Assembly: GCA_913043025.1 (NCBI GenBank)
Contig: CAJWLM010000010.1
Span: 1-64,000 of the forward strand
Origin: an uncultured Rhodospirillaceae bacterium
Lineage (GTDB): Bacteria; Pseudomonadota; Alphaproteobacteria; UBA8366
Reading direction: 5' to 3'
Length of the DNA stretch: 64,000 nt
The number at the start of each line of letters is the position of its first letter. Positions within the stretch are counted from its first letter, which is position 1. Of the stretch, positions 1-64,000 are shown one piece after another. The notes under the pieces are model-generated. The model saw only the letters and a list, made by a program, of their open reading frames with translations. It had not been told where the DNA came from and ran no database searches. Made by a program: the position numbers and the translations under genes.

Positions 1-1272
1 GCGGGAGCTCCCAGTGGCTGGGATTTAGCTTTACAGATAAGCGCAAAGATTGATGGCTCGTTGCCATTGAGCCGTCTTTTGGAAGATGCAACATTCTATG
101 CTGGTGTGGGTGTTCCGGTCACACGATCACTTCAAAAAAATATTATAAACAAATCAAATGAATTGGCTGATGTTCCGGGATTTTCTGAAACGTTTTTGCC
201 CGGGGGGAAACCGCCAATTATTGGTGAACGCTTCGCCTTGTCAGCATTGGCAGAAACACTCGCGCAAATCAGCGAACGAGGGATCTCAGATTTTTACGAG
301 GGAGAACTAAGCAGAAAGATTATCTCCGACTTGGCTACGGCTGGAAGCCCGCTAAGATTGGAGGATATGGAAAAACATAGGGCGCGAGTCGTTGAACCGT
401 TAAAGGCAACAACAAGCTTTGGCACACTCTACAATATGCCACCGCCAACCCAGGGTATTGCCTCACTGATGATTCTCTCATTATTCGATCTGTTTAAAAG
501 GCCTGAGGCGGAAACCGCTGACTACATTCATGCTATTATTGAGGCCACAAAAGCTGCCTTTAATATTCGCGATAAGTATGTAGCCGATCCAGACTATATG
601 GATGTCGCGGTTAGTAAGTTCCTCAGCCACGAATCATTAACCCAGATGGCATCCGAAATCGACTTCAGTCATGCAAAACCTTGGAACGCCCAAGTCGATA
701 GTGGTGATACTGTTTGGATGGGCGCTGCAGATTGTGATGGTTGCGTTGTAAGCTGTATACAAAGCATTTATTGGGAGTTTGGAAGCGGGCTTGTTCTTCC
801 TGAGACAGGAATAGTGTGGCAGAACCGCGGTATAGGATTCTCGCTAGAACAAAATCACCACAACAGCCTTGAACCAATGCGTCAGCCGTTCCACACAATT
901 CAACCCGCACTTGCTAAGCTGTGTGATGGTAGGACTATGGCTTACGGTACTATGGGGGGTGAAGGACAACCACAGACACAAGCTGCTATATTAAGTCGTT
1001 ACGTTGCCTATAAGCAGGATTTACAGTCAGCGATAAATGCACCCCGATGGTTGCTAGGTAGAACATGGGGTGATGATACCAGTATTTTACGGCTTGAGAG
1101 TCGCTTTGGATCTGACGTGGCCGATGACTTACGCCAACGTGGTCATAAATTAGAATTGGTTAGTGATTTTGACGATATCATGGGACATGCAGGTGCGGTG
1201 GTTTTGCGACCTGACGGTATTTACGAGGCGGCAAGTGACCCTCGAAGCGACGGGGCCGCCGTAGGGTTTTGA
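1..1272 (+). CDS. Gamma-glutamyltransferase family protein, C-terminal part (5' truncated by window edge)
   Basis: Frame is open to base 1 (AGAPSGWDLALQISAKIDGS...); GGT-like motifs such as TLYNMPPPTQGIASLMIL, GSGLVLPETGI and TMGGEGQPQTQAAIL. Confidence 0.85.
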   Translation, partial: AGAPSGWDLALQISAKIDGSLPLSRLLEDATFYAGVGVPVTRSLQKNIINKSNELADVPGFSETFLPGGKPPIIGERFALSALAETLAQISERGISDFYEGELSRKIISDLATAGSPLRLEDMEKHRARVVEPLKATTSFGTLYNMPPPTQGIASLMILSLFDLFKRPEAETADYIHAIIEATKAAFNIRDKYVADPDYMDVAVSKFLSHESLTQMASEIDFSHAKPWNAQVDSGDTVWMGAADCDGCVVSCIQSIYWEFGSGLVLPETGIVWQNRGIGFSLEQNHHNSLEPMRQPFHTIQPALAKLCDGRTMAYGTMGGEGQPQTQAAILSRYVAYKQDLQSAINAPRWLLGRTWGDDTSILRLESRFGSDVADDLRQRGHKLELVSDFDDIMGHAGAVVLRPDGIYEAASDPRSDGAAVGF

Positions 1273-2022
1273 TTCTCCGATCTCTTCTCGAATGGAATAC
1301 TTCCCTACTGTGAGAAATAAAATTTGAAATAATATGTCCAGGCACTGGTGCAACAAAATTTGCTGGCGGACACAACATTTTTTATTTGCCCAGACACATT
1401 GTTTGTTCATAGTGTGTGAAAAGTGGTGACAGATTTACCGCCACAAGTTAGCGCATTTTATCAATCTGAGCTATTGAGAGGATTACTTGGGTAAAGGCGG
1501 ATCCTCGGATTGTGCGTTGGTGATTTCAATCTGGAAACGCCCAAATGCAATCCGGTGCTAATACTAAGAGGTGTGATTCTCCGGATCGGTTCTGCTTTAC
1601 TTAATAAAATGGTTGGAACTTTGCCCCCCGAGTCTTTCGGTTAACCGCAATCCATGTTTGATTACAGCGCAAAAACGACTGAAGACAAAAGGGTGTGAGC
1701 CATCAAAGCTATCGAGATATTTCCTAATTCAGTGTGGCCACTGGACATCAGTATCACAATATTGGTGGTAGAGAAGCCAGAGGAACTGACTTGCCATTGA
1801 GCAAGGTCTTTGTTCAAGCATGGAAGCACAGTTAGCTTGCGCATTTTTTTACGTTTGTGAGCCGGTTGAGATGGTTGGCTAGCGAAGCATACTGATGATT
1901 TAACGACTACGCCTATATTACTTGAAAAACGTGGGCTTGTGTTGCCGGACTGGTTTGGAATAGCTGTGGCATATAATGTAAAAAATTAAAAACAAGTAAA
2001 TCTATTGTTTTACAAGCAATAG

Positions 2023-2637
2023 TCAGATAACTGCGGTAAAATTTAAAGTAATTTTACTATCATCTAATGTATGCAGTAAGTCTCTATGCCTTAAATTACT
2101 ATTGAATATCATCAACTGGCCTTCTGTAGGATGATACGCAATGTTTTCTATGTTGTATTCATTACTCTCCGTTACTGGAACAGAAATCATTTTTTCTGCG
2201 GCAGGTGAGTCAAAAACAATTTTTGCAGAACCTTTCGGGGCCTTTAGAATATAAATTCCAGAAAAAAGACTGTTAGGATGCACATGTACATCAGTCGAGC
2301 AGTTTTTTTCAAATAAATTAATCCACATATTCTTGATAAATACATTATTATTTGGTAAGTATACTCCAACATACTTTGCAAACTGTATTAATTCTCCTGC
2401 GATTATTTGGCTCAAATCCAAAAATTCAGGTAGCATGTGCAACTCGTTATTATTCTCTATTGTTGTATATAACGCGCATGCCCAATCATTCGGGCGACTG
2501 TTTGGCGTACTGCTGTGAATTAGATCAACCGCTGGCAGTAACGTTTTTCTTATGTCTTTATGATCAGGAATGTTAGAGATCTGCACCGGACAGGGAAACA
2601 GTTCTAAGTATCTAGTGTGGGGTGTTAAATCTATCAT
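2023..2637 (-). CDS. Putative 2OG-Fe(II) oxygenase (TIGR02466/PF13759-like), type A copy 1
   Basis: TPNSRPNDWACALYTT, VHVHPNSLFSGIYILKAP, GQLMIFNSNLRHR; paralogous to the next three genes. Confidence 0.75.
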   Translation of the reverse strand: MIDLTPHTRYLELFPCPVQISNIPDHKDIRKTLLPAVDLIHSSTPNSRPNDWACALYTTIENNNELHMLPEFLDLSQIIAGELIQFAKYVGVYLPNNNVFIKNMWINLFEKNCSTDVHVHPNSLFSGIYILKAPKGSAKIVFDSPAAEKMISVPVTESNEYNIENIAYHPTEGQLMIFNSNLRHRDLLHTLDDSKITLNFTAVI

Positions 2638-2644
2638 TATGGCC

Positions 2645-3289
2645 TCACATAGTCGCGTTGAAAGATACGCTTATGCGTTCACCCTCTGAGGCATTTACTT
2701 GAACCGAGTGTCGTAAGCTACTGTCAAAAATTACCAAGTCACCAGGCTGAGGTGAATATGATGCAACTACGTTGTTATAGGGGGTATCTCTCTCAATAGG
2801 TGGTCTGATCATAGTATCAGCCTGGTAAGAGTGGAAAAGAATATTAGAACAGTTTGGCGGTGCCTTAACATAATAAACGCCAGTCATAATGTGATTGGCA
2901 TGATTGTGAATCTCCTGACTCATGCCGTGCTGGTATATGTTTACCCAACATTGGGTAATTCGCAAATTATTTTCAGCCAATGGATAAGCCATCGTTTCTC
3001 CAAATTTTTTTAGGCCTTCCATCAAAAAATTAGTAAGTTCCTGAAATGCAGGACGTTCATGAAGATTACAGTTATTTGATATTGTTGTGTAGACATCACA
3101 CGCCCAAGAGGCGGGTTTACCATTTGGTGTTTCTGTTCGGATTTGATCCAGTTCTTGTATCATAGCGTCACAAAGTATTTTTGAATTAGGTGCGCGGGTC
3201 AATTGGATAGGAACTTTAAACAAGTCCTCTACAACGCGCTCTATTTTCACAGGAGACGCTGATTTACTGTTGTCAGGAGTGAGCGGCAT
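2645..3289 (-). CDS. Putative 2OG-Fe(II) oxygenase (TIGR02466/PF13759-like), type B copy 1
   Basis: TPNGKPASWACDVYTT, SQEIHNHANHIMTGVYYVKAPPNCS, GDLVIFDSSLRHSV, GERISVSFNA. Confidence 0.78.
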   Translation of the reverse strand: MPLTPDNSKSASPVKIERVVEDLFKVPIQLTRAPNSKILCDAMIQELDQIRTETPNGKPASWACDVYTTISNNCNLHERPAFQELTNFLMEGLKKFGETMAYPLAENNLRITQCWVNIYQHGMSQEIHNHANHIMTGVYYVKAPPNCSNILFHSYQADTMIRPPIERDTPYNNVVASYSPQPGDLVIFDSSLRHSVQVNASEGERISVSFNATM

Positions 3290-3408
3290 GCTTCGCCTTT
3301 CAAGGATTGTGCTTAATCAGTTTAATATTTCTACACAGCACAGACCAGTGAGTAAAATGTCGCTGTTACTGGGAAAAATTCTCAATATAAAAGAGATCAA
3401 TGTTTAAA

Positions 3409-4038
3409 TTATAAAGTGCATGTGAAGCCTATTGAAATTCTCTCCTCATCAGCATTGTGAAGTAAAACACGATGTTTCAGGTGGCTATTAAAAATTATTA
3501 AATCACCTTCGCTCATTTTAAAGCCGGCCTGACGCATGTTGTATTGATTACTTTCCTTTATCGGTGGGGTTATCATTTGTTCAGAAGAAGGAGAGTCAAA
3601 GGCAAGTAAACCAGAATCATATGGAACTTTTACGAAGTAAACACCAGTAAATAATGAGTTTGGGTGACAGTGTTGATCCATTGAGTCTTTAAATTTAAAC
3701 TTATTAATCCACATATTGTCAATGAAAAGATCTTTATTATTTTTATCAATACAATTTATACTTGCAAAAACCTCAATTTCTGCAACGACAAAATCAGTCA
3801 ATTCACTAAAGCTAGGTTCATTCATTAGTTGATTTCTATTGCCCGCCGTTGTGTAAAGGTTACCTGCCCAACGGCGAGGTTTACTGTTTGGTGTTGTCCG
3901 ACAAATTTCTTTGATAGCTGCCAACAATGTCGAGTTTAATTTCTCAAAATTGGACGGCTTAGAGATTTGTATGGTTTGTGGGAAATATTCTAATATTGTC
4001 GATGGTAATTCGTACATTTTTCGGTCAGAAACGCGCAT
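3409..4038 (-). CDS. Putative 2OG-Fe(II) oxygenase (TIGR02466/PF13759-like), type A copy 2
   Basis: TPNSKPRRWAGNLYTT, DQHCHPNSLFTGVYFVKVP, GDLIIFNSHLKHRVLLH, EERISIGF; overlaps the upstream gene by 14 nt. Confidence 0.75.
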   Translation of the reverse strand: MRVSDRKMYELPSTILEYFPQTIQISKPSNFEKLNSTLLAAIKEICRTTPNSKPRRWAGNLYTTAGNRNQLMNEPSFSELTDFVVAEIEVFASINCIDKNNKDLFIDNMWINKFKFKDSMDQHCHPNSLFTGVYFVKVPYDSGLLAFDSPSSEQMITPPIKESNQYNMRQAGFKMSEGDLIIFNSHLKHRVLLHNADEERISIGFTCTL

Positions 4039-4636
4039 TGAACGAAAGGCTAATGCGCTCTCCTTTTATGTCGTTTGTTGGAACTGAGTGTCGAAGTGCA
4101 CTATCAAAAAAAATGAGGTCGCCGGGTTCTGGGTGCAAGGACGCAACAGGGTTGTTGAGTTCGTTTTCCTCGTAAACAGCAGGACGTATCAACACGTCAG
4201 CAAAGTGCGAATGAAATAAAATCTCCGAACAGTTAACCGGCGCCTTTAGGTAATAAACACCAGTCATGATATTGTTGGGGTGATGGTGTATTTCCTGGCT
4301 CATGCCGAAATTGTAGATGTTCACCCAGCACTGCGTTATTTCAAGGCTTTCGACGGTAAAATCATATCCCATCGCTTGGCCAAATTGCATAAACCCCTCG
4401 CGCATTAATAGATCGAAATCATGAAATCCGGGGCGTTCATGAAGCCTGTTGTTGTTAGTCAGTGTTGTGTAAACATCACATGCCCAACTATCCGGCTTCC
4501 CATTTGGTGTGGTTATGCTTACTTGCTCAATCTCGGCGACAAGTTTCTCATTGAGTGAGGCCGCATTTGGAACTTTGATGAGCATAACTGGAACAGGAAA
4601 TAACTTTTGGTAAGCACGGGCCGGAACTTTGGACAC
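4025..4636 (-). CDS. Putative 2OG-Fe(II) oxygenase (TIGR02466/PF13759-like), type B copy 2
   Basis: TPNGKPDSWACDVYTT, SQEIHHHPNNIMTGVYYLKAPVNCS, GDLIFFDSALRHSV, GERISLSFNA. Confidence 0.78.
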   Translation of the reverse strand: MSKVPARAYQKLFPVPVMLIKVPNAASLNEKLVAEIEQVSITTPNGKPDSWACDVYTTLTNNNRLHERPGFHDFDLLMREGFMQFGQAMGYDFTVESLEITQCWVNIYNFGMSQEIHHHPNNIMTGVYYLKAPVNCSEILFHSHFADVLIRPAVYEENELNNPVASLHPEPGDLIFFDSALRHSVPTNDIKGERISLSFNARF

Positions 4637-4717
4637 AGCGAACTTTCTTTCTTCTGTCTAACCGCAAATTTTGGTCTCATTGAATTATTCTAGTATTATA
4701 GGGAATTACGGGCGAGG

Positions 4718-5077
4718 ATGCGATTGATGATTCATATATATGGCCTTAAAAATTGTGACTCTTGTCGTAAAGCCATAAAATGGCTGTCCACTGAGGATAT
4801 ATCCTTGACGTTTCACGATTTTGGTATCGAGGGACTTGATCCTAAAAAACTGGATGGATGGTTGATGGAAACAGATTGGAATGTGTTGCTTAATCGGCGT
4901 GGCATGACATGGCGTAAGATTCAGGACACTCAAAAACAGGACCTCAACAAAGTGCGCGCAAGAGATTTGATGCTTGGGCACTTGAGCTTAATTAAAAGGC
5001 CAGTCTTTGAGGCACAGAAGAAAATTCTTATTGGAGCCACAGTGGATATATTAAATATGATAAAGAAACTGAGCTGA
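4718..5077 (+). CDS. ArsC/Spx (YffB-like) family reductase
   Basis: MIHIYGLKNCDSCRKAIKWL...LLNRRGMTWRKI; thioredoxin-fold ArsC-family layout, about 119 aa. Confidence 0.8.
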   Translation: MRLMIHIYGLKNCDSCRKAIKWLSTEDISLTFHDFGIEGLDPKKLDGWLMETDWNVLLNRRGMTWRKIQDTQKQDLNKVRARDLMLGHLSLIKRPVFEAQKKILIGATVDILNMIKKLS

Positions 5078-5116
5078 GGATAGTTTCCGTAACCCAGGGT
5101 CATAGGAGAAACATAA

Positions 5117-5905
5117 ATGGAATGCAGAATGGATGGGCGCAATGCCCTCATCACCGGATCTAGCCGTGGTCTCGGTCGTGCGATGGCGCTTAATTTTGCG
5201 GCATCAGGTGCTAATGTAGTTATTTGTGGTCGACGTGAGAATTTACTAAGTGAAACTCTTAAAGAAGTTGAAGCTGTCTCCGACACAAAAGTATTTGCAT
5301 TTGTAGGAGACGTAAGTACGGCCGCTGGTGTAACTGAGTTGTTAGATAATGCCGAAAATGCTCTTGGTCATATTGATGTTTTGATAAACAATGCGGGTGC
5401 CTCCCTGCGTAAGCCTTTCTGTGAGATTAGTGATGAAGAATGGGTCAATGACTTTGAGGTAAAGGTTTATGCCGCCATTCGAACTTGCAGGCATGTGCTT
5501 CCGGGCATGATGGAACGTAAGTGGGGTCGAATAATAAATGTTCTAAACATTGGGGCAAAAGCGCCCCCAGGCGGAGGAGCCCCAACGGCTGTCTCACGCG
5601 CCACTGGAATGGCTCTCACTAAGGTTTTATCCAAGGAGGGGGCTCCGCACAATGTTTTGGTGAATGCTATGCTTGTCGGACGGATCGAAAGTGATCAGTG
5701 GCTTAACCGTTGGAAAGCAACCGACCAAAAGCAGAGTTATGACGAATATCTGAAAGATATGGCAAAAGATCTGAAGTTACCGATTGGGCGCCTTGGGCGT
5801 GCCGAAGAATTCGCGAATATGGCTTGTTTTCTTTGCTCAGATGCGGGGTCGTACATAAACGGGGTGGCAATTAATGTCGATGGCGGGACAAGTCCTGCCG
5901 TCTGA
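5117..5905 (+). CDS. SDR family oxidoreductase (FabG-like)
   Basis: NALITGSSRGLGRAMAL (TGxxxGxG), NNAG, C-terminal INVDGG; upstream AGGAGA RBS. The usual YxxxK Tyr position reads AVSRATG here. Confidence 0.85.
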   Translation: MECRMDGRNALITGSSRGLGRAMALNFAASGANVVICGRRENLLSETLKEVEAVSDTKVFAFVGDVSTAAGVTELLDNAENALGHIDVLINNAGASLRKPFCEISDEEWVNDFEVKVYAAIRTCRHVLPGMMERKWGRIINVLNIGAKAPPGGGAPTAVSRATGMALTKVLSKEGAPHNVLVNAMLVGRIESDQWLNRWKATDQKQSYDEYLKDMAKDLKLPIGRLGRAEEFANMACFLCSDAGSYINGVAINVDGGTSPAV

Positions 5906-5950
5906 TATGTAAGGCCATTCTTTGTTATAAATAACGGCGTTTAAAAGTTG

Positions 5951-5977
5951 CAAGCTGTGCCGTACCTGCCCAGCTTG
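5951..5977. terminator. Possible bidirectional terminator hairpin between convergent genes
   Basis: Inverted repeat CAAGCTG...CAGCTTG (7-bp arms, 13-nt spacer) between the convergent SDR gene and acnA; no strong T-run. Confidence 0.3.
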
Positions 5978-6008
5978 TACCTTTAGCCCTTCAAAATAAA
6001 GGTCTCTT

Positions 6009-8711
6009 TTATGCAGCCTTTAAAAGGGCTTGCCGCAAACAGTAGTGCAACATGCCACCGTTGTTAAAATATTCTAACTCCACTTCTGTATCTAGGCGGC
6101 AGCGAAGTTGAATAGTCTGCTGATTACCGTTTGCCCGTGTAATTTTACACTCGATATCCTGACGGGGAGTTAACCCTACGGACAAACCGGCTATGTCAAA
6201 TTTCTCTGAGCCATTTAAGTCAAGCGTTTTTCGTGTTTCACCATCCTTAAATTGAAGAGGAAGAACACCCATCCCAATTAAATTTGAACGGTGGATGCGT
6301 TCTAAATTTTCTGCGATAACGGCCCGTATACCCAACAGCTTTGTTCCTTTAGCTGCCCAATCACGCGAAGATCCGGTCCCGTAGGCTTGAGCGCCGACAA
6401 CAACAAGCGGAACGCCATCAGCTTTGTATTTCATTGCAGCATCGAAGACACTCATCTCTTCCCCATCAGGCCAATGACGGGTAAATCCACCTTCTTTTCC
6501 GTCAACCATCTCGTTTTTAAATCGTATATTCCCAAATGTTCCACGCATCATGACCTCATGATTTGTGCGGCGCGCACCATATGTATTGAAATCCTTTTGC
6601 TCCACGCCCTTTGACAAGAGATATCGTCCTGCTGAGTGCCCTTCTGGTATGACGCTTATTGGTGAAATATGATCCGTAGTAGTCATATCACCCGCCATTA
6701 TGAGGCAGCGGGCTCCTCTAATATCCTCTAATTTTGGCAGTTGTATCTGCATGCCTTCGAATAAAGGGGGTCGTTTGATATATTCACTATTCTCTGGCCA
6801 CTTAAATTCTATACCGTCATCAGTTTCCATCGCCTGCCACTCTGGCGTACCCTCGTATATTGACCCATAACGCTTTCGGAACATTTTTGGCGTAATTACT
6901 TCATCTATAATACTCTCAACTTCTTTTGAAGACGGCCAAATATCATGAAGAAAAACATCATTACCTTCCGCGTCTTGGCCAAGAGGATCAGTGGTAAGAT
7001 TTATTTCAAGAGAACCTGCAAGGGCATAAGCAACAACCAACGGAGGGGATGCTAAATAGTTCGCGCGGCATTGAGGATGGACACGTCCTTCAAAATTTCG
7101 ATTTCCAGATAGAACAGCTCCTACGATAAGGTCATGTTCATCAATGGTATCTTCAATTGATGCCTCAAGTGGGCCGGAATTACCCATGCAAGTCACACAA
7201 CCAAAACCCACTATATTAAAACCAAGAGCATCGAGGTCTTTCTGGACACCAGCTGCTTCAAAATAATCTGCTACAACACGTGAACCAGGCGATATTGACG
7301 CTTTTACCCATGGTTTGCGTTTAAGTCCTATCAGTCTTGCATTGCGTGCCAGTAAGCCTGCAGCCAACATAACTGCCGGGTTTGACGTGTTGGTACAGCT
7401 TGTGATTGCGGCAATCATAACCTTGCCATGGCTGAGTTCGAAATCCCTCCCGGGTACATTCACAGCTTTGATTTCTGCACTTCCGCACATATCCTCTAAT
7501 GTAGTATTAAAGTTTTCTGGAATTTGACTGAGAAGAGTTTTTTGGTTTGGCCTGGAGGGTCCTGCCATGCAAGGTTCGATATCACTTAAGTCTATTTCAA
7601 CGATGTCCGTGTAAATTGGTTCTTTTTCAGTCGGATCCCTCCACAGACCTTGCAACTTCGCATAAGTCTCCACCAGATCGATTTGCTCCTCTGACCTACC
7701 GGATACCCGCAAGTAATCTAATGTTTTGGTATCAATCGGTGAGAATCCCATAGTCGCGCCATACTCGGGAGACATATTTCCCAAGGTTGCCCGGTTTGTG
7801 GCGCTCATTTCATCAAGGCCCGGTCCACAATACTCAACAAAATTTTGCACCACACCGTGATCGCGAAGCATTTGCGTTGCCGTTAATGCGACATCAGTAG
7901 GCGTTGATGCGGGACCTAGTTCACCAATTAATTTACAACCAACTACGTCCGGTACCAGCATCGATATCGGTTGGCCAAGCATTGCGGTGCCACCTTCAAG
8001 ACCACCTACGCCCCAGCCAAACACTGATATTCCGTTGACCATAGTGGTATGACTGTCCATGCCCAAAAGGCTGTCAGGTATAGCGCATAGCTCGCCATCT
8101 ATTTCACGCCCAGTTACAACGTTGGCAATGTATTCTATGTTAACTTGGTGGAGGATGCCCGCACCTGGCGGAACAATTCTTACATTTTCGAACGCTTGTG
8201 CAGCCCATTTCAAAAAGGAATAGCGTTCACCGTTTCGTTCATATTCTAGGGCTACATTTTGTTGTAGAGCATCTTCGGTACCATGAAAGTCTGCTATCAC
8301 GGAGTGATCGATGACAACATCAACCGGTATGAGTGGATTAATTGAATTAGGATCACCGCCTAATTCAGATACTGCATCGCGCATTGCTGTTAATTCGACC
8401 AGTAGTCCCATATTGACGTCAGGCATGAGTATTCGAGCGGGGTAGAAATTAATCTCCCTCGCTTTTCGGTGGCCGCTGTTACTTTTTTTTGTCTCGGACA
8501 CCCATTTGCCAAGCGATACGATATCATCTGCAGTTACTGAAATTCCATCTTCATTTCGAAGCATATTTTCTGCCAGAACTTTGAGTGAGTAGGGAAGGTT
8601 GGATAGATTTCCCGCCCCATTTTCTTCCGCCGCCCTTATACTGAAGTAACTGTATTTCTTACCATCTACATTGAATGCTCTTTTGCAATCAAAGCTATTG
8701 ATGTTTGCCAT
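6009..8711 (-). CDS. acnA: Aconitate hydratase
   Basis: 900 aa; SCTNTSNPAVMLAAGLLARNA, GFGCVTCMGNSGPL, LSGNRNFEGRVHP, GSSRDWAAKGTKLLG. Confidence 0.97.
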   Translation of the reverse strand: MANINSFDCKRAFNVDGKKYSYFSIRAAEENGAGNLSNLPYSLKVLAENMLRNEDGISVTADDIVSLGKWVSETKKSNSGHRKAREINFYPARILMPDVNMGLLVELTAMRDAVSELGGDPNSINPLIPVDVVIDHSVIADFHGTEDALQQNVALEYERNGERYSFLKWAAQAFENVRIVPPGAGILHQVNIEYIANVVTGREIDGELCAIPDSLLGMDSHTTMVNGISVFGWGVGGLEGGTAMLGQPISMLVPDVVGCKLIGELGPASTPTDVALTATQMLRDHGVVQNFVEYCGPGLDEMSATNRATLGNMSPEYGATMGFSPIDTKTLDYLRVSGRSEEQIDLVETYAKLQGLWRDPTEKEPIYTDIVEIDLSDIEPCMAGPSRPNQKTLLSQIPENFNTTLEDMCGSAEIKAVNVPGRDFELSHGKVMIAAITSCTNTSNPAVMLAAGLLARNARLIGLKRKPWVKASISPGSRVVADYFEAAGVQKDLDALGFNIVGFGCVTCMGNSGPLEASIEDTIDEHDLIVGAVLSGNRNFEGRVHPQCRANYLASPPLVVAYALAGSLEINLTTDPLGQDAEGNDVFLHDIWPSSKEVESIIDEVITPKMFRKRYGSIYEGTPEWQAMETDDGIEFKWPENSEYIKRPPLFEGMQIQLPKLEDIRGARCLIMAGDMTTTDHISPISVIPEGHSAGRYLLSKGVEQKDFNTYGARRTNHEVMMRGTFGNIRFKNEMVDGKEGGFTRHWPDGEEMSVFDAAMKYKADGVPLVVVGAQAYGTGSSRDWAAKGTKLLGIRAVIAENLERIHRSNLIGMGVLPLQFKDGETRKTLDLNGSEKFDIAGLSVGLTPRQDIECKITRANGNQQTIQLRCRLDTEVELEYFNNGGMLHYCLRQALLKAA

Positions 8712-8723
8712 GATTTGATTTTC

Positions 8724-9587
8724 CTAGTCTGAGTATTTATCGTCTAATTGCATATAATGTGGTGTGTTAACTGCCTCCTCACGATCTTGGAATGAGGCCA
8801 TCATATTCATATATTTTTCCGTGTGACCAACTTTGAGGATCTCCTCGGCCATAAGCTTCATTGTATGCATTGCTGCTCGTTGCAAATCTCCCGGTGCTAT
8901 CATGAGATTAAAGCCAAGTTCTTCGAGAGCTTTTTTTTCTAATACAGGCGATTTTCCAGACCAAAACATATTATAGAGCAAAGGAACGTCTTTAAATTCC
9001 TCCGAAATCTTTTTTAATTCTTCCAATGACGTTGGCGCTTCCACAAATGCTACATCTGCACCTGCCTCCATGTACTTATGCATTCGCTCTATTGCGCTAT
9101 TTACCCCTTCGATAGCAAGAGAGTCTGTCCGAGCAATGACAACAAAATCAGGATCTAATTGATTATCTTTTATTGCCCTAATCTTCGCTACTAATTCTTC
9201 AACGGGCACCACGGTTTTGTTATCTAGATGCCCGCAGCGTTTCGGAAATGTCTGGTCCTCTATATGAAAGCCGGCAATTCCCGTCCGCTCAAAGCGCTTA
9301 AGCTCGTGCAACGCATTTAATACATTTCCATATCCGGTGTCGAAATCACCGATTACTGGTATCTCCACTGCATCGACCATTTGAGTAAGCCGATCCTCGA
9401 TTTGGAAAGGGTTTAACATCCCCATGTCCGGTATGCCCGTTGATCGTGCGATTCCACCACCGGTTGCATAAACAATTTCTGCGCCGGCAGCCTGGACTAT
9501 CCTCGCTGACATTCCGTCATATGCGCCTGGTACTAAAAAAGTTTTACTTGTTTCAAGTAATTTTCGAAGCTTGGTTGTGGCACGCAT
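8724..9587 (-). CDS. Isocitrate lyase/PEP mutase superfamily protein (2-methylisocitrate lyase-like)
   Basis: PVIGDFDTGYGN, FHIEDQTFPKRCGHLDNK; TIM-barrel ICL/PEPM signature KRCGH. Confidence 0.88.
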   Translation of the reverse strand: MRATTKLRKLLETSKTFLVPGAYDGMSARIVQAAGAEIVYATGGGIARSTGIPDMGMLNPFQIEDRLTQMVDAVEIPVIGDFDTGYGNVLNALHELKRFERTGIAGFHIEDQTFPKRCGHLDNKTVVPVEELVAKIRAIKDNQLDPDFVVIARTDSLAIEGVNSAIERMHKYMEAGADVAFVEAPTSLEELKKISEEFKDVPLLYNMFWSGKSPVLEKKALEELGFNLMIAPGDLQRAAMHTMKLMAEEILKVGHTEKYMNMMASFQDREEAVNTPHYMQLDDKYSD

Positions 9588-9747
9588 GAATCAATTCCCC
9601 TCGGCAATGACGTTTTAATATGGAAAAACCGAGTGCGCATAAACGCCGCCCGATACCCGTATGTTATCGCATGAGCAATTAATTGGAGCAATGGCGTATA
9701 GGTTCTGATTCGATGGTTAATTTAGAATTAGCCGGGTTTAAAGAATA

Positions 9748-10617
9748 TTACTCTGCTGAATATTTTTTTTCTAAATTACGCATCATGGTCAAACCTCCAA
9801 TTTCCCAAACCTCGTCTAAAGGCATAAGAGAGGACGTTACCGATTTACTATCGCCAGTCTCGTAAATTTTTTGGAGGGTTTCTTTGGTTGCTTTTGCTGT
9901 TGCTAAGAGTGGTTGTGCATAGAAACAGTCAAGCTTAAATCCCATCTCATGCACTTCTTTTGAGGTAAGTATTGGTACCATGGGACTTGGGCTATGATTG
10001 TAAAGCAAAGGTATCCGTTTTTTAAAATGGTCTGCAATTGTGCGTGTGTGGTCAAGATTATCAGCTACCTCACAGAACAACATGTCAGCACCAGCATCTA
10101 TATAGGCATCGCCACGTTGCAACACTGATTCAAGGCCTTCAACTAGATAAGCGTCGCAGCGAGCGATGAGGACGAAATTTTTATCGTTAACAGCATCTTT
10201 TGCTGCTCGAATTTTTTGAATCATTTCATTTTTTGGTATTACTGATTTGCCCGTCATATGGCCACACCTTTTGGGCCATGTTTGGTCTTCAATATGAATA
10301 CCAGCTACTCCGGCTGATTCGAAGGCTCTTACAGTTCGCTGTGTATTAAGGGCATTTCCGTAACCGTTGTCAGCATCGACAATTACAGGAATGTTTACTG
10401 CTTGAGCTATATACCGTGCATTGGTGACCATTTCATCCATGGATAGCAGGCCAATATCTGGGTAGCCCCTGCATACCGCGGTCCCGGCACCAGTAACAAC
10501 GCAAAGTTCAAAGCCTACCTGTTCAACTAATTGCGCGGTCATTGCGTCATGAGCGCCGCCAGCTAGGATAAGACTATCCCGTTTAAGCAAATTACGCAGC
10601 TTTTCTGTCACCGTCAT
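9748..10617 (-). CDS. Isocitrate lyase/PEP mutase superfamily protein, second copy
   Basis: PVIVDADNGYGN, IHIEDQTWPKRCGHMTGK; start set at MTVTEKLRN rather than the longer ORF start, which overlaps the upstream gene. Confidence 0.87.
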   Translation of the reverse strand: MTVTEKLRNLLKRDSLILAGGAHDAMTAQLVEQVGFELCVVTGAGTAVCRGYPDIGLLSMDEMVTNARYIAQAVNIPVIVDADNGYGNALNTQRTVRAFESAGVAGIHIEDQTWPKRCGHMTGKSVIPKNEMIQKIRAAKDAVNDKNFVLIARCDAYLVEGLESVLQRGDAYIDAGADMLFCEVADNLDHTRTIADHFKKRIPLLYNHSPSPMVPILTSKEVHEMGFKLDCFYAQPLLATAKATKETLQKIYETGDSKSVTSSLMPLDEVWEIGGLTMMRNLEKKYSAE

Positions 10618-10621
10618 CTGA

Positions 10622-11179
10622 TTAAGCAGGCAAAGGGGTTTTGTCGTTTCCGTCTGGAATCTCAACATCAAAATTATTTAAGACGGAACCTATCAACCCA
10701 TAAAAACCGCAAAGGCAATTAAGTTCTATTACCCCATCTGGCCCAAACTCCCTTAGTGCGTCTGAAAATATATGGTCCGGCGTTCTAAGGTCATTAGCAA
10801 GCATGCCAGTTACAAATTTATAAACAAGCTTCTCTTGCTCGTTATCGAATGCTGGCTCTGTGCGTTCTGCAATGGCGTCACAAACATGCGGAGAAATTCC
10901 TTCCTTCTCTCCTATGCGACGATGGGCATGCCATTCATACTGGGCTGTCCAGTGTCGTGCAGTAATTATTATAGCAAGTTCTCGCAAATTGCCTGGCAAA
11001 ACGCCATCAAACCGAAGTTGTGCTCCTACTTTTTGAATTAAATTACCTACAGCTGGATGATGTAGAAGGGGCACGAAAGGCCCTCGTAATTCACCGCGGG
11101 GACTTGCAACTATCTGATCACGATAGGCTTCCTGATCTGGATTAAGGTTTTCAATGTCGACCTTAGGGAGACGGCTCAT
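10622..11179 (-). CDS. Carboxymuconolactone decarboxylase (AhpD-like) family protein
   Basis: RELAIIITARHWTAQYEWHAHRRIGEKEGI matches the CMD fold signature. Confidence 0.8.
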   Translation of the reverse strand: MSRLPKVDIENLNPDQEAYRDQIVASPRGELRGPFVPLLHHPAVGNLIQKVGAQLRFDGVLPGNLRELAIIITARHWTAQYEWHAHRRIGEKEGISPHVCDAIAERTEPAFDNEQEKLVYKFVTGMLANDLRTPDHIFSDALREFGPDGVIELNCLCGFYGLIGSVLNNFDVEIPDGNDKTPLPA

Positions 11180-11290
11180 ATTATATTCCTTACATATTAA
11201 ATTTTATAAGTCATACGCTTTTAGAGCTTAAGCGACAATCATGTGCAGTTTAATCTGTTTTAATTTATTAATCTTATTCCTCTATTCACG

Positions 11291-12808
11291 CTATTCGGTA
11301 GTTTTAGGAGAGCGCAACAGTAAAAGAAGGGGCATAAGCGCGATTACGGCAAACATCATTATCGTGAAGTCATGAATATAAGCAATAAATTGAGCCTCCG
11401 CATCAATCACTTCTTCAAAATTAGTGAGACCCGCGGCATCCTCTAAATCCCAATTTTCAGGCAACAAAGAATGTCTTAATCGTTCGTTATATAAACTAGC
11501 ATTTTCGGAAAGACTTTGGCGGGCTGTATGGGTTGACCGAACCAAGAGCAAGAATAGAACGGAAACACCGATGGAAGAGGCTATTCTTCGAATAAGACTC
11601 AGAATGACGGAAGCGTCGGGTCGTAATGATGCAGGTATGTTTTGGAATGCTGCGGTTACTGCGGCAGTGGACATGAAACCTAACCCAAAGCCTTGCACCA
11701 GTATTGCCAACATAATCGGTAAGGGGCCTGTTTCCCTGGAGAGCTCAGAAAGCATCCAAGAGGAAAGAGCGAGACTTAGCATTCCGAGAAAAAGTATTGG
11801 GCGTGGATTGAATCGTTGCAGTAATAATCCGCAACAAAATGCAGCTACCATTGTTCCGATACCACGCGGTGTCATAAGCATGCCAGCATCCATAGGTGGG
11901 TAGCCGAGATGGTTTTGGAGAATCGGAGGTATTAGCCCTACATAACCCCACATTGTGAAGTTCAGGATAAATCCAAAAATGGCACCTACTATAAAATCAC
12001 GATTTCTCAAAACCGCTGGATTCAAATATGCATTTCGTGTTGAGAAACAATGGATTGCAAAAACCCAAAAAGCCGATGCGGCAATGATAGAGTAAAATAT
12101 AATTTCAGGAGAATCGAACCAATCACGACGTTGACCATTATCAAGCATTAATTGAAAGGCGCCGACACAGATTGCTAAAAGGAAAAAACCAAATAAATCA
12201 AATCTCTTTGATCCTTCAGGTTTGTCAGTGGGTACGAGTGTATGCATCATGACTAAAGCGGTAAGGCCCAGCGGGATATTCATTAAATAAACTACTTGCC
12301 AACCGAAGAATTCAGTTAAAACTCCCCCAACTAATGGGCCAATAACCACTGCACTCATTCGCCCTGTTTGGAGCCAACCAAATGCCTTTCCATGTTGATC
12401 GGCCGGAAAGGTGGCAAGTACAACTTGTATTGTAAGGGGATTTAGGCCTGCAGCAAAACAACCTTGAAGGAACCTAAAGGCAACAATTTCTGGTATGCTT
12501 GATGATTGGGATACCAATGTTGAGAATAAAAGGAATCCGCAAATTACGAATATATAAAGCCTTTTACGGCCAAGCTTTCGTGCCAACCACGCGTAAACTG
12601 GCGTAAACATTGCGGCAGCAACAAGATAGGCGGTGAGCACCCACGAAACTTCTGTTATGGTAGCGGATAAAGCGCCTTGCATCTGCGGCAATGCTACACC
12701 TGTAGCAAAACTGTCCATACCCTGCATTGCCCCGGCGGGTATTGTCGACAAGGCAATGAGTAATTTTTGGCGTTCAGATAGCCTAACTTGTGTTTTAGTT
12801 GCTGCCAT
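11291..12808 (-). CDS. MFS transporter, DHA2 (EmrB-like, 14-TM) family, array copy 1
   Basis: GMDSFATGVALPQMQGALSATITEVSWVLTAYLVAAAMFTPVYAWLARKLGRKRLY. Confidence 0.9.
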   Translation of the reverse strand: MAATKTQVRLSERQKLLIALSTIPAGAMQGMDSFATGVALPQMQGALSATITEVSWVLTAYLVAAAMFTPVYAWLARKLGRKRLYIFVICGFLLFSTLVSQSSSIPEIVAFRFLQGCFAAGLNPLTIQVVLATFPADQHGKAFGWLQTGRMSAVVIGPLVGGVLTEFFGWQVVYLMNIPLGLTALVMMHTLVPTDKPEGSKRFDLFGFFLLAICVGAFQLMLDNGQRRDWFDSPEIIFYSIIAASAFWVFAIHCFSTRNAYLNPAVLRNRDFIVGAIFGFILNFTMWGYVGLIPPILQNHLGYPPMDAGMLMTPRGIGTMVAAFCCGLLLQRFNPRPILFLGMLSLALSSWMLSELSRETGPLPIMLAILVQGFGLGFMSTAAVTAAFQNIPASLRPDASVILSLIRRIASSIGVSVLFLLLVRSTHTARQSLSENASLYNERLRHSLLPENWDLEDAAGLTNFEEVIDAEAQFIAYIHDFTIMMFAVIALMPLLLLLRSPKTTE

Positions 12809-13043
12809 TAAGAAAATTTAGCTTAACTTTAGTATTTATGACATCTCAGAAATCTAGCTTGCCAAAACCTTAGTGCCAAGTTGAAGGCATTCATTTTTAA
12901 CAATCGCTAGTTATTTTTCGGCTCCTGTTCCGTCCATTTGTCTGAAAAATGGTCCGTTTATATTCATTAACATACCTCCAGATAGTCAACCAAGCCTTTG
13001 GAAACATGAGGCAGCGGTAGAAGGCACAGATTAAATATTTCGA

Positions 13044-14567
13044 CTATTTAACGTTTTTTTTTGTATCAAGTCGCATCAAAAATACAAGCGGGAAGAGACA
13101 TAATAAAATTACAGCCATCAGCTGGAAATCGAATAAGAAGCCCAGAAATTCAGCTTCTTTTTCAACAAGTCGGTTTAAATGGAAGGCTCCAGACTGCTCG
13201 TCTGGGTTCCAGCTTTCGGGAACTGTGAGCTCTCTTAGGCGTTCAGGTGCGATATGTATAGTTAGGCCGTTACGTACTGACTGCGTTTTATGGACAAGCA
13301 CACTGACGAGTATCGAAATACCTATCGAAGTGCCGAGCCTGCGTGCGAGTGAGTTCATCACTGTCGCATCAGGTCGCAGTGCGGGGTCAAGGCTGGTAAA
13401 AGCGCAGGCAGTGATTGGAACCGTAAAGGCTCCTATGCCAAAACCCTGAAGAATAACAATTAACATAATGTAGTGAATCGGCGCGTCGGCAGTAATTAAA
13501 GATAGGAGCCACATAGAGCCTGACATAGAGACCAATCCAAGAGTAACTGTTGGGCGGGGGTCGCGCCCATTCAGAAGCCATCCGGCTACCGAGGCACCTA
13601 TTATTGATCCAATTCCCCGCATCGCCATAACTATTCCGGCGCTCGTCGGGGGATGGCCCATGTGATCTTGAATCACTTTTGGTAGCAGCCCTGCCATGCC
13701 ATAAATCATGAACCCGAGTGCGAACACCAGAACCAGTCCAATAAAAAAATCCCTGTTCATAAAGACATGCGGATCGATATAGGTATTTTTTGCAGTTGAG
13801 ACGTGAACAGAAAACAGATAAATGCCAATTGCTGAAAGAGCAGCGAATACAATTATTGTATTACTTTCAAACCACTCCATACGCTCACCCTGATCGAGCA
13901 TTAACTGAAGAAATAGTATAGCTATGCTGAGGGTAATAAAACCAAACATGTCAAACTTTGATGCCTTGATAACACCTCCCTCCGGAATATGGCGAGCCAC
14001 GAGGTAAAAAGCCGCCAATGTAACTGGAATGTTAGCCCAAAAAACCCAGCGCCAGTCCAACCATTCGGTAAGAAAACCACCTACAATAGGGCCTAGCATT
14101 ACGCCGGTCATTCTGCCGTTTGACATCCAGCTGAAAGCCTGTGGGTGCAGCTTCCTAGGGTAGGCGGCTAATAGTACCTGCTGCGCGAGAGGATTTAGGC
14201 CGGCTGAAAATGCCCCTTGAATAAACCTGTATACAACTAATTCGAGCAAGGTATTTGAGGTAGATACAAGTAAGGTGCTGCCTATAAACCCTGTTATAGT
14301 AATAAGAAGGAGTTTTTTTCTACCAAGCCTTTTACTTGCCCATCCAAACAATGGCATGAAGATAGCGGCTGCAACCAGATATGAAGTCAGCACCCAAGAA
14401 ATTTCTGTAATCGTTGCAGAAAAATTACCTTGCATAATAGGAATAGCAACAGAGACTGCAAAAGTATCCATGCCTTGCATAGAACCGCAAGGAACTATTG
14501 CGACTGCAACCCAAAAGCGTTCTTTTGCCGGCAGATGAGTAGGTCGTTTGCTGTCAACATCGGGCAT
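13044..14567 (-). CDS. MFS transporter, DHA2 (EmrB-like, 14-TM) family, array copy 2
   Basis: GMDTFAVSVAIPIMQGNFSATITEISWVLTSYLVAAAIFMPLFGWASKRLGRKKLL. Confidence 0.9.
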   Translation of the reverse strand: MPDVDSKRPTHLPAKERFWVAVAIVPCGSMQGMDTFAVSVAIPIMQGNFSATITEISWVLTSYLVAAAIFMPLFGWASKRLGRKKLLLITITGFIGSTLLVSTSNTLLELVVYRFIQGAFSAGLNPLAQQVLLAAYPRKLHPQAFSWMSNGRMTGVMLGPIVGGFLTEWLDWRWVFWANIPVTLAAFYLVARHIPEGGVIKASKFDMFGFITLSIAILFLQLMLDQGERMEWFESNTIIVFAALSAIGIYLFSVHVSTAKNTYIDPHVFMNRDFFIGLVLVFALGFMIYGMAGLLPKVIQDHMGHPPTSAGIVMAMRGIGSIIGASVAGWLLNGRDPRPTVTLGLVSMSGSMWLLSLITADAPIHYIMLIVILQGFGIGAFTVPITACAFTSLDPALRPDATVMNSLARRLGTSIGISILVSVLVHKTQSVRNGLTIHIAPERLRELTVPESWNPDEQSGAFHLNRLVEKEAEFLGFLFDFQLMAVILLCLFPLVFLMRLDTKKNVK

Positions 14568-14571
14568 GCTC

Positions 14572-16158
14572 TTACCTATTCTTATTTGCCGATTTCGTGT
14601 ATTTGGGATGCTCCTCCATTTCGCCCGGCGGCTTAATTCGTAAAACCAGTACTAGCGGTAGTAACAAAAACATTAAAAGTGTCATAAGCCGAAAATCGTG
14701 CAGATAAGCAATAAATTCCGCCTGCTTATCTATGACCTTTTCCATAGATAATAAACCAGGCAAGCTATCTAGATCCCATTTTTCTGGCAATGGTAGGTGT
14801 TTAAAAAGCTCATTATGGGCGGTATAATTCTCGCTGAGGACTTGTCTTGCACTTTGTGTTGATCGAGCAAGCTGTGTTACCAAAACTGATACGCCAATAG
14901 CCGATCCTAGGCGTCTAAACAAACTCAGGACCGACGTCCCGTCAGCGCGCTGAGATGGTGACATTGATTGGAAAGCTACCGTCGTTAGCGATACTGAAAG
15001 AAACCCAAACCCTGCTCCTTGTATAAATAATGCTAGAGAGATGTATACGGCATTGACATCAGGAGTGAAAAAAGACAACCAGCAGGTTGATCCACCTATA
15101 CAGCATATACCGAGCGCCGAGATAGGCCGAGCGGAATATTTCATTAGCATTGCGCCCGCGACAAGTGAGGAAACCATCGTGCCTATGCCTCGTGGTACCA
15201 TCAGGAAACCAGTGGAAATAACTGGGTAGCCCATGTGGTTCTGCAATATTGGAGGAATTAATCCTGCGTAACCGAAAACCATAAAATTGAGCAGAAATCC
15301 AAAGAGCAGTCCTATTAGGAATTCACGATTGGCAAAAACTCTCGGATTTAGGAAAGGATTGCGGCTCAAAAAAATATGACCCACAAATAAATATAGTGCG
15401 CCAGCAGATAGCAACGTTGCACCGATGATTTCTATTGAGTCGAACCAACCAAGTGTCTGACCTTGGTCAAGAGCATATTGTAGCGCAAGGATAGCGATCC
15501 CGAGTATGAGAAAACCAAAAATATCGAATTTTTTGGTATTCTCGGGATGTCCGCGTGGTACGTAAAGATAAACCAGATATGCTGCTAGCATTCCAAGGGG
15601 GATGTTTGTAAGGAATACAAAACGCCAGGAGAAGTATTCCGTCATAATGCCGCCTAATAATGGGCCAACAATGATGCCGCTCATTCGCCCGGTTGTTAAC
15701 CAACCGAATGCTATTCCCTGTTGACTGACAGGAAATGTCGCCAGGACAATCTGCATGAGTAGTGGATTAAAACCCGCTCCAAAAAATCCTTGGCAGAAGC
15801 GGAAAAAAATTATTTCTTCAAGGCTATCCGATTGAGCGATCAAGCCGGCACATGAGCAGAATCCAACAATTATTATTAGAAATAATTTTCGACGTCCGAC
15901 ACGCCGTGCGAGCCATCCATACATGGGTGTGAAAACAGTTGCGGCTACCAAGAAGGCAGTAAGGATCCAGGAGATTTCAAGTAAGGTTGCTGATAAAACC
16001 CCTTGCATGCGTGGTAACGCTACGCCCACAGCAAAAGTATCCATACCCGTGATCATTCCGGCCGGCAAAATACCAATGACCACGGCAATGCGTTGCCGAG
16101 GTGATAGTAAAACCCCTTCTTCTTCGGACTCCTGTTTAGATTCTGATTTTGCCATCAT
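14572..16158 (-). CDS. MFS transporter, DHA2 (EmrB-like, 14-TM) family, array copy 3
   Basis: GMDTFAVGVALPRMQGVLSATLLEISWILTAFLVAATVFTPMYGWLARRVGRRKLF. Confidence 0.9.
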   Translation of the reverse strand: MMAKSESKQESEEEGVLLSPRQRIAVVIGILPAGMITGMDTFAVGVALPRMQGVLSATLLEISWILTAFLVAATVFTPMYGWLARRVGRRKLFLIIIVGFCSCAGLIAQSDSLEEIIFFRFCQGFFGAGFNPLLMQIVLATFPVSQQGIAFGWLTTGRMSGIIVGPLLGGIMTEYFSWRFVFLTNIPLGMLAAYLVYLYVPRGHPENTKKFDIFGFLILGIAILALQYALDQGQTLGWFDSIEIIGATLLSAGALYLFVGHIFLSRNPFLNPRVFANREFLIGLLFGFLLNFMVFGYAGLIPPILQNHMGYPVISTGFLMVPRGIGTMVSSLVAGAMLMKYSARPISALGICCIGGSTCWLSFFTPDVNAVYISLALFIQGAGFGFLSVSLTTVAFQSMSPSQRADGTSVLSLFRRLGSAIGVSVLVTQLARSTQSARQVLSENYTAHNELFKHLPLPEKWDLDSLPGLLSMEKVIDKQAEFIAYLHDFRLMTLLMFLLLPLVLVLRIKPPGEMEEHPKYTKSANKNR

Positions 16159-17693
16159 TTAGTTCCAGACTTTTTATTTGGAGATCGTTCCGTACTCCGG
16201 AATAATAGTATTAGAGGCATCATGAGTAATATCACTATGCCAAGAACACGAAAGTCGAAAAGGTAAGCGATGAACTCAGCTTGCCTTGTCACCTCTTTAT
16301 CAAGCGCGGCCATGCCTTGAACATTGGTTAAACTCCAACTGTCAGGCAACTGTTTATGGCGAAAAATTTCATTCATTTGACTTATGTTAGCACCCAGTAT
16401 CTCATGGTTACGCTGAGTATTTCGGGCGAGCATTCCAACAAGTACTGAGACCCCAACGCTGGAGCCAATCTTTCTCATTAAGCTCATAAATGCTGTTGCT
16501 TCGGCACGGTGTTCTGCAGGAAGCGTAGCAAATGTCATTGAATTTCCTGATACGAAGAAAAGCCCGAAACCAAAGCCTTGAATAATTATTGCGGAAATGA
16601 AGTGCCAGGTTGCTGTCTCGGGTGTGAAGCCAGCCATCATCCAGAGTGATAAGGACATCAGTGACATTCCAAATGCGCAGATCCATTTTGGGTTGAACCG
16701 GATCATAAGCCTTCCAGCGGTAGTAGAGGCTAATGCGGTTGCAATTCCGCGAGGGGCAAGGATAAGTCCAATTGTCAGAACTGGAACATCCATTAGTCTG
16801 TTTAAAAAGGATGGAATTAGGCCCGTAAGTCCGACAAGCGTTACCCCATGCATGGTAGTTAAACATAATCCGAGAACTAAATTACGGTTTTTAAAAATGG
16901 CGGGTTCGACAAACGGCTCTTTCGAGGTCATTATGTGCACAATAAAAAGGTAGAGTGCGAGGCAGGCCGCAGAAAGCTCAAGCAAGATCTCGGGCGACTG
17001 GAACCAGTCAAGTTTATTTCCCCTATCCAGCATAAGTTGTGTAGCACCAAGACAAATTGTGAGAAGGATGAACCCGAACCAATCGAAAGGTCGTTTTTCA
17101 TTATCATTGCTCTCAGGTACAAAAATGAAAATCAATAACATGGCGAGGGTAGCTATCGGAATATTCACGTAAAAATTCCAACGCCAAGATAGAAATTCAG
17201 TAAGTATTCCACCAAGTGTTGGGCCGCAAATTGCGCTAAACATCACTCCAAAGGACCACCAGCTGATTGCGATTCCGTGTTCTTCGCGTGGGAATATGTC
17301 GAGAAGGATATGCATGGAAAGGGGCACAAGGGCAGCACCAAAGACGCCCTGTGTAAAACGATAGGCTACCATTTCATTAATTCCATCAGCTCCACCAGCA
17401 AGCATTGAACAGACAATAAAACCACCTATCACAATTAGAAAAAGTCGCTTGCGACCGAATTTACGACCAAGCCAGCTAACTGGCGGTGTGGCAATGGCAA
17501 CCGCTATGAGATAGGATGTTAATATCCAAGATGCTTCCTCAAAAGTAAGCGATAGTGAGCCCCGTATATGCGGAAGCGCGACTGCGGCAAGCATTGTATC
17601 CATGCCTTGCAGGCCAGCACCCATAACCGCAGCTATAGTTATTATTCCGCGGCGGGGAACAGAATGAGTGATTTCTCTTGTGGTTTTAGACAT
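16155..17693 (-). CDS. MFS transporter, DHA2 (EmrB-like, 14-TM) family, array copy 4
   Basis: GMDTMLAAVALPHIRGSLSLTFEEASWILTSYLIAVAIATPPVSWLGRKFGRKRLF; 4-nt overlap with the next gene. Confidence 0.9.
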   Translation of the reverse strand: MSKTTREITHSVPRRGIITIAAVMGAGLQGMDTMLAAVALPHIRGSLSLTFEEASWILTSYLIAVAIATPPVSWLGRKFGRKRLFLIVIGGFIVCSMLAGGADGINEMVAYRFTQGVFGAALVPLSMHILLDIFPREEHGIAISWWSFGVMFSAICGPTLGGILTEFLSWRWNFYVNIPIATLAMLLIFIFVPESNDNEKRPFDWFGFILLTICLGATQLMLDRGNKLDWFQSPEILLELSAACLALYLFIVHIMTSKEPFVEPAIFKNRNLVLGLCLTTMHGVTLVGLTGLIPSFLNRLMDVPVLTIGLILAPRGIATALASTTAGRLMIRFNPKWICAFGMSLMSLSLWMMAGFTPETATWHFISAIIIQGFGFGLFFVSGNSMTFATLPAEHRAEATAFMSLMRKIGSSVGVSVLVGMLARNTQRNHEILGANISQMNEIFRHKQLPDSWSLTNVQGMAALDKEVTRQAEFIAYLFDFRVLGIVILLMMPLILLFRSTERSPNKKSGTK

Positions 17694-17810
17694 GATGACT
17701 GGAGATTACAGAACTTATTAGTGATCCGGTTATAATAGAATAGTTGGGCATGATTTTGTTATTCTTTATGTTTAATGGTTAACTTACACTCACGGCAGAA
17801 ACGGAGAAAT

Positions 17811-18596
17811 ATGACAAAGAAACAACCTATTGCTTTTGCAACCCATGGAAGCGGACCGAAGCTTGTGCTTTTTCATGGGGGGTTCGGTTGCCGGCATCAT
17901 TGGGTAAAAAATATTGAGGCCTTAGCTGAGCAGTTTACTGTTTATGCAATTGATCACCCAGGGTATGGAGAAAGCCTTGGTGTCTCTTCCAAAATGTCCG
18001 GGCCAGAATATTTGGATTATTTTTATCTCGCTTTGCAAGAAATGCTTCCAGTCGATGAACCTTTAATGTTTGCGGGTTTTTCTTTTGGCGGAGCAATTGC
18101 TGCCAATATGGCTACCCGAATGGGAAGCAGGATAAGTCATCTATTGTTGATTTCGCCCGCTGGAGGGCCGAAGAGGGATTACCCCAGTAGGCCGACGCGT
18201 AGTTACAAGGAGGCAGAAGATAATGAGGGTCTACTGAGAGATATTTGCCGGCATAATTTACTGGTGAATATGCTTTCATTTCCTGAAACTATCACAGAAG
18301 AATGCCTCGATATTCAAGTGTATTGTGTCAATCATACGAAATTTAACAGTCGTAAAGTTAGTGGCGGAGATACCCTAGCCAGGGATCTTGGGATGTTAGA
18401 CTGTAGGCTAAGAGTATTGTGGGGCGAGGGCGATGACTCTGAATACAGAAATGCAAATGAATTAATCGATGACATCCGTTCAGCATATCCCAGGCCATTA
18501 GATTTGCATCGAGTGCCTGATGCGGGGCATTGGGCAGCATATGAAAACCCTGAGGCTGTAAACTCACTTATGATTAATTTTTTTACTGCTGAGTGA
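17811..18596 (+). CDS. Alpha/beta hydrolase
   Basis: LFHGGFGCRHHWVKNIEAL, FAGFSFGGAIAANMA (GxSxGG), C-terminal DAGHW; start at ATG 17811 after a GGAGAA-type RBS. Confidence 0.88.
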   Translation: MTKKQPIAFATHGSGPKLVLFHGGFGCRHHWVKNIEALAEQFTVYAIDHPGYGESLGVSSKMSGPEYLDYFYLALQEMLPVDEPLMFAGFSFGGAIAANMATRMGSRISHLLLISPAGGPKRDYPSRPTRSYKEAEDNEGLLRDICRHNLLVNMLSFPETITEECLDIQVYCVNHTKFNSRKVSGGDTLARDLGMLDCRLRVLWGEGDDSEYRNANELIDDIRSAYPRPLDLHRVPDAGHWAAYENPEAVNSLMINFFTAE

Positions 18597-20348
18597 ACGC
18601 AAGCAGCTTGTTGAAGCAAGAATAAGGGGTCCGGAGGATACGGTTTTACATTCGTGCAAGAGATTGAAAAGAAATGGTGGCCGGGAAGAAATATTTTTGG
18701 TCGCCCATGCCGCAGCATCAGGATAATCATTGTACCACCATTGTTGGACTAAAACACCTGCATTTGTTGTATTCATGTCAACCAGTAGATGAGTAGGTCC
18801 ATGCAGATCTAAAAAATCAATTAAAGGTTTGGGAGAATTTCCGTATTGGGCGTGAATTAGACTCTTAGTTGCAGTTCGTAGATTATTTATGTAGGGCAAA
18901 GAATAGGGAATGGCATATTCCCGGGCACTCAACACACGCCGACTTGAAAAACTTGGTATATTGTCTGCTTCGATTGAGAGTGAGGCAATAAGAGAATCTT
19001 TTGGTAACTGTGCTATATATTCATATAGCTTAGGATGTTGCCCTGACACGTAGTTTGCATAGGGGCTTACCGATAATGGTAATGGCAATATGAAAAAAAT
19101 TAAAGCGGATAACATGGCAAGGACTCCAAATAATTTCGGAGCATACTTTCGTCCAGCAGCAATAAGAGGCGGGCCCAATAATAATGCTACCGCAATCCAC
19201 ATTGTTGCTCGAAGCGCATGTTGGGTGTAGCGAGAGGGCAAGTGCAGATCAAACAGCAAAACGTGTGCGGCAATAAACCAGAAGCTGCTAGATATTAGTA
19301 CCAAAGAAAAAAGCTGTTCTCGATTCTCAAATATACCTGGCTTTCTGTCAACTTTTCTGTGTGTAAAATACCGAAGCATGATTGGTACACTTATAGTGAA
19401 AACGAGAAGAATAGCAGCTAGGAATGGCGCAAAGCCTAACCCTTGCCGAAAAGCCTCACCGCAGCCCCACTCGACCGGCAAAAGGCCCGCCCTGGCACCG
19501 CAAATATAAGTTTCTATAAATCCGCTGAGGAAAAATGCAGATCTGCCTCCGACCTGAAAAGCCGGAAGCGCTGCTGCATCGGCAGCAGTAATTATGGAAC
19601 CATACCTGCTGGTGGTGAGAATAAAAGGTAATAGCCCTACGCCAATTGCGGCATTGCCAATCAACGTCGGCCATATTTGTTTTTCATTAATTCCAATACC
19701 TCTCTCGGAGTGTTTCCATCTAAATAATAACAATACAAGTACACCGGCACTTACAAGGGCTATAGATGGGTAAAACAAACTTTGTAGAAGGCAGCTGACA
19801 GCGGTCTGGAACCTTGAATTTAGAGAGATAGATAGCAAGAACCATAGTAGAAGAGGAACTGCGAATGCGCGTGGAGTGGCACTTAAAAGTGACTGGTCAA
19901 TGAGACTGAGGAAAAAACAAGTGAGCCAACTGCCTGCTATTGCAACTGCGGTGATCGGCCGTACAGAGTATGCAAGTTTATAGGCGAGGGCGGCTGTTAA
20001 AAGGAATAGCGGGGTGACTAATAATTTATTAGCAAGGAATGGGTGAATGCCAATTTTATCAAGCACGAAATGAAGTGCGGCGTAGCCTGGAGGTGTGACG
20101 GACTTAAAATATTCGGCTATAGGGTCTTTATTGAACAATTCTGGATCCCGCCATTGTTGCATCCAGAATAAAAACTGTCGTGCGTCATCCTGTATCGTAT
20201 ATGGCTGTTCAAAAGAAAGAATGAGTGTTTCGAGTGCAGGGACCAAAGCAAACGCCAGGGCTAAACAAAGACCAATGACATAGGAAGTAGTGTTTTTTTT
20301 ATCCTCGTGGAGAAGACATTTGTCGGCGAAACTAAGGAATGCTGTCAT
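18564..20348 (-). CDS. Polytopic membrane protein of unknown function, possibly GT-C-like glycosyltransferase
   Basis: 594 aa, many hydrophobic segments, early QDDARQFLFWMQQWRDPELF motif; adjacent to a GT2 and a flippase-like gene. Confidence 0.65.
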   Translation of the reverse strand: MTAFLSFADKCLLHEDKKNTTSYVIGLCLALAFALVPALETLILSFEQPYTIQDDARQFLFWMQQWRDPELFNKDPIAEYFKSVTPPGYAALHFVLDKIGIHPFLANKLLVTPLFLLTAALAYKLAYSVRPITAVAIAGSWLTCFFLSLIDQSLLSATPRAFAVPLLLWFLLSISLNSRFQTAVSCLLQSLFYPSIALVSAGVLVLLLFRWKHSERGIGINEKQIWPTLIGNAAIGVGLLPFILTTSRYGSIITAADAAALPAFQVGGRSAFFLSGFIETYICGARAGLLPVEWGCGEAFRQGLGFAPFLAAILLVFTISVPIMLRYFTHRKVDRKPGIFENREQLFSLVLISSSFWFIAAHVLLFDLHLPSRYTQHALRATMWIAVALLLGPPLIAAGRKYAPKLFGVLAMLSALIFFILPLPLSVSPYANYVSGQHPKLYEYIAQLPKDSLIASLSIEADNIPSFSSRRVLSAREYAIPYSLPYINNLRTATKSLIHAQYGNSPKPLIDFLDLHGPTHLLVDMNTTNAGVLVQQWWYNDYPDAAAWATKNISSRPPFLFNLLHECKTVSSGPLILASTSCLRSLSSKKINHK

Positions 20349-20351
20349 GAG

Positions 20352-21335
20352 CTAAGTACCCAATTTTACATCTTCTCTGATACGGCGAGCAGTCACAAGG
20401 TATTGACGAACGAACGGCAGGCCTATTAATGCGGGCAAGAAATATCGGAGTGTGCACAACAAACCCAGTGCTGCTGCAGTTGGTGCTCCTATGTAAGGTT
20501 GATAAAAAAAGATAATGGCTGCATCTCGTGTTCCAATCCCTGCCAGGGTGAAGGGGAGTAAGCCTAAAAAGATAGCCAGTGAAGCCATAGCTGCGTTATC
20601 AAGGAATGGAACGTTTGAATTCAGCGCTTTGACGAAAAGCCATATTTGAAAAAGATGCATCAACCATAGAAAAAGTGAGCCATTAATAACGATTGCAGCT
20701 TTAGGTTTGTTAGACCAAAAATCTGTTAATGTCCGACACCATGCACTCTGTAGCATCTCAATTTTTTTGCTCTTTTTATTAGGAATGAAATTAAGTGCAA
20801 TGTAAAAAATGCCATTTGCAAAGTGGAGTGATGTAACCATCATTCCGCCTAAGACCAATGCTAGAATGATTGCACAAGCCATGATGTAAAATAATGGACT
20901 GATGCCATTTGAGGTTAAAAGCATCCATAATAGGCCAATGGAACACCAAAAAGATAAAGCTAGAACATCCCATGTTTTCTCAAAAATTACTAAAGAAAGA
21001 GCATCTGCTGTGGGCATATGGCCTCGTTCTACCAGAGCATACGAGCGTGCAATATCACCAAGCTTGGATGGAAGCACAGCGTTAAGAACACTTGCCATGA
21101 GAGTGAGGTTTAGGCTTTGAAAAAAACTGAGCCTCGCATCTTTGGGGGCGAGAAAACATATTCTCCAAGCGCTCGCAGCAGTTAAGGGTCCAATCATAGC
21201 TATTGCAAGTCCAAACCATTGCCAATTCAAGCCGCTCATTGCTTGTCCTAGGAGGTTCAAGTCGATTTGGTAATATATGATCGCAAGGATAGTGAGGCTT
21301 ATAGATGTGGCAATTATTTTACGAATGTAAATCAT
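20352..21335 (-). CDS. Lysylphosphatidylglycerol synthase TM region/UPF0104-like (flippase-like domain) membrane protein
   Basis: LNAVLPSKLGDIARSYALVERGHMPTADALSLVIFEKTWDVLALS, LPFTLAGIGTRDAAIIFFYQPYIG; start set at MIYIRKI to reduce overlap. Confidence 0.82.
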   Translation of the reverse strand: MIYIRKIIATSISLTILAIIYYQIDLNLLGQAMSGLNWQWFGLAIAMIGPLTAASAWRICFLAPKDARLSFFQSLNLTLMASVLNAVLPSKLGDIARSYALVERGHMPTADALSLVIFEKTWDVLALSFWCSIGLLWMLLTSNGISPLFYIMACAIILALVLGGMMVTSLHFANGIFYIALNFIPNKKSKKIEMLQSAWCRTLTDFWSNKPKAAIVINGSLFLWLMHLFQIWLFVKALNSNVPFLDNAAMASLAIFLGLLPFTLAGIGTRDAAIIFFYQPYIGAPTAAALGLLCTLRYFLPALIGLPFVRQYLVTARRIREDVKLGT

Positions 21336-21345
21336 GATAGTTTCG

Positions 21346-22308
21346 CTAAGAGAGAGAGGTCTTATTGCTGTTATGGCGATGTCGACGTTGTGTAAACTGT
21401 ATATCTTCAAGCAATTTGCGATTCACCGCCTGCAAGTCACCTATCAGTCCAGCCATCCACAATAACATTCCTGTAAGTAAGAGAATTGCCGACAGTATTA
21501 AGCTAGGAGTGTGTGCACGTGTCGTGCCCTCCAACCAAAATATAAGATATCGCATGCCGAGAAGAAAGCCGAGGGCAAATGGGATAGATCCAAGAATCCC
21601 AAAACTCCTCAGTGGACGGTAATAAAGAAATATTCGAAAAATGGTTACGATCGAGCGCCATACATAGCTAGGAATGCTTTTGATTAATCGGGATTGGCGT
21701 AATTGCTTATTTGTGCGAATAGGTACAGAAGTGATGGTAATGCCGCGCTGCCCAGCTGCGATAATAGTTTCGAGAGTGTAAGTATACTCTGAAAATACGT
21801 TGATCTGCATCGCAGCTGCAGCAGAGAAGGCGCGAAATCCACTTGGCGCGTCATCAATGTTAGTGCCGCTAACAAGCCGGACCACCCAAGAGCCTATTCG
21901 CTGTAGATATTTTTTCATGGGTGAGAAATGACTAATGTTATCAATCGGGCGCGCGCCGACAACAATTTCTGCATTGCCGGAGATGATCGGTATCAGAAGG
22001 GTCTTTATGTCATCTGCGCAGTACTGGTTATCAGCATCAGTATTAACTATGAAATCCGCGCCTGCCTCGAGTGCTCCCTCAATTCCGGCCATAAATGCAC
22101 GGGCGAGGCCACGATTCTTAGAAAACCTTATAATGTGTTCAACGTTATGCTGGGCTGCAATCTCAGAAGTTTTGTCATGTGACCCGTCGTCTATAACAAG
22201 ACGTTCAATCACATCGATCCCCTCAATGGATGTAGGCAACGCAGCTAAAGTAATGGGAAGGGTATCCTCCTCATTGTAGCACGGTATTTGAATTATAAGT
22301 TTTGTCAT
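21346..22308 (-). CDS. Glycosyltransferase family 2 (polyprenyl-phosphate sugar transferase-like)
   Basis: IQIPCYNEEDTLPITLAALP, RLVIDDGSHDKTSEIA, FIVNTDADNQY; C-terminal TM segments. Confidence 0.9.
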   Translation of the reverse strand: MTKLIIQIPCYNEEDTLPITLAALPTSIEGIDVIERLVIDDGSHDKTSEIAAQHNVEHIIRFSKNRGLARAFMAGIEGALEAGADFIVNTDADNQYCADDIKTLLIPIISGNAEIVVGARPIDNISHFSPMKKYLQRIGSWVVRLVSGTNIDDAPSGFRAFSAAAAMQINVFSEYTYTLETIIAAGQRGITITSVPIRTNKQLRQSRLIKSIPSYVWRSIVTIFRIFLYYRPLRSFGILGSIPFALGFLLGMRYLIFWLEGTTRAHTPSLILSAILLLTGMLLWMAGLIGDLQAVNRKLLEDIQFTQRRHRHNSNKTSLS

Positions 22309-22346
22309 GCTGCCTTCAACACACTGTATACAAAGATCCTGGTAGT

Positions 22347-23540
22347 CTAAACCTGTTTCCGCTCGATCGACAATAATCTAAGGCCTGTCAGAATTGCTGG
22401 CACTGCGAATAGGCTGAATGCGATATGATAACTGTCTCCTGATAAGGAGAGAAGGATTAGGAACAAGGGCGTGGTAGCAATACATCCGGCATAGGTCATA
22501 ATGAGCGATATTCCCAAGATATGTGAAGCTAAACCTGAAGGCGCTCGTGCAGCAGTTTCCGCAATATACACACCGTTCCAACCAGCCGCTGTTGATGCAA
22601 GAGCAAAAGAGGTTATCGTAATACCGTAAACTGGCCAGTCCGGCGTGAATTGAGCAGTAATAAGACTGGCGCCTCCCATAATGAAACCAAGCAAACCCAG
22701 CGTTTTTAAAGGCGATATAAGATTATCAGCAATTATGCCAAAAATTATGCGGGAGAAGAAACCGCCGGCGAAGGATAGTGCATAGATTATCCCAGCTGTT
22801 TTATGGTCACAGCCAACTTTTGTGACAAGAAATGTGACTAGATAAGAAGTGGTTGCTATTTGTAGCAACACAAAAGCAAACGAGGATATTGATAGCCAGC
22901 GAAGACTTTGGTCAGCAAAAATGATGCGGACACCAGAAACAAAACTTTTGAGGTTAAAGGTAATATGATCAGCGGTGTCGCGGCCAGTGTCCCAAGTCTT
23001 TTGTAAAGGCTGGAAAATAAGTGCAACCGCCCCCGTCAAAATTGAAATAATAAAGAAAGCATTCTGCCACCCGATAGCTATTGCGAGTAGCACCAATAAA
23101 CCTGCAATAAGGTTGCCTGCTGGAACAGCGGCTTGTTTGAGTGAAAAGACAAAACTTCTAATTGATTCTGGTGAATATCGTAAAAGTATGTCTGACGCGG
23201 CCGGCGTTGCTAGACCGAGCCCGGTCCCTATACAAATAGCACCTAAAGATCTTACCTCACCATTGAAACTGCAACACAGCGCTACACCTACGGCGCAACA
23301 AAAAACACAAACTTGCATCATCCTCATGGGGCCGAACTTTGCTGTGCAAGGTCCGGAAAATGGAACCGTGATCATAGAAGTTAGATAAAGAAGAAAAACG
23401 AAAGTGCCAATGTCATTGGCATTTAGGCCCATTTCGGGAGCCATCACCGGCACGATAAATACAGCTAGTGCTATTAGGGTATGCATGCAGAGCATAACAC
23501 TTACAGGCAGAGCAACATCTCTTTTGCGGGGAATATTCAT
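22347..23540 (-). CDS. MFS transporter
   Basis: 12-TM-like profile; GTGLGLATPAASDILLRYSPE, SLKQAAVPAGNLIAGLL; start set at MNIPRKR. Confidence 0.82.
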   Translation of the reverse strand: MNIPRKRDVALPVSVMLCMHTLIALAVFIVPVMAPEMGLNANDIGTFVFLLYLTSMITVPFSGPCTAKFGPMRMMQVCVFCCAVGVALCCSFNGEVRSLGAICIGTGLGLATPAASDILLRYSPESIRSFVFSLKQAAVPAGNLIAGLLVLLAIAIGWQNAFFIISILTGAVALIFQPLQKTWDTGRDTADHITFNLKSFVSGVRIIFADQSLRWLSISSFAFVLLQIATTSYLVTFLVTKVGCDHKTAGIIYALSFAGGFFSRIIFGIIADNLISPLKTLGLLGFIMGGASLITAQFTPDWPVYGITITSFALASTAAGWNGVYIAETAARAPSGLASHILGISLIMTYAGCIATTPLFLILLSLSGDSYHIAFSLFAVPAILTGLRLLSIERKQV

Positions 23541-23673
23541 AGGCCCTAATCGACCAATAGATAATAAACGCAAGGCATACGAGGCAACCGAAGTTTTGTC
23601 CAGCTATTGTTCAATTATTATTGCTCTGGCAAACTCCTATACTGAGTACAACATCTAGAAAGAGACTTCATCG

Positions 23674-24558
23674 ATGCCTTATCGCAGTTTTTTGTTCGCC
23701 CCCGGGAATCATTCACGCAAAGTGGAAAAAGTTTTTAATTGCGGAGCTGATGCTGTGATCCTTGATCTTGAGGATGCCGTCGCACTTGCAGAAAAAAAAG
23801 CAACTCGGTCTCTTGTTGTGGATGCACTCAAAAACACGCGATCAGGCAAAGGTTATGTCAGGGTTAATGGGTTCGAAACTAAATTTTGTTATGATGACAT
23901 TGTCGAAATTGTGGGGCCATGGCTAGATGGGATCGTGCTGCCTATGGTGGAGCGGCCTGGTCAATTGGAAACCATAAGTTGGTTGTTATCTAACTTAGAG
24001 GCTGGCGCCGGAATGAAGAAAAGCACTTTAGACCTGATACCCATAATAGAGACGGGTAAAGGTATTGCAATGTTAGATGAAATTGCTTCAGCAAAAGTGG
24101 ACGGACGCGTACGGCGAATGGCTTTTGGCGCTGGAGATTACACCAACGATTTAAATATTCAGTGGAGCCTGGGTGAGGATGAATTAAGAGATGCTCGCGC
24201 CAGAATGGTATTGCAATCTCGTGCGCACGACTTGGAGCCCCCAATCGACACCGTTTGGATCCACATTAAAGATGCCGATAACTTTGAAAAATCGTCGCTA
24301 AATGCGCAAAAACTTGGATTTCAGGGTAAAATGTGTATTTATCCAACGCAGGTGGATGTCGTAAATAGAGTTTTTACCCCATCAAATGCCGATGTTATTT
24401 TTGCAAGAAAAGTTGTAGCGGCGTTTGAGGCGGCCGAGAAATTAGGTTCATCATCAATTCAGCTTGATGGTTATTTTATAGATTATCCAATTGTTGCTAA
24501 AGCTCGCCGAACACTGGAAAACATGGTTGATATCCAAAACCAAATCAAAACTGACTAA
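23674..24558 (+). CDS. HpcH/HpaI (CitE-like) CoA ester lyase
   Basis: RSFLFAPGNHSRKVEKVFNCGADAVILDLEDAVA; IPIIETGKGI; GKMCIYPTQVDVVN. Confidence 0.92.
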   Translation: MPYRSFLFAPGNHSRKVEKVFNCGADAVILDLEDAVALAEKKATRSLVVDALKNTRSGKGYVRVNGFETKFCYDDIVEIVGPWLDGIVLPMVERPGQLETISWLLSNLEAGAGMKKSTLDLIPIIETGKGIAMLDEIASAKVDGRVRRMAFGAGDYTNDLNIQWSLGEDELRDARARMVLQSRAHDLEPPIDTVWIHIKDADNFEKSSLNAQKLGFQGKMCIYPTQVDVVNRVFTPSNADVIFARKVVAAFEAAEKLGSSSIQLDGYFIDYPIVAKARRTLENMVDIQNQIKTD

Positions 24559-24592
24559 TTGAGGATACAAATTAAGTTAACGGAACGATTTA

Positions 24593-24985
24593 ATGAGCAC
24601 GCAATTTTTGCATGGTATGATGGGTTTACTTGTAATTTTTTCATATATTATTGCAGTTATATTTGCAAAAAAGCCTCTAGACAAAAAAAAATTTAAAAAA
24701 TACTTTAAATTATTCATTATATCAATATTTATACTTATGGTGTGTGTATTTTTAACTCCAGGCGAAGATAATTACATATATCGAGAATTGCTAATAAGCG
24801 TAATAATAAGCGTAGGGGGCTGTGTGCTGCACATCAGCGCTAGGCGATATATGGAAATAGGAGGCAATCGTTGGAATTGCTTTGTGCCTTACATACATTT
24901 TTCCGAATTCATCCGGTTATGGTGGGAATGCCCTGGTCCGAAACGTTCAAAAGTAAAAGATAAAACTGATGAAACAAGGGTGTAA
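24593..24985 (+). CDS. Hypothetical membrane protein
   Basis: 130-aa ORF with about 3 hydrophobic segments. Confidence 0.5.
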   Translation: MSTQFLHGMMGLLVIFSYIIAVIFAKKPLDKKKFKKYFKLFIISIFILMVCVFLTPGEDNYIYRELLISVIISVGGCVLHISARRYMEIGGNRWNCFVPYIHFSEFIRLWWECPGPKRSKVKDKTDETRV

Positions 24986-25020
24986 ATCAGCTATCAAAAT
25001 TTTCAGTACGTTAGAATTTT

Positions 25021-25356
25021 CTATTCGGTTTTTTTATCTATTTTTTTTATACCAGTCGAAGTTATTAATAAAATCACTTTCCTCGTTATGCGATCGCGGG
25101 CTATCCAACCCATCTCGTCTGAGCCCATTGAGAGTGGCGATTGTCCGCAAAACTGCACAACCGTACCTTTAAACGTCTTTACTGATTTTACAACCGGCCC
25201 GACGTCCGGGTGATCAAAAATAACGATGTCATCAACATGCAATTGATCGTCAGGTAGAAGAGCTTTAGCGACCACATAATCGCCTTCATTGAGAAGTGGC
25301 GACATACTCTTGCCAGCAACACGAAATATGCGCCACGGAAAGTAATTATAGAACAG
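25021..25356 (-). CDS. sodX: Nickel-type superoxide dismutase maturation protease-like (S24/S26 signal-peptidase fold); start codon uncertain
   Basis: Frame reads LFYNYFPWRIFRVAGKSMSPLLNEGDYVVAKALLPDDQLHVDDIVIFDHPDVGPVVKSV; the likely catalytic Ser (GKSM) is upstream of the ATG at 25305; immediately downstream of sodN. Confidence 0.75.
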   Translation of the reverse strand: MFYNYFPWRIFRVAGKSMSPLLNEGDYVVAKALLPDDQLHVDDIVIFDHPDVGPVVKSVKTFKGTVVQFCGQSPLSMGSDEMGWIARDRITRKVILLITSTGIKKIDKKTE

Positions 25357-25846
25357 GATATACCGTAGGAAGTTCGGGCGGGTAAGGACAAGTCTTTTTC
25401 ACTGTCTCTACGTTTTTAGTGGCCCAAAAAATTTCAGCAAATCTGTTAACCAAGTCTAGCAATTCTTCACCATCGCTGCGTTTAGTGCCTTGTTTGCAAG
25501 CGCTGGCCTTCATCATTATCTTATGAGCTAATTCATGTATCTCGGGAAATGCTTCCATTTGCGGGCTCTTGAAGTAGTCACCCCAGATTATGCGCACCTC
25601 ATGCTTAACCTTTTCAGCTTCCTCTTCTTTCCGAAAAATACTCCGCGCAATAGTGTTTTGATCCTCTATGGATGGAGTGTCGTTTTTACCTGCGGCTTCA
25701 GCAATAATATCCATTAGTCGGATAACCGACAGTGTAGCGATTAATGAAGTTGAGGGATCGTAAATTTTGCAAGGAATATCACAGTGCGCGTTTACAGTAG
25801 ACACTTTACCCAAGGATTCAAGAGATTGCGCTAAGCGAAAAAGCAT
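25346..25846 (-). CDS. sodN: Superoxide dismutase, Ni-type, precursor
   Basis: Ni-hook-like HCDIPCKIYDP after a ~20-aa propeptide; about 166 aa. Confidence 0.9.
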   Translation of the reverse strand: MLFRLAQSLESLGKVSTVNAHCDIPCKIYDPSTSLIATLSVIRLMDIIAEAAGKNDTPSIEDQNTIARSIFRKEEEAEKVKHEVRIIWGDYFKSPQMEAFPEIHELAHKIMMKASACKQGTKRSDGEELLDLVNRFAEIFWATKNVETVKKTCPYPPELPTVYPVL

Positions 25847-25902
25847 TTTGTGTACCTTTCGGATTAAACTTCAAAAAAATTATTGACCGCCAAATGGCTT
25901 TT

Positions 25903-26283
25903 CTATTTCTGCTGCTCGTTTAAAGTACGGAAGTATTTAGCAATGTCAGTTGCGACCCGAAGAACGCCAAACGTAATTGCTATACTAGCGACAATAACCC
26001 CTCCCACAAAAGATAGACTATAAAGTGAGGCTACACCAACGTGTGCAAGCCCAATAAATATTCCGGCCACGCCGGGTACAATATATATGTAGGCTTGAGA
26101 GCTAGAAAGTGAAGCTGCCAAGGCACCCATCAATGCAATAGCAACAAAACTAAGAAAATGTTCTGGAGTAGTTATAGCGTGCAAGAAACCCGATCCTCCA
26201 CTAGCTAATTCATGGGCAAGAGGGGATGAGAGGGGGATAAAAGTTAAAATGAAGAGTAAAGCACCTTTTTTGATATAGCTCAT
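25903..26283 (-). CDS. HupE/UreJ-like nickel permease
   Basis: Signal-like N-terminus, then HELASGGSGFLHAITTPEHFLSFVAIALMGA; adjacent to sodN. Confidence 0.72.
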   Translation of the reverse strand: MSYIKKGALLFILTFIPLSSPLAHELASGGSGFLHAITTPEHFLSFVAIALMGALAASLSSSQAYIYIVPGVAGIFIGLAHVGVASLYSLSFVGGVIVASIAITFGVLRVATDIAKYFRTLNEQQK

Positions 26284-26360
26284 TATGACCCTTTTAAATT
26301 AAGCATTTTTGAGGAACTTTGTATCAAAGTCCGCAATGCTTTGGTGAATTTTTGTTAATT

Positions 26361-26447
26361 CGTATTTTTTACAATACGTACATGTATATTTGGTATGGTT
26401 TCTATACGCAATACATACCGAAAATATTTAATGGGAAAATTCCCATT
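26361..26447. promoter_or_regulatory. Candidate operator region with two inverted repeats upstream of the HupE-SodN-SodX cassette
   Basis: CGTATT-TTTTAC-AATACG at 26361-26378 and AATGGGAA-AA-TTCCCATT at 26430-26447, in a divergent intergenic region. Confidence 0.35.
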
Positions 26448-26625
26448 CTTTATCTTCCACCCTTTCTTTTACCTCTGTGACCGCGCATAATGTTACAACC
26501 GCAGGACACAAACCTTAACGAACTATTGATAAATAGTTGGCTCGGTTGGTGTTGTGAAGGAAACTAGCCTTTGAGCAAGGGCCAAAAGAAATAAAAAGTA
26601 ACAACTTAATATTAAGGGAGTTGAA

Positions 26626-27486
26626 ATGGCGCAAGACGTCTTAATCGAGGTCGATGATTTACATGTTAATTTTCCGACGATTGGCAAACATGTTGAGGCC
26701 GTCCGTGGCATAAGCTTTGAAATAAAAAAGGGCGAAACGTTAGGCGTTGTTGGCGAATCAGGGTCAGGCAAGTCAGTGAGCGCCATGTCCATGTTACGCT
26801 TGAATGACATGGCAGGAGCATATGTCCCGAAAGGTGAAATACGGCTTAATAGCGGGAGGTTAGGTAAAACAGAACTAACTCAGGCCGATCCAGAGACGAT
26901 GAGTTCTGTTCGAGGACGGGAGATAGGAATGATCTTTCAAGAGCCTATGACCTGCCTAAACCCTGTGCTTGATATTCGCACACAATTGACGGAGGGGCTT
27001 CACCAGCATTTAGGTTTGACTGAAAAAGAGGCTGAAGATCGTATACTTGCACTTTTACAGAAAGTGCGCATTCCAGATCCGGAGAGTAAGCTTAATCAAT
27101 ACCCGCATAACCTCTCCGGCGGTATGCGTCAGCGAGTTATGATAGCCATGGCGCTGGCGTGCAGTCCAGCATTGTTAATCGCAGATGAACCGACTACAGC
27201 CCTCGATGTTACCATTCAGGCTCAAATCCTCGATCTGATAAAGGATATACAAGAAGAATTTGACATGTCGGTACTGTTTATCACTCACGATATGGCAGTT
27301 ATCGCGGAAATGGCTGATCGAGTTGTTGTGATGTTCAACGGCAAAATAGTTGAACACGGGGATGTTGAGCAAATATTCCACGATCCAAAACACGATTATA
27401 CCAAAAAACTTATAGGAGCAGTTCCTAGAATCGGAAGTATGAATGGAAAGACTGAACCAGAAAAATTTCCTGCAGTTGTTGGCTAA
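26626..27486 (+). CDS. Oligo/dipeptide-type ABC transporter ATP-binding protein (DppD/OppD-like)
   Basis: Walker A GESGSGKS, LSGGMRQRVMIAMALACSPALLIADEPTTALDVT. Confidence 0.92.
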   Translation: MAQDVLIEVDDLHVNFPTIGKHVEAVRGISFEIKKGETLGVVGESGSGKSVSAMSMLRLNDMAGAYVPKGEIRLNSGRLGKTELTQADPETMSSVRGREIGMIFQEPMTCLNPVLDIRTQLTEGLHQHLGLTEKEAEDRILALLQKVRIPDPESKLNQYPHNLSGGMRQRVMIAMALACSPALLIADEPTTALDVTIQAQILDLIKDIQEEFDMSVLFITHDMAVIAEMADRVVVMFNGKIVEHGDVEQIFHDPKHDYTKKLIGAVPRIGSMNGKTEPEKFPAVVG

Positions 27487-27524
27487 CCGATTTTTTGGGC
27501 ATTACGAAGGCAAGGGAGGTGGAT

Positions 27525-28448
27525 ATGAACAATCTATTAGAAGTAAAAAATTTAGTTACCCGGTTTGACATTACCGACGGAGTGATGAGTCGTGCTAGTG
27601 CACGAGTGCATGCAGTGGAGGATGTTTCCTTCGAAATTAAGGAAGGCGAAACTCTGGGGTTGGTTGGTGAGAGCGGCTGTGGAAAAACTACGACTGGTAG
27701 AACTATTCTTGGACTCGAGGATGCTACTTCGGGTGATATAATTTTTGATGGTGAATCCGTATTGAATAAGACTGGGCGAGATAGATTTGACTTCTGTCGA
27801 GCAGTTCAAATGATTTTTCAAGATCCTTACTCATCCTTAAACCCACGCATGTCTATACTGGACACATTGAGTGAACCCATAAAAGTACATCAACTTCACA
27901 AGAAAAATGATATTAACAACCGGATTGTAGAGCTCTTGAAGCAGGTAAATCTTAATCCGGAGTTTGCAAAACGTTACCCGCACGAGTTCAGCGGCGGTCA
28001 ACGGCAGCGTATATCAATAGCTCGTGCACTTGCACTTGAACCACGGCTCATTGTTTGTGACGAGGCTGTGTCCGCGCTTGATGTTACCATAAAGGCGCAG
28101 GTCATTAATTTGTTAATGGACCTCCAAGCCCAACTAAATCTATCGTATTTATTCATAAGCCATGACATAGCGGTAGTTGAAAGGATAAGCCATCGCGTAG
28201 CTGTTATGTACCTAGGTCGAATCGTTGAAATCGGTCCACGGTCAGCAATATTTGAGAATCCCACACATGCATACACCCAAAAGCTACTTTCAGCAGTTCC
28301 TGTTGCAGATCCCCGTTTACGGCGAACCGAGCGCACCACAGCTGCTGAAGAAATACCAAGTGCTATACGTCCATTAAACTACACGCCACCGCAAATTTCA
28401 TACAAAGAAGTAGGGCCAGATCACTTCGTAGCAGTTGAAAATGCATAG
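27525..28448 (+). CDS. Oligo/dipeptide-type ABC transporter ATP-binding protein (DppF/OppF-like)
   Basis: GESGCGKTTTGR, SGGQRQRISIARALALEPRLIVCDEAVSALDVT, C-terminal HAYTQKLLSAVPVADP. Confidence 0.92.
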   Translation: MNNLLEVKNLVTRFDITDGVMSRASARVHAVEDVSFEIKEGETLGLVGESGCGKTTTGRTILGLEDATSGDIIFDGESVLNKTGRDRFDFCRAVQMIFQDPYSSLNPRMSILDTLSEPIKVHQLHKKNDINNRIVELLKQVNLNPEFAKRYPHEFSGGQRQRISIARALALEPRLIVCDEAVSALDVTIKAQVINLLMDLQAQLNLSYLFISHDIAVVERISHRVAVMYLGRIVEIGPRSAIFENPTHAYTQKLLSAVPVADPRLRRTERTTAAEEIPSAIRPLNYTPPQISYKEVGPDHFVAVENA

Positions 28449-28495
28449 TCCTTGTTTAAAAATTCATCCCGCATCAAAGCAATAGGGAGCTCTTT

Positions 28496-28897
28496 ATGGG
28501 AAAGATCGCAGACTTTTTGAGTGGATATCAGCAACATTGTGTAGCCATTATGCGTATTTCTTCGGCAATGTTGTTCCTCCAACATGGGACGACTAAGCTC
28601 TTAGGTTTTCCTGCGACCCGTTACAGCGATACCTCTCTGCTAACTCTTGGCGGGGCGGCTGGAGCAATCGAATTGATTGGCGGAATTATGCTTGCTTTGG
28701 GGCTTTTTACCCGGCCAGCGGCCTTTATCATGTCAGGAACTATGGCGGTTGCATATTTTTACGCACATGCACCCCGCGATTTCTTCCCTATTCTGAACGG
28801 AGGAGAACTTGCAGCCTTGTATTCCTTTGTTTTCTTTTTCATCACGGTTGCCGGAGGCGGGAAGTGGTGTCTCGATGATCGTATTTTTAGTAAATAA
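28496..28897 (+). CDS. DoxX family protein
   Basis: RISSAMLFLQHGTTKLLGFP, GAAGAIELIGGIMLALGLFTRPAAFI. Confidence 0.88.
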   Translation: MGKIADFLSGYQQHCVAIMRISSAMLFLQHGTTKLLGFPATRYSDTSLLTLGGAAGAIELIGGIMLALGLFTRPAAFIMSGTMAVAYFYAHAPRDFFPILNGGELAALYSFVFFFITVAGGGKWCLDDRIFSK

Positions 28898-29065
28898 GTG
28901 CCGCAAAATTGAGGCGAAGAAAATTTTACAAATTGCGTTGACTTCAGTTTAAAAAAGATAGAGTTTGTGCTTTCCGGTAACGTGGGTTGTTTGTTTTCAC
29001 AGCCCCGCCGTTTGAGCGGCTAACTGGACTTTAAACAACACCGGGTGAACCAGGGTGAATTAGAT

Positions 29066-29680
29066 ATGGGTAAACGTTTACGCGCAAAATATAAAATTGA
29101 TCGCCGTTTGGGGGTTAATCTATGGGGGCGTCCTCGAAGTCCCTGGAATAAAAGGGAGTATGGCCCTGGCCAGCATGGCCAGCGTCGGAAAAAGCCATCA
29201 GATTTTGGCACGCAGCTTCAGGCAAAGCAAAAACTCAAAGGCTATTACGGTAATATTGGGGAAAAGAAATTCCGACGTTATTACTTAGACGCTTCCAAAC
29301 AAAAGGGCGATACATCAGAAAATTTGATAGAGCTGCTAGAACGCCGGCTGGATGCAGTGGTATATCGGGCAAAGTTTGTCCCGACAGTTTTTGCTGCACG
29401 GCAGTTTATTAATCACGGGCACATATCGGTAAATGGTAAACGTGTAAATATCCCATCGTATGCAGTGAGTGATGGTGACGTCATTGAGGTGAAGGCTAAA
29501 AGTCGTGAGATACCGATGGTTTTGGAAGCGATGGAATCGAACGAGCGTGAGGTTATTGATTATGTTTCAGTGGACTCTCGTAAGATGCAGGCCACATTTG
29601 TACGTGCGCCGAAATTCGAAGATGTGCCCTATCCGGTTTTAATGGAACCAAATCTAGTTGTTGAATTCTATTCTCGTTAA
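29066..29680 (+). CDS. rpsD: 30S ribosomal protein S4
   Basis: [67 protein letters not shown]. Confidence 0.98.
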
Positions 29681-29900
29681 GAAACCGCATACACGTAACT
29701 CATACGAAAACGCGTAAGCCCGCCAGCCGGGCATGCGCGCCTGCGTGTTCTATCAGAATATAAAAAAAGTGGGTTGAGGTTAGCGCGAACGACAGTGCGT
29801 AAACGTAAATTTGCAGTTCATAAACAAATTAATAGGTTGCATTACATAACATCCCTAGAGCACAGAAACATAATTCCAAAAATATTCGATACGCTCTCAC

Positions 29901-30239
29901 TTAAGAGGTAGCCTCTGGTATCTCTTTTTCTTTGATCAAGGTCTTTAATTCCCCGGACTCATACATCTCTCGGATAATATCGCACCCACCAATAAACTCA
30001 CCTTTTATGTAGAGTTGAGGGATCGTGGGCCAGTTGCTGAAGTCCTTAATGCCTTGCCTTAACGAGGGGTCTTCGAGGACATCAATACCTTTATATTTGA
30101 TATTTAGTTCTCCTAACACCTGCACAACCGCGGCTGAGAAACCACATTGAGGAAAGACGGGGCTCCCTTTCATAAACAAAACAACATCATTTTCATTGAC
30201 TTCTTTTTGTAACATTTCGTGAGTGGGGTTATCTGACAT
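29901..30239 (-). CDS. grxD: Monothiol glutaredoxin, Grx4 family
   Basis: VVLFMKGSPVFPQCGFSAAVVQVL, NWPTIPQLYIKGEFIGGCDI. Confidence 0.96.
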   Translation of the reverse strand: MSDNPTHEMLQKEVNENDVVLFMKGSPVFPQCGFSAAVVQVLGELNIKYKGIDVLEDPSLRQGIKDFSNWPTIPQLYIKGEFIGGCDIIREMYESGELKTLIKEKEIPEATS

Positions 30240-30291
30240 TATTTTGCCTCATATTCGTTTGTTAATTTGTTACGGAAACTTAATGCAAAGC

Positions 30292-30528
30292 TTAATCATC
30301 AGGAGTAGAAGTTTGTAAGGCAAGAGCGTGAAGCTCATTGCCCATACGTCCGCGTAAAGCATCATACACCATCTGATGTTGTTGAACTCTTGTTTTACCT
30401 TTAAATGCAGCTGAGCAAACGTACGCGGCATAATGATCGCCGTCGCCACGTAAATCATTTATTTTTACATCTGCACTTGGCAGAGCATCACGTATCATCT
30501 GCTCAATTTCATCAGCTTTCATTGCCAT
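30292..30528 (-). CDS. bolA: BolA family protein
   Basis: GDHYAAYVCSAAFKGKTRVQQHQMVYDALRGRMGNELHALALQT; start set at MAMKADEIEQM. Confidence 0.93.
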   Translation of the reverse strand: MAMKADEIEQMIRDALPSADVKINDLRGDGDHYAAYVCSAAFKGKTRVQQHQMVYDALRGRMGNELHALALQTSTPDD

Positions 30529-30539
30529 GTTTGTCTCCC

Positions 30540-32741
30540 TTATTTGCCCTGCATGTAATGTTCGAGCCAATGTCGGTGGCAATTCCTTAAATCCACCACG
30601 GATATGGAGGCTGCGGAGCCTAAAGTCAATGTTGAGCCTCCGGTAGTGCCGATAACTTCCGCAGGCACATCTGCTTCATGTGCAAGGTTTAATATATGTT
30701 CGGCATTGTTCACTGTGATGATATAGCGGGCCTGATCCTCACCAAAAGCCCAAGAAAAAAGTGGAATATTAATTTTTGGCGGGGTCAATTTCGCGCCAAT
30801 GCTACTGGCTATTGACATCTCAGCAATAGCAACCAGCAGTCCACCATCAGAAACATCGTGGCAAACATTTACCTCTTCGCTCTCAATAAGCTTACGAACG
30901 AAATCACCATTTCGTCGTTCCATTGACAAATCCACAGGAGGTGGAGCTCCTTCTTCGCGATTTTCGATTTCTCGCAGATAAAGTGACTGCCCTAACCACC
31001 CGAAGGTCTCACCAATCAAAATGATTTTTTCATTGCTTTGTTGAAAGGCCAGATACGCTTGATTTCTTATATCCTTCAACAATCCCAGACCGCCAATAAC
31101 TGGGGTAGGTAAAATGGCCTCACCGTTTGTTTCGTTGTAGAGAGAAACATTTCCTGACACCACCGGAAAATCCAGCGCTCTCGCTGCATCTCCAATACCA
31201 GATATACAGTCAACTAGTTGCCCCATTATTTCCGGTCGCTCCGGATTACCAAAATTTAGATTGTTAGTTAGTGCGAGTGGTCTTGCACCGGTCGCTGTAA
31301 TATTGCGCCAAGCTTCGGCAACCGCTTGTTTGCCTCCTTCCTCAGGTCCTGCTTTACAATAGCGAGGCGTACAATCGGTAACTACGGCGAGGCCGCGCTC
31401 TGAGCCATGAATTCGCACGAGGGCTGCATCACTGCCAGGACCGACGATTGTGTCAGCCATAACCATATGATCGTATTGTTCCCAAACCCAATGCTTTGAC
31501 GCCATGTCAGGGCAAGAAATGAGTGTTGTAAGGGCTTTATTAATATCTTTCGGGGCAATTAATTTAGTCGGATCAATTCTCGCCTCTGGCTTGGTGACTT
31601 CCCACTGTCTATCGTATTCTGGTGCATTCTCTACGAGAGGCGCTACCGGAATGTTAGCGTGCACTTTTCCATCTTTCCTTATTAGGAGCCGGCCCGTGTC
31701 ATTGATGGAACCTATAACTGCAAAATCGAGCTCCCACTTTTCAAATATTTCACTTGCCATGGTTTCTGAGTTTGGCTTGATAACCATAAGCATGCGTTCT
31801 TGGCTCTCAGAAAGCATTAATTCATAGGAACTCATTCCTTTTTCTCGCGCTGGGACATTATCTAAATCCAGCTCTATGCCCACGGCTCCCTTTGATGCCA
31901 TCTCCACAGATGATGAAGTTAGACCTGCAGCCCCCATATCTTGAATCGCAACGATAGCATCGGTGGACATCAACTCGAGGCATGCTTCGAGAAGTAGTTT
32001 TTCTGTGAATGGGTCACCAACTTGCACGGTTGGTCGTTTCTCTTGTGCATCATCGGAGAACTCTGCTGATGCCATTGTAGCACCGTGAATTCCATCTCGG
32101 CCGGTTTTAGAACCAACATACACTACGGAGTTCCCTATACCGGCTGCTGCTGAATAAAATATTTTCTTTTGATCAGCCAGACCAACAGTCATTGCATTCA
32201 CCAAAATGTTACCATTGTATGAAGAATGAAAATCTATTTCACCGCCCACAGTTGGAACACCTATGCAGTTTCCATATCCGCCGATGCCAGAAACAACTCC
32301 TGCCAAAAGATGTCGTGTCTTAGGATGATCAGGGGCTCCAAAACGCAGCGCATTTAGATTTGCTATTGGTCGTGCACCCATTGTGAAAATGTCGCGTAGA
32401 ATGCCTCCAACACCAGTTGCGGCACCTTGATATGGCTCGATGTAGCTAGGGTGGTTGTGACTTTCAATTTTGAATACAGCAGCTTGGCCCTCTCCTATGT
32501 CTACTACACCCGCATTTTCACCGGGACCTTGGATTACTTGTGGTCCACTAGTTGGTAACGTTTTTAGCCATTTTTTTGAGCTTTTATATGAGCAATGTTC
32601 CGACCACATGACAGAGAAAATTCCAAGTTCGGTGTAAGATGGATCGCGACCCAGAATGCCTTTCAAGGTTGCATATTCATTCTTTGTAAGGCCGTGCTCA
32701 GTAATAAGCTCTTCGGTGATTTTTGGATCGGGCGTCATCAA
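30540..32741 (-). CDS. purL: Phosphoribosylformylglycinamidine synthase II
   Basis: [41 protein letters not shown]; 733 aa; adjacent to purQ and purS. Confidence 0.98.
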
Positions 32742-33406
32742 ATCAGGTGCTTTGCAAGTGTTTCAAATAAAATTAACCCATCGGTGCCTCCGAGTTTTAC
32801 ATCGACGGCACGTTCAGGGTGTGGCATCATGCCAAGAACGTTGCGCTTTTTATTTAGGACACCCGCGATTGCGCGCTGTGACCCATTTGGATTGCAGCCC
32901 GAGTAACAAAATGCAACACGATCCTCTCCTTCAAGCTTATCTAAGGTATCTTCATCTGCGTAGTAATTTCCGTCATGATGCGCAATTGGCATTTCAAGCG
33001 AAGTGCCTACACGGTAGCCGCCGGTAAAAATACTGTCTTGTGTTTTGACGGTTACACCGACATTTTTGCAAATGAAGTTTAAGTTTGAATTTCTCAGAAG
33101 AGTGCCAGGAAGAAGGCCTGTTTCGGTCAACACTTGAAAGCCATTACATATGCCTAAAATAGCAACGCCTTTTTTGGCAGCTTTGACAACATCGAGCATT
33201 ACTGGCGAATTGCCTGCCATAGCACCCGCGCGGAGATAATCTCCGTATGAAAAACCACCTGGTATTATGATTAGATCCAAATGTTGCGGTAACACACTGT
33301 CTCCATGCCAGACCATTGCTGGTTGGTTGCCGGTAAGGGCCTTAAGAGCAACCGCTGCATCGCGGTCACAATTAGAACCAGGGAAAACGATGACTGCCGA
33401 TCTCAC
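32738..33406 (-). CDS. purQ: Phosphoribosylformylglycinamidine synthase I (glutaminase)
   Basis: [39 protein letters not shown]. Confidence 0.98.
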
Positions 33407-33420
33407 CGTTACATGCGCTC

Positions 33421-33663
33421 CTACTCGGATAACTCTATGTGATAATTTTCTATTACCGTGTTAGCTAAAAGTTGTTCGCACATAGCCGAAATTTGAGCGT
33501 GTGCTTTTTCAGCGTTATTCTCGTCGATGACAAGCTCTATGATCTTACCTAGTCGAAGTTCTCCTACATCACTAAATCCTAGGCCATCTAATGCGCGTTG
33601 GATGGCTTTCCCTTGCGGATCAAGGACGCCCTCTTTAAGCATTACCTGTATTTTTGCCTTCAT
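33421..33663 (-). CDS. purS: Phosphoribosylformylglycinamidine synthase subunit PurS
   Basis: [35 protein letters not shown]. Confidence 0.96.
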
Positions 33664-33681
33664 TGGTTTTGCTCCATGGGC

Positions 33682-34449
33682 CTATTTTCTTTTTTCAGGC
33701 GTGGAATTCTCATTTTCGTCTACATCTGGCAAAATACCGAGGCGACGTGCCACCTCTTGGTAGGCCTCTTCTACCTTCCCCATATCGTGTCTAAATCGAT
33801 CCTTGTCCATTTTCTCATTGCTTTTGACGTCCCATAAACGGCACGAGTCTGGACTAATTTCGTCTGCCAAGACAACGCGCATTTCTCCATTTTCCTCATA
33901 TAGTCGGCCAAATTCTAGCTTGAAATCAATGAGTTTAATGTCGATAGCCATGAATAATCCCGACATGAAGTCATTAATGCGTAGTGCCAGCGCCATCATA
34001 TCATCCACATCGTGTGGGGTAGCCCAGCCGAACGCAGTTATATGTTCCTCGGAAACGAGTGGATCGCCTAGCTCGTCTGCTTTGTAATAATATTCCACTA
34101 TTGATCTCGGGAGCGGCGTTCCCTCGTCAACCAAAAACCGTTTAGCGAATTGTCCCGCGGAAACATTTCGAACAACCACTTCTATAGGGATGATCTCGAC
34201 TTCGCGTACAAGCTGCTCGCGCATATTAAGGCGCCTAACAAAATGTGTTGGCACACCCATCTCTGCCAAGCGTAACATCATGTACTCTGAAATTCGATTA
34301 TTGAGCACGCCTTTGCCGGTGATCGTGCCTTTTTTCTCATTGTTAAATGCCGTAGCATCGTCCTTAAAATACTGAACAATTGTACCCGGCTCGGGCCCTT
34401 GAAAAAGGATTTTGGCCTTACCTTCATAAATTTGCCGGCGGCGTGTCAT
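33682..34449 (-). CDS. purC: Phosphoribosylaminoimidazole-succinocarboxamide synthase
   Basis: [36 protein letters not shown]; start set at [13 protein letters not shown]. Confidence 0.97.
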
Positions 34450-34742
34450 TTTGACATCTTTCGCTGAAGATCTTCTAAGAAAAATAAATACGGATACAGG
34501 ATCGTATAGCACTGAGATCCCGTCGAACCAATCAAATCAACAGCTGAATTTATTTTGAGGATATTGGGCCTGTCTTTCCCAACAGTATTCCAACCAAAAA
34601 GTCTCCTAACATATTGTAAAATATAAATTAAAAAAATCATACGAAAATTATATTAAATCCATTAGGTAATTGCCTTTCCGGTATGAGAGTGTTTGCAACG
34701 ATATAAGATGCTAGAAAAAATCTAATTCTGATTCGCGAACAA

Positions 34743-35810
34743 TTAACTTTCCACCTCGGTCAAGTCATTCCATAGCATATCGGGCCCCCGGCCCGTTACA
34801 CGACGACCAATTTCTTCTGCCCAATGACTATCTGATCCAAATTCAGCTCTCCAACACCAGAGGCGGCGCGTTAAAAAATTAAGCATATGATCATGCGTAA
34901 AACCTATCGCTGCAAATACCTGATGTGCAGTTTCAGCCGCCAATGTTGCGGTCTGGCCAGCCACAATTTTGGCTATTGATATTTCAAATCTCGGATCTTT
35001 GAGGTCAGCGGCACGAAAAGCAGATTCAGTTGCGATGGTAGCTTGGGCTACATGTGCAGCCAAATTAGCTAGCTGATGCTGAATTGCCTGGAATTTTGCA
35101 ATAGGTCGCCCGAAGGCTTTTCGTTCACGAGCATATTCAATGGCTAGGTCAAGCGCGCGTTGCGAAGCACCCGCTATTTGCGCTGACCGAAACAACGCGC
35201 CGTACAGCGTTATCATATCTCGTGTTATTTCATAACTAAGGGGTCCGCTGATTTCGCACACTGGTGTTTTTTTAAATATGAGAGTGTCGCGTGGCTCCTT
35301 TGCCATATTTAAATCAGGAATTATAGTGGTTTTGCTGGTTTGTAAAATCCCTGAACGGAGTTCTCCGCCTGCGTCTGCAATTACGAAGGCATGTTTTGCT
35401 TCGCCTCCCCAGGGCGTGTGTGTTGCAGTACCAGATAGTGACCAGTTGGAACCAGTCTGGTTGAATTTAAGCGCACTGCTCCTTCTATTTTCTATCAAGC
35501 TGATAGGCCCCGTTGGAATAGACACGCCAGTTTTCTTCGCTAACCAACTTGCGAGAATCGTCTCGATGAGCGGGACCGGGGCTGAGTGATAACCAGCGCC
35601 ATAAATAATTTCATAAGCGTCGGTAAAGTGAGCCCCGACCTCTCCATCCCGTTCAGTTACCAATGGCTGAGTGAGACCATTTTTTGCTAACGCATTCCAT
35701 AATTCATGGGGAAATATACCATCTTCGGCGGCTTCTAAACTTTCCCGCGTTACGAAGTCATTTAAGAGACGATCTACGGTTTTCTTTAAAATTTCGGTGA
35801 GGTCATTCAT
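34743..35810 (-). CDS. Acyl-CoA dehydrogenase family protein
   Basis: ALDLAIEYARERKAFGRPIAKFQAIQHQLANLA. Confidence 0.9.
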   Translation of the reverse strand: MNDLTEILKKTVDRLLNDFVTRESLEAAEDGIFPHELWNALAKNGLTQPLVTERDGEVGAHFTDAYEIIYGAGYHSAPVPLIETILASWLAKKTGVSIPTGPISLIENRRSSALKFNQTGSNWSLSGTATHTPWGGEAKHAFVIADAGGELRSGILQTSKTTIIPDLNMAKEPRDTLIFKKTPVCEISGPLSYEITRDMITLYGALFRSAQIAGASQRALDLAIEYARERKAFGRPIAKFQAIQHQLANLAAHVAQATIATESAFRAADLKDPRFEISIAKIVAGQTATLAAETAHQVFAAIGFTHDHMLNFLTRRLWCWRAEFGSDSHWAEEIGRRVTGRGPDMLWNDLTEVES

Positions 35811-35820
35811 CGGGATTGGT

Positions 35821-36969
35821 CTAGCGAAGATCCATGTGTTTTGCGATTATGCCGCGCATAACTTCGCGGGTGCCACCTCGAACTGAGAAGGAAGGTGCCA
35901 CCATGTTGAGCATAGCGTAAGTTTTTTCAAGCTCTGAGCCATTATTTAGGCCGGTCTCAATTCCGAACAAATCATGGGCTGTTTTTGGAATTGACTGTTC
36001 AAAGGCTACTCCTATTTCCTTAATTAAAGACCCTTCAAGAGCTGGGTCTTTGCCGGCTTGCTGCATGCCTGCCACCGATAAAGACATCTGACGTAAGCTT
36101 GCAAGATTAGCAACCATTTTACCGATCTCTACCGCTGCCCTCTCACTTGGACTTTGGGTGGCTGCACGTACTATCTCGTTCATTAGAATTTGACTAGACA
36201 TATAGCGTTCAGGCCCGGCGCGTTCGAAGGTCAGCTCTGTCATAACTTGATCCCAGCCGTGATTCTCAGTGCCGATAAGGGCCGTGTCTGGTAAAAGTAC
36301 ATCTTCAAAAAACACTTGATTGAAATCATGTCGGCCCGCTAAATTCACAACCGGCTGGATCGTTATCCCTTTTATGTTGCGAAGATCGACGAGAAATTGT
36401 GACAAGCCTTTATGCTTCTCGGCATCTGTATTTGTGCGAAAGAGTGCTATCATGTAGTGAACCATGTGTGCCTGGGAGGTCCATATTTTCGAGCCGTTAA
36501 CCAGCCAGCCTCCATCTACTCGTTCTGCTCGTGTTCTAACTGCAGCTAAATCTGAGCCGGTATCAGGTTCGCTCATGCCGATGCAAAAATAGCAAACCCC
36601 TTTGGCTATTCTCGGTAATATATCTTTGCAAACTTCTTCGCTCGCAAACCTCATCAAAAGTGGGCCTGATTGTCTGTCAGCTATAAAGTGAAGGCTTATA
36701 GGGGCACCCGCAGCCAGAAGCTCTTCCTGTACAACATATCTTTCAAGCATGCTTTTTTCTTGGCCACCATATTTCTTTGGCCAAGTCATACCTATCCATC
36801 CCTTAGCTCCCAGCTTTTTGGTGAAGTCCTCGTCAGCCTCGCTCCAGCTATTTGCACGATCTGATGCCTTGAGGTGTGAAAGCTCTGTATTTAAAAAGTC
36901 ACGGACCTCTAGTCGCAGTGCACTGGTTTCAGGTGGTAATGCGCAAGGCTCGTATCGGATGCGGCTCAT
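35821..36969 (-). CDS. Acyl-CoA dehydrogenase family protein
   Basis: CYFCIGMSEPDTGSDLAAVRTRAERVDGGWLVNGSKIWTSQA; C-terminal GTREVMRGIIAKHM. Confidence 0.93.
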   Translation of the reverse strand: MSRIRYEPCALPPETSALRLEVRDFLNTELSHLKASDRANSWSEADEDFTKKLGAKGWIGMTWPKKYGGQEKSMLERYVVQEELLAAGAPISLHFIADRQSGPLLMRFASEEVCKDILPRIAKGVCYFCIGMSEPDTGSDLAAVRTRAERVDGGWLVNGSKIWTSQAHMVHYMIALFRTNTDAEKHKGLSQFLVDLRNIKGITIQPVVNLAGRHDFNQVFFEDVLLPDTALIGTENHGWDQVMTELTFERAGPERYMSSQILMNEIVRAATQSPSERAAVEIGKMVANLASLRQMSLSVAGMQQAGKDPALEGSLIKEIGVAFEQSIPKTAHDLFGIETGLNNGSELEKTYAMLNMVAPSFSVRGGTREVMRGIIAKHMDLR

Positions 36970-37002
36970 TTGTAAAATCCAATTTGTTGTTATCTCACAT
37001 CT

Positions 37003-37764
37003 TTATAAGACGATTCGGCTATAATCGTTACAGTTTGGGGGGCCGGGTGCAAAATGCCATGTGTCGGACTGCGTTTTTGTTTGGCGCCCTACAGGTGATG
37101 CAAGCGCAATTAAACTTGATGATACTGTGCCGTAGTCATTACCACGATTTACACACATTGCACTTGTTATATCTTCTGTGTTTCCAAGTTTTTCGCTAGC
37201 CAGAAGAGAACGCCAAGAGCTCCAATCATTAATTTCTGGTTTCGGCGTGTCTGCATCCCTAAAAAGTGGTAGATAATATTTTATTCGTTCGCTGGTTTCA
37301 TCATCAAGATCGCAACTCGTTAACATGTGCAAACCATCAGGGATGGAGTTTATTGACACGCGGTTTTCAATACTTGAGTTTGCTATCCAATATGCATTTA
37401 CATTGTCTGCAACTACAAGATTGAAACAACGATAGGCTTCCGAATTTAGTTCTGCAAAAGAGTTTGCAGCATCGGATGCTTCTGAAAATTCTAATGCCTC
37501 TAGAACAAGTTCGCCACGGCTTCTCTTATTTGGAGCTGGACCCAGGCTTGCGCTCCTATTAAGGACAGCTGCTACCACACCGAAATCATTTATGCCAAGC
37601 CAGCTTCCTTGAGCAGATCGGTCAAGGCCTGCGATTGTGTAGGGTCTGTCCTTCCAATGACGCGCAGGCCTATTCCAGCTGCGAGATCTCATTTCGTCCC
37701 GGTTTGCTGAAATTAATAGAGGCCACTTATGGTTTGGGCGCCTTAATATGATTAGAGAACACAT
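37003..37764 (-). CDS. NRDE (TANGO2-like) family protein
   Basis: MCSLIILRRPNHKWPLLISANRDEMRSR; N-terminal Cys after Met and NRDE motif. Confidence 0.88.
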   Translation of the reverse strand: MCSLIILRRPNHKWPLLISANRDEMRSRSWNRPARHWKDRPYTIAGLDRSAQGSWLGINDFGVVAAVLNRSASLGPAPNKRSRGELVLEALEFSEASDAANSFAELNSEAYRCFNLVVADNVNAYWIANSSIENRVSINSIPDGLHMLTSCDLDDETSERIKYYLPLFRDADTPKPEINDWSSWRSLLASEKLGNTEDITSAMCVNRGNDYGTVSSSLIALASPVGRQTKTQSDTWHFAPGPPNCNDYSRIVL

Positions 37765-37931
37765 ATAATAAATCACAATTTTGTTGGAACTGTGATCCGG
37801 TTATGTAGGCAGCTCCGAGTTAAGATAAGCATCACTTTCAATAAAGGGAAATTTAGCTTCAATTGTTGTCTATCTACAAAAAAACTTTTTTTACACACTA
37901 ATTGCCTTGGGACAAAAAATATTTCCATGAT

Positions 37932-39989
37932 TCAATTTTGGGGCGTCAACTTTCTAGGGGTTCCTTTCCCTGTAGGTTCGATACTAACAGTGCCCGACTG
38001 CTTGTTTTCCGACGACCCTAACTCATCTTCGACACTTTTGATATTTTTCAATTTTCCATGTCCGGGAAGTTGAGAGCCATCATTTTGCGAACTCTGATTT
38101 TGTTCAATTTTACCATATTGTTTTTTTCCGGATGGAAAGGCTTTTGCTATTTCACCATATACCCTTGCACGCGACGCTATATCTCTGATCCTGCCTGCTG
38201 CACGCAAAGCTAGGCGCTGCTTCCCTTCTGCAGCCGCGGCGACGGCAACACGTCTTAATGCAGCGTTTCGTGCATTTAAGCTTGCTTCCAGTTGTCCTGG
38301 TTGTTGAGGAGGTGTGACGCTATCAGGCACCCGCGCAGCTAGATCAAAAGCTTGCAAGAGCTCTCCAACTTCAATTTGAGCTTTCATAAGATCAGTTAAT
38401 ATAGAGGGATATTTTGGATTTTTTCGATTAAGCCATGATATTCGCCACGCGCCAGCTAATGCTCTTAATGCTGCCGTCTGCCTTTTACTTCGTGCTTCCG
38501 CTATTGCGATCCTTGTCAAGACATGAATCTTTGTAGAATCATCAGGAAGTTTATCAAACCGTTCGAAAACGCGTTTAAACAACGCATCATTCATAGCAAC
38601 AGAACCAGCTTTGGATTGAGCATCTATAACCAGCGGCAATGCTTTTTTCAGTTCCAGAGGAGTAGCCTTAAAACGAGTCTCCTTCAGGGCCATAGTAAGA
38701 AATTTACTTGCTTTTTCTTTATTACCTCTGCGTCCTGTATCAAGAGCAACGGGTACAAATATTTGACTGCGCATACTCACGTATGGAATGAAGTCTACTA
38801 GTTTAACTGCCTCGTCATATCTTTTCTGTTTCAAGAGAACACGGCCCATTTTAAGCAAAGCAAGTGCTTGCGGTTTTCTATCTCTAATGATCCCTGCATA
38901 ACGAAATGCATCTGCCAGAAGGCCCACCTTTGCCTGTTCTACGATAAGATGAGTTAACGCCACGTATTTTATAGTTTTATCTTTGATCTCTTCTATTTGT
39001 TCAAAGGCTAGAGTAAATAAGGATACTGCGGCTTCCATATTACCCTTTTGTGCAGAAGCGCGAGCGATTGAAGCGATGGCACGGGCCTTTCGGCCTATGT
39101 CAATTGTAGAACGAACAATTGCTTGGGCTGCTACCGGATCGTCTATAAGTACCAATGCAGCAGCAAGGTCAGCGCGAAGTTGATCGCGTCCCATGAAGCG
39201 TCTTTTTTCGAGAACATTTTCAGTGTGTGCCAAACTTTGCCGAGCTCCCCCTCGGTCGTCAGCGCCAATTTGAAATTCAGCAATGCGGATAATCGTTGTA
39301 ATAGATTCCTTCGTAGTAGGCCTAATCGAAGTTGCAATCTTAAAAGCTGCAGCGAGAACTTTCTTGCTGTCTGTCTTAAAAACAGGAATTTTGCTCTGCT
39401 GCAACTGAGTTGCGATTTTAAGCAAGAGGCGGATCTGTTGAAATTTATCTGGTATCACGAGTGTAGCAGTTGTTGCGGCCTGGAATGCCTCCAAGGCGAT
39501 GTAGCGTTCGGCTATGCGCATTGCTGTGGCACCGCCATCGCGTTCCATTTGCTTACCGCTTGCTAGCTCAAGAGATTTGTTAAGCGTATTTTTAGCTGTT
39601 TGTATTCGTCCACGCCGTTTTTGATCGTCTGCAACGTGTATCAAAGCGCGAGCGCGCCATAACGGATCAGTTATAGCTTTCATCTCAATGGCGGCGTCAT
39701 CTGGTTTGTTTCGTGCTAACAGCGCTGACACAAGCCCTGATAGCGCTTCGCCCTGATGCGATGGCTCCTTTAGACTGAGTGCTGCGATACGAATAAGAGT
39801 TAATGGATTACCTTCGACGGCGCGCGTCAAAGGGTCGACATTTACCGAAGTGCGATTGTCATTTTGACGGAGAGAATCCTGCGAAAAAACTGGCGCAATA
39901 TTGAGTAGTGCAGCCAGAGTGGCAGCTGATAAGGCTATGAAGCCAAATTCAATTATCTTCCAATGCGCGCCTGAAAATTGTCTCCACAT
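37932..39989 (-). CDS. Exported hypothetical protein with TPR-like helical repeats
   Basis: N-terminal hydrophobic signal (FIALSAATLAALLNIAPVFSQ); repeated helical units such as ARALIHVADDQKRRGRIQTAKNTLNKSL; low-complexity C-terminus. Confidence 0.6.
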   Translation of the reverse strand: MWRQFSGAHWKIIEFGFIALSAATLAALLNIAPVFSQDSLRQNDNRTSVNVDPLTRAVEGNPLTLIRIAALSLKEPSHQGEALSGLVSALLARNKPDDAAIEMKAITDPLWRARALIHVADDQKRRGRIQTAKNTLNKSLELASGKQMERDGGATAMRIAERYIALEAFQAATTATLVIPDKFQQIRLLLKIATQLQQSKIPVFKTDSKKVLAAAFKIATSIRPTTKESITTIIRIAEFQIGADDRGGARQSLAHTENVLEKRRFMGRDQLRADLAAALVLIDDPVAAQAIVRSTIDIGRKARAIASIARASAQKGNMEAAVSLFTLAFEQIEEIKDKTIKYVALTHLIVEQAKVGLLADAFRYAGIIRDRKPQALALLKMGRVLLKQKRYDEAVKLVDFIPYVSMRSQIFVPVALDTGRRGNKEKASKFLTMALKETRFKATPLELKKALPLVIDAQSKAGSVAMNDALFKRVFERFDKLPDDSTKIHVLTRIAIAEARSKRQTAALRALAGAWRISWLNRKNPKYPSILTDLMKAQIEVGELLQAFDLAARVPDSVTPPQQPGQLEASLNARNAALRRVAVAAAAEGKQRLALRAAGRIRDIASRARVYGEIAKAFPSGKKQYGKIEQNQSSQNDGSQLPGHGKLKNIKSVEDELGSSENKQSGTVSIEPTGKGTPRKLTPQN

Positions 39990-41262
39990 GTTTGGTGTGG
40001 TATCCTAAATCAAAAAGTGTCTCAAGTTCGTCGTTCGCGAGGAAATCGGTTATTTCGCCTTCACTTTTTAAAAGATTGAGAAATGAGCCATTGCCTTTCC
40101 AAACCTCCATTGCATTTTTTTGTACGAGCCTATAGGCATCCTCCCGGCTCATGCCTTTTTGTGTAAGAGCCAACAATACCCTCTGGGAGTTATGCAACCC
40201 ACCTAATTTTTCTAAATTCTGCCGCATCGTGTCTTCATAAACAACTAAGTTTTCTATAACGACTGAAAGTCTATGCAGAGCAAAATCCAAACCAACTGTG
40301 GCATCTGGTGCAATCATTCGTTCAACAGAGCTGTGCGAAATATCCCTTTCATGCCAAAGAGCAACATTCTCAAGCGCCGGTGTAACCATAGAGCGAACCA
40401 TGCGCGCCAGGCCGCAGAGATTCTCTGTTAGTATTGGGTTACGCTTGTGTGGCATTGCCGATGAGCCTTTTTGGCCGGGCGCAAAATATTCTTCGGCCTC
40501 TCTCACTTCGGTTCTCTGCAAGTGCCTTATTTCAGTAGCTAATCTCTCAACAGCAGAGGCCACAACACCCAAGGTAGAGAAAAATGCCGCGTGCCTATCA
40601 CGAGGGATTACTTGTGTTGAGACTGGTTCGGGTAAAAGCCCCAGTTGCTTTGCAACGTGTTCTTCTACGAATGGGTCGATATTAGCAAAGGTCCCCACTG
40701 CGCCTGATATACCACATGTAGCAATTTCAGAACGTGCAATTAAAAGACGTTTTTGGCAGCGTACAAATTCAGCGTAGTGACCGATTAATTTGAGACCGAA
40801 AGTTGTGGGCTCGGCATGAATACCATGGCTTCGTCCTATGCACGCGGTGTGCTTATGCTCAATTGCTCGCTTTTTGAGCGCAGCTATTAGTCGGTTAATC
40901 CCATCTAGAAGCTTATCTGAAGCCTGTGTCAATTGCACGGACAAACAGGTATCCAGAACATCGGAAGATGTCATGCCTTGATGGACAAACCGCGACTCAT
41001 CTCCAATCTGCTCAGCTAGTTCTGTGAGAAAAGCTATTACATCGTGCTTTGTCTCTGCTTCAATTTCATCAATTCTGGCTATCCGCTCAGGCGTATATGG
41101 AAGATTTCCCTCTTTCCAGATATTCTTCGCTGCGGGCTCTGGGATAACGCCCAACTCCGCCATCGCGTCACATGCATGTGCCTCTATTTCGAACCAAATA
41201 CGAAAACGATTGGCTGGTTCCCATATATCTTTCATCTCGGGACGGCTGTATCTTGGGATCAT
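39949..41262 (-). CDS. purB: Adenylosuccinate lyase
   Basis: MIPRYSRPEMKDIWEPANRFRIW, HQGMTSSDVLDTCLSVQL, GQKGSSAMPHKRNPILTENL. Confidence 0.98.
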   Translation of the reverse strand: MIPRYSRPEMKDIWEPANRFRIWFEIEAHACDAMAELGVIPEPAAKNIWKEGNLPYTPERIARIDEIEAETKHDVIAFLTELAEQIGDESRFVHQGMTSSDVLDTCLSVQLTQASDKLLDGINRLIAALKKRAIEHKHTACIGRSHGIHAEPTTFGLKLIGHYAEFVRCQKRLLIARSEIATCGISGAVGTFANIDPFVEEHVAKQLGLLPEPVSTQVIPRDRHAAFFSTLGVVASAVERLATEIRHLQRTEVREAEEYFAPGQKGSSAMPHKRNPILTENLCGLARMVRSMVTPALENVALWHERDISHSSVERMIAPDATVGLDFALHRLSVVIENLVVYEDTMRQNLEKLGGLHNSQRVLLALTQKGMSREDAYRLVQKNAMEVWKGNGSFLNLLKSEGEITDFLANDELETLFDLGYHTKHVETIFRRALEDN

Positions 41263-41658
41263 ACTATATTTGCACTTTTATGTTATTAAACTCATTCTGG
41301 AATAAATAAGGGGTTGGTGCGGTTTGCGCCAGTGTTGCCGAATATATTTCGAGAAAACAGGAGTTTAAAAGCATCACAATTTCATAGCGTGTGCATTTGT
41401 TTAGCGAATCCAACTCTCCTCGCGTTAAAAAAAAATGTGAGAGCCTAGAATAAGTGACAAAAGGGTTCCCAAGTGTGGTTATTACAATTGAGAGAAAAAC
41501 AAAAAATGCAAAGCCTTCGCATGCTTGAATTATTTGCTGCCGGTAAAGTCATGCTGCATAGAGTTAGTGTCCATTCTGGGTTTTTGTGTGGTTGAAATTA
41601 TTTTATTCCTGTTTTATTTGAGGATAATAATATTCGTCGTTCTCGCTGGGATTATTGA

Positions 41659-42720
41659 ATGTCTAAAAACTTGCTTAACGAGACGTTAACGATCAGAGAG
41701 CCTGACGACTGGCATGTTCACCTTCGTGACGGCAAAATGTTGGCCGTGGCACTTGATTTCACTTCGCGTCAGTTTGCCCGGGCAATTGTTATGCCAAACC
41801 TTGTGCCGCCAATTACTAGCGTTGCTGCTGCTGTGTCATACAAAAATAGAATTTTGAGAGCTTTGCCACCGGGTCGAACTTTTACTCCTTTAATGACGGG
41901 CTATCTTACAGACGATATCAAGCCGCAAGAGATTAAAAATGGTTTTCGACAGGGTGTGTTTACTGCATGTAAACTTTATCCTGCCGGAGCTACCACTAAT
42001 TCTTCTGCTGGAGTTACCGATATAAAAAATATTTACTCTGTACTCGAAGAAATGCAGAAAATATCAATGCCACTTTTGGTGCATGGTGAGGTTGTGTCTC
42101 CGGAAATAGATATTTTTGACCGAGAGGCTGTATTTCTTGATACTGTTTTGCGACCAGTTTTAAGAGATTTCCCCGAGTTGAAGGTCGTTCTTGAACACAT
42201 AACAACTGAGGAGTCGGTGGCATTTATTCGCGAAACAAGTTCATCCTTAGCTGCAACAATAACGGCGCATCATTTAAGGATTGATCGGAATGCTTTGTTT
42301 GATGGGGGCCTGCGTCCGCACGCTTATTGCTTGCCTGTGGCTAAACGTCGTCACCATCGCGCTGCCTTGAGGCAAGCCGCCATTTCCGGGGACCCGAAAT
42401 TTTTTCTAGGGACAGATACAGCCCCACATCTTCAAAAAGCAAAGGAAAGTGGATGCGGCTGCGCAGGAATTTTTAGTGCTCCGGCAGCACTTGAAAGTTA
42501 TGCGATGACCTTCGAGGAAGAGGGAGCTCTTGATAAATTAGAGGCATTCGCATCAGTATTTGGGCCGCGTTTCTACAGCTTGCCCCTAAATAACGGTACC
42601 GTTACCCTTAAGCGTTCGCCTCATAGCCTGCCAAGCAAGATTGTTGACGAGGATATTACTGTCGTTCCTTTTCACGCGGGAGAAACACTTCCTTGGCATG
42701 CACAATGCCGTGGTACCTGA
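41659..42720 (+). CDS. pyrC: Dihydroorotase
   Basis: IREPDDWHVHLRDGKMLAVAL, VMPNLVPPITS, LGTDTAPH. Confidence 0.96.
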   Translation: MSKNLLNETLTIREPDDWHVHLRDGKMLAVALDFTSRQFARAIVMPNLVPPITSVAAAVSYKNRILRALPPGRTFTPLMTGYLTDDIKPQEIKNGFRQGVFTACKLYPAGATTNSSAGVTDIKNIYSVLEEMQKISMPLLVHGEVVSPEIDIFDREAVFLDTVLRPVLRDFPELKVVLEHITTEESVAFIRETSSSLAATITAHHLRIDRNALFDGGLRPHAYCLPVAKRRHHRAALRQAAISGDPKFFLGTDTAPHLQKAKESGCGCAGIFSAPAALESYAMTFEEEGALDKLEAFASVFGPRFYSLPLNNGTVTLKRSPHSLPSKIVDEDITVVPFHAGETLPWHAQCRGT

Positions 42721-42930
42721 TGTGAAATAAATTTTTTTATCTACGGCTTCGCGTGTTCATTTGTTCTTTTCATAACCTTATTGGTAATTGCTGAGCCGCG
42801 TAGTAATTCAGCTGGTATGCAGTCGATCTATAGAACAAAACGTATTGCCCTGTTTTTTTTAACAGCAAACACCATAATGGCTATTCCGGCACACATAATG
42901 TTAATTCAAACAAGTGTATAAATTCTAATA

Positions 42931-44367
42931 TTAAACTCTATAGATATTTTCAGTATTTATTTGGGGGGTCGAGCCCTCTCCCAAATCCCAAAATATGCCC
43001 GCAGTTACCCCCAATCCTTCTCGCAAGAAAGACTTAAGGCCATGCTCATCGGGTCCGTGTTGGTTGCAACCGCTATAAGAATGAGGAATCCAGATAACTG
43101 GCGTTTTTAGTCGAGACTTGAATAATTCACTTGGATTTGAACCGGATGAACAAGGCAAAACATTAGGCGTAACGTTTGTAGTCTTCTGAATTGAATTCAT
43201 CACCCATTTCACCCAAGGGTGATCTGGATTAGTGCGTGAAGCAGGGAATTGATCGCGTCCTATGCTGGTATTAATTTCAATGTGTTTAAGTCCTATTTTA
43301 TCAAGGTGACGCCTTAATGCTGGAATGAACACATTACGATCGACGTCTATAGTGTAGCGTACTTGGCATCGTGCCTTAGCGTAAGAAGGAACTGCGTTTA
43401 CTGGGTTTTCTGGATTGCCAGTCTTGAATGCAAGAACAGTGAAGCTTGTCCATGCAAGTGTTTTTTCATGTACGCTTAAGTCCGGGTGACCCCAGCCCGG
43501 GTCTGGTTCCTGAGTATCAGTCTCTTGATCAACTACCAGGCGCTTGCACGCTTCGGACACCTGCTCTGGAACTTGAGTAGGGAGCCATTCTTGAATGGTT
43601 ATTCGTCCCCGCATGTCAGTAATACTTGCAATTGCGTGAGCCAACTGAATTCCAGCATCAGGAAGAACGCCCCCCCAATGTCCCGAATGCATGGCGCCTG
43701 GCCGTTCGTGATCTACTATTAAATCGAAAAAAATACCTCCTCGGCATCCCAGATTTAAGTCCATGCACTTTGATGATTTTCGGGGGCCATCGAAGCCAAG
43801 AAAGATATCGCATTTTAAAAAATCAGCATTATTTTCAATTATTTTCTGAAGACCGGGAGATCCTTGTTCTTCACCCGTCTCAATAATAAATTTAGCATTA
43901 AAGCCTAGTTTGCCATCTCGTTCGTCTAGAACAGCACCTAACGCATTCAAGGCTAACGTATGTTGACCTTTATTATCGGCTACTCCGCGACCGTAAATTT
44001 TATCCCCCATTATTGATATTTTGTAAGGGTCTAAACCTTCGCTCCATTCAGCTCTTACGGAGCGAACGACATCGCCATGTCCATAAATTAGAACTGTGGG
44101 TAATGTCTCGTTTTCCATTCGCGATGCTATGAGTGCGGGGCCACGATTTTCAATGGGGTTTTCTATGACCTTCGTTTCAAATCCAAAAGCTTTGAGGCAT
44201 GGCACCATTTCGTCTCTTTGATAACGATGCAATTCGCTTGTCAACTCCGGCACTTGGCTCTCTGTTGGTATCGCAACGCGGCGCTCGAGCTCATCTAAAA
44301 AGCTGCCATCATCAAAGCGATTATGTGCCTTCCTGACGGCACCTTCCCGTGTCTTTTTATTCATCAT
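42931..44367 (-). CDS. M20 family metallopeptidase (dipeptidase-like)
   Basis: VLIYGHGDVVR, GRGVADNKGQHTLALNAL, ETGEEQGSPGL; start set at MMNKKTREG. Confidence 0.9.
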   Translation of the reverse strand: MMNKKTREGAVRKAHNRFDDGSFLDELERRVAIPTESQVPELTSELHRYQRDEMVPCLKAFGFETKVIENPIENRGPALIASRMENETLPTVLIYGHGDVVRSVRAEWSEGLDPYKISIMGDKIYGRGVADNKGQHTLALNALGAVLDERDGKLGFNAKFIIETGEEQGSPGLQKIIENNADFLKCDIFLGFDGPRKSSKCMDLNLGCRGGIFFDLIVDHERPGAMHSGHWGGVLPDAGIQLAHAIASITDMRGRITIQEWLPTQVPEQVSEACKRLVVDQETDTQEPDPGWGHPDLSVHEKTLAWTSFTVLAFKTGNPENPVNAVPSYAKARCQVRYTIDVDRNVFIPALRRHLDKIGLKHIEINTSIGRDQFPASRTNPDHPWVKWVMNSIQKTTNVTPNVLPCSSGSNPSELFKSRLKTPVIWIPHSYSGCNQHGPDEHGLKSFLREGLGVTAGIFWDLGEGSTPQINTENIYRV

Positions 44368-44483
44368 GCCGAAGTTATCCTTTTCAGGCTTTTTGGGTGC
44401 AATTTCAGGCTTGCATTCGCCCTCGTTCTTGCACAATCTACTTTGGCAGTACAATCTGCATCTTACAATGAAAGGTCAAGATC

Positions 44484-45212
44484 TTGTTGTCAGAAGAAGA
44501 ACGGTGGCAGGTAAGAATCGATTTGGCAGCGGCTTTTCGGTGGGCTGTTCGTCATAAATTACATGAGGGTATTTGTAATCATTTCAGTTACGCCGTTGGG
44601 GATAACAAATTTCTCATTAATGGTTGGGGGCTACACTGGTCTGAAATTACTGCCTCTAACATACTTTTGGCTGACTATGACGGTCATATCTTAGAAGGAA
44701 ACGGAACAGTTGAACCAACAGCATTTTATATTCATAGCCGAGTTCACTTAGCTTGCCCTGAAGCAGTTTGTGCGCTTCACACACATCAACCTTACGCTAC
44801 AGCAATTAGTTTACTGAAAGATGGGCGGCTTCAGCCGATCGAACAAAAAGCAATTCGTTTTCAAAATCTGCTTGCTTACGATGACGGTTATAATGGCACT
44901 GCTTTAAATGTGGCGGAGGGAGATCGAATCGCAGCAACATTGGGCAACAAAAGTGCAGTCTTGATGGGCGCGCATGGTGTATTAGTAACTGGTTCGACAG
45001 TTGCTTCCGCCTATGACGACCTATACTATCTCGAGCGCGCGGCACAAATTCAGGTGATGGCAATGTCAACCGGAAGACCGTTGCGGAAGCTCTCGTCGGA
45101 AGTGATTCAACGCACTGCAAGTCAGTCTGAAGGGGAACGTGCAGGAGCGCAAGATCATTTTGAAGCGCTTAAGAGGGTGCTTGATCGTGATGAAGCAGAT
45201 TACAAGGACTAG
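44484..45212 (+). CDS. Class II aldolase/adducin family protein
   Basis: EGICNHFSYAV, HSRVHLACPEAVCALHTHQPYATA, LMGAHGVLV; start codon uncertain. Confidence 0.9.
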   Translation: MLSEEERWQVRIDLAAAFRWAVRHKLHEGICNHFSYAVGDNKFLINGWGLHWSEITASNILLADYDGHILEGNGTVEPTAFYIHSRVHLACPEAVCALHTHQPYATAISLLKDGRLQPIEQKAIRFQNLLAYDDGYNGTALNVAEGDRIAATLGNKSAVLMGAHGVLVTGSTVASAYDDLYYLERAAQIQVMAMSTGRPLRKLSSEVIQRTASQSEGERAGAQDHFEALKRVLDRDEADYKD

Positions 45213-45224
45213 GAATTTTCATTT

Positions 45225-46289
45225 ATGAAACTTTTGGTGTTAAACGGTGACGGCATAGGGCCAGAAATTGTTCCGGCCGGAAAGCAATGTTTAGAAGCTG
45301 TTAACGAGTTACATGATCTCGGTATAACCTTTGAGGAGGAACATATAGGGCTCAAAGGTATAGAGGTGCATGGGCATGCTTGTTCGGAGAAAGTTATTAA
45401 GCGCATTCAAGAGCTAGACGGGGCAATCTTCGGCCCACATGATAACGTTAGTTATCCATCTGCACATCAGGACTATCCAAACCCATCCGGCATGGTTCGG
45501 CGGGCTCTTGGCCTTTTTGCGAACATGCGTCCTTCCAAGACGCGACCCAACGTGCCATCTCACGTGCCAAAAATGGATATAGTAATAGCGCGGGAAAACA
45601 TGGAAGGCTTTTATGCTGACCGAAATATGCATAAAGGGGGAGCAGAGTTTATGGCAAATCCCGACCTTGCCCAATCGATCCGCAACATTAGCCGGTCAGC
45701 GACAATGAACATTGCAAGGGCAGGGTGCGAGTTTGCCATGCAACGTAAAAAGAAAATATCTATAATTCACAAGGCCAACGTTATGAAAATAACGGATGGA
45801 CTATGGAGGGAGGTGTGCCTTGATGTTGCAAAAGATTATCCTGAGTTAGAAGTGGAGGAAGTGATACTTGATGCATTTGCGGCTCATATTGTAAGGAGGC
45901 CACAAGAATTTGATGTAGTTATTTGCTCTAACATGTATGGCGATATTTTTTCTGACCTCGCATCTGAGCTTGCGGGAGGTCTTGGGTTGGGCGGTTCGAT
46001 CAACGCAAGCAATGACGTTTGCATTGCTCAATGTGCACATGGTTCGGCGCCCGACATAGCAGGTCGAAACATCGCGAACCCAACAGCTATGATCATCTCT
46101 TGCACAATGATGTTGACATGGCTTGCTGCAAAACATGACAACCCAAAATTCAAAAAAGCAGCGTTATCTCTCGAAGGTGCTTTAGCAGCTCAACTTCTCG
46201 ATGGCCGTACACGTGACTTAGGCGGTGAAATGGATTGTGATGTTTTCGCAGCTGCAGTAGCGGATAAGGTTCACAATCATCACCCCTGA
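45225..46289 (+). CDS. Isocitrate/isopropylmalate dehydrogenase family protein
   Basis: LNGDGIGPEIV, IVIARENMEGFYADR, VVICSNMYGDIFSDLASELAGGLGL. Confidence 0.93.
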   Translation: MKLLVLNGDGIGPEIVPAGKQCLEAVNELHDLGITFEEEHIGLKGIEVHGHACSEKVIKRIQELDGAIFGPHDNVSYPSAHQDYPNPSGMVRRALGLFANMRPSKTRPNVPSHVPKMDIVIARENMEGFYADRNMHKGGAEFMANPDLAQSIRNISRSATMNIARAGCEFAMQRKKKISIIHKANVMKITDGLWREVCLDVAKDYPELEVEEVILDAFAAHIVRRPQEFDVVICSNMYGDIFSDLASELAGGLGLGGSINASNDVCIAQCAHGSAPDIAGRNIANPTAMIISCTMMLTWLAAKHDNPKFKKAALSLEGALAAQLLDGRTRDLGGEMDCDVFAAAVADKVHNHHP

Positions 46290-46312
46290 TTAGAGGCCAG
46301 CGTCATCAAGTG

Positions 46313-47167
46313 CTATTCGCCACCAATTGCAAAATTGGGATCTTTAATTACAACCTTTACGGAGGCGCGGAGGTTTTTAAGGTATACCTCAAGTTTTTTA
46401 GACACCAATATTTGAAGGATTTGGGCTTTAACTTCTTCGAATGGAGTGATTTTTCCTTTATTGATCTGAGTAACCTTAATTATGTGAAATCCATAGCGAG
46501 TTTTAATGGGGCCGCCTGTCGCACCTTCGGAAAGAGAGAAAGCGGCGCTATCAAAAGCTGGAACCATTTGTCCTCGCTTAAAAAAACCTAAATCACCACC
46601 CTTCACACTAGAGGGGCCTATAGACTTTTCTTTAGCCAATTCGGCAAAGGTTTGTCCCGCCTTTAGCGCCTTTAGTACTTCCTCAGCCTCCTTTCTGGTT
46701 TTAAGCAGAATATGGCTAGCGCGCACCTGATCGTCACGATAGCGTCGTTTGTTTTTGTCATAGAAGTTCTTTAATTGTTGCTTGTCGATCTTACGGGCGT
46801 TCGTGATAAAGTGATCTACTGTTGTTCGGGCGAGAGCGGTGTCAAATATTGAACGTTGCCTCGCCTTAAATAACTCACTTTGGTCAAGTTTTAAGGCACG
46901 TCCTTCAGATGCTAGTATTTTTTGATTTATGATTTCGCGCATGATCTGGACTTTTTGTGCCGGGGGTATTTTTTTTAATTCGGTATTAAAGTTTGGGATC
47001 ATAAGTCTGACGTCGCGCTCCGTTATTATCTCATTGCCTACGACCGCTATAACATGATCTTTGGGATTTACGGACTTGGGTGCTTGAGCACCCGAAATAT
47101 GTGGCACCAGAAGGAGGATAAAAGTTATTGCTACGGCAAAAGGATATGAAATCACTATATTCCTCAC
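46313..47167 (-). CDS. Parvulin-type peptidylprolyl isomerase (exported)
   Basis: VRASHILLKTRKEAEEVLKALKAGQTFAELAKEKSIGPSSVKGGDLGFFKRGQMVPAF. Confidence 0.93.
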   Translation of the reverse strand: MRNIVISYPFAVAITFILLLVPHISGAQAPKSVNPKDHVIAVVGNEIITERDVRLMIPNFNTELKKIPPAQKVQIMREIINQKILASEGRALKLDQSELFKARQRSIFDTALARTTVDHFITNARKIDKQQLKNFYDKNKRRYRDDQVRASHILLKTRKEAEEVLKALKAGQTFAELAKEKSIGPSSVKGGDLGFFKRGQMVPAFDSAAFSLSEGATGGPIKTRYGFHIIKVTQINKGKITPFEEVKAQILQILVSKKLEVYLKNLRASVKVVIKDPNFAIGGE

Positions 47168-47268
47168 ATAAATTTATTTGTTCGAAGGTCTATCAAGCGT
47201 AAATAAAATAAATTGTAAACCTCGTTTTTATAACATGTTTATTAATCTCAATGGGTTCGGGTGTTCCG

Positions 47269-49302
47269 CTAGAAGTCGAGATCGCCAGCGAACTCTGCAT
47301 TTTTTTGAATGTATTGAAATCGCTTTTCGGCTTTGCGTCCCATGAGGCTCTCTACAAGGCGTGCGGTCTTACGTTGACCGTCCTTATCTTCAATTTGTGG
47401 AATCGAAATGCGTAAGAGTGTTCGGCTCTTTGGATCCATGGTTGTTTCTTTAAGCTGATGAGGAGGCATTTCGCCAAGACCTTTAAATCTACTGACGTCT
47501 ACCTTAGCATTCGTTCGAAACTCGGTTTCTAATAATTTTTCACGGTGCACATCATCGCGCGCATAAATGGTCTTATTACCTTGCGTCAACCGATACAGGG
47601 GTGGTTGTGCAAGAAATAACCTGCCATTCTGCACAAGGCTTGGCATCTCACGATAAAAAAAGGTCATTAGAAGGGAGGCAATGTGAGCACCATCTACATC
47701 TGCATCTGTCATGATAATGATGCGTTCATAACGGAGTTTTTCAATATCAAAATCGCTTCTGGTCCCGCACCCCAGTGCTTGAATTAAATCGGTTAACTCT
47801 TGATTGCTATGTAATTTGTCAGCAGATGCACTCGCTACGTTCAAGATTTTTCCGCGCAACGGCAAAACAGCTTGTGTTGTTCGCTGCCTCGCCTGTTTTG
47901 CAGAGCCGCCAGCGCTGTCACCTTCAACCATGAAAAGCTCCGTGCCTTCCGATGTGTTTTGTGAGCAATCTGCAAGTTTCCCGGGAAGTCGAAGTTTACG
48001 GGTCGCACTTTTCCTCGCTAAATCTTTTGACGACCTCCGCCTCTGTCTGTCTTCCGCACGTTCAAGTGCCCGTTCTATAAGTTCTTTTACACCTGCGGGA
48101 TTATTTGAAAGCCAGATTTCAAAATGATCACGGACGATCCCTTCAACTAATTTTGCTGCCTCGGGCGACGAAAGTTTATCTTTAGTTTGCCCCTGAAACT
48201 GTGGATCGCGAATGAATATAGACAACATTATACAGGCACCACCTAGAAGGTCATCTCCAGTTATTTTGCCAATTTTTTTTATACTCGTGAGATTCCCAAA
48301 ATTTTTGAATCCTCGAACCATCGCCGTTCTTAGTGCTGCCTCATGGCTCCCCCCTTGAGGTGTAGGTATTGTATTGCAATAGGAATTGATAAAACCATCC
48401 TCATCGTTTGGCCACGCAATTGCCCATTCTATTTTTTCTGTTTGGTCGCTACCTGTGGCGCTACCAAAAAAATGTTCGGTGGTAAGCGAACTACGTGAGC
48501 CGAGCGAAACCTCTAAATAATCAGTAAGGCCCCCGGGGAAATGGAGTTTGTCGATTTCAGGCGGGGCATTGCTTCCCTTGAGTAATTGGGGAGCACAGTT
48601 CCAACGGATTTCTACTCCTCTAAACAAATAGGCTTTTGACCTTGCCATGCGATAGAGCAGGGCAGGGTCAAATGAGATAGTGTCACCAAATATTTTTCTG
48701 TCCGGTTTGAATGTTATCCAAGTGCCCCGTCGATTGGCAGGTGCGTTGCGTTCCTCCAGGGTGGTTTTTGGCTTGCCCCTAGAAAAGCTTTGGACGTACA
48801 GCTTGCGTTGGCGCGCTACCTCAATAGTAAGTATCTCCGAAAGCGCATTAACAACCGATATTCCAACCCCATGTAGTCCGCCGGATGTGGCATATATGGT
48901 GTTATTGAACTTTCCGCCTGAATGCAGAGTTGTGAGGATAACCTCCAAAGCTGATTTGTTTTTAAATTTCGGGTGCGGGTCAACAGGTATACCGCGTCCG
49001 TTATCTTTTACGGTTGCCGAACCATCGCTTGCCAATTCTATTTCGATTCGGCTTGCATGCCCGGCAACTGCCTCGTCCATTGAATTATCCAAAACTTCTG
49101 CGAGAAGATGGTGCATTGCTTTTTCATCTGTGCCACCAATGTACATTCCAGGCCTTCGGCGTACTGGTTCCAAACCCTCTAAAACCTCAATATCTTTAGC
49201 TGAGTAGTCATTTTTCGTCATTTTTTTAGTTACAGCTGTGTCAAAAAGGTCACTAGGGTGATCATTAATCGAACTCGTTTTTGATGATTTTTGAGGTGCC
49301 AA
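47269..49302 (-). CDS. parE: DNA topoisomerase IV subunit B
   Basis: EVLEGLEPVRRRPGMYIGGTDEKAMHHLLAEVLDNSMDEA, VEGDSAGGSAKQARQRTTQAVLPLRGKILNV, MTDADVDGAHIASLL. Confidence 0.96.
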   Translation of the reverse strand: MAPQKSSKTSSINDHPSDLFDTAVTKKMTKNDYSAKDIEVLEGLEPVRRRPGMYIGGTDEKAMHHLLAEVLDNSMDEAVAGHASRIEIELASDGSATVKDNGRGIPVDPHPKFKNKSALEVILTTLHSGGKFNNTIYATSGGLHGVGISVVNALSEILTIEVARQRKLYVQSFSRGKPKTTLEERNAPANRRGTWITFKPDRKIFGDTISFDPALLYRMARSKAYLFRGVEIRWNCAPQLLKGSNAPPEIDKLHFPGGLTDYLEVSLGSRSSLTTEHFFGSATGSDQTEKIEWAIAWPNDEDGFINSYCNTIPTPQGGSHEAALRTAMVRGFKNFGNLTSIKKIGKITGDDLLGGACIMLSIFIRDPQFQGQTKDKLSSPEAAKLVEGIVRDHFEIWLSNNPAGVKELIERALERAEDRQRRRSSKDLARKSATRKLRLPGKLADCSQNTSEGTELFMVEGDSAGGSAKQARQRTTQAVLPLRGKILNVASASADKLHSNQELTDLIQALGCGTRSDFDIEKLRYERIIIMTDADVDGAHIASLLMTFFYREMPSLVQNGRLFLAQPPLYRLTQGNKTIYARDDVHREKLLETEFRTNAKVDVSRFKGLGEMPPHQLKETTMDPKSRTLLRISIPQIEDKDGQRKTARLVESLMGRKAEKRFQYIQKNAEFAGDLDF

Positions 49303-49888
49303 TTCAGTTGCCTTTAAAATGTTTTTACCCTTATCGAATTACGATTTGTTAACCTGAAACTTATCCAGGAGTAAGATTTGATTTTACTAACGAATTCGAT
49401 TGATTAAAAATTTATGATAACGGTATAGATCGTTGGTGTTTCAATCAAGGATTATACAGTGTATTTTGAATTTTATGCCGCAAGATATAGTGGTGCAGGT
49501 ACCATTCTAACAGGATTTTGTAGCTTGGAGAATATGTTGGCACCTGCCTTTAAGAATAAACGCAAAAAAATTAAGTAAAGAGATTTCAAAAGAAATCACT
49601 TTAGGGCCTTTGTTGTTTTAATGAAAATCTCTCAAGACATTCTAAATAAATCGGGAAAAAAGTGGCGTAGATCTGAAGCATATTGATTAACAAGATTTAG
49701 AATAATCTTTAAATGCATTGCAATTATGGCGCTAATACCCCATATTTTCGTCAGGTTACGCAGATTCTAGGCGTAGAGATCTAGACGCCACGGCGCTACC
49801 TCGCGTTACTCCTCGACAATGTGAAGCCGACCACCGCAAAAAAATTTGATTTTTTTGCTTGATAAGAAACTAAATGATTGGAAGAGAC

Positions 49889-50098
49889 ATGCCTACAGGT
49901 TCCGTAAAATGGTTCAATCCCACCAAGGGCTACGGCTTCATCGCTCCTGATGAGGGTAGTCAAGATGCATTCGTGCACATCTCCGCTGTTGAAAAGGCGG
50001 GTCTGGATACGCTCAGAGAAGGCCAGAAGGTCGAATACGAGCTCGTTCCTGGCAACAATGGAAAATCGTCTGCTGAAAACCTTGTCGTAGTAGACTGA
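49889..50098 (+). CDS. Cold-shock protein (CspA family)
   Basis: MPTGSVKWFNPTKGYGFIAPDEGSQDAFVHISAVEKAGL (RNP1/RNP2). Confidence 0.96.
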   Translation: MPTGSVKWFNPTKGYGFIAPDEGSQDAFVHISAVEKAGLDTLREGQKVEYELVPGNNGKSSAENLVVVD

Positions 50099-50111
50099 CG
50101 GTGACTTTTTA

Positions 50112-50144
50112 TGGCTACCTCTGGTGATAGACCAGAGGTAGCCA
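50112..50144. other. Perfect 14-bp inverted repeat/hairpin with 5-nt loop
   Basis: TGGCTACCTCTGGT-GATAG-ACCAGAGGTAGCCA, directly after the cold-shock stop codon; no T-tract on either side. Confidence 0.85.
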
Positions 50145-50180
50145 CTGAAAAGAACGCACGCGTTTACCAGAAAGGCGAGC

Positions 50181-50354
50181 ATGGCCCGCAAGACTAATTA
50201 TAGGTTTGAAAAGCTACAGCGAGAAAAACGCAAAGCAGAAAAAAAAGCTGAAAAAGCGAAGCGCAAAGAGCTCGGCGAGGGCTCCTCAGATGATTTTCTT
50301 GAAAATGATTCCCAAGACTTGCAGGTTAAAATGCCTCAGAAAGACCAGTCTTAA
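50181..50354 (+). CDS. Small Lys/Arg-rich hypothetical protein (57 aa), not in supplied ORF track
   Basis: ATG at 50181: MARKTNYRFEKLQREKRKAEKKAEKAKRKELGEGSSDDFLENDSQDLQVKMPQKDQS*; below the apparent track cutoff. Confidence 0.7.
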   Translation: MARKTNYRFEKLQREKRKAEKKAEKAKRKELGEGSSDDFLENDSQDLQVKMPQKDQS

Positions 50355-50575
50355 TTTTGTGGTAAGAAATTCGTCAGCGTATTTCTGGTATTTCCCAGTC
50401 ATGACTTTTTGGTGTGCGTGTTCTATTGGGGCTGCTATTGCGCGTATTTTAAAAATCACATTTGCCTAGTTAGACGGGGCTGTAGATGGACGGCAGTGCT
50501 AGTTTAATCTTTATCTAGTGAAAACAAATACTCAATTTGGTGCACTGCTTGGACTTTTTGGTCCATTCTCCGGGC

Positions 50576-51448
50576 TTAGGAAACGTGTTTTAGGTCAATT
50601 TCTAGAATGCCTCGCGCCCCAGCTGCTTTAAGCTTCGGGATCAAAGTTCGTACGTGTTCACGATCCACTACAGTCTCAATAGCTACCCACTCTTTCTCCG
50701 TTAGTTGGTTCACGGTGGGCGCGTGCAAGCTTGGTAATTGACTTGTTACATCACTTAAAGAACTGGACGGAACATTCATCTTTAAAAGTACGCGATGACG
50801 CGCTGCTAGGGCGCTTTGAAGCATTAATGATATCTGTTCGATCTTCGCTTTTTTCCATTTGTCACCAAGTGATTTTTTATTGGCTATTAATGCGGTTTGA
50901 GTATGCAGAATATCGCAGACGACGCGAAGACCATGTGCGCGTATTGTGCTGCCGGTCTCGGTAATCTCAACCGCCGCATCTGCCAGGCCTTCTACTACTT
51001 TAGCTTCAGTTGCTCCCCATGAATATTCAACATTAGCGGTAATATTATGTTTGGCGAGATAGCTTTCCGTGAAATTGACTAATTCTGTTGCTATAGTTTT
51101 CCCTTGTAAGTCCGATATTTTTTTAATGGGGCTATCATTTTCAACAACTAACACCCAACGACAGGGCGCATCAGACGCCTTGGAATAGACAAGGTTGCAA
51201 ATAACTTCGACATCGGCTTTTGTTTCTTCGATCCAATCAGTGCCGCAAAGTCCAACATCCATTGTTCCGCCCGCGACGTAGCGCCCCATTTCCTGTGACC
51301 GAACGAGAGTGCACGATATTTCAGAGTCATTTATTGTAGGGAAGTAATTGCGCGAACGTATGAATATATCCCAGCCCGCTTGGCCGAACAATTCAATGGT
51401 GGCTTTTTCGAGGCTTCCCTTTGGAATGCCTAATTTTAGGTTACCCAT
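50576..51448 (-). CDS. hisG: ATP phosphoribosyltransferase (long form)
   Basis: LKLGIPKGSLEKATIELFGQAGW, GLCGTDWIEE, DAAVEITETGSTIRAHGL; C-terminal regulatory region present. Confidence 0.96.
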   Translation of the reverse strand: MGNLKLGIPKGSLEKATIELFGQAGWDIFIRSRNYFPTINDSEISCTLVRSQEMGRYVAGGTMDVGLCGTDWIEETKADVEVICNLVYSKASDAPCRWVLVVENDSPIKKISDLQGKTIATELVNFTESYLAKHNITANVEYSWGATEAKVVEGLADAAVEITETGSTIRAHGLRVVCDILHTQTALIANKKSLGDKWKKAKIEQISLMLQSALAARHRVLLKMNVPSSSLSDVTSQLPSLHAPTVNQLTEKEWVAIETVVDREHVRTLIPKLKAAGARGILEIDLKHVS

Positions 51449-51674
51449 GAGTATAATCTTTCACTCCCTTTTTGATTTTGGCGATGGATATAGAATAATG
51501 CTGCTGATCGCAAGCACCTCGCAAATATAATTTTGGATATACGAAAGAAAAAGCTTATTCACTTCAAAGCCATTTAGTTTCGAAATTCAAAGGATAATTT
51601 GCAGGTCCGGACTGAGTCTATGATTGGTAATTATTATTGTCATTAAGGCGCATGCAACCTGTACAAAAAATTTT

Positions 51675-52199
51675 TTAATTTTCTAATCTGAGATTTTGTT
51701 GATAATCGCGCCATCGCTTTGCGTAGTTGGAAGATGTGCGCGCAATCATCGCGCGGTGTTCCTCGCCCGCTTCTTTAACAACTTTACCTGGCGAACCGAA
51801 AACAACTGAATTATCAGGAATTTCTTTCCCAGGAGGAATAAACGAATTAGCACCAATGACACAGTTAGATCCTATTTTTGCATTATTTAAAATAATTGCT
51901 CCAATACCAATGAGAGTATTGTCAGCGATGGTGCATCCGTGCAGCATGACCATGTGACCGATGCTAACGTTGTTGCCGAGCGTGCATGGAACACCGGGAT
52001 CCGCGTGTATTACAGACCCGTCCTGGACCTGACTATTTTCACCAATAGTAATCGGATCATTATCTCCACGAATAACACAATTATACCAAATGCTGGAGTT
52101 TTTTTTCATAACTACATCGCCAATCACGATGGCATTTTCTGCTATCCAGAAATCATCGCCATCCGTAGTGAGGCGCTTTTCTCCAAGCGAATATATCAT
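51675..52199 (-). CDS. Gamma carbonic anhydrase family protein (left-handed beta helix)
   Basis: SSIWYNCVIRGDNDPITIGENSQVQDGSVIHADPGVPCTLGNNVSIGHMVMLHGCTI. Confidence 0.93.
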   Translation of the reverse strand: MIYSLGEKRLTTDGDDFWIAENAIVIGDVVMKKNSSIWYNCVIRGDNDPITIGENSQVQDGSVIHADPGVPCTLGNNVSIGHMVMLHGCTIADNTLIGIGAIILNNAKIGSNCVIGANSFIPPGKEIPDNSVVFGSPGKVVKEAGEEHRAMIARTSSNYAKRWRDYQQNLRLEN

Positions 52200-52406
52200 A
52201 TTGGTTCCCTCCAATTTATTTAGGCACTGAATAGTTAATTGTTAAGCATTGTTGAGTTAGGACGTAAAGGTTCCTGTCTTTTTTTATTGGATTCAAAAAA
52301 TAGTTTGGCTTTGAAACAGCAACTAAAGGTACACCACCCCAAAATAGTAGGCCAAAAAAGAAACAGAAAACTTGGTTAAAATCACCAAATAGCCATTTTT
52401 ACTTTT

Positions 52407-53573
52407 TTATTTTGTTAAGCAATCCTTAATGCGGTCTATGGCTTCGATTATATTCTCCTTCGAATTAGCGTATGAAAACCTTAAAAATCCCTCTCCATTA
52501 TCACCAAAAGCTGTGCCCGCAACGGTGGCCACATGAGCCTTTTCTAGAATCAAATTTTGAAGGCTTTTCGCGTCCATGCCTGTGCCTGATATATTGGGAA
52601 ACGCGTAAAAAGCGCCGCCGGGCTCTACACACTGAAAACCCTCAATTGAATTTAAGGAATCAACAATTATTCTGCGTCGCTCATCAAAGGCAGCTACCAT
52701 TTTGTAAACGGCTTCTTGCGGCCCTTCCAGAGCTGCTATCCCAGCGTGTTGGGTCATCGCATTGACGCAAGAATGACAATTAATGGCTAGCCTAGTTGCT
52801 ATGGGGGCCAACTCACGGGGCCAAACTGCGCAACCTAATCGCCAGCCTGTCATTGCATAAGTTTTAGACCAGCCATCGAGTACGATTAACCGATCGCGAA
52901 TTTCAGGATAATTGAGCAGCGTCACGTGTTCGCGTTCGCCATAAAGCATCTGGCTGTAGATTTCGTCAGAGAATATTGCAACTTCGGGCCACTTTGCCAA
53001 TCCAGCTATTAGCTGGTCAAATTGGGATTTAGGCACGGCGCCACCACAAGGGTTTGCAGGGCTGTTGAGAATTATTAATCTGGTCTGAGGAGTTATTTGA
53101 GCAAGGACTTCATCAGCAGAAAAAGAAAACTCGTTTTCTTCTTTAAGCAAGATGGGAATTGCACTTGCACCAGAATATTCAATCATTGATTTATAGATTG
53201 GAAACCCTGGATCCGGATAAAGAATTTCTGCTCCAGGTTCACCAAACATTGAGATGCAAAAAAACATCGTTGGTTTGCCGCCTGGCTGTACTACAACGCA
53301 ATCTGGATGCACATCCGCTCGGTGTCGACGTTGAAAGTCAGCTGCAACTGCTTCGCGTAGCGGTAAGATTCCATTAGCTGGAGTGTAGCCGTGATGTCCG
53401 TCCCTAAGTGCCTTAATTCCCGCTTCAACAATATGATTTGGTGTTTTAAAGTCAGGCTGTCCGATTCCTAAGTTGATGACGTTATGCCCTGCATTATCTA
53501 ATTCAGCAGCACGTGCCAAAACCTCAAAAGCGCTCTCTGTTCCAAGGTGGTTAAGATTTTTTGCTATTTTCAT
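52407..53573 (-). CDS. Pyridoxal-phosphate aminotransferase (class I/II)
   Basis: NLGIGQPDFKTPNHI, ILNSPANPCGG, LDGWSKTYAMTGWRLGCAV. Confidence 0.93.
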   Translation of the reverse strand: MKIAKNLNHLGTESAFEVLARAAELDNAGHNVINLGIGQPDFKTPNHIVEAGIKALRDGHHGYTPANGILPLREAVAADFQRRHRADVHPDCVVVQPGGKPTMFFCISMFGEPGAEILYPDPGFPIYKSMIEYSGASAIPILLKEENEFSFSADEVLAQITPQTRLIILNSPANPCGGAVPKSQFDQLIAGLAKWPEVAIFSDEIYSQMLYGEREHVTLLNYPEIRDRLIVLDGWSKTYAMTGWRLGCAVWPRELAPIATRLAINCHSCVNAMTQHAGIAALEGPQEAVYKMVAAFDERRRIIVDSLNSIEGFQCVEPGGAFYAFPNISGTGMDAKSLQNLILEKAHVATVAGTAFGDNGEGFLRFSYANSKENIIEAIDRIKDCLTK

Positions 53574-53627
53574 TGTAAGTAGTCTTGCATTGTGGCGGCC
53601 TTTCTATGCTCTCAATAATCGTTGATC

Positions 53628-54611
53628 CTATTTGATAGCGTTAGGATTAATTGGAGACCCGGTGCCTTTGGTAATGTTAAGAGGGGGTGCGCAAAAGAAA
53701 AACTCATAAACCCCATCACTCGCACAATCATCTGCAAGCTCTTTTACGTAGAAAATTTCCCCATGTGTAACACCCAGCGCGGGAATTGACACCCAATGAA
53801 ATGGTTGGTTGGCTTCATCCGTTTCATTTGGCCGTACTTCGATACCCCAAGTATCAGTACAAATAGCTGCGATCTCCCTCTCACACACCCAATCACAAGT
53901 TTCGAATGCAAGGCCGGGGGCATCGCCCCCAGCGTATCCTCCCCAGTCATTACTTTTAAGCCTTTGTTCCATTTGCCCCGTGCGGATAATTACAAAATCC
54001 CCCCGCCTTACTTCGACACTAAGAGAATCCATGGCAGCATCTAAATCTGCGTTAGTGATGGCGTATCCGTCTTCGAGAAACATTGTGTTTTTGCAGCGAG
54101 CAATATCTAGAAGGACACCGCGGCCGACCATGCGATCTCGAAATTTTTCAATACCGCATTTATGTGCTCCAAAGCTGTCGACTAAGGATGCATCATAACC
54201 ATTCCACATTTTGTCTTCTAAAAACACATGGGCTAATGCATCCCACTGGGTTGCAGTTTGGGTTGGAAGATTAATTGCGTCGTCTGCATATCTGAGGTTA
54301 TTTGGTAGCTGATCCTGGTTACCGGCCAACGCGTCAGTGCCAGTCGCTAGCATAGTATGAATAGGGTTCCACCTTTGCCCAAAGAGACCGGACTGCGGTC
54401 CATTGTTATCAAGGGGCAACCCCAATGAAAAAACTTTACCTTTTCGAATTAATTTAGCCGCAGCTACGATATCCTCCGGTTCAATAAAATTGGTTGCGCC
54501 ACATTCGTCGTCCGGTCCCCACTTACCCCAACGACTTAGTTTGTGGCCCTTTTCAATTACATCTTTCTTTGTAAATTTTCCCCCCATCTTGAGCTCCTCC
54601 ATATTTGCCAT
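53628..54611 (-). CDS. Cyclase family protein (PF04199-like)
   Basis: WGKWGPDDECGATNFI, LPTQTATQWDALAHVFLEDKMWNG, RGDFVIIRTGQM. Confidence 0.85.
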   Translation of the reverse strand: MANMEELKMGGKFTKKDVIEKGHKLSRWGKWGPDDECGATNFIEPEDIVAAAKLIRKGKVFSLGLPLDNNGPQSGLFGQRWNPIHTMLATGTDALAGNQDQLPNNLRYADDAINLPTQTATQWDALAHVFLEDKMWNGYDASLVDSFGAHKCGIEKFRDRMVGRGVLLDIARCKNTMFLEDGYAITNADLDAAMDSLSVEVRRGDFVIIRTGQMEQRLKSNDWGGYAGGDAPGLAFETCDWVCEREIAAICTDTWGIEVRPNETDEANQPFHWVSIPALGVTHGEIFYVKELADDCASDGVYEFFFCAPPLNITKGTGSPINPNAIK

Positions 54612-54765
54612 TTTGTAGGTATAGTGTCGGTCACCCAAAGCAGTGTCAATAAAGCAGCGTTCATTTGAAGTTTGCTAGTTGTTGGCTCTCCTTGACGTAC
54701 GTGCTGTTCGGCATTAAGACAGCCGCTTATCTAATAAGTTTTGTCTTTCGATTTTAGCTCTTTAC

Positions 54766-54843
54766 GGTGGCTGTAGCTCAGTTGGTTAGAGCGCCTGATT
54801 GTGGATCAGGAGGCCGTGGGTTCAAATCCCATCAGCCACCCCA
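54766..54843 (+). tRNA. tRNA-His (anticodon GTG)
   Basis: GGTGGCTGTAGCTCAGTTGGTTAGAGCGCCTGATTGTGGATCAGGAGGCCGTGGGTTCAAATCCCATCAGCCACCCCA; 8-bp acceptor with G-1:C73, anticodon loop ATTGTGG, encoded CCA. Confidence 0.97.
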
Positions 54844-54948
54844 TTTATAAAAAAACTTTATGTTGATGGCTGACACGGTGCTTCCAAGTACATGTTAGGT
54901 GCATTGGAAATATGGTTTTCTATGGGATGCTGCACCCATCAAAAAAAC

Positions 54949-56313
54949 TCAATCGACATGCAGTGCATCTGTTAGGCAATTAAGTGATGGGGCCGCTTCA
55001 AGGGACTCAATAATTTGAATAGAGTCTTCCAATCTTTGTTCACTCAATACACGTGACGCACAAGTACGATACTTTTCCACAAGTTCGTCTCTTGTAAGTG
55101 GGTTTCCCGGACTACCTCTTACATGATCCACTTGCTTAGTGTAATTGCGTCCATCTTTCATTTGGATTGTGACTGGAGATCTTCTGCGAGATGCTGTGTC
55201 ATTACCCCATTCCTCATGTGCGTTTACCCTTACTTTGCTTAGCGCTTCTCGCATCTGGGGTGCATTGCAATACTCGTCAGAGAAGGATAGCAAATTTACT
55301 TTGTGGTCTAGCAGCATGCAAGCAAGTACATAGTCTATAGAAAATTTGCCGCGGAATCCTGTCGTAGGTTTATGAAAACGGACAATATCCAGAAGATCTG
55401 GATGCACATCTACAACTAAACTTTCAACCTCAGCTATAGAAATATTATTTTCTTCAATGAGTTCACTTGCTGCATCGAGAGCGCGCAAATTACCGCCACA
55501 ACATGGATATCTTTTTATTGTTAATCCAGGATCGACTATAGACCAATTTTTGCCCAGCCCCGCGGATATGTTATCAAACGTATAATTCCCGTCCCCATGG
55601 AAAGCAGAGTAGAACCCGTAATCACCTTCCAAACCCTCAGGGTCGGCGACGTAGCCGTTTCGAGCTAATAGTACTGATGTAACACCTGCTCTAGCTGCAT
55701 TGCCAGCGTGTATGCCCTTTCCTGGGGTGCCGAAATGTTGAGTTAGGCCGCCAGCATTTGCGGCTGCTAATCCAATAGCTACGGCCATCTGTTTAGGGTC
55801 CAGGCGGGCAATTTTAGCAGCAGCAGCTGCTGCTGCTGAGCACCCATATAATGACGTCGGATGGAAACCGCGTGCACGAAAGACATGCTCGTGTTGACGG
55901 CCAGATGAAGACATGCGCTCAAAAACTTCTAAGCCAATACAAATTGCAGTTACTAATTCTTTCCCTGATGCACTTGTTTCTTCGGCTATAGCTGTTGCTG
56001 CGGGAAGAATGCATGCGGTTGGGTGCGAGAATCCCGTATCGTCAAAATCTAGTAGGTGTGAGAGAGCTCCATTTGCCCAAGCAGTCGATACAACGCCCGT
56101 GCGTAGGTTAGTTCCAAATACTGAAGCTTTGGGATCCCCACCTTGTTCCCGCGTAATATCAATAATTATTTGCCCTGCCGGCTCTACTGTAGCCGCTAGG
56201 CCCACGCCAATGCAATCGAGTATATGGCGTTTTGTATTGCTAACTGCTTCTGAGGAGAGGTCATTAAATTCTATTTTATTTGCGAAATCAGACAGTATTT
56301 CTGTCGCACTCAT
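54949..56313 (-). CDS. MmgE/PrpD family protein
   Basis: KRHILDCIGVGLAA, NGALSHLLDFDDTGFSHPTACILPAATAIAE, KRYPCCGGN. Confidence 0.93.
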   Translation of the reverse strand: MSATEILSDFANKIEFNDLSSEAVSNTKRHILDCIGVGLAATVEPAGQIIIDITREQGGDPKASVFGTNLRTGVVSTAWANGALSHLLDFDDTGFSHPTACILPAATAIAEETSASGKELVTAICIGLEVFERMSSSGRQHEHVFRARGFHPTSLYGCSAAAAAAAKIARLDPKQMAVAIGLAAANAGGLTQHFGTPGKGIHAGNAARAGVTSVLLARNGYVADPEGLEGDYGFYSAFHGDGNYTFDNISAGLGKNWSIVDPGLTIKRYPCCGGNLRALDAASELIEENNISIAEVESLVVDVHPDLLDIVRFHKPTTGFRGKFSIDYVLACMLLDHKVNLLSFSDEYCNAPQMREALSKVRVNAHEEWGNDTASRRRSPVTIQMKDGRNYTKQVDHVRGSPGNPLTRDELVEKYRTCASRVLSEQRLEDSIQIIESLEAAPSLNCLTDALHVD

Positions 56314-56358
56314 TTACAATCTCCTTTTTGTGGCCGTGCATGGTGCCAGTGTTACGGA

Positions 56359-56616
56359 TCAGTTTTCCTTGAAATTGAACCGCTTCTCTATACGGCGCCG
56401 CGGAGCCCAATACATCTTTTCAGTTATTTTATATTTATCCACCAAATATCCAACGGAAATTACGTAAATGACGAGAAATATTATAACAATCCATGCAGGT
56501 ATTTCTATCTTTGCCAAAATATATGCTGGTCCAAGTAAAATGGTGAAGCTGATTGCGGAGCAAACACAGAATAAAAGTAATATTGCTAATCTGGATTTAA
56601 TTTTTTCAAAATTCAT
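56359..56616 (-). CDS. Small hypothetical membrane protein
   Basis: 85 aa with two hydrophobic segments and a basic C-terminus. Confidence 0.45.
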   Translation of the reverse strand: MNFEKIKSRLAILLLFCVCSAISFTILLGPAYILAKIEIPAWIVIIFLVIYVISVGYLVDKYKITEKMYWAPRRRIEKRFNFKEN

Positions 56617-56864
56617 TAGTGGAGCCTGGGACAGTATGGTTCATAAAAAACTCCGGGTGGTTGGTTGTCATTGACTATACGTGGGTGTTTCTCATTGACT
56701 ATACACTGTATTTCAAAGAGGCGATATTTGCTAAATGAGCTTTACTCCTTTTGCGATAGGGAACATTTTTTGATATGATACACGGCAGCGGGTACAATAG
56801 CTAAGACCCACGAGGTATTTAAACTTATTGAGAACGACTTGCATTCTCACTATACCTTTTCATC

Positions 56865-57743
56865 ATGCAGCGTTTTATTTTTCTATTACTTTTTGCACTG
56901 GTAGGTATCATTTCTCATGGGAACGCCTCACCGGGTTGTACTAAGGCGCCGGACACAAGCAGGATAGTGGCGGTTGGTGGATCTGTGACTGAGGTGATTT
57001 TTTACTTGAATTTAGAAAGTAATTTGGTTGCAAGAGATATAACATCGAATTTTCCGCCCGAAGCTTTGGAACTACCTTCTGTCGGTTATGTACGGAGCTT
57101 GTCAACAGAGGGTGTGCTATCGGTTTCTCCGACACTTATTCTTGGTGAGTCTGACATGGGCCCGCCATTCGTCATTAAGCAATTCAGAAATGCAGTTGTG
57201 GATCTTAGAATAATACCCGATACCTTTTCAGGGAAAGGTATCGAAGATAAGGTGAGGTGTGTCGGGCAGATCCTTGGTTTAGGAAAGCAAAAGCTTGAAC
57301 AAAAACTCAATGAGTTGAGTGTTATTAACGCTAAAATTAAAGGCTCGAATGCAACGCGTTCTATTTCGAGAAAACGGTACATTATAATCTTAATGATGCG
57401 CGGAACATCCCCTTTCGTCGCTGGCGCGGGTACGTCAGGTGATGGATTTATAAAGATGTTGGGCGGCGTAAATGCCATGGCAAGCGCGAATGGCTGGAAG
57501 CCCGTAGGAATAGAATCAATAATTGGTAATCAGCCTGACGTGATTATTGTGACGGAAAGGGCATTCAAGCCATTTGGCAATATCGAGAAATTTTTATCCC
57601 AAACCGGTCTAAGTGCTTCCCGGGCTGGAAAGGTAGGCGCAGTTCTCGTTGAAGATGGAATGTCACTTTTGGGGTTCGGCCCGAGAACTCTCATAGTCGC
57701 TCAAAATATTTTGAATAAAGCCCATATTATGGTTAAGGAATAA
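56865..57743 (+). CDS. hmuT: Hemin ABC transporter substrate-binding protein (HmuT-like)
   Basis: Signal peptide; RIVAVGGSVTEVIFYL, LPSVGYVRSLSTEGVLSVSPTLIL; upstream of permease and ATPase. Confidence 0.85.
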   Translation: MQRFIFLLLFALVGIISHGNASPGCTKAPDTSRIVAVGGSVTEVIFYLNLESNLVARDITSNFPPEALELPSVGYVRSLSTEGVLSVSPTLILGESDMGPPFVIKQFRNAVVDLRIIPDTFSGKGIEDKVRCVGQILGLGKQKLEQKLNELSVINAKIKGSNATRSISRKRYIIILMMRGTSPFVAGAGTSGDGFIKMLGGVNAMASANGWKPVGIESIIGNQPDVIIVTERAFKPFGNIEKFLSQTGLSASRAGKVGAVLVEDGMSLLGFGPRTLIVAQNILNKAHIMVKE

Positions 57744-57750
57744 GCAAAGC

Positions 57751-58767
57751 TTGCGTTACTATAAACACCTAAAGCCACGACAAATTACTATACTAATAAT
57801 CCTCGGCGTTGTTAGTGTGGTAGCCTTTATATTGAGTTTAATTTTTGGTAGCTTCAGCATTCCAGTGCTCAAATTGTTGTCTGGAAATGCCACCCCTCTG
57901 CAAATTGAAATACTAAGCCAAATTCGCGGCCCAAGAGTTATCTTAACAATATTTGTTGGTGCTGCGCTTGGGATTTCTGGCGCTGCTTTACAGGGCTTAT
58001 TTCGTAATCCATTAGCGGACCCCGGCTTGATTGGTGTTTCAGCGGGTGCTGCGTTGGGTGCGGTCTTAGCAATTATCTTTCCACTCAATGTACTGCCAGA
58101 AATTGCTTTAGGGGTTTATGCAGTTCCTCTTTCGGCAACTGTTGGTTCAGGTGTGGTCATAGCCCTCTTATTTTTTCTGACCAGAGGTTTCACCCAAGCA
58201 GGCATCACGTACATGTTACTCGTGGGGATTGCTGTCAATGCTTTGGCTACTGTTGGCATAGGACTTTTGACTTTCATTAGCACTGATAGCCAGTTGCGCG
58301 GACTGACTTTTTGGTTAATGGGTAGTTTCGGTGGGGCTCGATGGAGCCTAATTATCCCGGTAATTTTTATAATCTCACTCTCCATTAGCTTCATGCTCGC
58401 TTATTCTCGACGTTTAGACTTGATACAACTTGGCGAGAGCGAGGCAAGAAGGCTCGGTGTCAATGTACGCAGGGTAAAAATAATAATTATTCTCTCTGCA
58501 GCATTTATGATAGGCGCAAGTGTTTCCTTATCCGGTATTATAGGATTTGTGGGATTGGTCGTTCCCCATCTTGTAAGATTGATAGGGGGTCCAAATCACA
58601 CATATTTGTTAGCAGGATCTGCCTTATTGGGAAGTGGAATAATGGTGTTGGCCGATCTTACTTCTAGAATAGTTATACAGCCTGCCGAATTACCCGTAGG
58701 ACTGGCTACGAGTGCTCTAGGTGCCCCATTTTTCCTTTGGCTAGTATTAAGATTGAAAAAAAGTTGA
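57751..58767 (+). CDS. hmuU: FecCD-family ABC transporter permease (hemin, HmuU-like)
   Basis: RGPRVILTIFVGAALGISGAALQGLFRNPLADPGLIGVSAGAALGAV. Confidence 0.92.
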   Translation: MRYYKHLKPRQITILIILGVVSVVAFILSLIFGSFSIPVLKLLSGNATPLQIEILSQIRGPRVILTIFVGAALGISGAALQGLFRNPLADPGLIGVSAGAALGAVLAIIFPLNVLPEIALGVYAVPLSATVGSGVVIALLFFLTRGFTQAGITYMLLVGIAVNALATVGIGLLTFISTDSQLRGLTFWLMGSFGGARWSLIIPVIFIISLSISFMLAYSRRLDLIQLGESEARRLGVNVRRVKIIIILSAAFMIGASVSLSGIIGFVGLVVPHLVRLIGGPNHTYLLAGSALLGSGIMVLADLTSRIVIQPAELPVGLATSALGAPFFLWLVLRLKKS

Positions 58768-58784
58768 GCATATTAGTTTCAAAC

Positions 58785-59537
58785 ATGAGTTTTATACGAA
58801 ACTCCAAATTCGCCCTACGAAATATCAACCTGACCGTGAATGAGGGTGAAATTCTCGCAATTGTGGGCCCTAATGGGTCTGGAAAGTCAACGTTGATGAG
58901 TTTGTTAGCTGGTGATATTCGGCCGACTGGCGGACGCATCGATTACGGTGACATGCCGCTGGAGACGTGGGACCTTTCCGAAAGGGCCGACTATCGGAGC
59001 ATGATGTCTCAACAACATATTGTTGCTTATGATTTTACCGTAAGAGAAATCATTGAAATGGGAATTGTGCATGCGCAGGAAATAATGAAAGACAGATCCT
59101 ATTCTTCGGTTGTCGATATTATTGCTGAAATGTTTGAGCTTACGAATGTGCTGGATCATAGTATAAGATCTTTGTCAGGTGGAGGTCAGCAAAGGGTTCA
59201 CTTCGCTCGCGCATTAGCTCAAGTTTGGCAAAAAGATAGTTATAAAGATCCGAAATTTATGTTGCTTGATGAGCCTACCTCCAATCTCGATCTTGCCCAT
59301 GAAGTGAAGACGTTATCTCTACTGAGAAATGAAGTTCGAAAGGGGTTGGGTGTGTTGGTAATATTGCATGATTTGAATTTGACAGCGCACTTTGCCGATA
59401 AGGTGGCGATTCTAAAAAATGGCGAATTGGTTGATCACGGAAGTGCCGATGAAGTCTTGACTTCGGAAATACTCAGCTCAGTATATAATTTGTCCATAAA
59501 TGTTTCGCATGAACCTTTGCGGATCACACATTTTTAG
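58785..59537 (+). CDS. hmuV: Heme ABC transporter ATP-binding protein (HmuV-like)
   Basis: IVGPNGSGKSTLMSLLAGDIRPTGG, LSGGGQQRVHFARALAQV, LLDEPTSNLDL. Confidence 0.9.
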   Translation: MSFIRNSKFALRNINLTVNEGEILAIVGPNGSGKSTLMSLLAGDIRPTGGRIDYGDMPLETWDLSERADYRSMMSQQHIVAYDFTVREIIEMGIVHAQEIMKDRSYSSVVDIIAEMFELTNVLDHSIRSLSGGGQQRVHFARALAQVWQKDSYKDPKFMLLDEPTSNLDLAHEVKTLSLLRNEVRKGLGVLVILHDLNLTAHFADKVAILKNGELVDHGSADEVLTSEILSSVYNLSINVSHEPLRITHF

Positions 59538-59548
59538 TTTTGGTAGCA

Positions 59549-59884
59549 ATGAAGAAAAGCCTCAAAAGAAATCTAGAATCCATGTTAGAACGGTTAAGAA
59601 CGGCATTTAAAGCAAGATCAAAAACACATCTTTTGTTAATATTCTTGATCTTTGGTTTGAGTGGCATCCTGTCAGTTTCGGCATCTGATGTTGTGCTTGA
59701 TATCCTAGGGTTAGACAAAGACACAACGACAACCCTTATTTACTGGCCAACTAGACTGTTTACGCTTTTCATTGTTTACCAAGGGATTCTGTTAATGGTG
59801 AGTGCATGTTTTGGTGAGTTTAATCATTTTTCAAGATATAGTTTAAAGCTTATCAGACGTATTAAGATGATCAGTGGCCGCTGA
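59549..59884 (+). CDS. Small membrane protein, possibly DUF6787-like
   Basis: LLLIFLIFGLSGILSVSASDVVL...YWPTRLFTLFIVYQGILLMVSACFGEFNHFSRYSLKLIRRI; directly follows hmuV. Confidence 0.5.
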   Translation: MKKSLKRNLESMLERLRTAFKARSKTHLLLIFLIFGLSGILSVSASDVVLDILGLDKDTTTTLIYWPTRLFTLFIVYQGILLMVSACFGEFNHFSRYSLKLIRRIKMISGR

Positions 59885-59889
59885 AGCGT

Positions 59890-59936
59890 GAGTTAGTTTT
59901 TCGGTGAAAAACTCTACTCGCTCCTCATTTTTTTTT
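59890..59936 (+). terminator. Intrinsic terminator of the hemin transporter operon
   Basis: AGTTTTTC-GGT-GAAAAACT core with outer GAGT/ACTC pairing, followed by a 9-nt T-run. Confidence 0.6.
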
Positions 59937-59973
59937 AAAAAAATTTTAGCATCCATTCAAATACAGTCAGCAA

Positions 59974-60411
59974 ATGTATAATTCTTATCGTGTGATAAAA
60001 AATTTTTTCAAAAATTGTTTTATTTTTGAGGGGCGTTGTTCACGCTCAGAATTTTGGTGGCCCGTCCTTGTTGTAGTTCTTCCAATCAATGGTGCGATTT
60101 TAGTTGTTGGGCGATCAATTGAAGATTTCTCCGCCTTGTATTTGGTGGTTCATATTTTGCAGCTAACCTTACTTCTTCCTTTTCTATCTGCAGTTGTTCG
60201 CCGTTTGCATGATTTAGATATTTCAGGTTGGTGGTTTCTGTCAGGGTTAGTAATAGCTATAATGTCTGCAGCGGCAGCGCTGGGTGGAATGTTATGGCTT
60301 GAGGAAAAGCGGTACGTATATTTTTTATATGGGTTTCTATTTTTTCCTGTTGTTCTAATACCAGCGCTTTGTTTTAAAGGTACAGCCGGGGTTAATAGGT
60401 TTGATCGCTAA
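59974..60411 (+). CDS. DUF805 family membrane protein
   Basis: FEGRCSRSEFWWPVLV, RRLHDLDISGWWFL. Confidence 0.88.
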   Translation: MYNSYRVIKNFFKNCFIFEGRCSRSEFWWPVLVVVLPINGAILVVGRSIEDFSALYLVVHILQLTLLLPFLSAVVRRLHDLDISGWWFLSGLVIAIMSAAAALGGMLWLEEKRYVYFLYGFLFFPVVLIPALCFKGTAGVNRFDR

Positions 60412-60648
60412 AACCGTAAAACCCAGGCTTATTAGACGTCTTCATCTCCTGCTTATTTTATTTTGTGCTCGGAAGGCGTCTTTTTCTAACCTTTTCTTTT
60501 ACCTCTACGTGTAGACACACGACGAAAGAGACCGAACAGATCCTTAGTTTTGAAAAAAATTTTTATCATTGGGATATGAGGTTCACCGTTCCATTCACTT
60601 TTCTTAAAAAATAAATGCTTACATACCCATAAAAAAGCACTGCGTTTT

Positions 60649-60945
60649 TTAAGGATTATGAATTATGAGCTCTGTTCTTTGACGATCCTCTACCACTCTA
60701 TCTGCAACTTTTGCAAAGACATCATAGTGCGGCATTGTGCGGTGTATGGCGTGATCTTTTTTACTATCATAAACTTCCAGAAAATAGACGTTATTGGGTT
60801 CATCCTCTTTTGTCATAACGCGAAAGTGCTGACAGGCTTTTTCGTCTTCCATAGAATGTTTGGCATCATACATGGCGGCTTCCATAAATTCCTTCATGTG
60901 CCCCTCTTTAATTGTAAACCGGATCCAAAGAGCGTGTGCTTCCAT
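60649..60945 (-). CDS. Antibiotic biosynthesis monooxygenase (ABM)/quinol monooxygenase-like
   Basis: ALWIRFTIKEGHMKEFMEAAMYDAKHSMEDEKACQHFRVMTKEDEPNNVYFLEVYDSKKDHAIHRTMPHY. Confidence 0.85.
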   Translation of the reverse strand: MEAHALWIRFTIKEGHMKEFMEAAMYDAKHSMEDEKACQHFRVMTKEDEPNNVYFLEVYDSKKDHAIHRTMPHYDVFAKVADRVVEDRQRTELIIHNP

Positions 60946-61201
60946 GATTTAGTTCTCCTCAAAAAAAATGTTAAAGGTCTATTAAATTTTAAGCCGAAGA
61001 TTAATCACGGTACATTTAGAGCAATCTGTGGCTATCAAACACCTATATATAATGAGCTAACGGCCCTCAACAATACGTCAATCTCATGAGTTTGGCTTAT
61101 ATTTCCAAAACCTGTTTATTTTCGGGCCTTCTTGCTCTGTACTCCTCTCGGGTTTACTCTGCGGCGATGACACGGCTGGAAAACGTTTCGGGAGAAAATA
61201 C

Positions 61202-62011
61202 ATGGCGGTTGTAGAAACAGAAAATTTTGGACAGATAATGGTTATTCGCTTGAATCGTCCAGAGAGGATGAATGCCCTGGGTTTTGAGTTGCGTTCGATG
61301 ATGGCGGACGCATGGAATGAATTTGAGGAGAGCAAAAAGCTCGAAGTAGCAATTGTTACTGGCACGGGTAAGGCATTTTGTGCCGGTGAAGACATGAAAG
61401 AGGCACTCGAGAGAGGCGCGCCAGGAAGTCAGTCCAAGCCTGTAGATGATCCGTTGAAAGATGGTCGGATCTCTAAGCCAGTAATAGCCGCTATAAATGG
61501 TTTTGCCATGGGGGGCGGTTTTATGTTGGCCGAGCGTGCCGATTTACGTGTGGCTGTTCCTGAAGCGCTTTTTGAGGTTTCTGAAGCCAAACGGTGGCTC
61601 TTAGGAGGTTATTATCACGCTTATTGGGCCAACCTGCCGCATCCGGTAGCAACTGAAATGGCCTTTGGATTTCGTTTTACCGCTGACCGTCTTTATCAGA
61701 TGGGTTTCATAAACCGTCTTGTAGGAAAAGATCAACTGATGGCTGAGGCGATATCAATGGCTGAACATTTATTATCCTTACCACCTGCATCTCGTGTGAA
61801 CACGCTTTACATGATGCGTCAAATGCGTCCTAAAGTTGATGAGGGTCTCGAAGCACTGGCAGAAGCTTTGCATGATCATGGTGAGAAAAGTGATCTTATG
61901 GAGTCTCGGCTAGCTTTTAAAGAAAAGCGCAAGCCTGTATTTAAAGGTTGGGTCAAGCCAAAGGATCGCTATGCGATGCCAACACTGGATTCGGTGAAAA
62001 TTAAAAAGTGA
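61202..62011 (+). CDS. Enoyl-CoA hydratase/isomerase family protein
   Basis: IRLNRPERMNALGFELR, VTGTGKAFCAGEDMKE, INGFAMGGGFMLAERADLRVA. Confidence 0.93.
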   Translation: MAVVETENFGQIMVIRLNRPERMNALGFELRSMMADAWNEFEESKKLEVAIVTGTGKAFCAGEDMKEALERGAPGSQSKPVDDPLKDGRISKPVIAAINGFAMGGGFMLAERADLRVAVPEALFEVSEAKRWLLGGYYHAYWANLPHPVATEMAFGFRFTADRLYQMGFINRLVGKDQLMAEAISMAEHLLSLPPASRVNTLYMMRQMRPKVDEGLEALAEALHDHGEKSDLMESRLAFKEKRKPVFKGWVKPKDRYAMPTLDSVKIKK

Positions 62012-62030
62012 ATTTCAAGAGGAGCAGCAG

Positions 62031-62861
62031 ATGCCCTGTGACATAAGGCCTCTATCAAACGCTTTTGGATGTGAAGTTGTTGGTGTTGACTTGAAGACTG
62101 CCTCCGAAGCTGAGATGGAGACTATTATTTCGGCGCTTGATGAAAAACTCGTCTTAGCAATCCGGCATCAAGAGTTATTGCCAAATGAACTTGCTGCAGT
62201 AGCGCGTCGTTTCGGTAATCTTGCACCCCAGCATATGAGTGATCTGATGTTGGCTGAGGAAACGTCAATCTGCGAACTTAATAGTGCGAATGCTCCGGTA
62301 GATAAAAATGGGAAGCCAAAATTAATTGGTGAGGGAAATTGGCACGTAGACCACACAAATCTTGAGCAACCTCCAAAATACACAATGCTATATGCAAAAA
62401 AACTTCCAACTAAGGGAGGGGATACCGGTTTCGCTAATATGCAAAAAGCTTTCGCGTCACTTCCAGAAAGTGAGCAGCAAAAACTCATCGGTCTGAAGTC
62501 GCATAATGGGCTGTTAAGTAAGCCAGACCACACATCGGAACGGGATTTAGTAAAGTATGGTGCAACAAAAATACATCCCTTTATAAGGACTCATCCCGTT
62601 ACAGGCAAAAAATCTATATACTGTCATCCCCAAAAACTTGCATTTATTGAAGGCATGACTCCCAAAGAAAGCCAAGAATTAATCCTTAACTTGCAAGCCC
62701 GAACGATCAATGAAAATACAACTTATCGCCATGTGTGGGAATCGGGCGACCTTGTTATCTGGGATAACCGTGGAGTAATGCATAAAGCATTTTATGATTA
62801 TGATCATACTGAAGGAAGGATTATGCACCGTATACTCATTGAAGGTGAAATACCGGTATAG
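62031..62861 (+). CDS. TauD/TfdA family 2-oxoglutarate dioxygenase
   Basis: WHVDHTN (HxD), TKGGDTGFANMQKAF, YRHVWESGDLVIWDNRGVMHKA. Confidence 0.93.
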   Translation: MPCDIRPLSNAFGCEVVGVDLKTASEAEMETIISALDEKLVLAIRHQELLPNELAAVARRFGNLAPQHMSDLMLAEETSICELNSANAPVDKNGKPKLIGEGNWHVDHTNLEQPPKYTMLYAKKLPTKGGDTGFANMQKAFASLPESEQQKLIGLKSHNGLLSKPDHTSERDLVKYGATKIHPFIRTHPVTGKKSIYCHPQKLAFIEGMTPKESQELILNLQARTINENTTYRHVWESGDLVIWDNRGVMHKAFYDYDHTEGRIMHRILIEGEIPV

Positions 62862-62867
62862 AGAGAA

Positions 62868-63632
62868 TTGAAAATGCCCTATTGCGAATGTGCGGATGCA
62901 AAAATTTACTTTGAGGTTTTCGGAGAAGGGTTCCCTGTCTTATTGTTTGCACCAGGTGGAATGTGGTCGAATATTTCAAAATGGCGTGGAACACAAGGAG
63001 AACCCGTTCGGCCAGTTCATGACTGGACTGAGGTGTTATCGGACAAATTTACGGTTGTTGCGATGGATCAGAGAAATGCTGGTTTGTCCTCGGGAGCGGT
63101 TTCATCCAACCACGGATGGGATACATACTCAAATGATCAATTAGCAGTTATGGATTGCCTTGGGTTCACTGATTTTCACACACTAGGTGGATGTATCGGT
63201 GGAAGCTTCTGTCTTAATATCGCTCGTTTGGCGCCCCATCGCGTTACATCTGTTGTTCTGCAAAATCCTATAGGTTTGCACCCGGAACACCCCGAATATT
63301 TCCCTGATACTGTGACTAGGTGGGCTAAGGAATTATCGCAAACCCGTAACGATATAAATCCGACAGCAATCGAGTCTTTTAAAAATAATATGTTTGGGTC
63401 TGATTTTGTTTTTTCGGTAACCCGAGATTTTGTACATTCCCTCAAAACGCCGGCCATGCTTATGCATGGCAAGGATAAACCGCACCCCCCTTCAATAAGC
63501 GCAGAGCTTCAGAAATTACTTCCTGCGGACACCGTATCGCTTAAAAATTGGGAACGTCCGAAATTTGACATGGTACAAAGGAATACGGTCATCCAATTTC
63601 TTGAATCTAATACTCCCCGGGAATTCCTTTAG
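62868..63632 (+). CDS. Alpha/beta hydrolase
   Basis: VLLFAPGGMWSN, AMDQRNAGLSSG, LGGCIGGSFCLNIA nucleophile-elbow region (GCIGG; Cys in place of Ser). Confidence 0.82.
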   Translation: MKMPYCECADAKIYFEVFGEGFPVLLFAPGGMWSNISKWRGTQGEPVRPVHDWTEVLSDKFTVVAMDQRNAGLSSGAVSSNHGWDTYSNDQLAVMDCLGFTDFHTLGGCIGGSFCLNIARLAPHRVTSVVLQNPIGLHPEHPEYFPDTVTRWAKELSQTRNDINPTAIESFKNNMFGSDFVFSVTRDFVHSLKTPAMLMHGKDKPHPPSISAELQKLLPADTVSLKNWERPKFDMVQRNTVIQFLESNTPREFL

Positions 63633-63759
63633 GTTATCATTGTGGGGCATGCAGAAATGAATTTGCCAAAATTATGGGTCTAGTTGTCAGGTTTTAAAAA
63701 CCCAGCGGGAGAGTTAGTATATGGTTAGAAATTTTAGCGATAGGTAATAAGGGGACACC

Positions 63760-64000
63760 ATGCGTCTTGAAAATAAAACAGCCATCGTAGTTGGAGGAGG
63801 GCAGCAGCCAGGCGATTCTATTGGTAATGGGAAGGCGACAGCTGTTTTATTCGCCCGCGAGGGGGCATCTGTGGCTGTAGTTGATAAAGATGGTGAGCGT
63901 GCCCAGAATACGGTGGATATGATACTGGATGAGGGCGGAAAAGCATTTGCTTTTTGCGCGGATGTTACCAGTGAAATATCCTTAAAGACTATGGTAAAGG
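63760..64000 (+). CDS. SDR family oxidoreductase, N-terminal part (truncated by window edge)
   Basis: ATG at 63760: MRLENKTAIVVGGGQQPGDSIGNGKATAVLFAREGASVAVVDKDGERAQNTVDMI; absent from ORF track because no stop lies in the window. Confidence 0.88.
   Translation, partial: MRLENKTAIVVGGGQQPGDSIGNGKATAVLFAREGASVAVVDKDGERAQNTVDMILDEGGKAFAFCADVTSEISLKTMVK

Follow-up and report, generated by a model that had tools for sequence, protein, structure and literature searches.

The window, a stretch of 64,000 nucleotides of contig CAJWLM010000010.1 from an uncultured Rhodospirillaceae bacterium, carries at positions 2023–4636 four open reading frames on the same (−) strand, transcribed in the order B'-A'-B-A. 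The first gene, B' (4025–4636, 203 aa), has a GTG start and encodes a PF13759/TIGR02466 oxygenase. It is followed by the A-subtype paralogue A' (3409–4017), a spacer of 119 nt (3290–3408), the catalytic-type paralogue B (2645–3289, 214 aa) and, as the final gene, a second A-subtype paralogue, A (2023–2637, 204 aa). The original prediction of four adjacent same-strand genes for putative 2OG-Fe(II) oxygenases was confirmed by profile searches, in which all four proteins (203–214 aa) matched both PF13759 (58–88 bits, cut-off 27 bits) and TIGR02466 (80–113 bits, cut-off 62.5 bits) over their full length; PHROG 81 was matched by all four as well. The two alternating subtypes proposed by eye are real, with identities of 56% for B and B', 43% for A and A' and 33% for every A-B combination, and the motifs listed for them were found, except for the IF in B', which reads FFDSALRH. 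The spacing of 7 nt between B and A and of 119 nt between the pairs was also as described, whereas the reported 14-nt overlap of B' and A' holds only if A' begins at the first ATG of its open reading frame (3409–4038, 209 aa). That upstream ATG (4038) falls inside the B' coding sequence. The ATG at 4017 is the better start, because it aligns with the start of A and leaves a 7-nt gap (TGA-CCGAAAA-ATG) like that of the B-A junction. When the quartet region was scanned for promoters and terminators, matches around the 119-nt spacer were no more frequent than expected by chance.

The quartet is kept, with conserved flanks, in the window genome (G000) and in two congeners (G001 and G002). The window genome holds 13 PF13759 matches. 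A second, different PF13759 tandem of this genome was found on contig C13 (L103:1839–4885), where two adjacent, slightly overlapping ORFs of 513–514 aa combine TPR repeats with a C-terminal PF13759 domain.

Distribution of the BA Pair

Seven genomes, all from a single order of marine Alphaproteobacteria, carry the BA pair at four or more locus types between them, a recurrence that the original prediction had missed. All A-clade genes (17/17) lie on the same strand as, and directly downstream of, a B gene, with a gap of 4–28 nt and B always first. In the sister genus (G005 and G009), a single BA pair occupies the locus orthologous to the quartet. The other loci hold pair 2 (G001, G002, G005 and G009), pair 3 (G000, G005 and G009) and pair 4 (G014 and G036, from a different family within the order). 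A remnant of pair 2 was also detected in the window genome (L091:4483–4866, contig C9), in which B ends just after the HxH motif and A is absent; the flanking genes are syntenic with those of the intact pair 2 in G001 and G002, and pair 2 has thus decayed as a unit in this genome.

Within the order, A was carried by 7 of the 44 genomes searched. A survey of the class, scoring at most eight candidates per genome, gave B-like matches in 83 of 385 genomes, and among the 82 genomes other than G000 a tandem was present only in G228. This tandem is an unrelated local duplication of two genes that are 55% identical and both HHHR at the active site. No further tandem was found in a survey of the phylum. 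A scan of 84,980 genomes, made with a narrower A alignment since A1 and A2 are too divergent for some pattern scans, showed A proper to be confined to this group, together with distant cyanobacterial homologues. Beyond the order, relatives of these genes nearly always stand alone, which is true of the wider family but not of the A clade.

Phylogeny and Origin

In the maximum likelihood tree, the A clade was monophyletic (SH-aLRT/UFBoot 97.7/92) and its internal order largely mirrored that of the partner B genes. Monophyly of A (98) and of pair-B (95) was also obtained in a larger tree of 99 sequences, to which homologues from viruses, cyanobacteria and other Alphaproteobacteria had been added; the viral homologues fell outside A and pair-B, and a phage origin of A was rejected on this ground. 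The tree joined A with A' and B with B', as had been anticipated for the duplication of an ancestral BA pair, and the opposing topology of two separate local duplications (A with B, A' with B') was 101.6 log-likelihood units worse and was rejected (p-AU 7.9e-5). Trees in which the locus-1 genes were constrained to group were likewise rejected by the AU test (p = 0.0012), as was an in-place origin of pairs 2, 3 and 4 (p = 0.0001, 0.013 and 0.0015, respectively), so that an own-locus origin of any pair was rejected (p-AU 0.00008–0.013). The distances among A proteins were strongly correlated with those among their B partners, with a Mantel r of 0.965 for the 17 pairs (0 of 20,000 permutations as high), 0.91 for nine representatives and 0.82 when each locus type was represented by one pair, a value reached only by the identity among 120 orderings. 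Taken with the tree and the AU tests, this correlation indicates that A and B split once in an ancestor and that the pair was then duplicated as a whole at least three times. Two independent enzymes encoded on one transcript would produce the same correlation and co-duplication.

The downstream pair of the window (B and A) grouped with the sister genus, whose single B is the nearest relative of the window B. This grouping was well supported on the A side (97.1/98) and weaker on the B side (77.4/89), where it was missing from the B-only tree. The position of this pair suggests that the two window pairs probably diverged before the genera separated and that B'-A' was probably lost in the sister genus.

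Active-Site Residues and Selection

The metal site of other 2OG oxygenases carries an HxD motif, with which the HxH of the present proteins would align, a correspondence based in part on a partial PF13640 match. The metal- and 2OG-binding tetrad (H-x-H...H...R) was read after all sequences had been aligned to one model. It was complete in every readable pair-B and in the solitary B of the order, and HHHR was found in 28 of 29 alphaproteobacterial solitary homologues and 92 of 94 viral homologues. In the window, the tetrad is intact in B, B' and A', and A has Lys in place of the 2OG-site Arg (HHHK); the orthologues of this A in G001 and G002 read HNHK. Of the A proteins of the other pairs, those of pair 2 have HHHR, those of pair 3 FDRL or HDRQ and those of pair 4 HNNH; in pairs 3 and 4, neither the distal metal-binding His nor the Arg remains. 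With the full tetrad retained, A' and the pair-2 A may be active enzymes. In some oxygenases Lys substitutes for Arg in 2OG binding, and the HHHK protein of the window may also be active.

The dN/dS values of A were 0.10–0.25 in most comparisons with unsaturated dS, usually about 1.5–2 times those of the partner B; several between-genus comparisons were left out on account of saturated dS. Between G000 and G002, values of 0.10–0.13 were obtained for A and 0.07 for B, and between G005 and G009 the pair-3 A, with no tetrad left, gave 0.18 and its B 0.09. The pair-4 A gave 0.16, at a dS near saturation. A is therefore under purifying selection despite the decay of its tetrad, and the idea of A as a pseudogene was ruled out by the intact ORFs and the low dN/dS.

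Structural Models

The AlphaFold models of B (pLDDT 86) and A' (pLDDT 82) showed a double-stranded beta-helix fold, and the best PDB matches of both in the fold search were 3bvc and 2rg4 (E values of 7e-12 to 1e-13). A sequence search of the PDB with B and A also ranked these entries first and gave no other convincing relative. Both are uncharacterised structures with two chains each, which fits, but does not prove, a homodimeric ancestor.

Genomic Context

The neighbourhoods of the pairs differ by locus type, and genes of 2-oxoacid, hydroxyacid or sugar-acid catabolism recur in them. Across the loci, the neighbours include sulfopyruvate decarboxylase subunits, D-2-hydroxyacid dehydrogenases, PrpB/PEP-mutase-like lyases, an acetolactate-synthase-like enzyme and a sugar-acid dehydratase-like member of the enolase superfamily, as well as an amino-acid-type ABC transporter and MlaE. 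No neighbouring gene was common to all locus types, and no dedicated third partner or regulator was conserved beside the pairs. The recurring acid-catabolism genes weakly favour a small-molecule substrate; that it is a small organic acid is a guess. At positions 6009–10671 of the window, an ORF of 900 aa, aconitase-like by eye, adjoins two PrpB/PEP-mutase-family lyases, both scoring under the curated cut-off for methylisocitrate lyase, and a third lyase of this family lies upstream of pair 3 (L081:5799–6656). In the sister genus, a split sulfopyruvate decarboxylase (ComD/ComE-like) lies close to pair 2 and is adjoined by a D-2-hydroxyacid dehydrogenase (L079:7537–8597). Another local gene expansion was noted on the − strand of the window at 11291–17693, consisting of a tandem of four full-length MFS transporters of 505–528 aa each.

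Proposed Roles of A and B

The explanation that we favour, with moderate confidence, is that catalysis belongs to B, while A serves as an auxiliary and often pseudo-enzymatic subunit, the BA unit having been duplicated whole. The tree, the adjacency and the conservation show that the window holds two paralogous copies of an ancestral B-A unit, whose two members form sister clades within the small TIGR02466/PF13759 2OG-Fe(II) oxygenases. Judging from the residues read in the sequence, B would bind Fe(II) through HxH...H and 2OG through the following Arg, and it would hydroxylate or otherwise oxidise a small molecule or a protein. A, presumably encoded on the mRNA of B and translated directly after it, would pair with B and shape, stabilise or complete its active site. 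At the level of the residues given above, A has moved from an active paralogue towards a pseudo-oxygenase in several lineages of the pair. The successive duplications of the unit presumably served different substrates. An A protein with a decayed site can act only through another protein, and its only constant neighbour is B, which points to B as the partner. The earlier idea that A and B act together receives indirect support from the co-duplication, the fixed order and the active-site decay in A; such joint action is likely, and a physical A-B heteromer is plausible. The variation in genomic context between locus types speaks against this explanation.

The residues retained in the window would also agree with a two-active-subunit enzyme or two sequential enzymes, in which A' and possibly A could be active. 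A and B might be independently acting oxygenases of one pathway, carrying out sequential oxidations or modifying two positions of a substrate and joined only as an operon, a reading that we consider rather unlikely. It draws on the full HHHR of A' and the pair-2 A, on same-strand tight spacing of the kind typical of metabolic operons and on the 2-oxoacid and sugar-acid catabolic genes nearby, but the A proteins of pairs 3 and 4 have been maintained beside B after the loss of the distal His and the Arg, so that catalysis cannot be the general role of A. Where A has lost its active site, the suggestion that the two proteins act on two sites of one substrate is disfavoured as well. Active-site decay with the rest of the protein under purifying selection would also be expected if A were a relative with a ligand-binding or regulatory role, such as a sensor of substrate or 2OG that tunes B, or a protein that binds a third one, with no fixed heteromer. 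This appears improbable, given that the pairs lack a conserved third partner or regulator and that the obligatory adjacency points to B. Neutral tandem duplication, leaving redundant copies with no joint function in a family-rich genome, draws on the precedent of the G228 tandem and on the 13 PF13759 matches of the window genome. It is nevertheless very improbable in view of the same B-A order at all the locus types, the mirrored trees, the purifying selection on A and the presence of the quartet in three genomes.

Comparison with Known Systems

2OG-Fe(II) oxygenases have usually been studied as single polypeptides or homo-oligomers. The BA system adds a new, two-component variant to a known enzyme family, TIGR02466/PF13759 (2OG-FeII_Oxy_5, including the cyanophage PHROG 81), with which the quartet shares scores above the cut-offs, the HxH...H...R signature (with Lys for Arg in A) and the 3bvc/2rg4 fold. 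Elsewhere, the family occurs as genes that stand alone, as TPR fusions or as phage genes with the tetrad intact, unlike the B-A pairs. For TIGR02466/PF13759, no description of the A clade or of the fixed B-A pair was found in the retrieved literature, and no substrate was found to be reported for TIGR02466, which is widespread in marine bacteria and cyanophages. A search of the open-access literature returned no bacterial heteromeric 2OG oxygenase, which is weak evidence of absence.

The precedent for A as an auxiliary subunit comes from fungal meroterpenoid biosynthesis, in which TlxI-TlxJ and TlxC-TlxA are heterodimeric Fe/2OG oxygenases that resemble the AndA homodimer, and TlxI, without the 2OG-binding Arg, supports the active TlxJ in the heterodimer (PMC12141560). 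Both systems consist of two homologous oxygenase-fold proteins from one locus (17/17 pairs for BA). The Arg missing from TlxI is present in A' and the pair-2 A, but the window A has Lys at this position and the A proteins of pairs 3 and 4 have lost the residue. The Tlx proteins, however, belong to a fungal natural-product pathway and another part of the superfamily, whereas the BA pairs lie in no biosynthetic cluster, and the heterodimer, proven for TlxI-TlxJ, is a prediction for BA. B and A are not of the TlxI/TlxJ subfamily, as judged from their PDB sequence relatives, and the only search that retrieved TlxI was the fold comparison of A' (E = 5e-7, 12% identity). For TlxI itself, a homodimer has been wrongly predicted by AF3 (PMC13311259), which calls for caution with complex predictions in such systems. 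Several oxygenase genes per genome, of the same superfamily and partly of the same Pfam family, are also found in cyanophages, such as S-SCSM1 with 24 2OG-Fe(II) oxygenase genes (PMC9602691). The phage copies lie outside both the A and the pair-B clade and have kept HHHR (92/94). One viral contig (L154:1638–6121) carries four PF13759-like genes, three of which follow one another directly.

It is possible, and put forward tentatively, that the pairs represent an obligate heteromeric family of bacterial 2OG-Fe(II) oxygenases, with a catalytic B and an auxiliary A derived from one ancestral duplication, pairs multiplied for different substrates and a stepwise transition of A from enzyme to pseudoenzyme visible between congeners (HHHK versus HNHK). 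If true, this series of co-duplicated pairs, with a partner that looks active in some lineages and dead in others, would allow a direct test of how an enzyme becomes an obligate helper, and the BA pairs would offer a first handle on TIGR02466.
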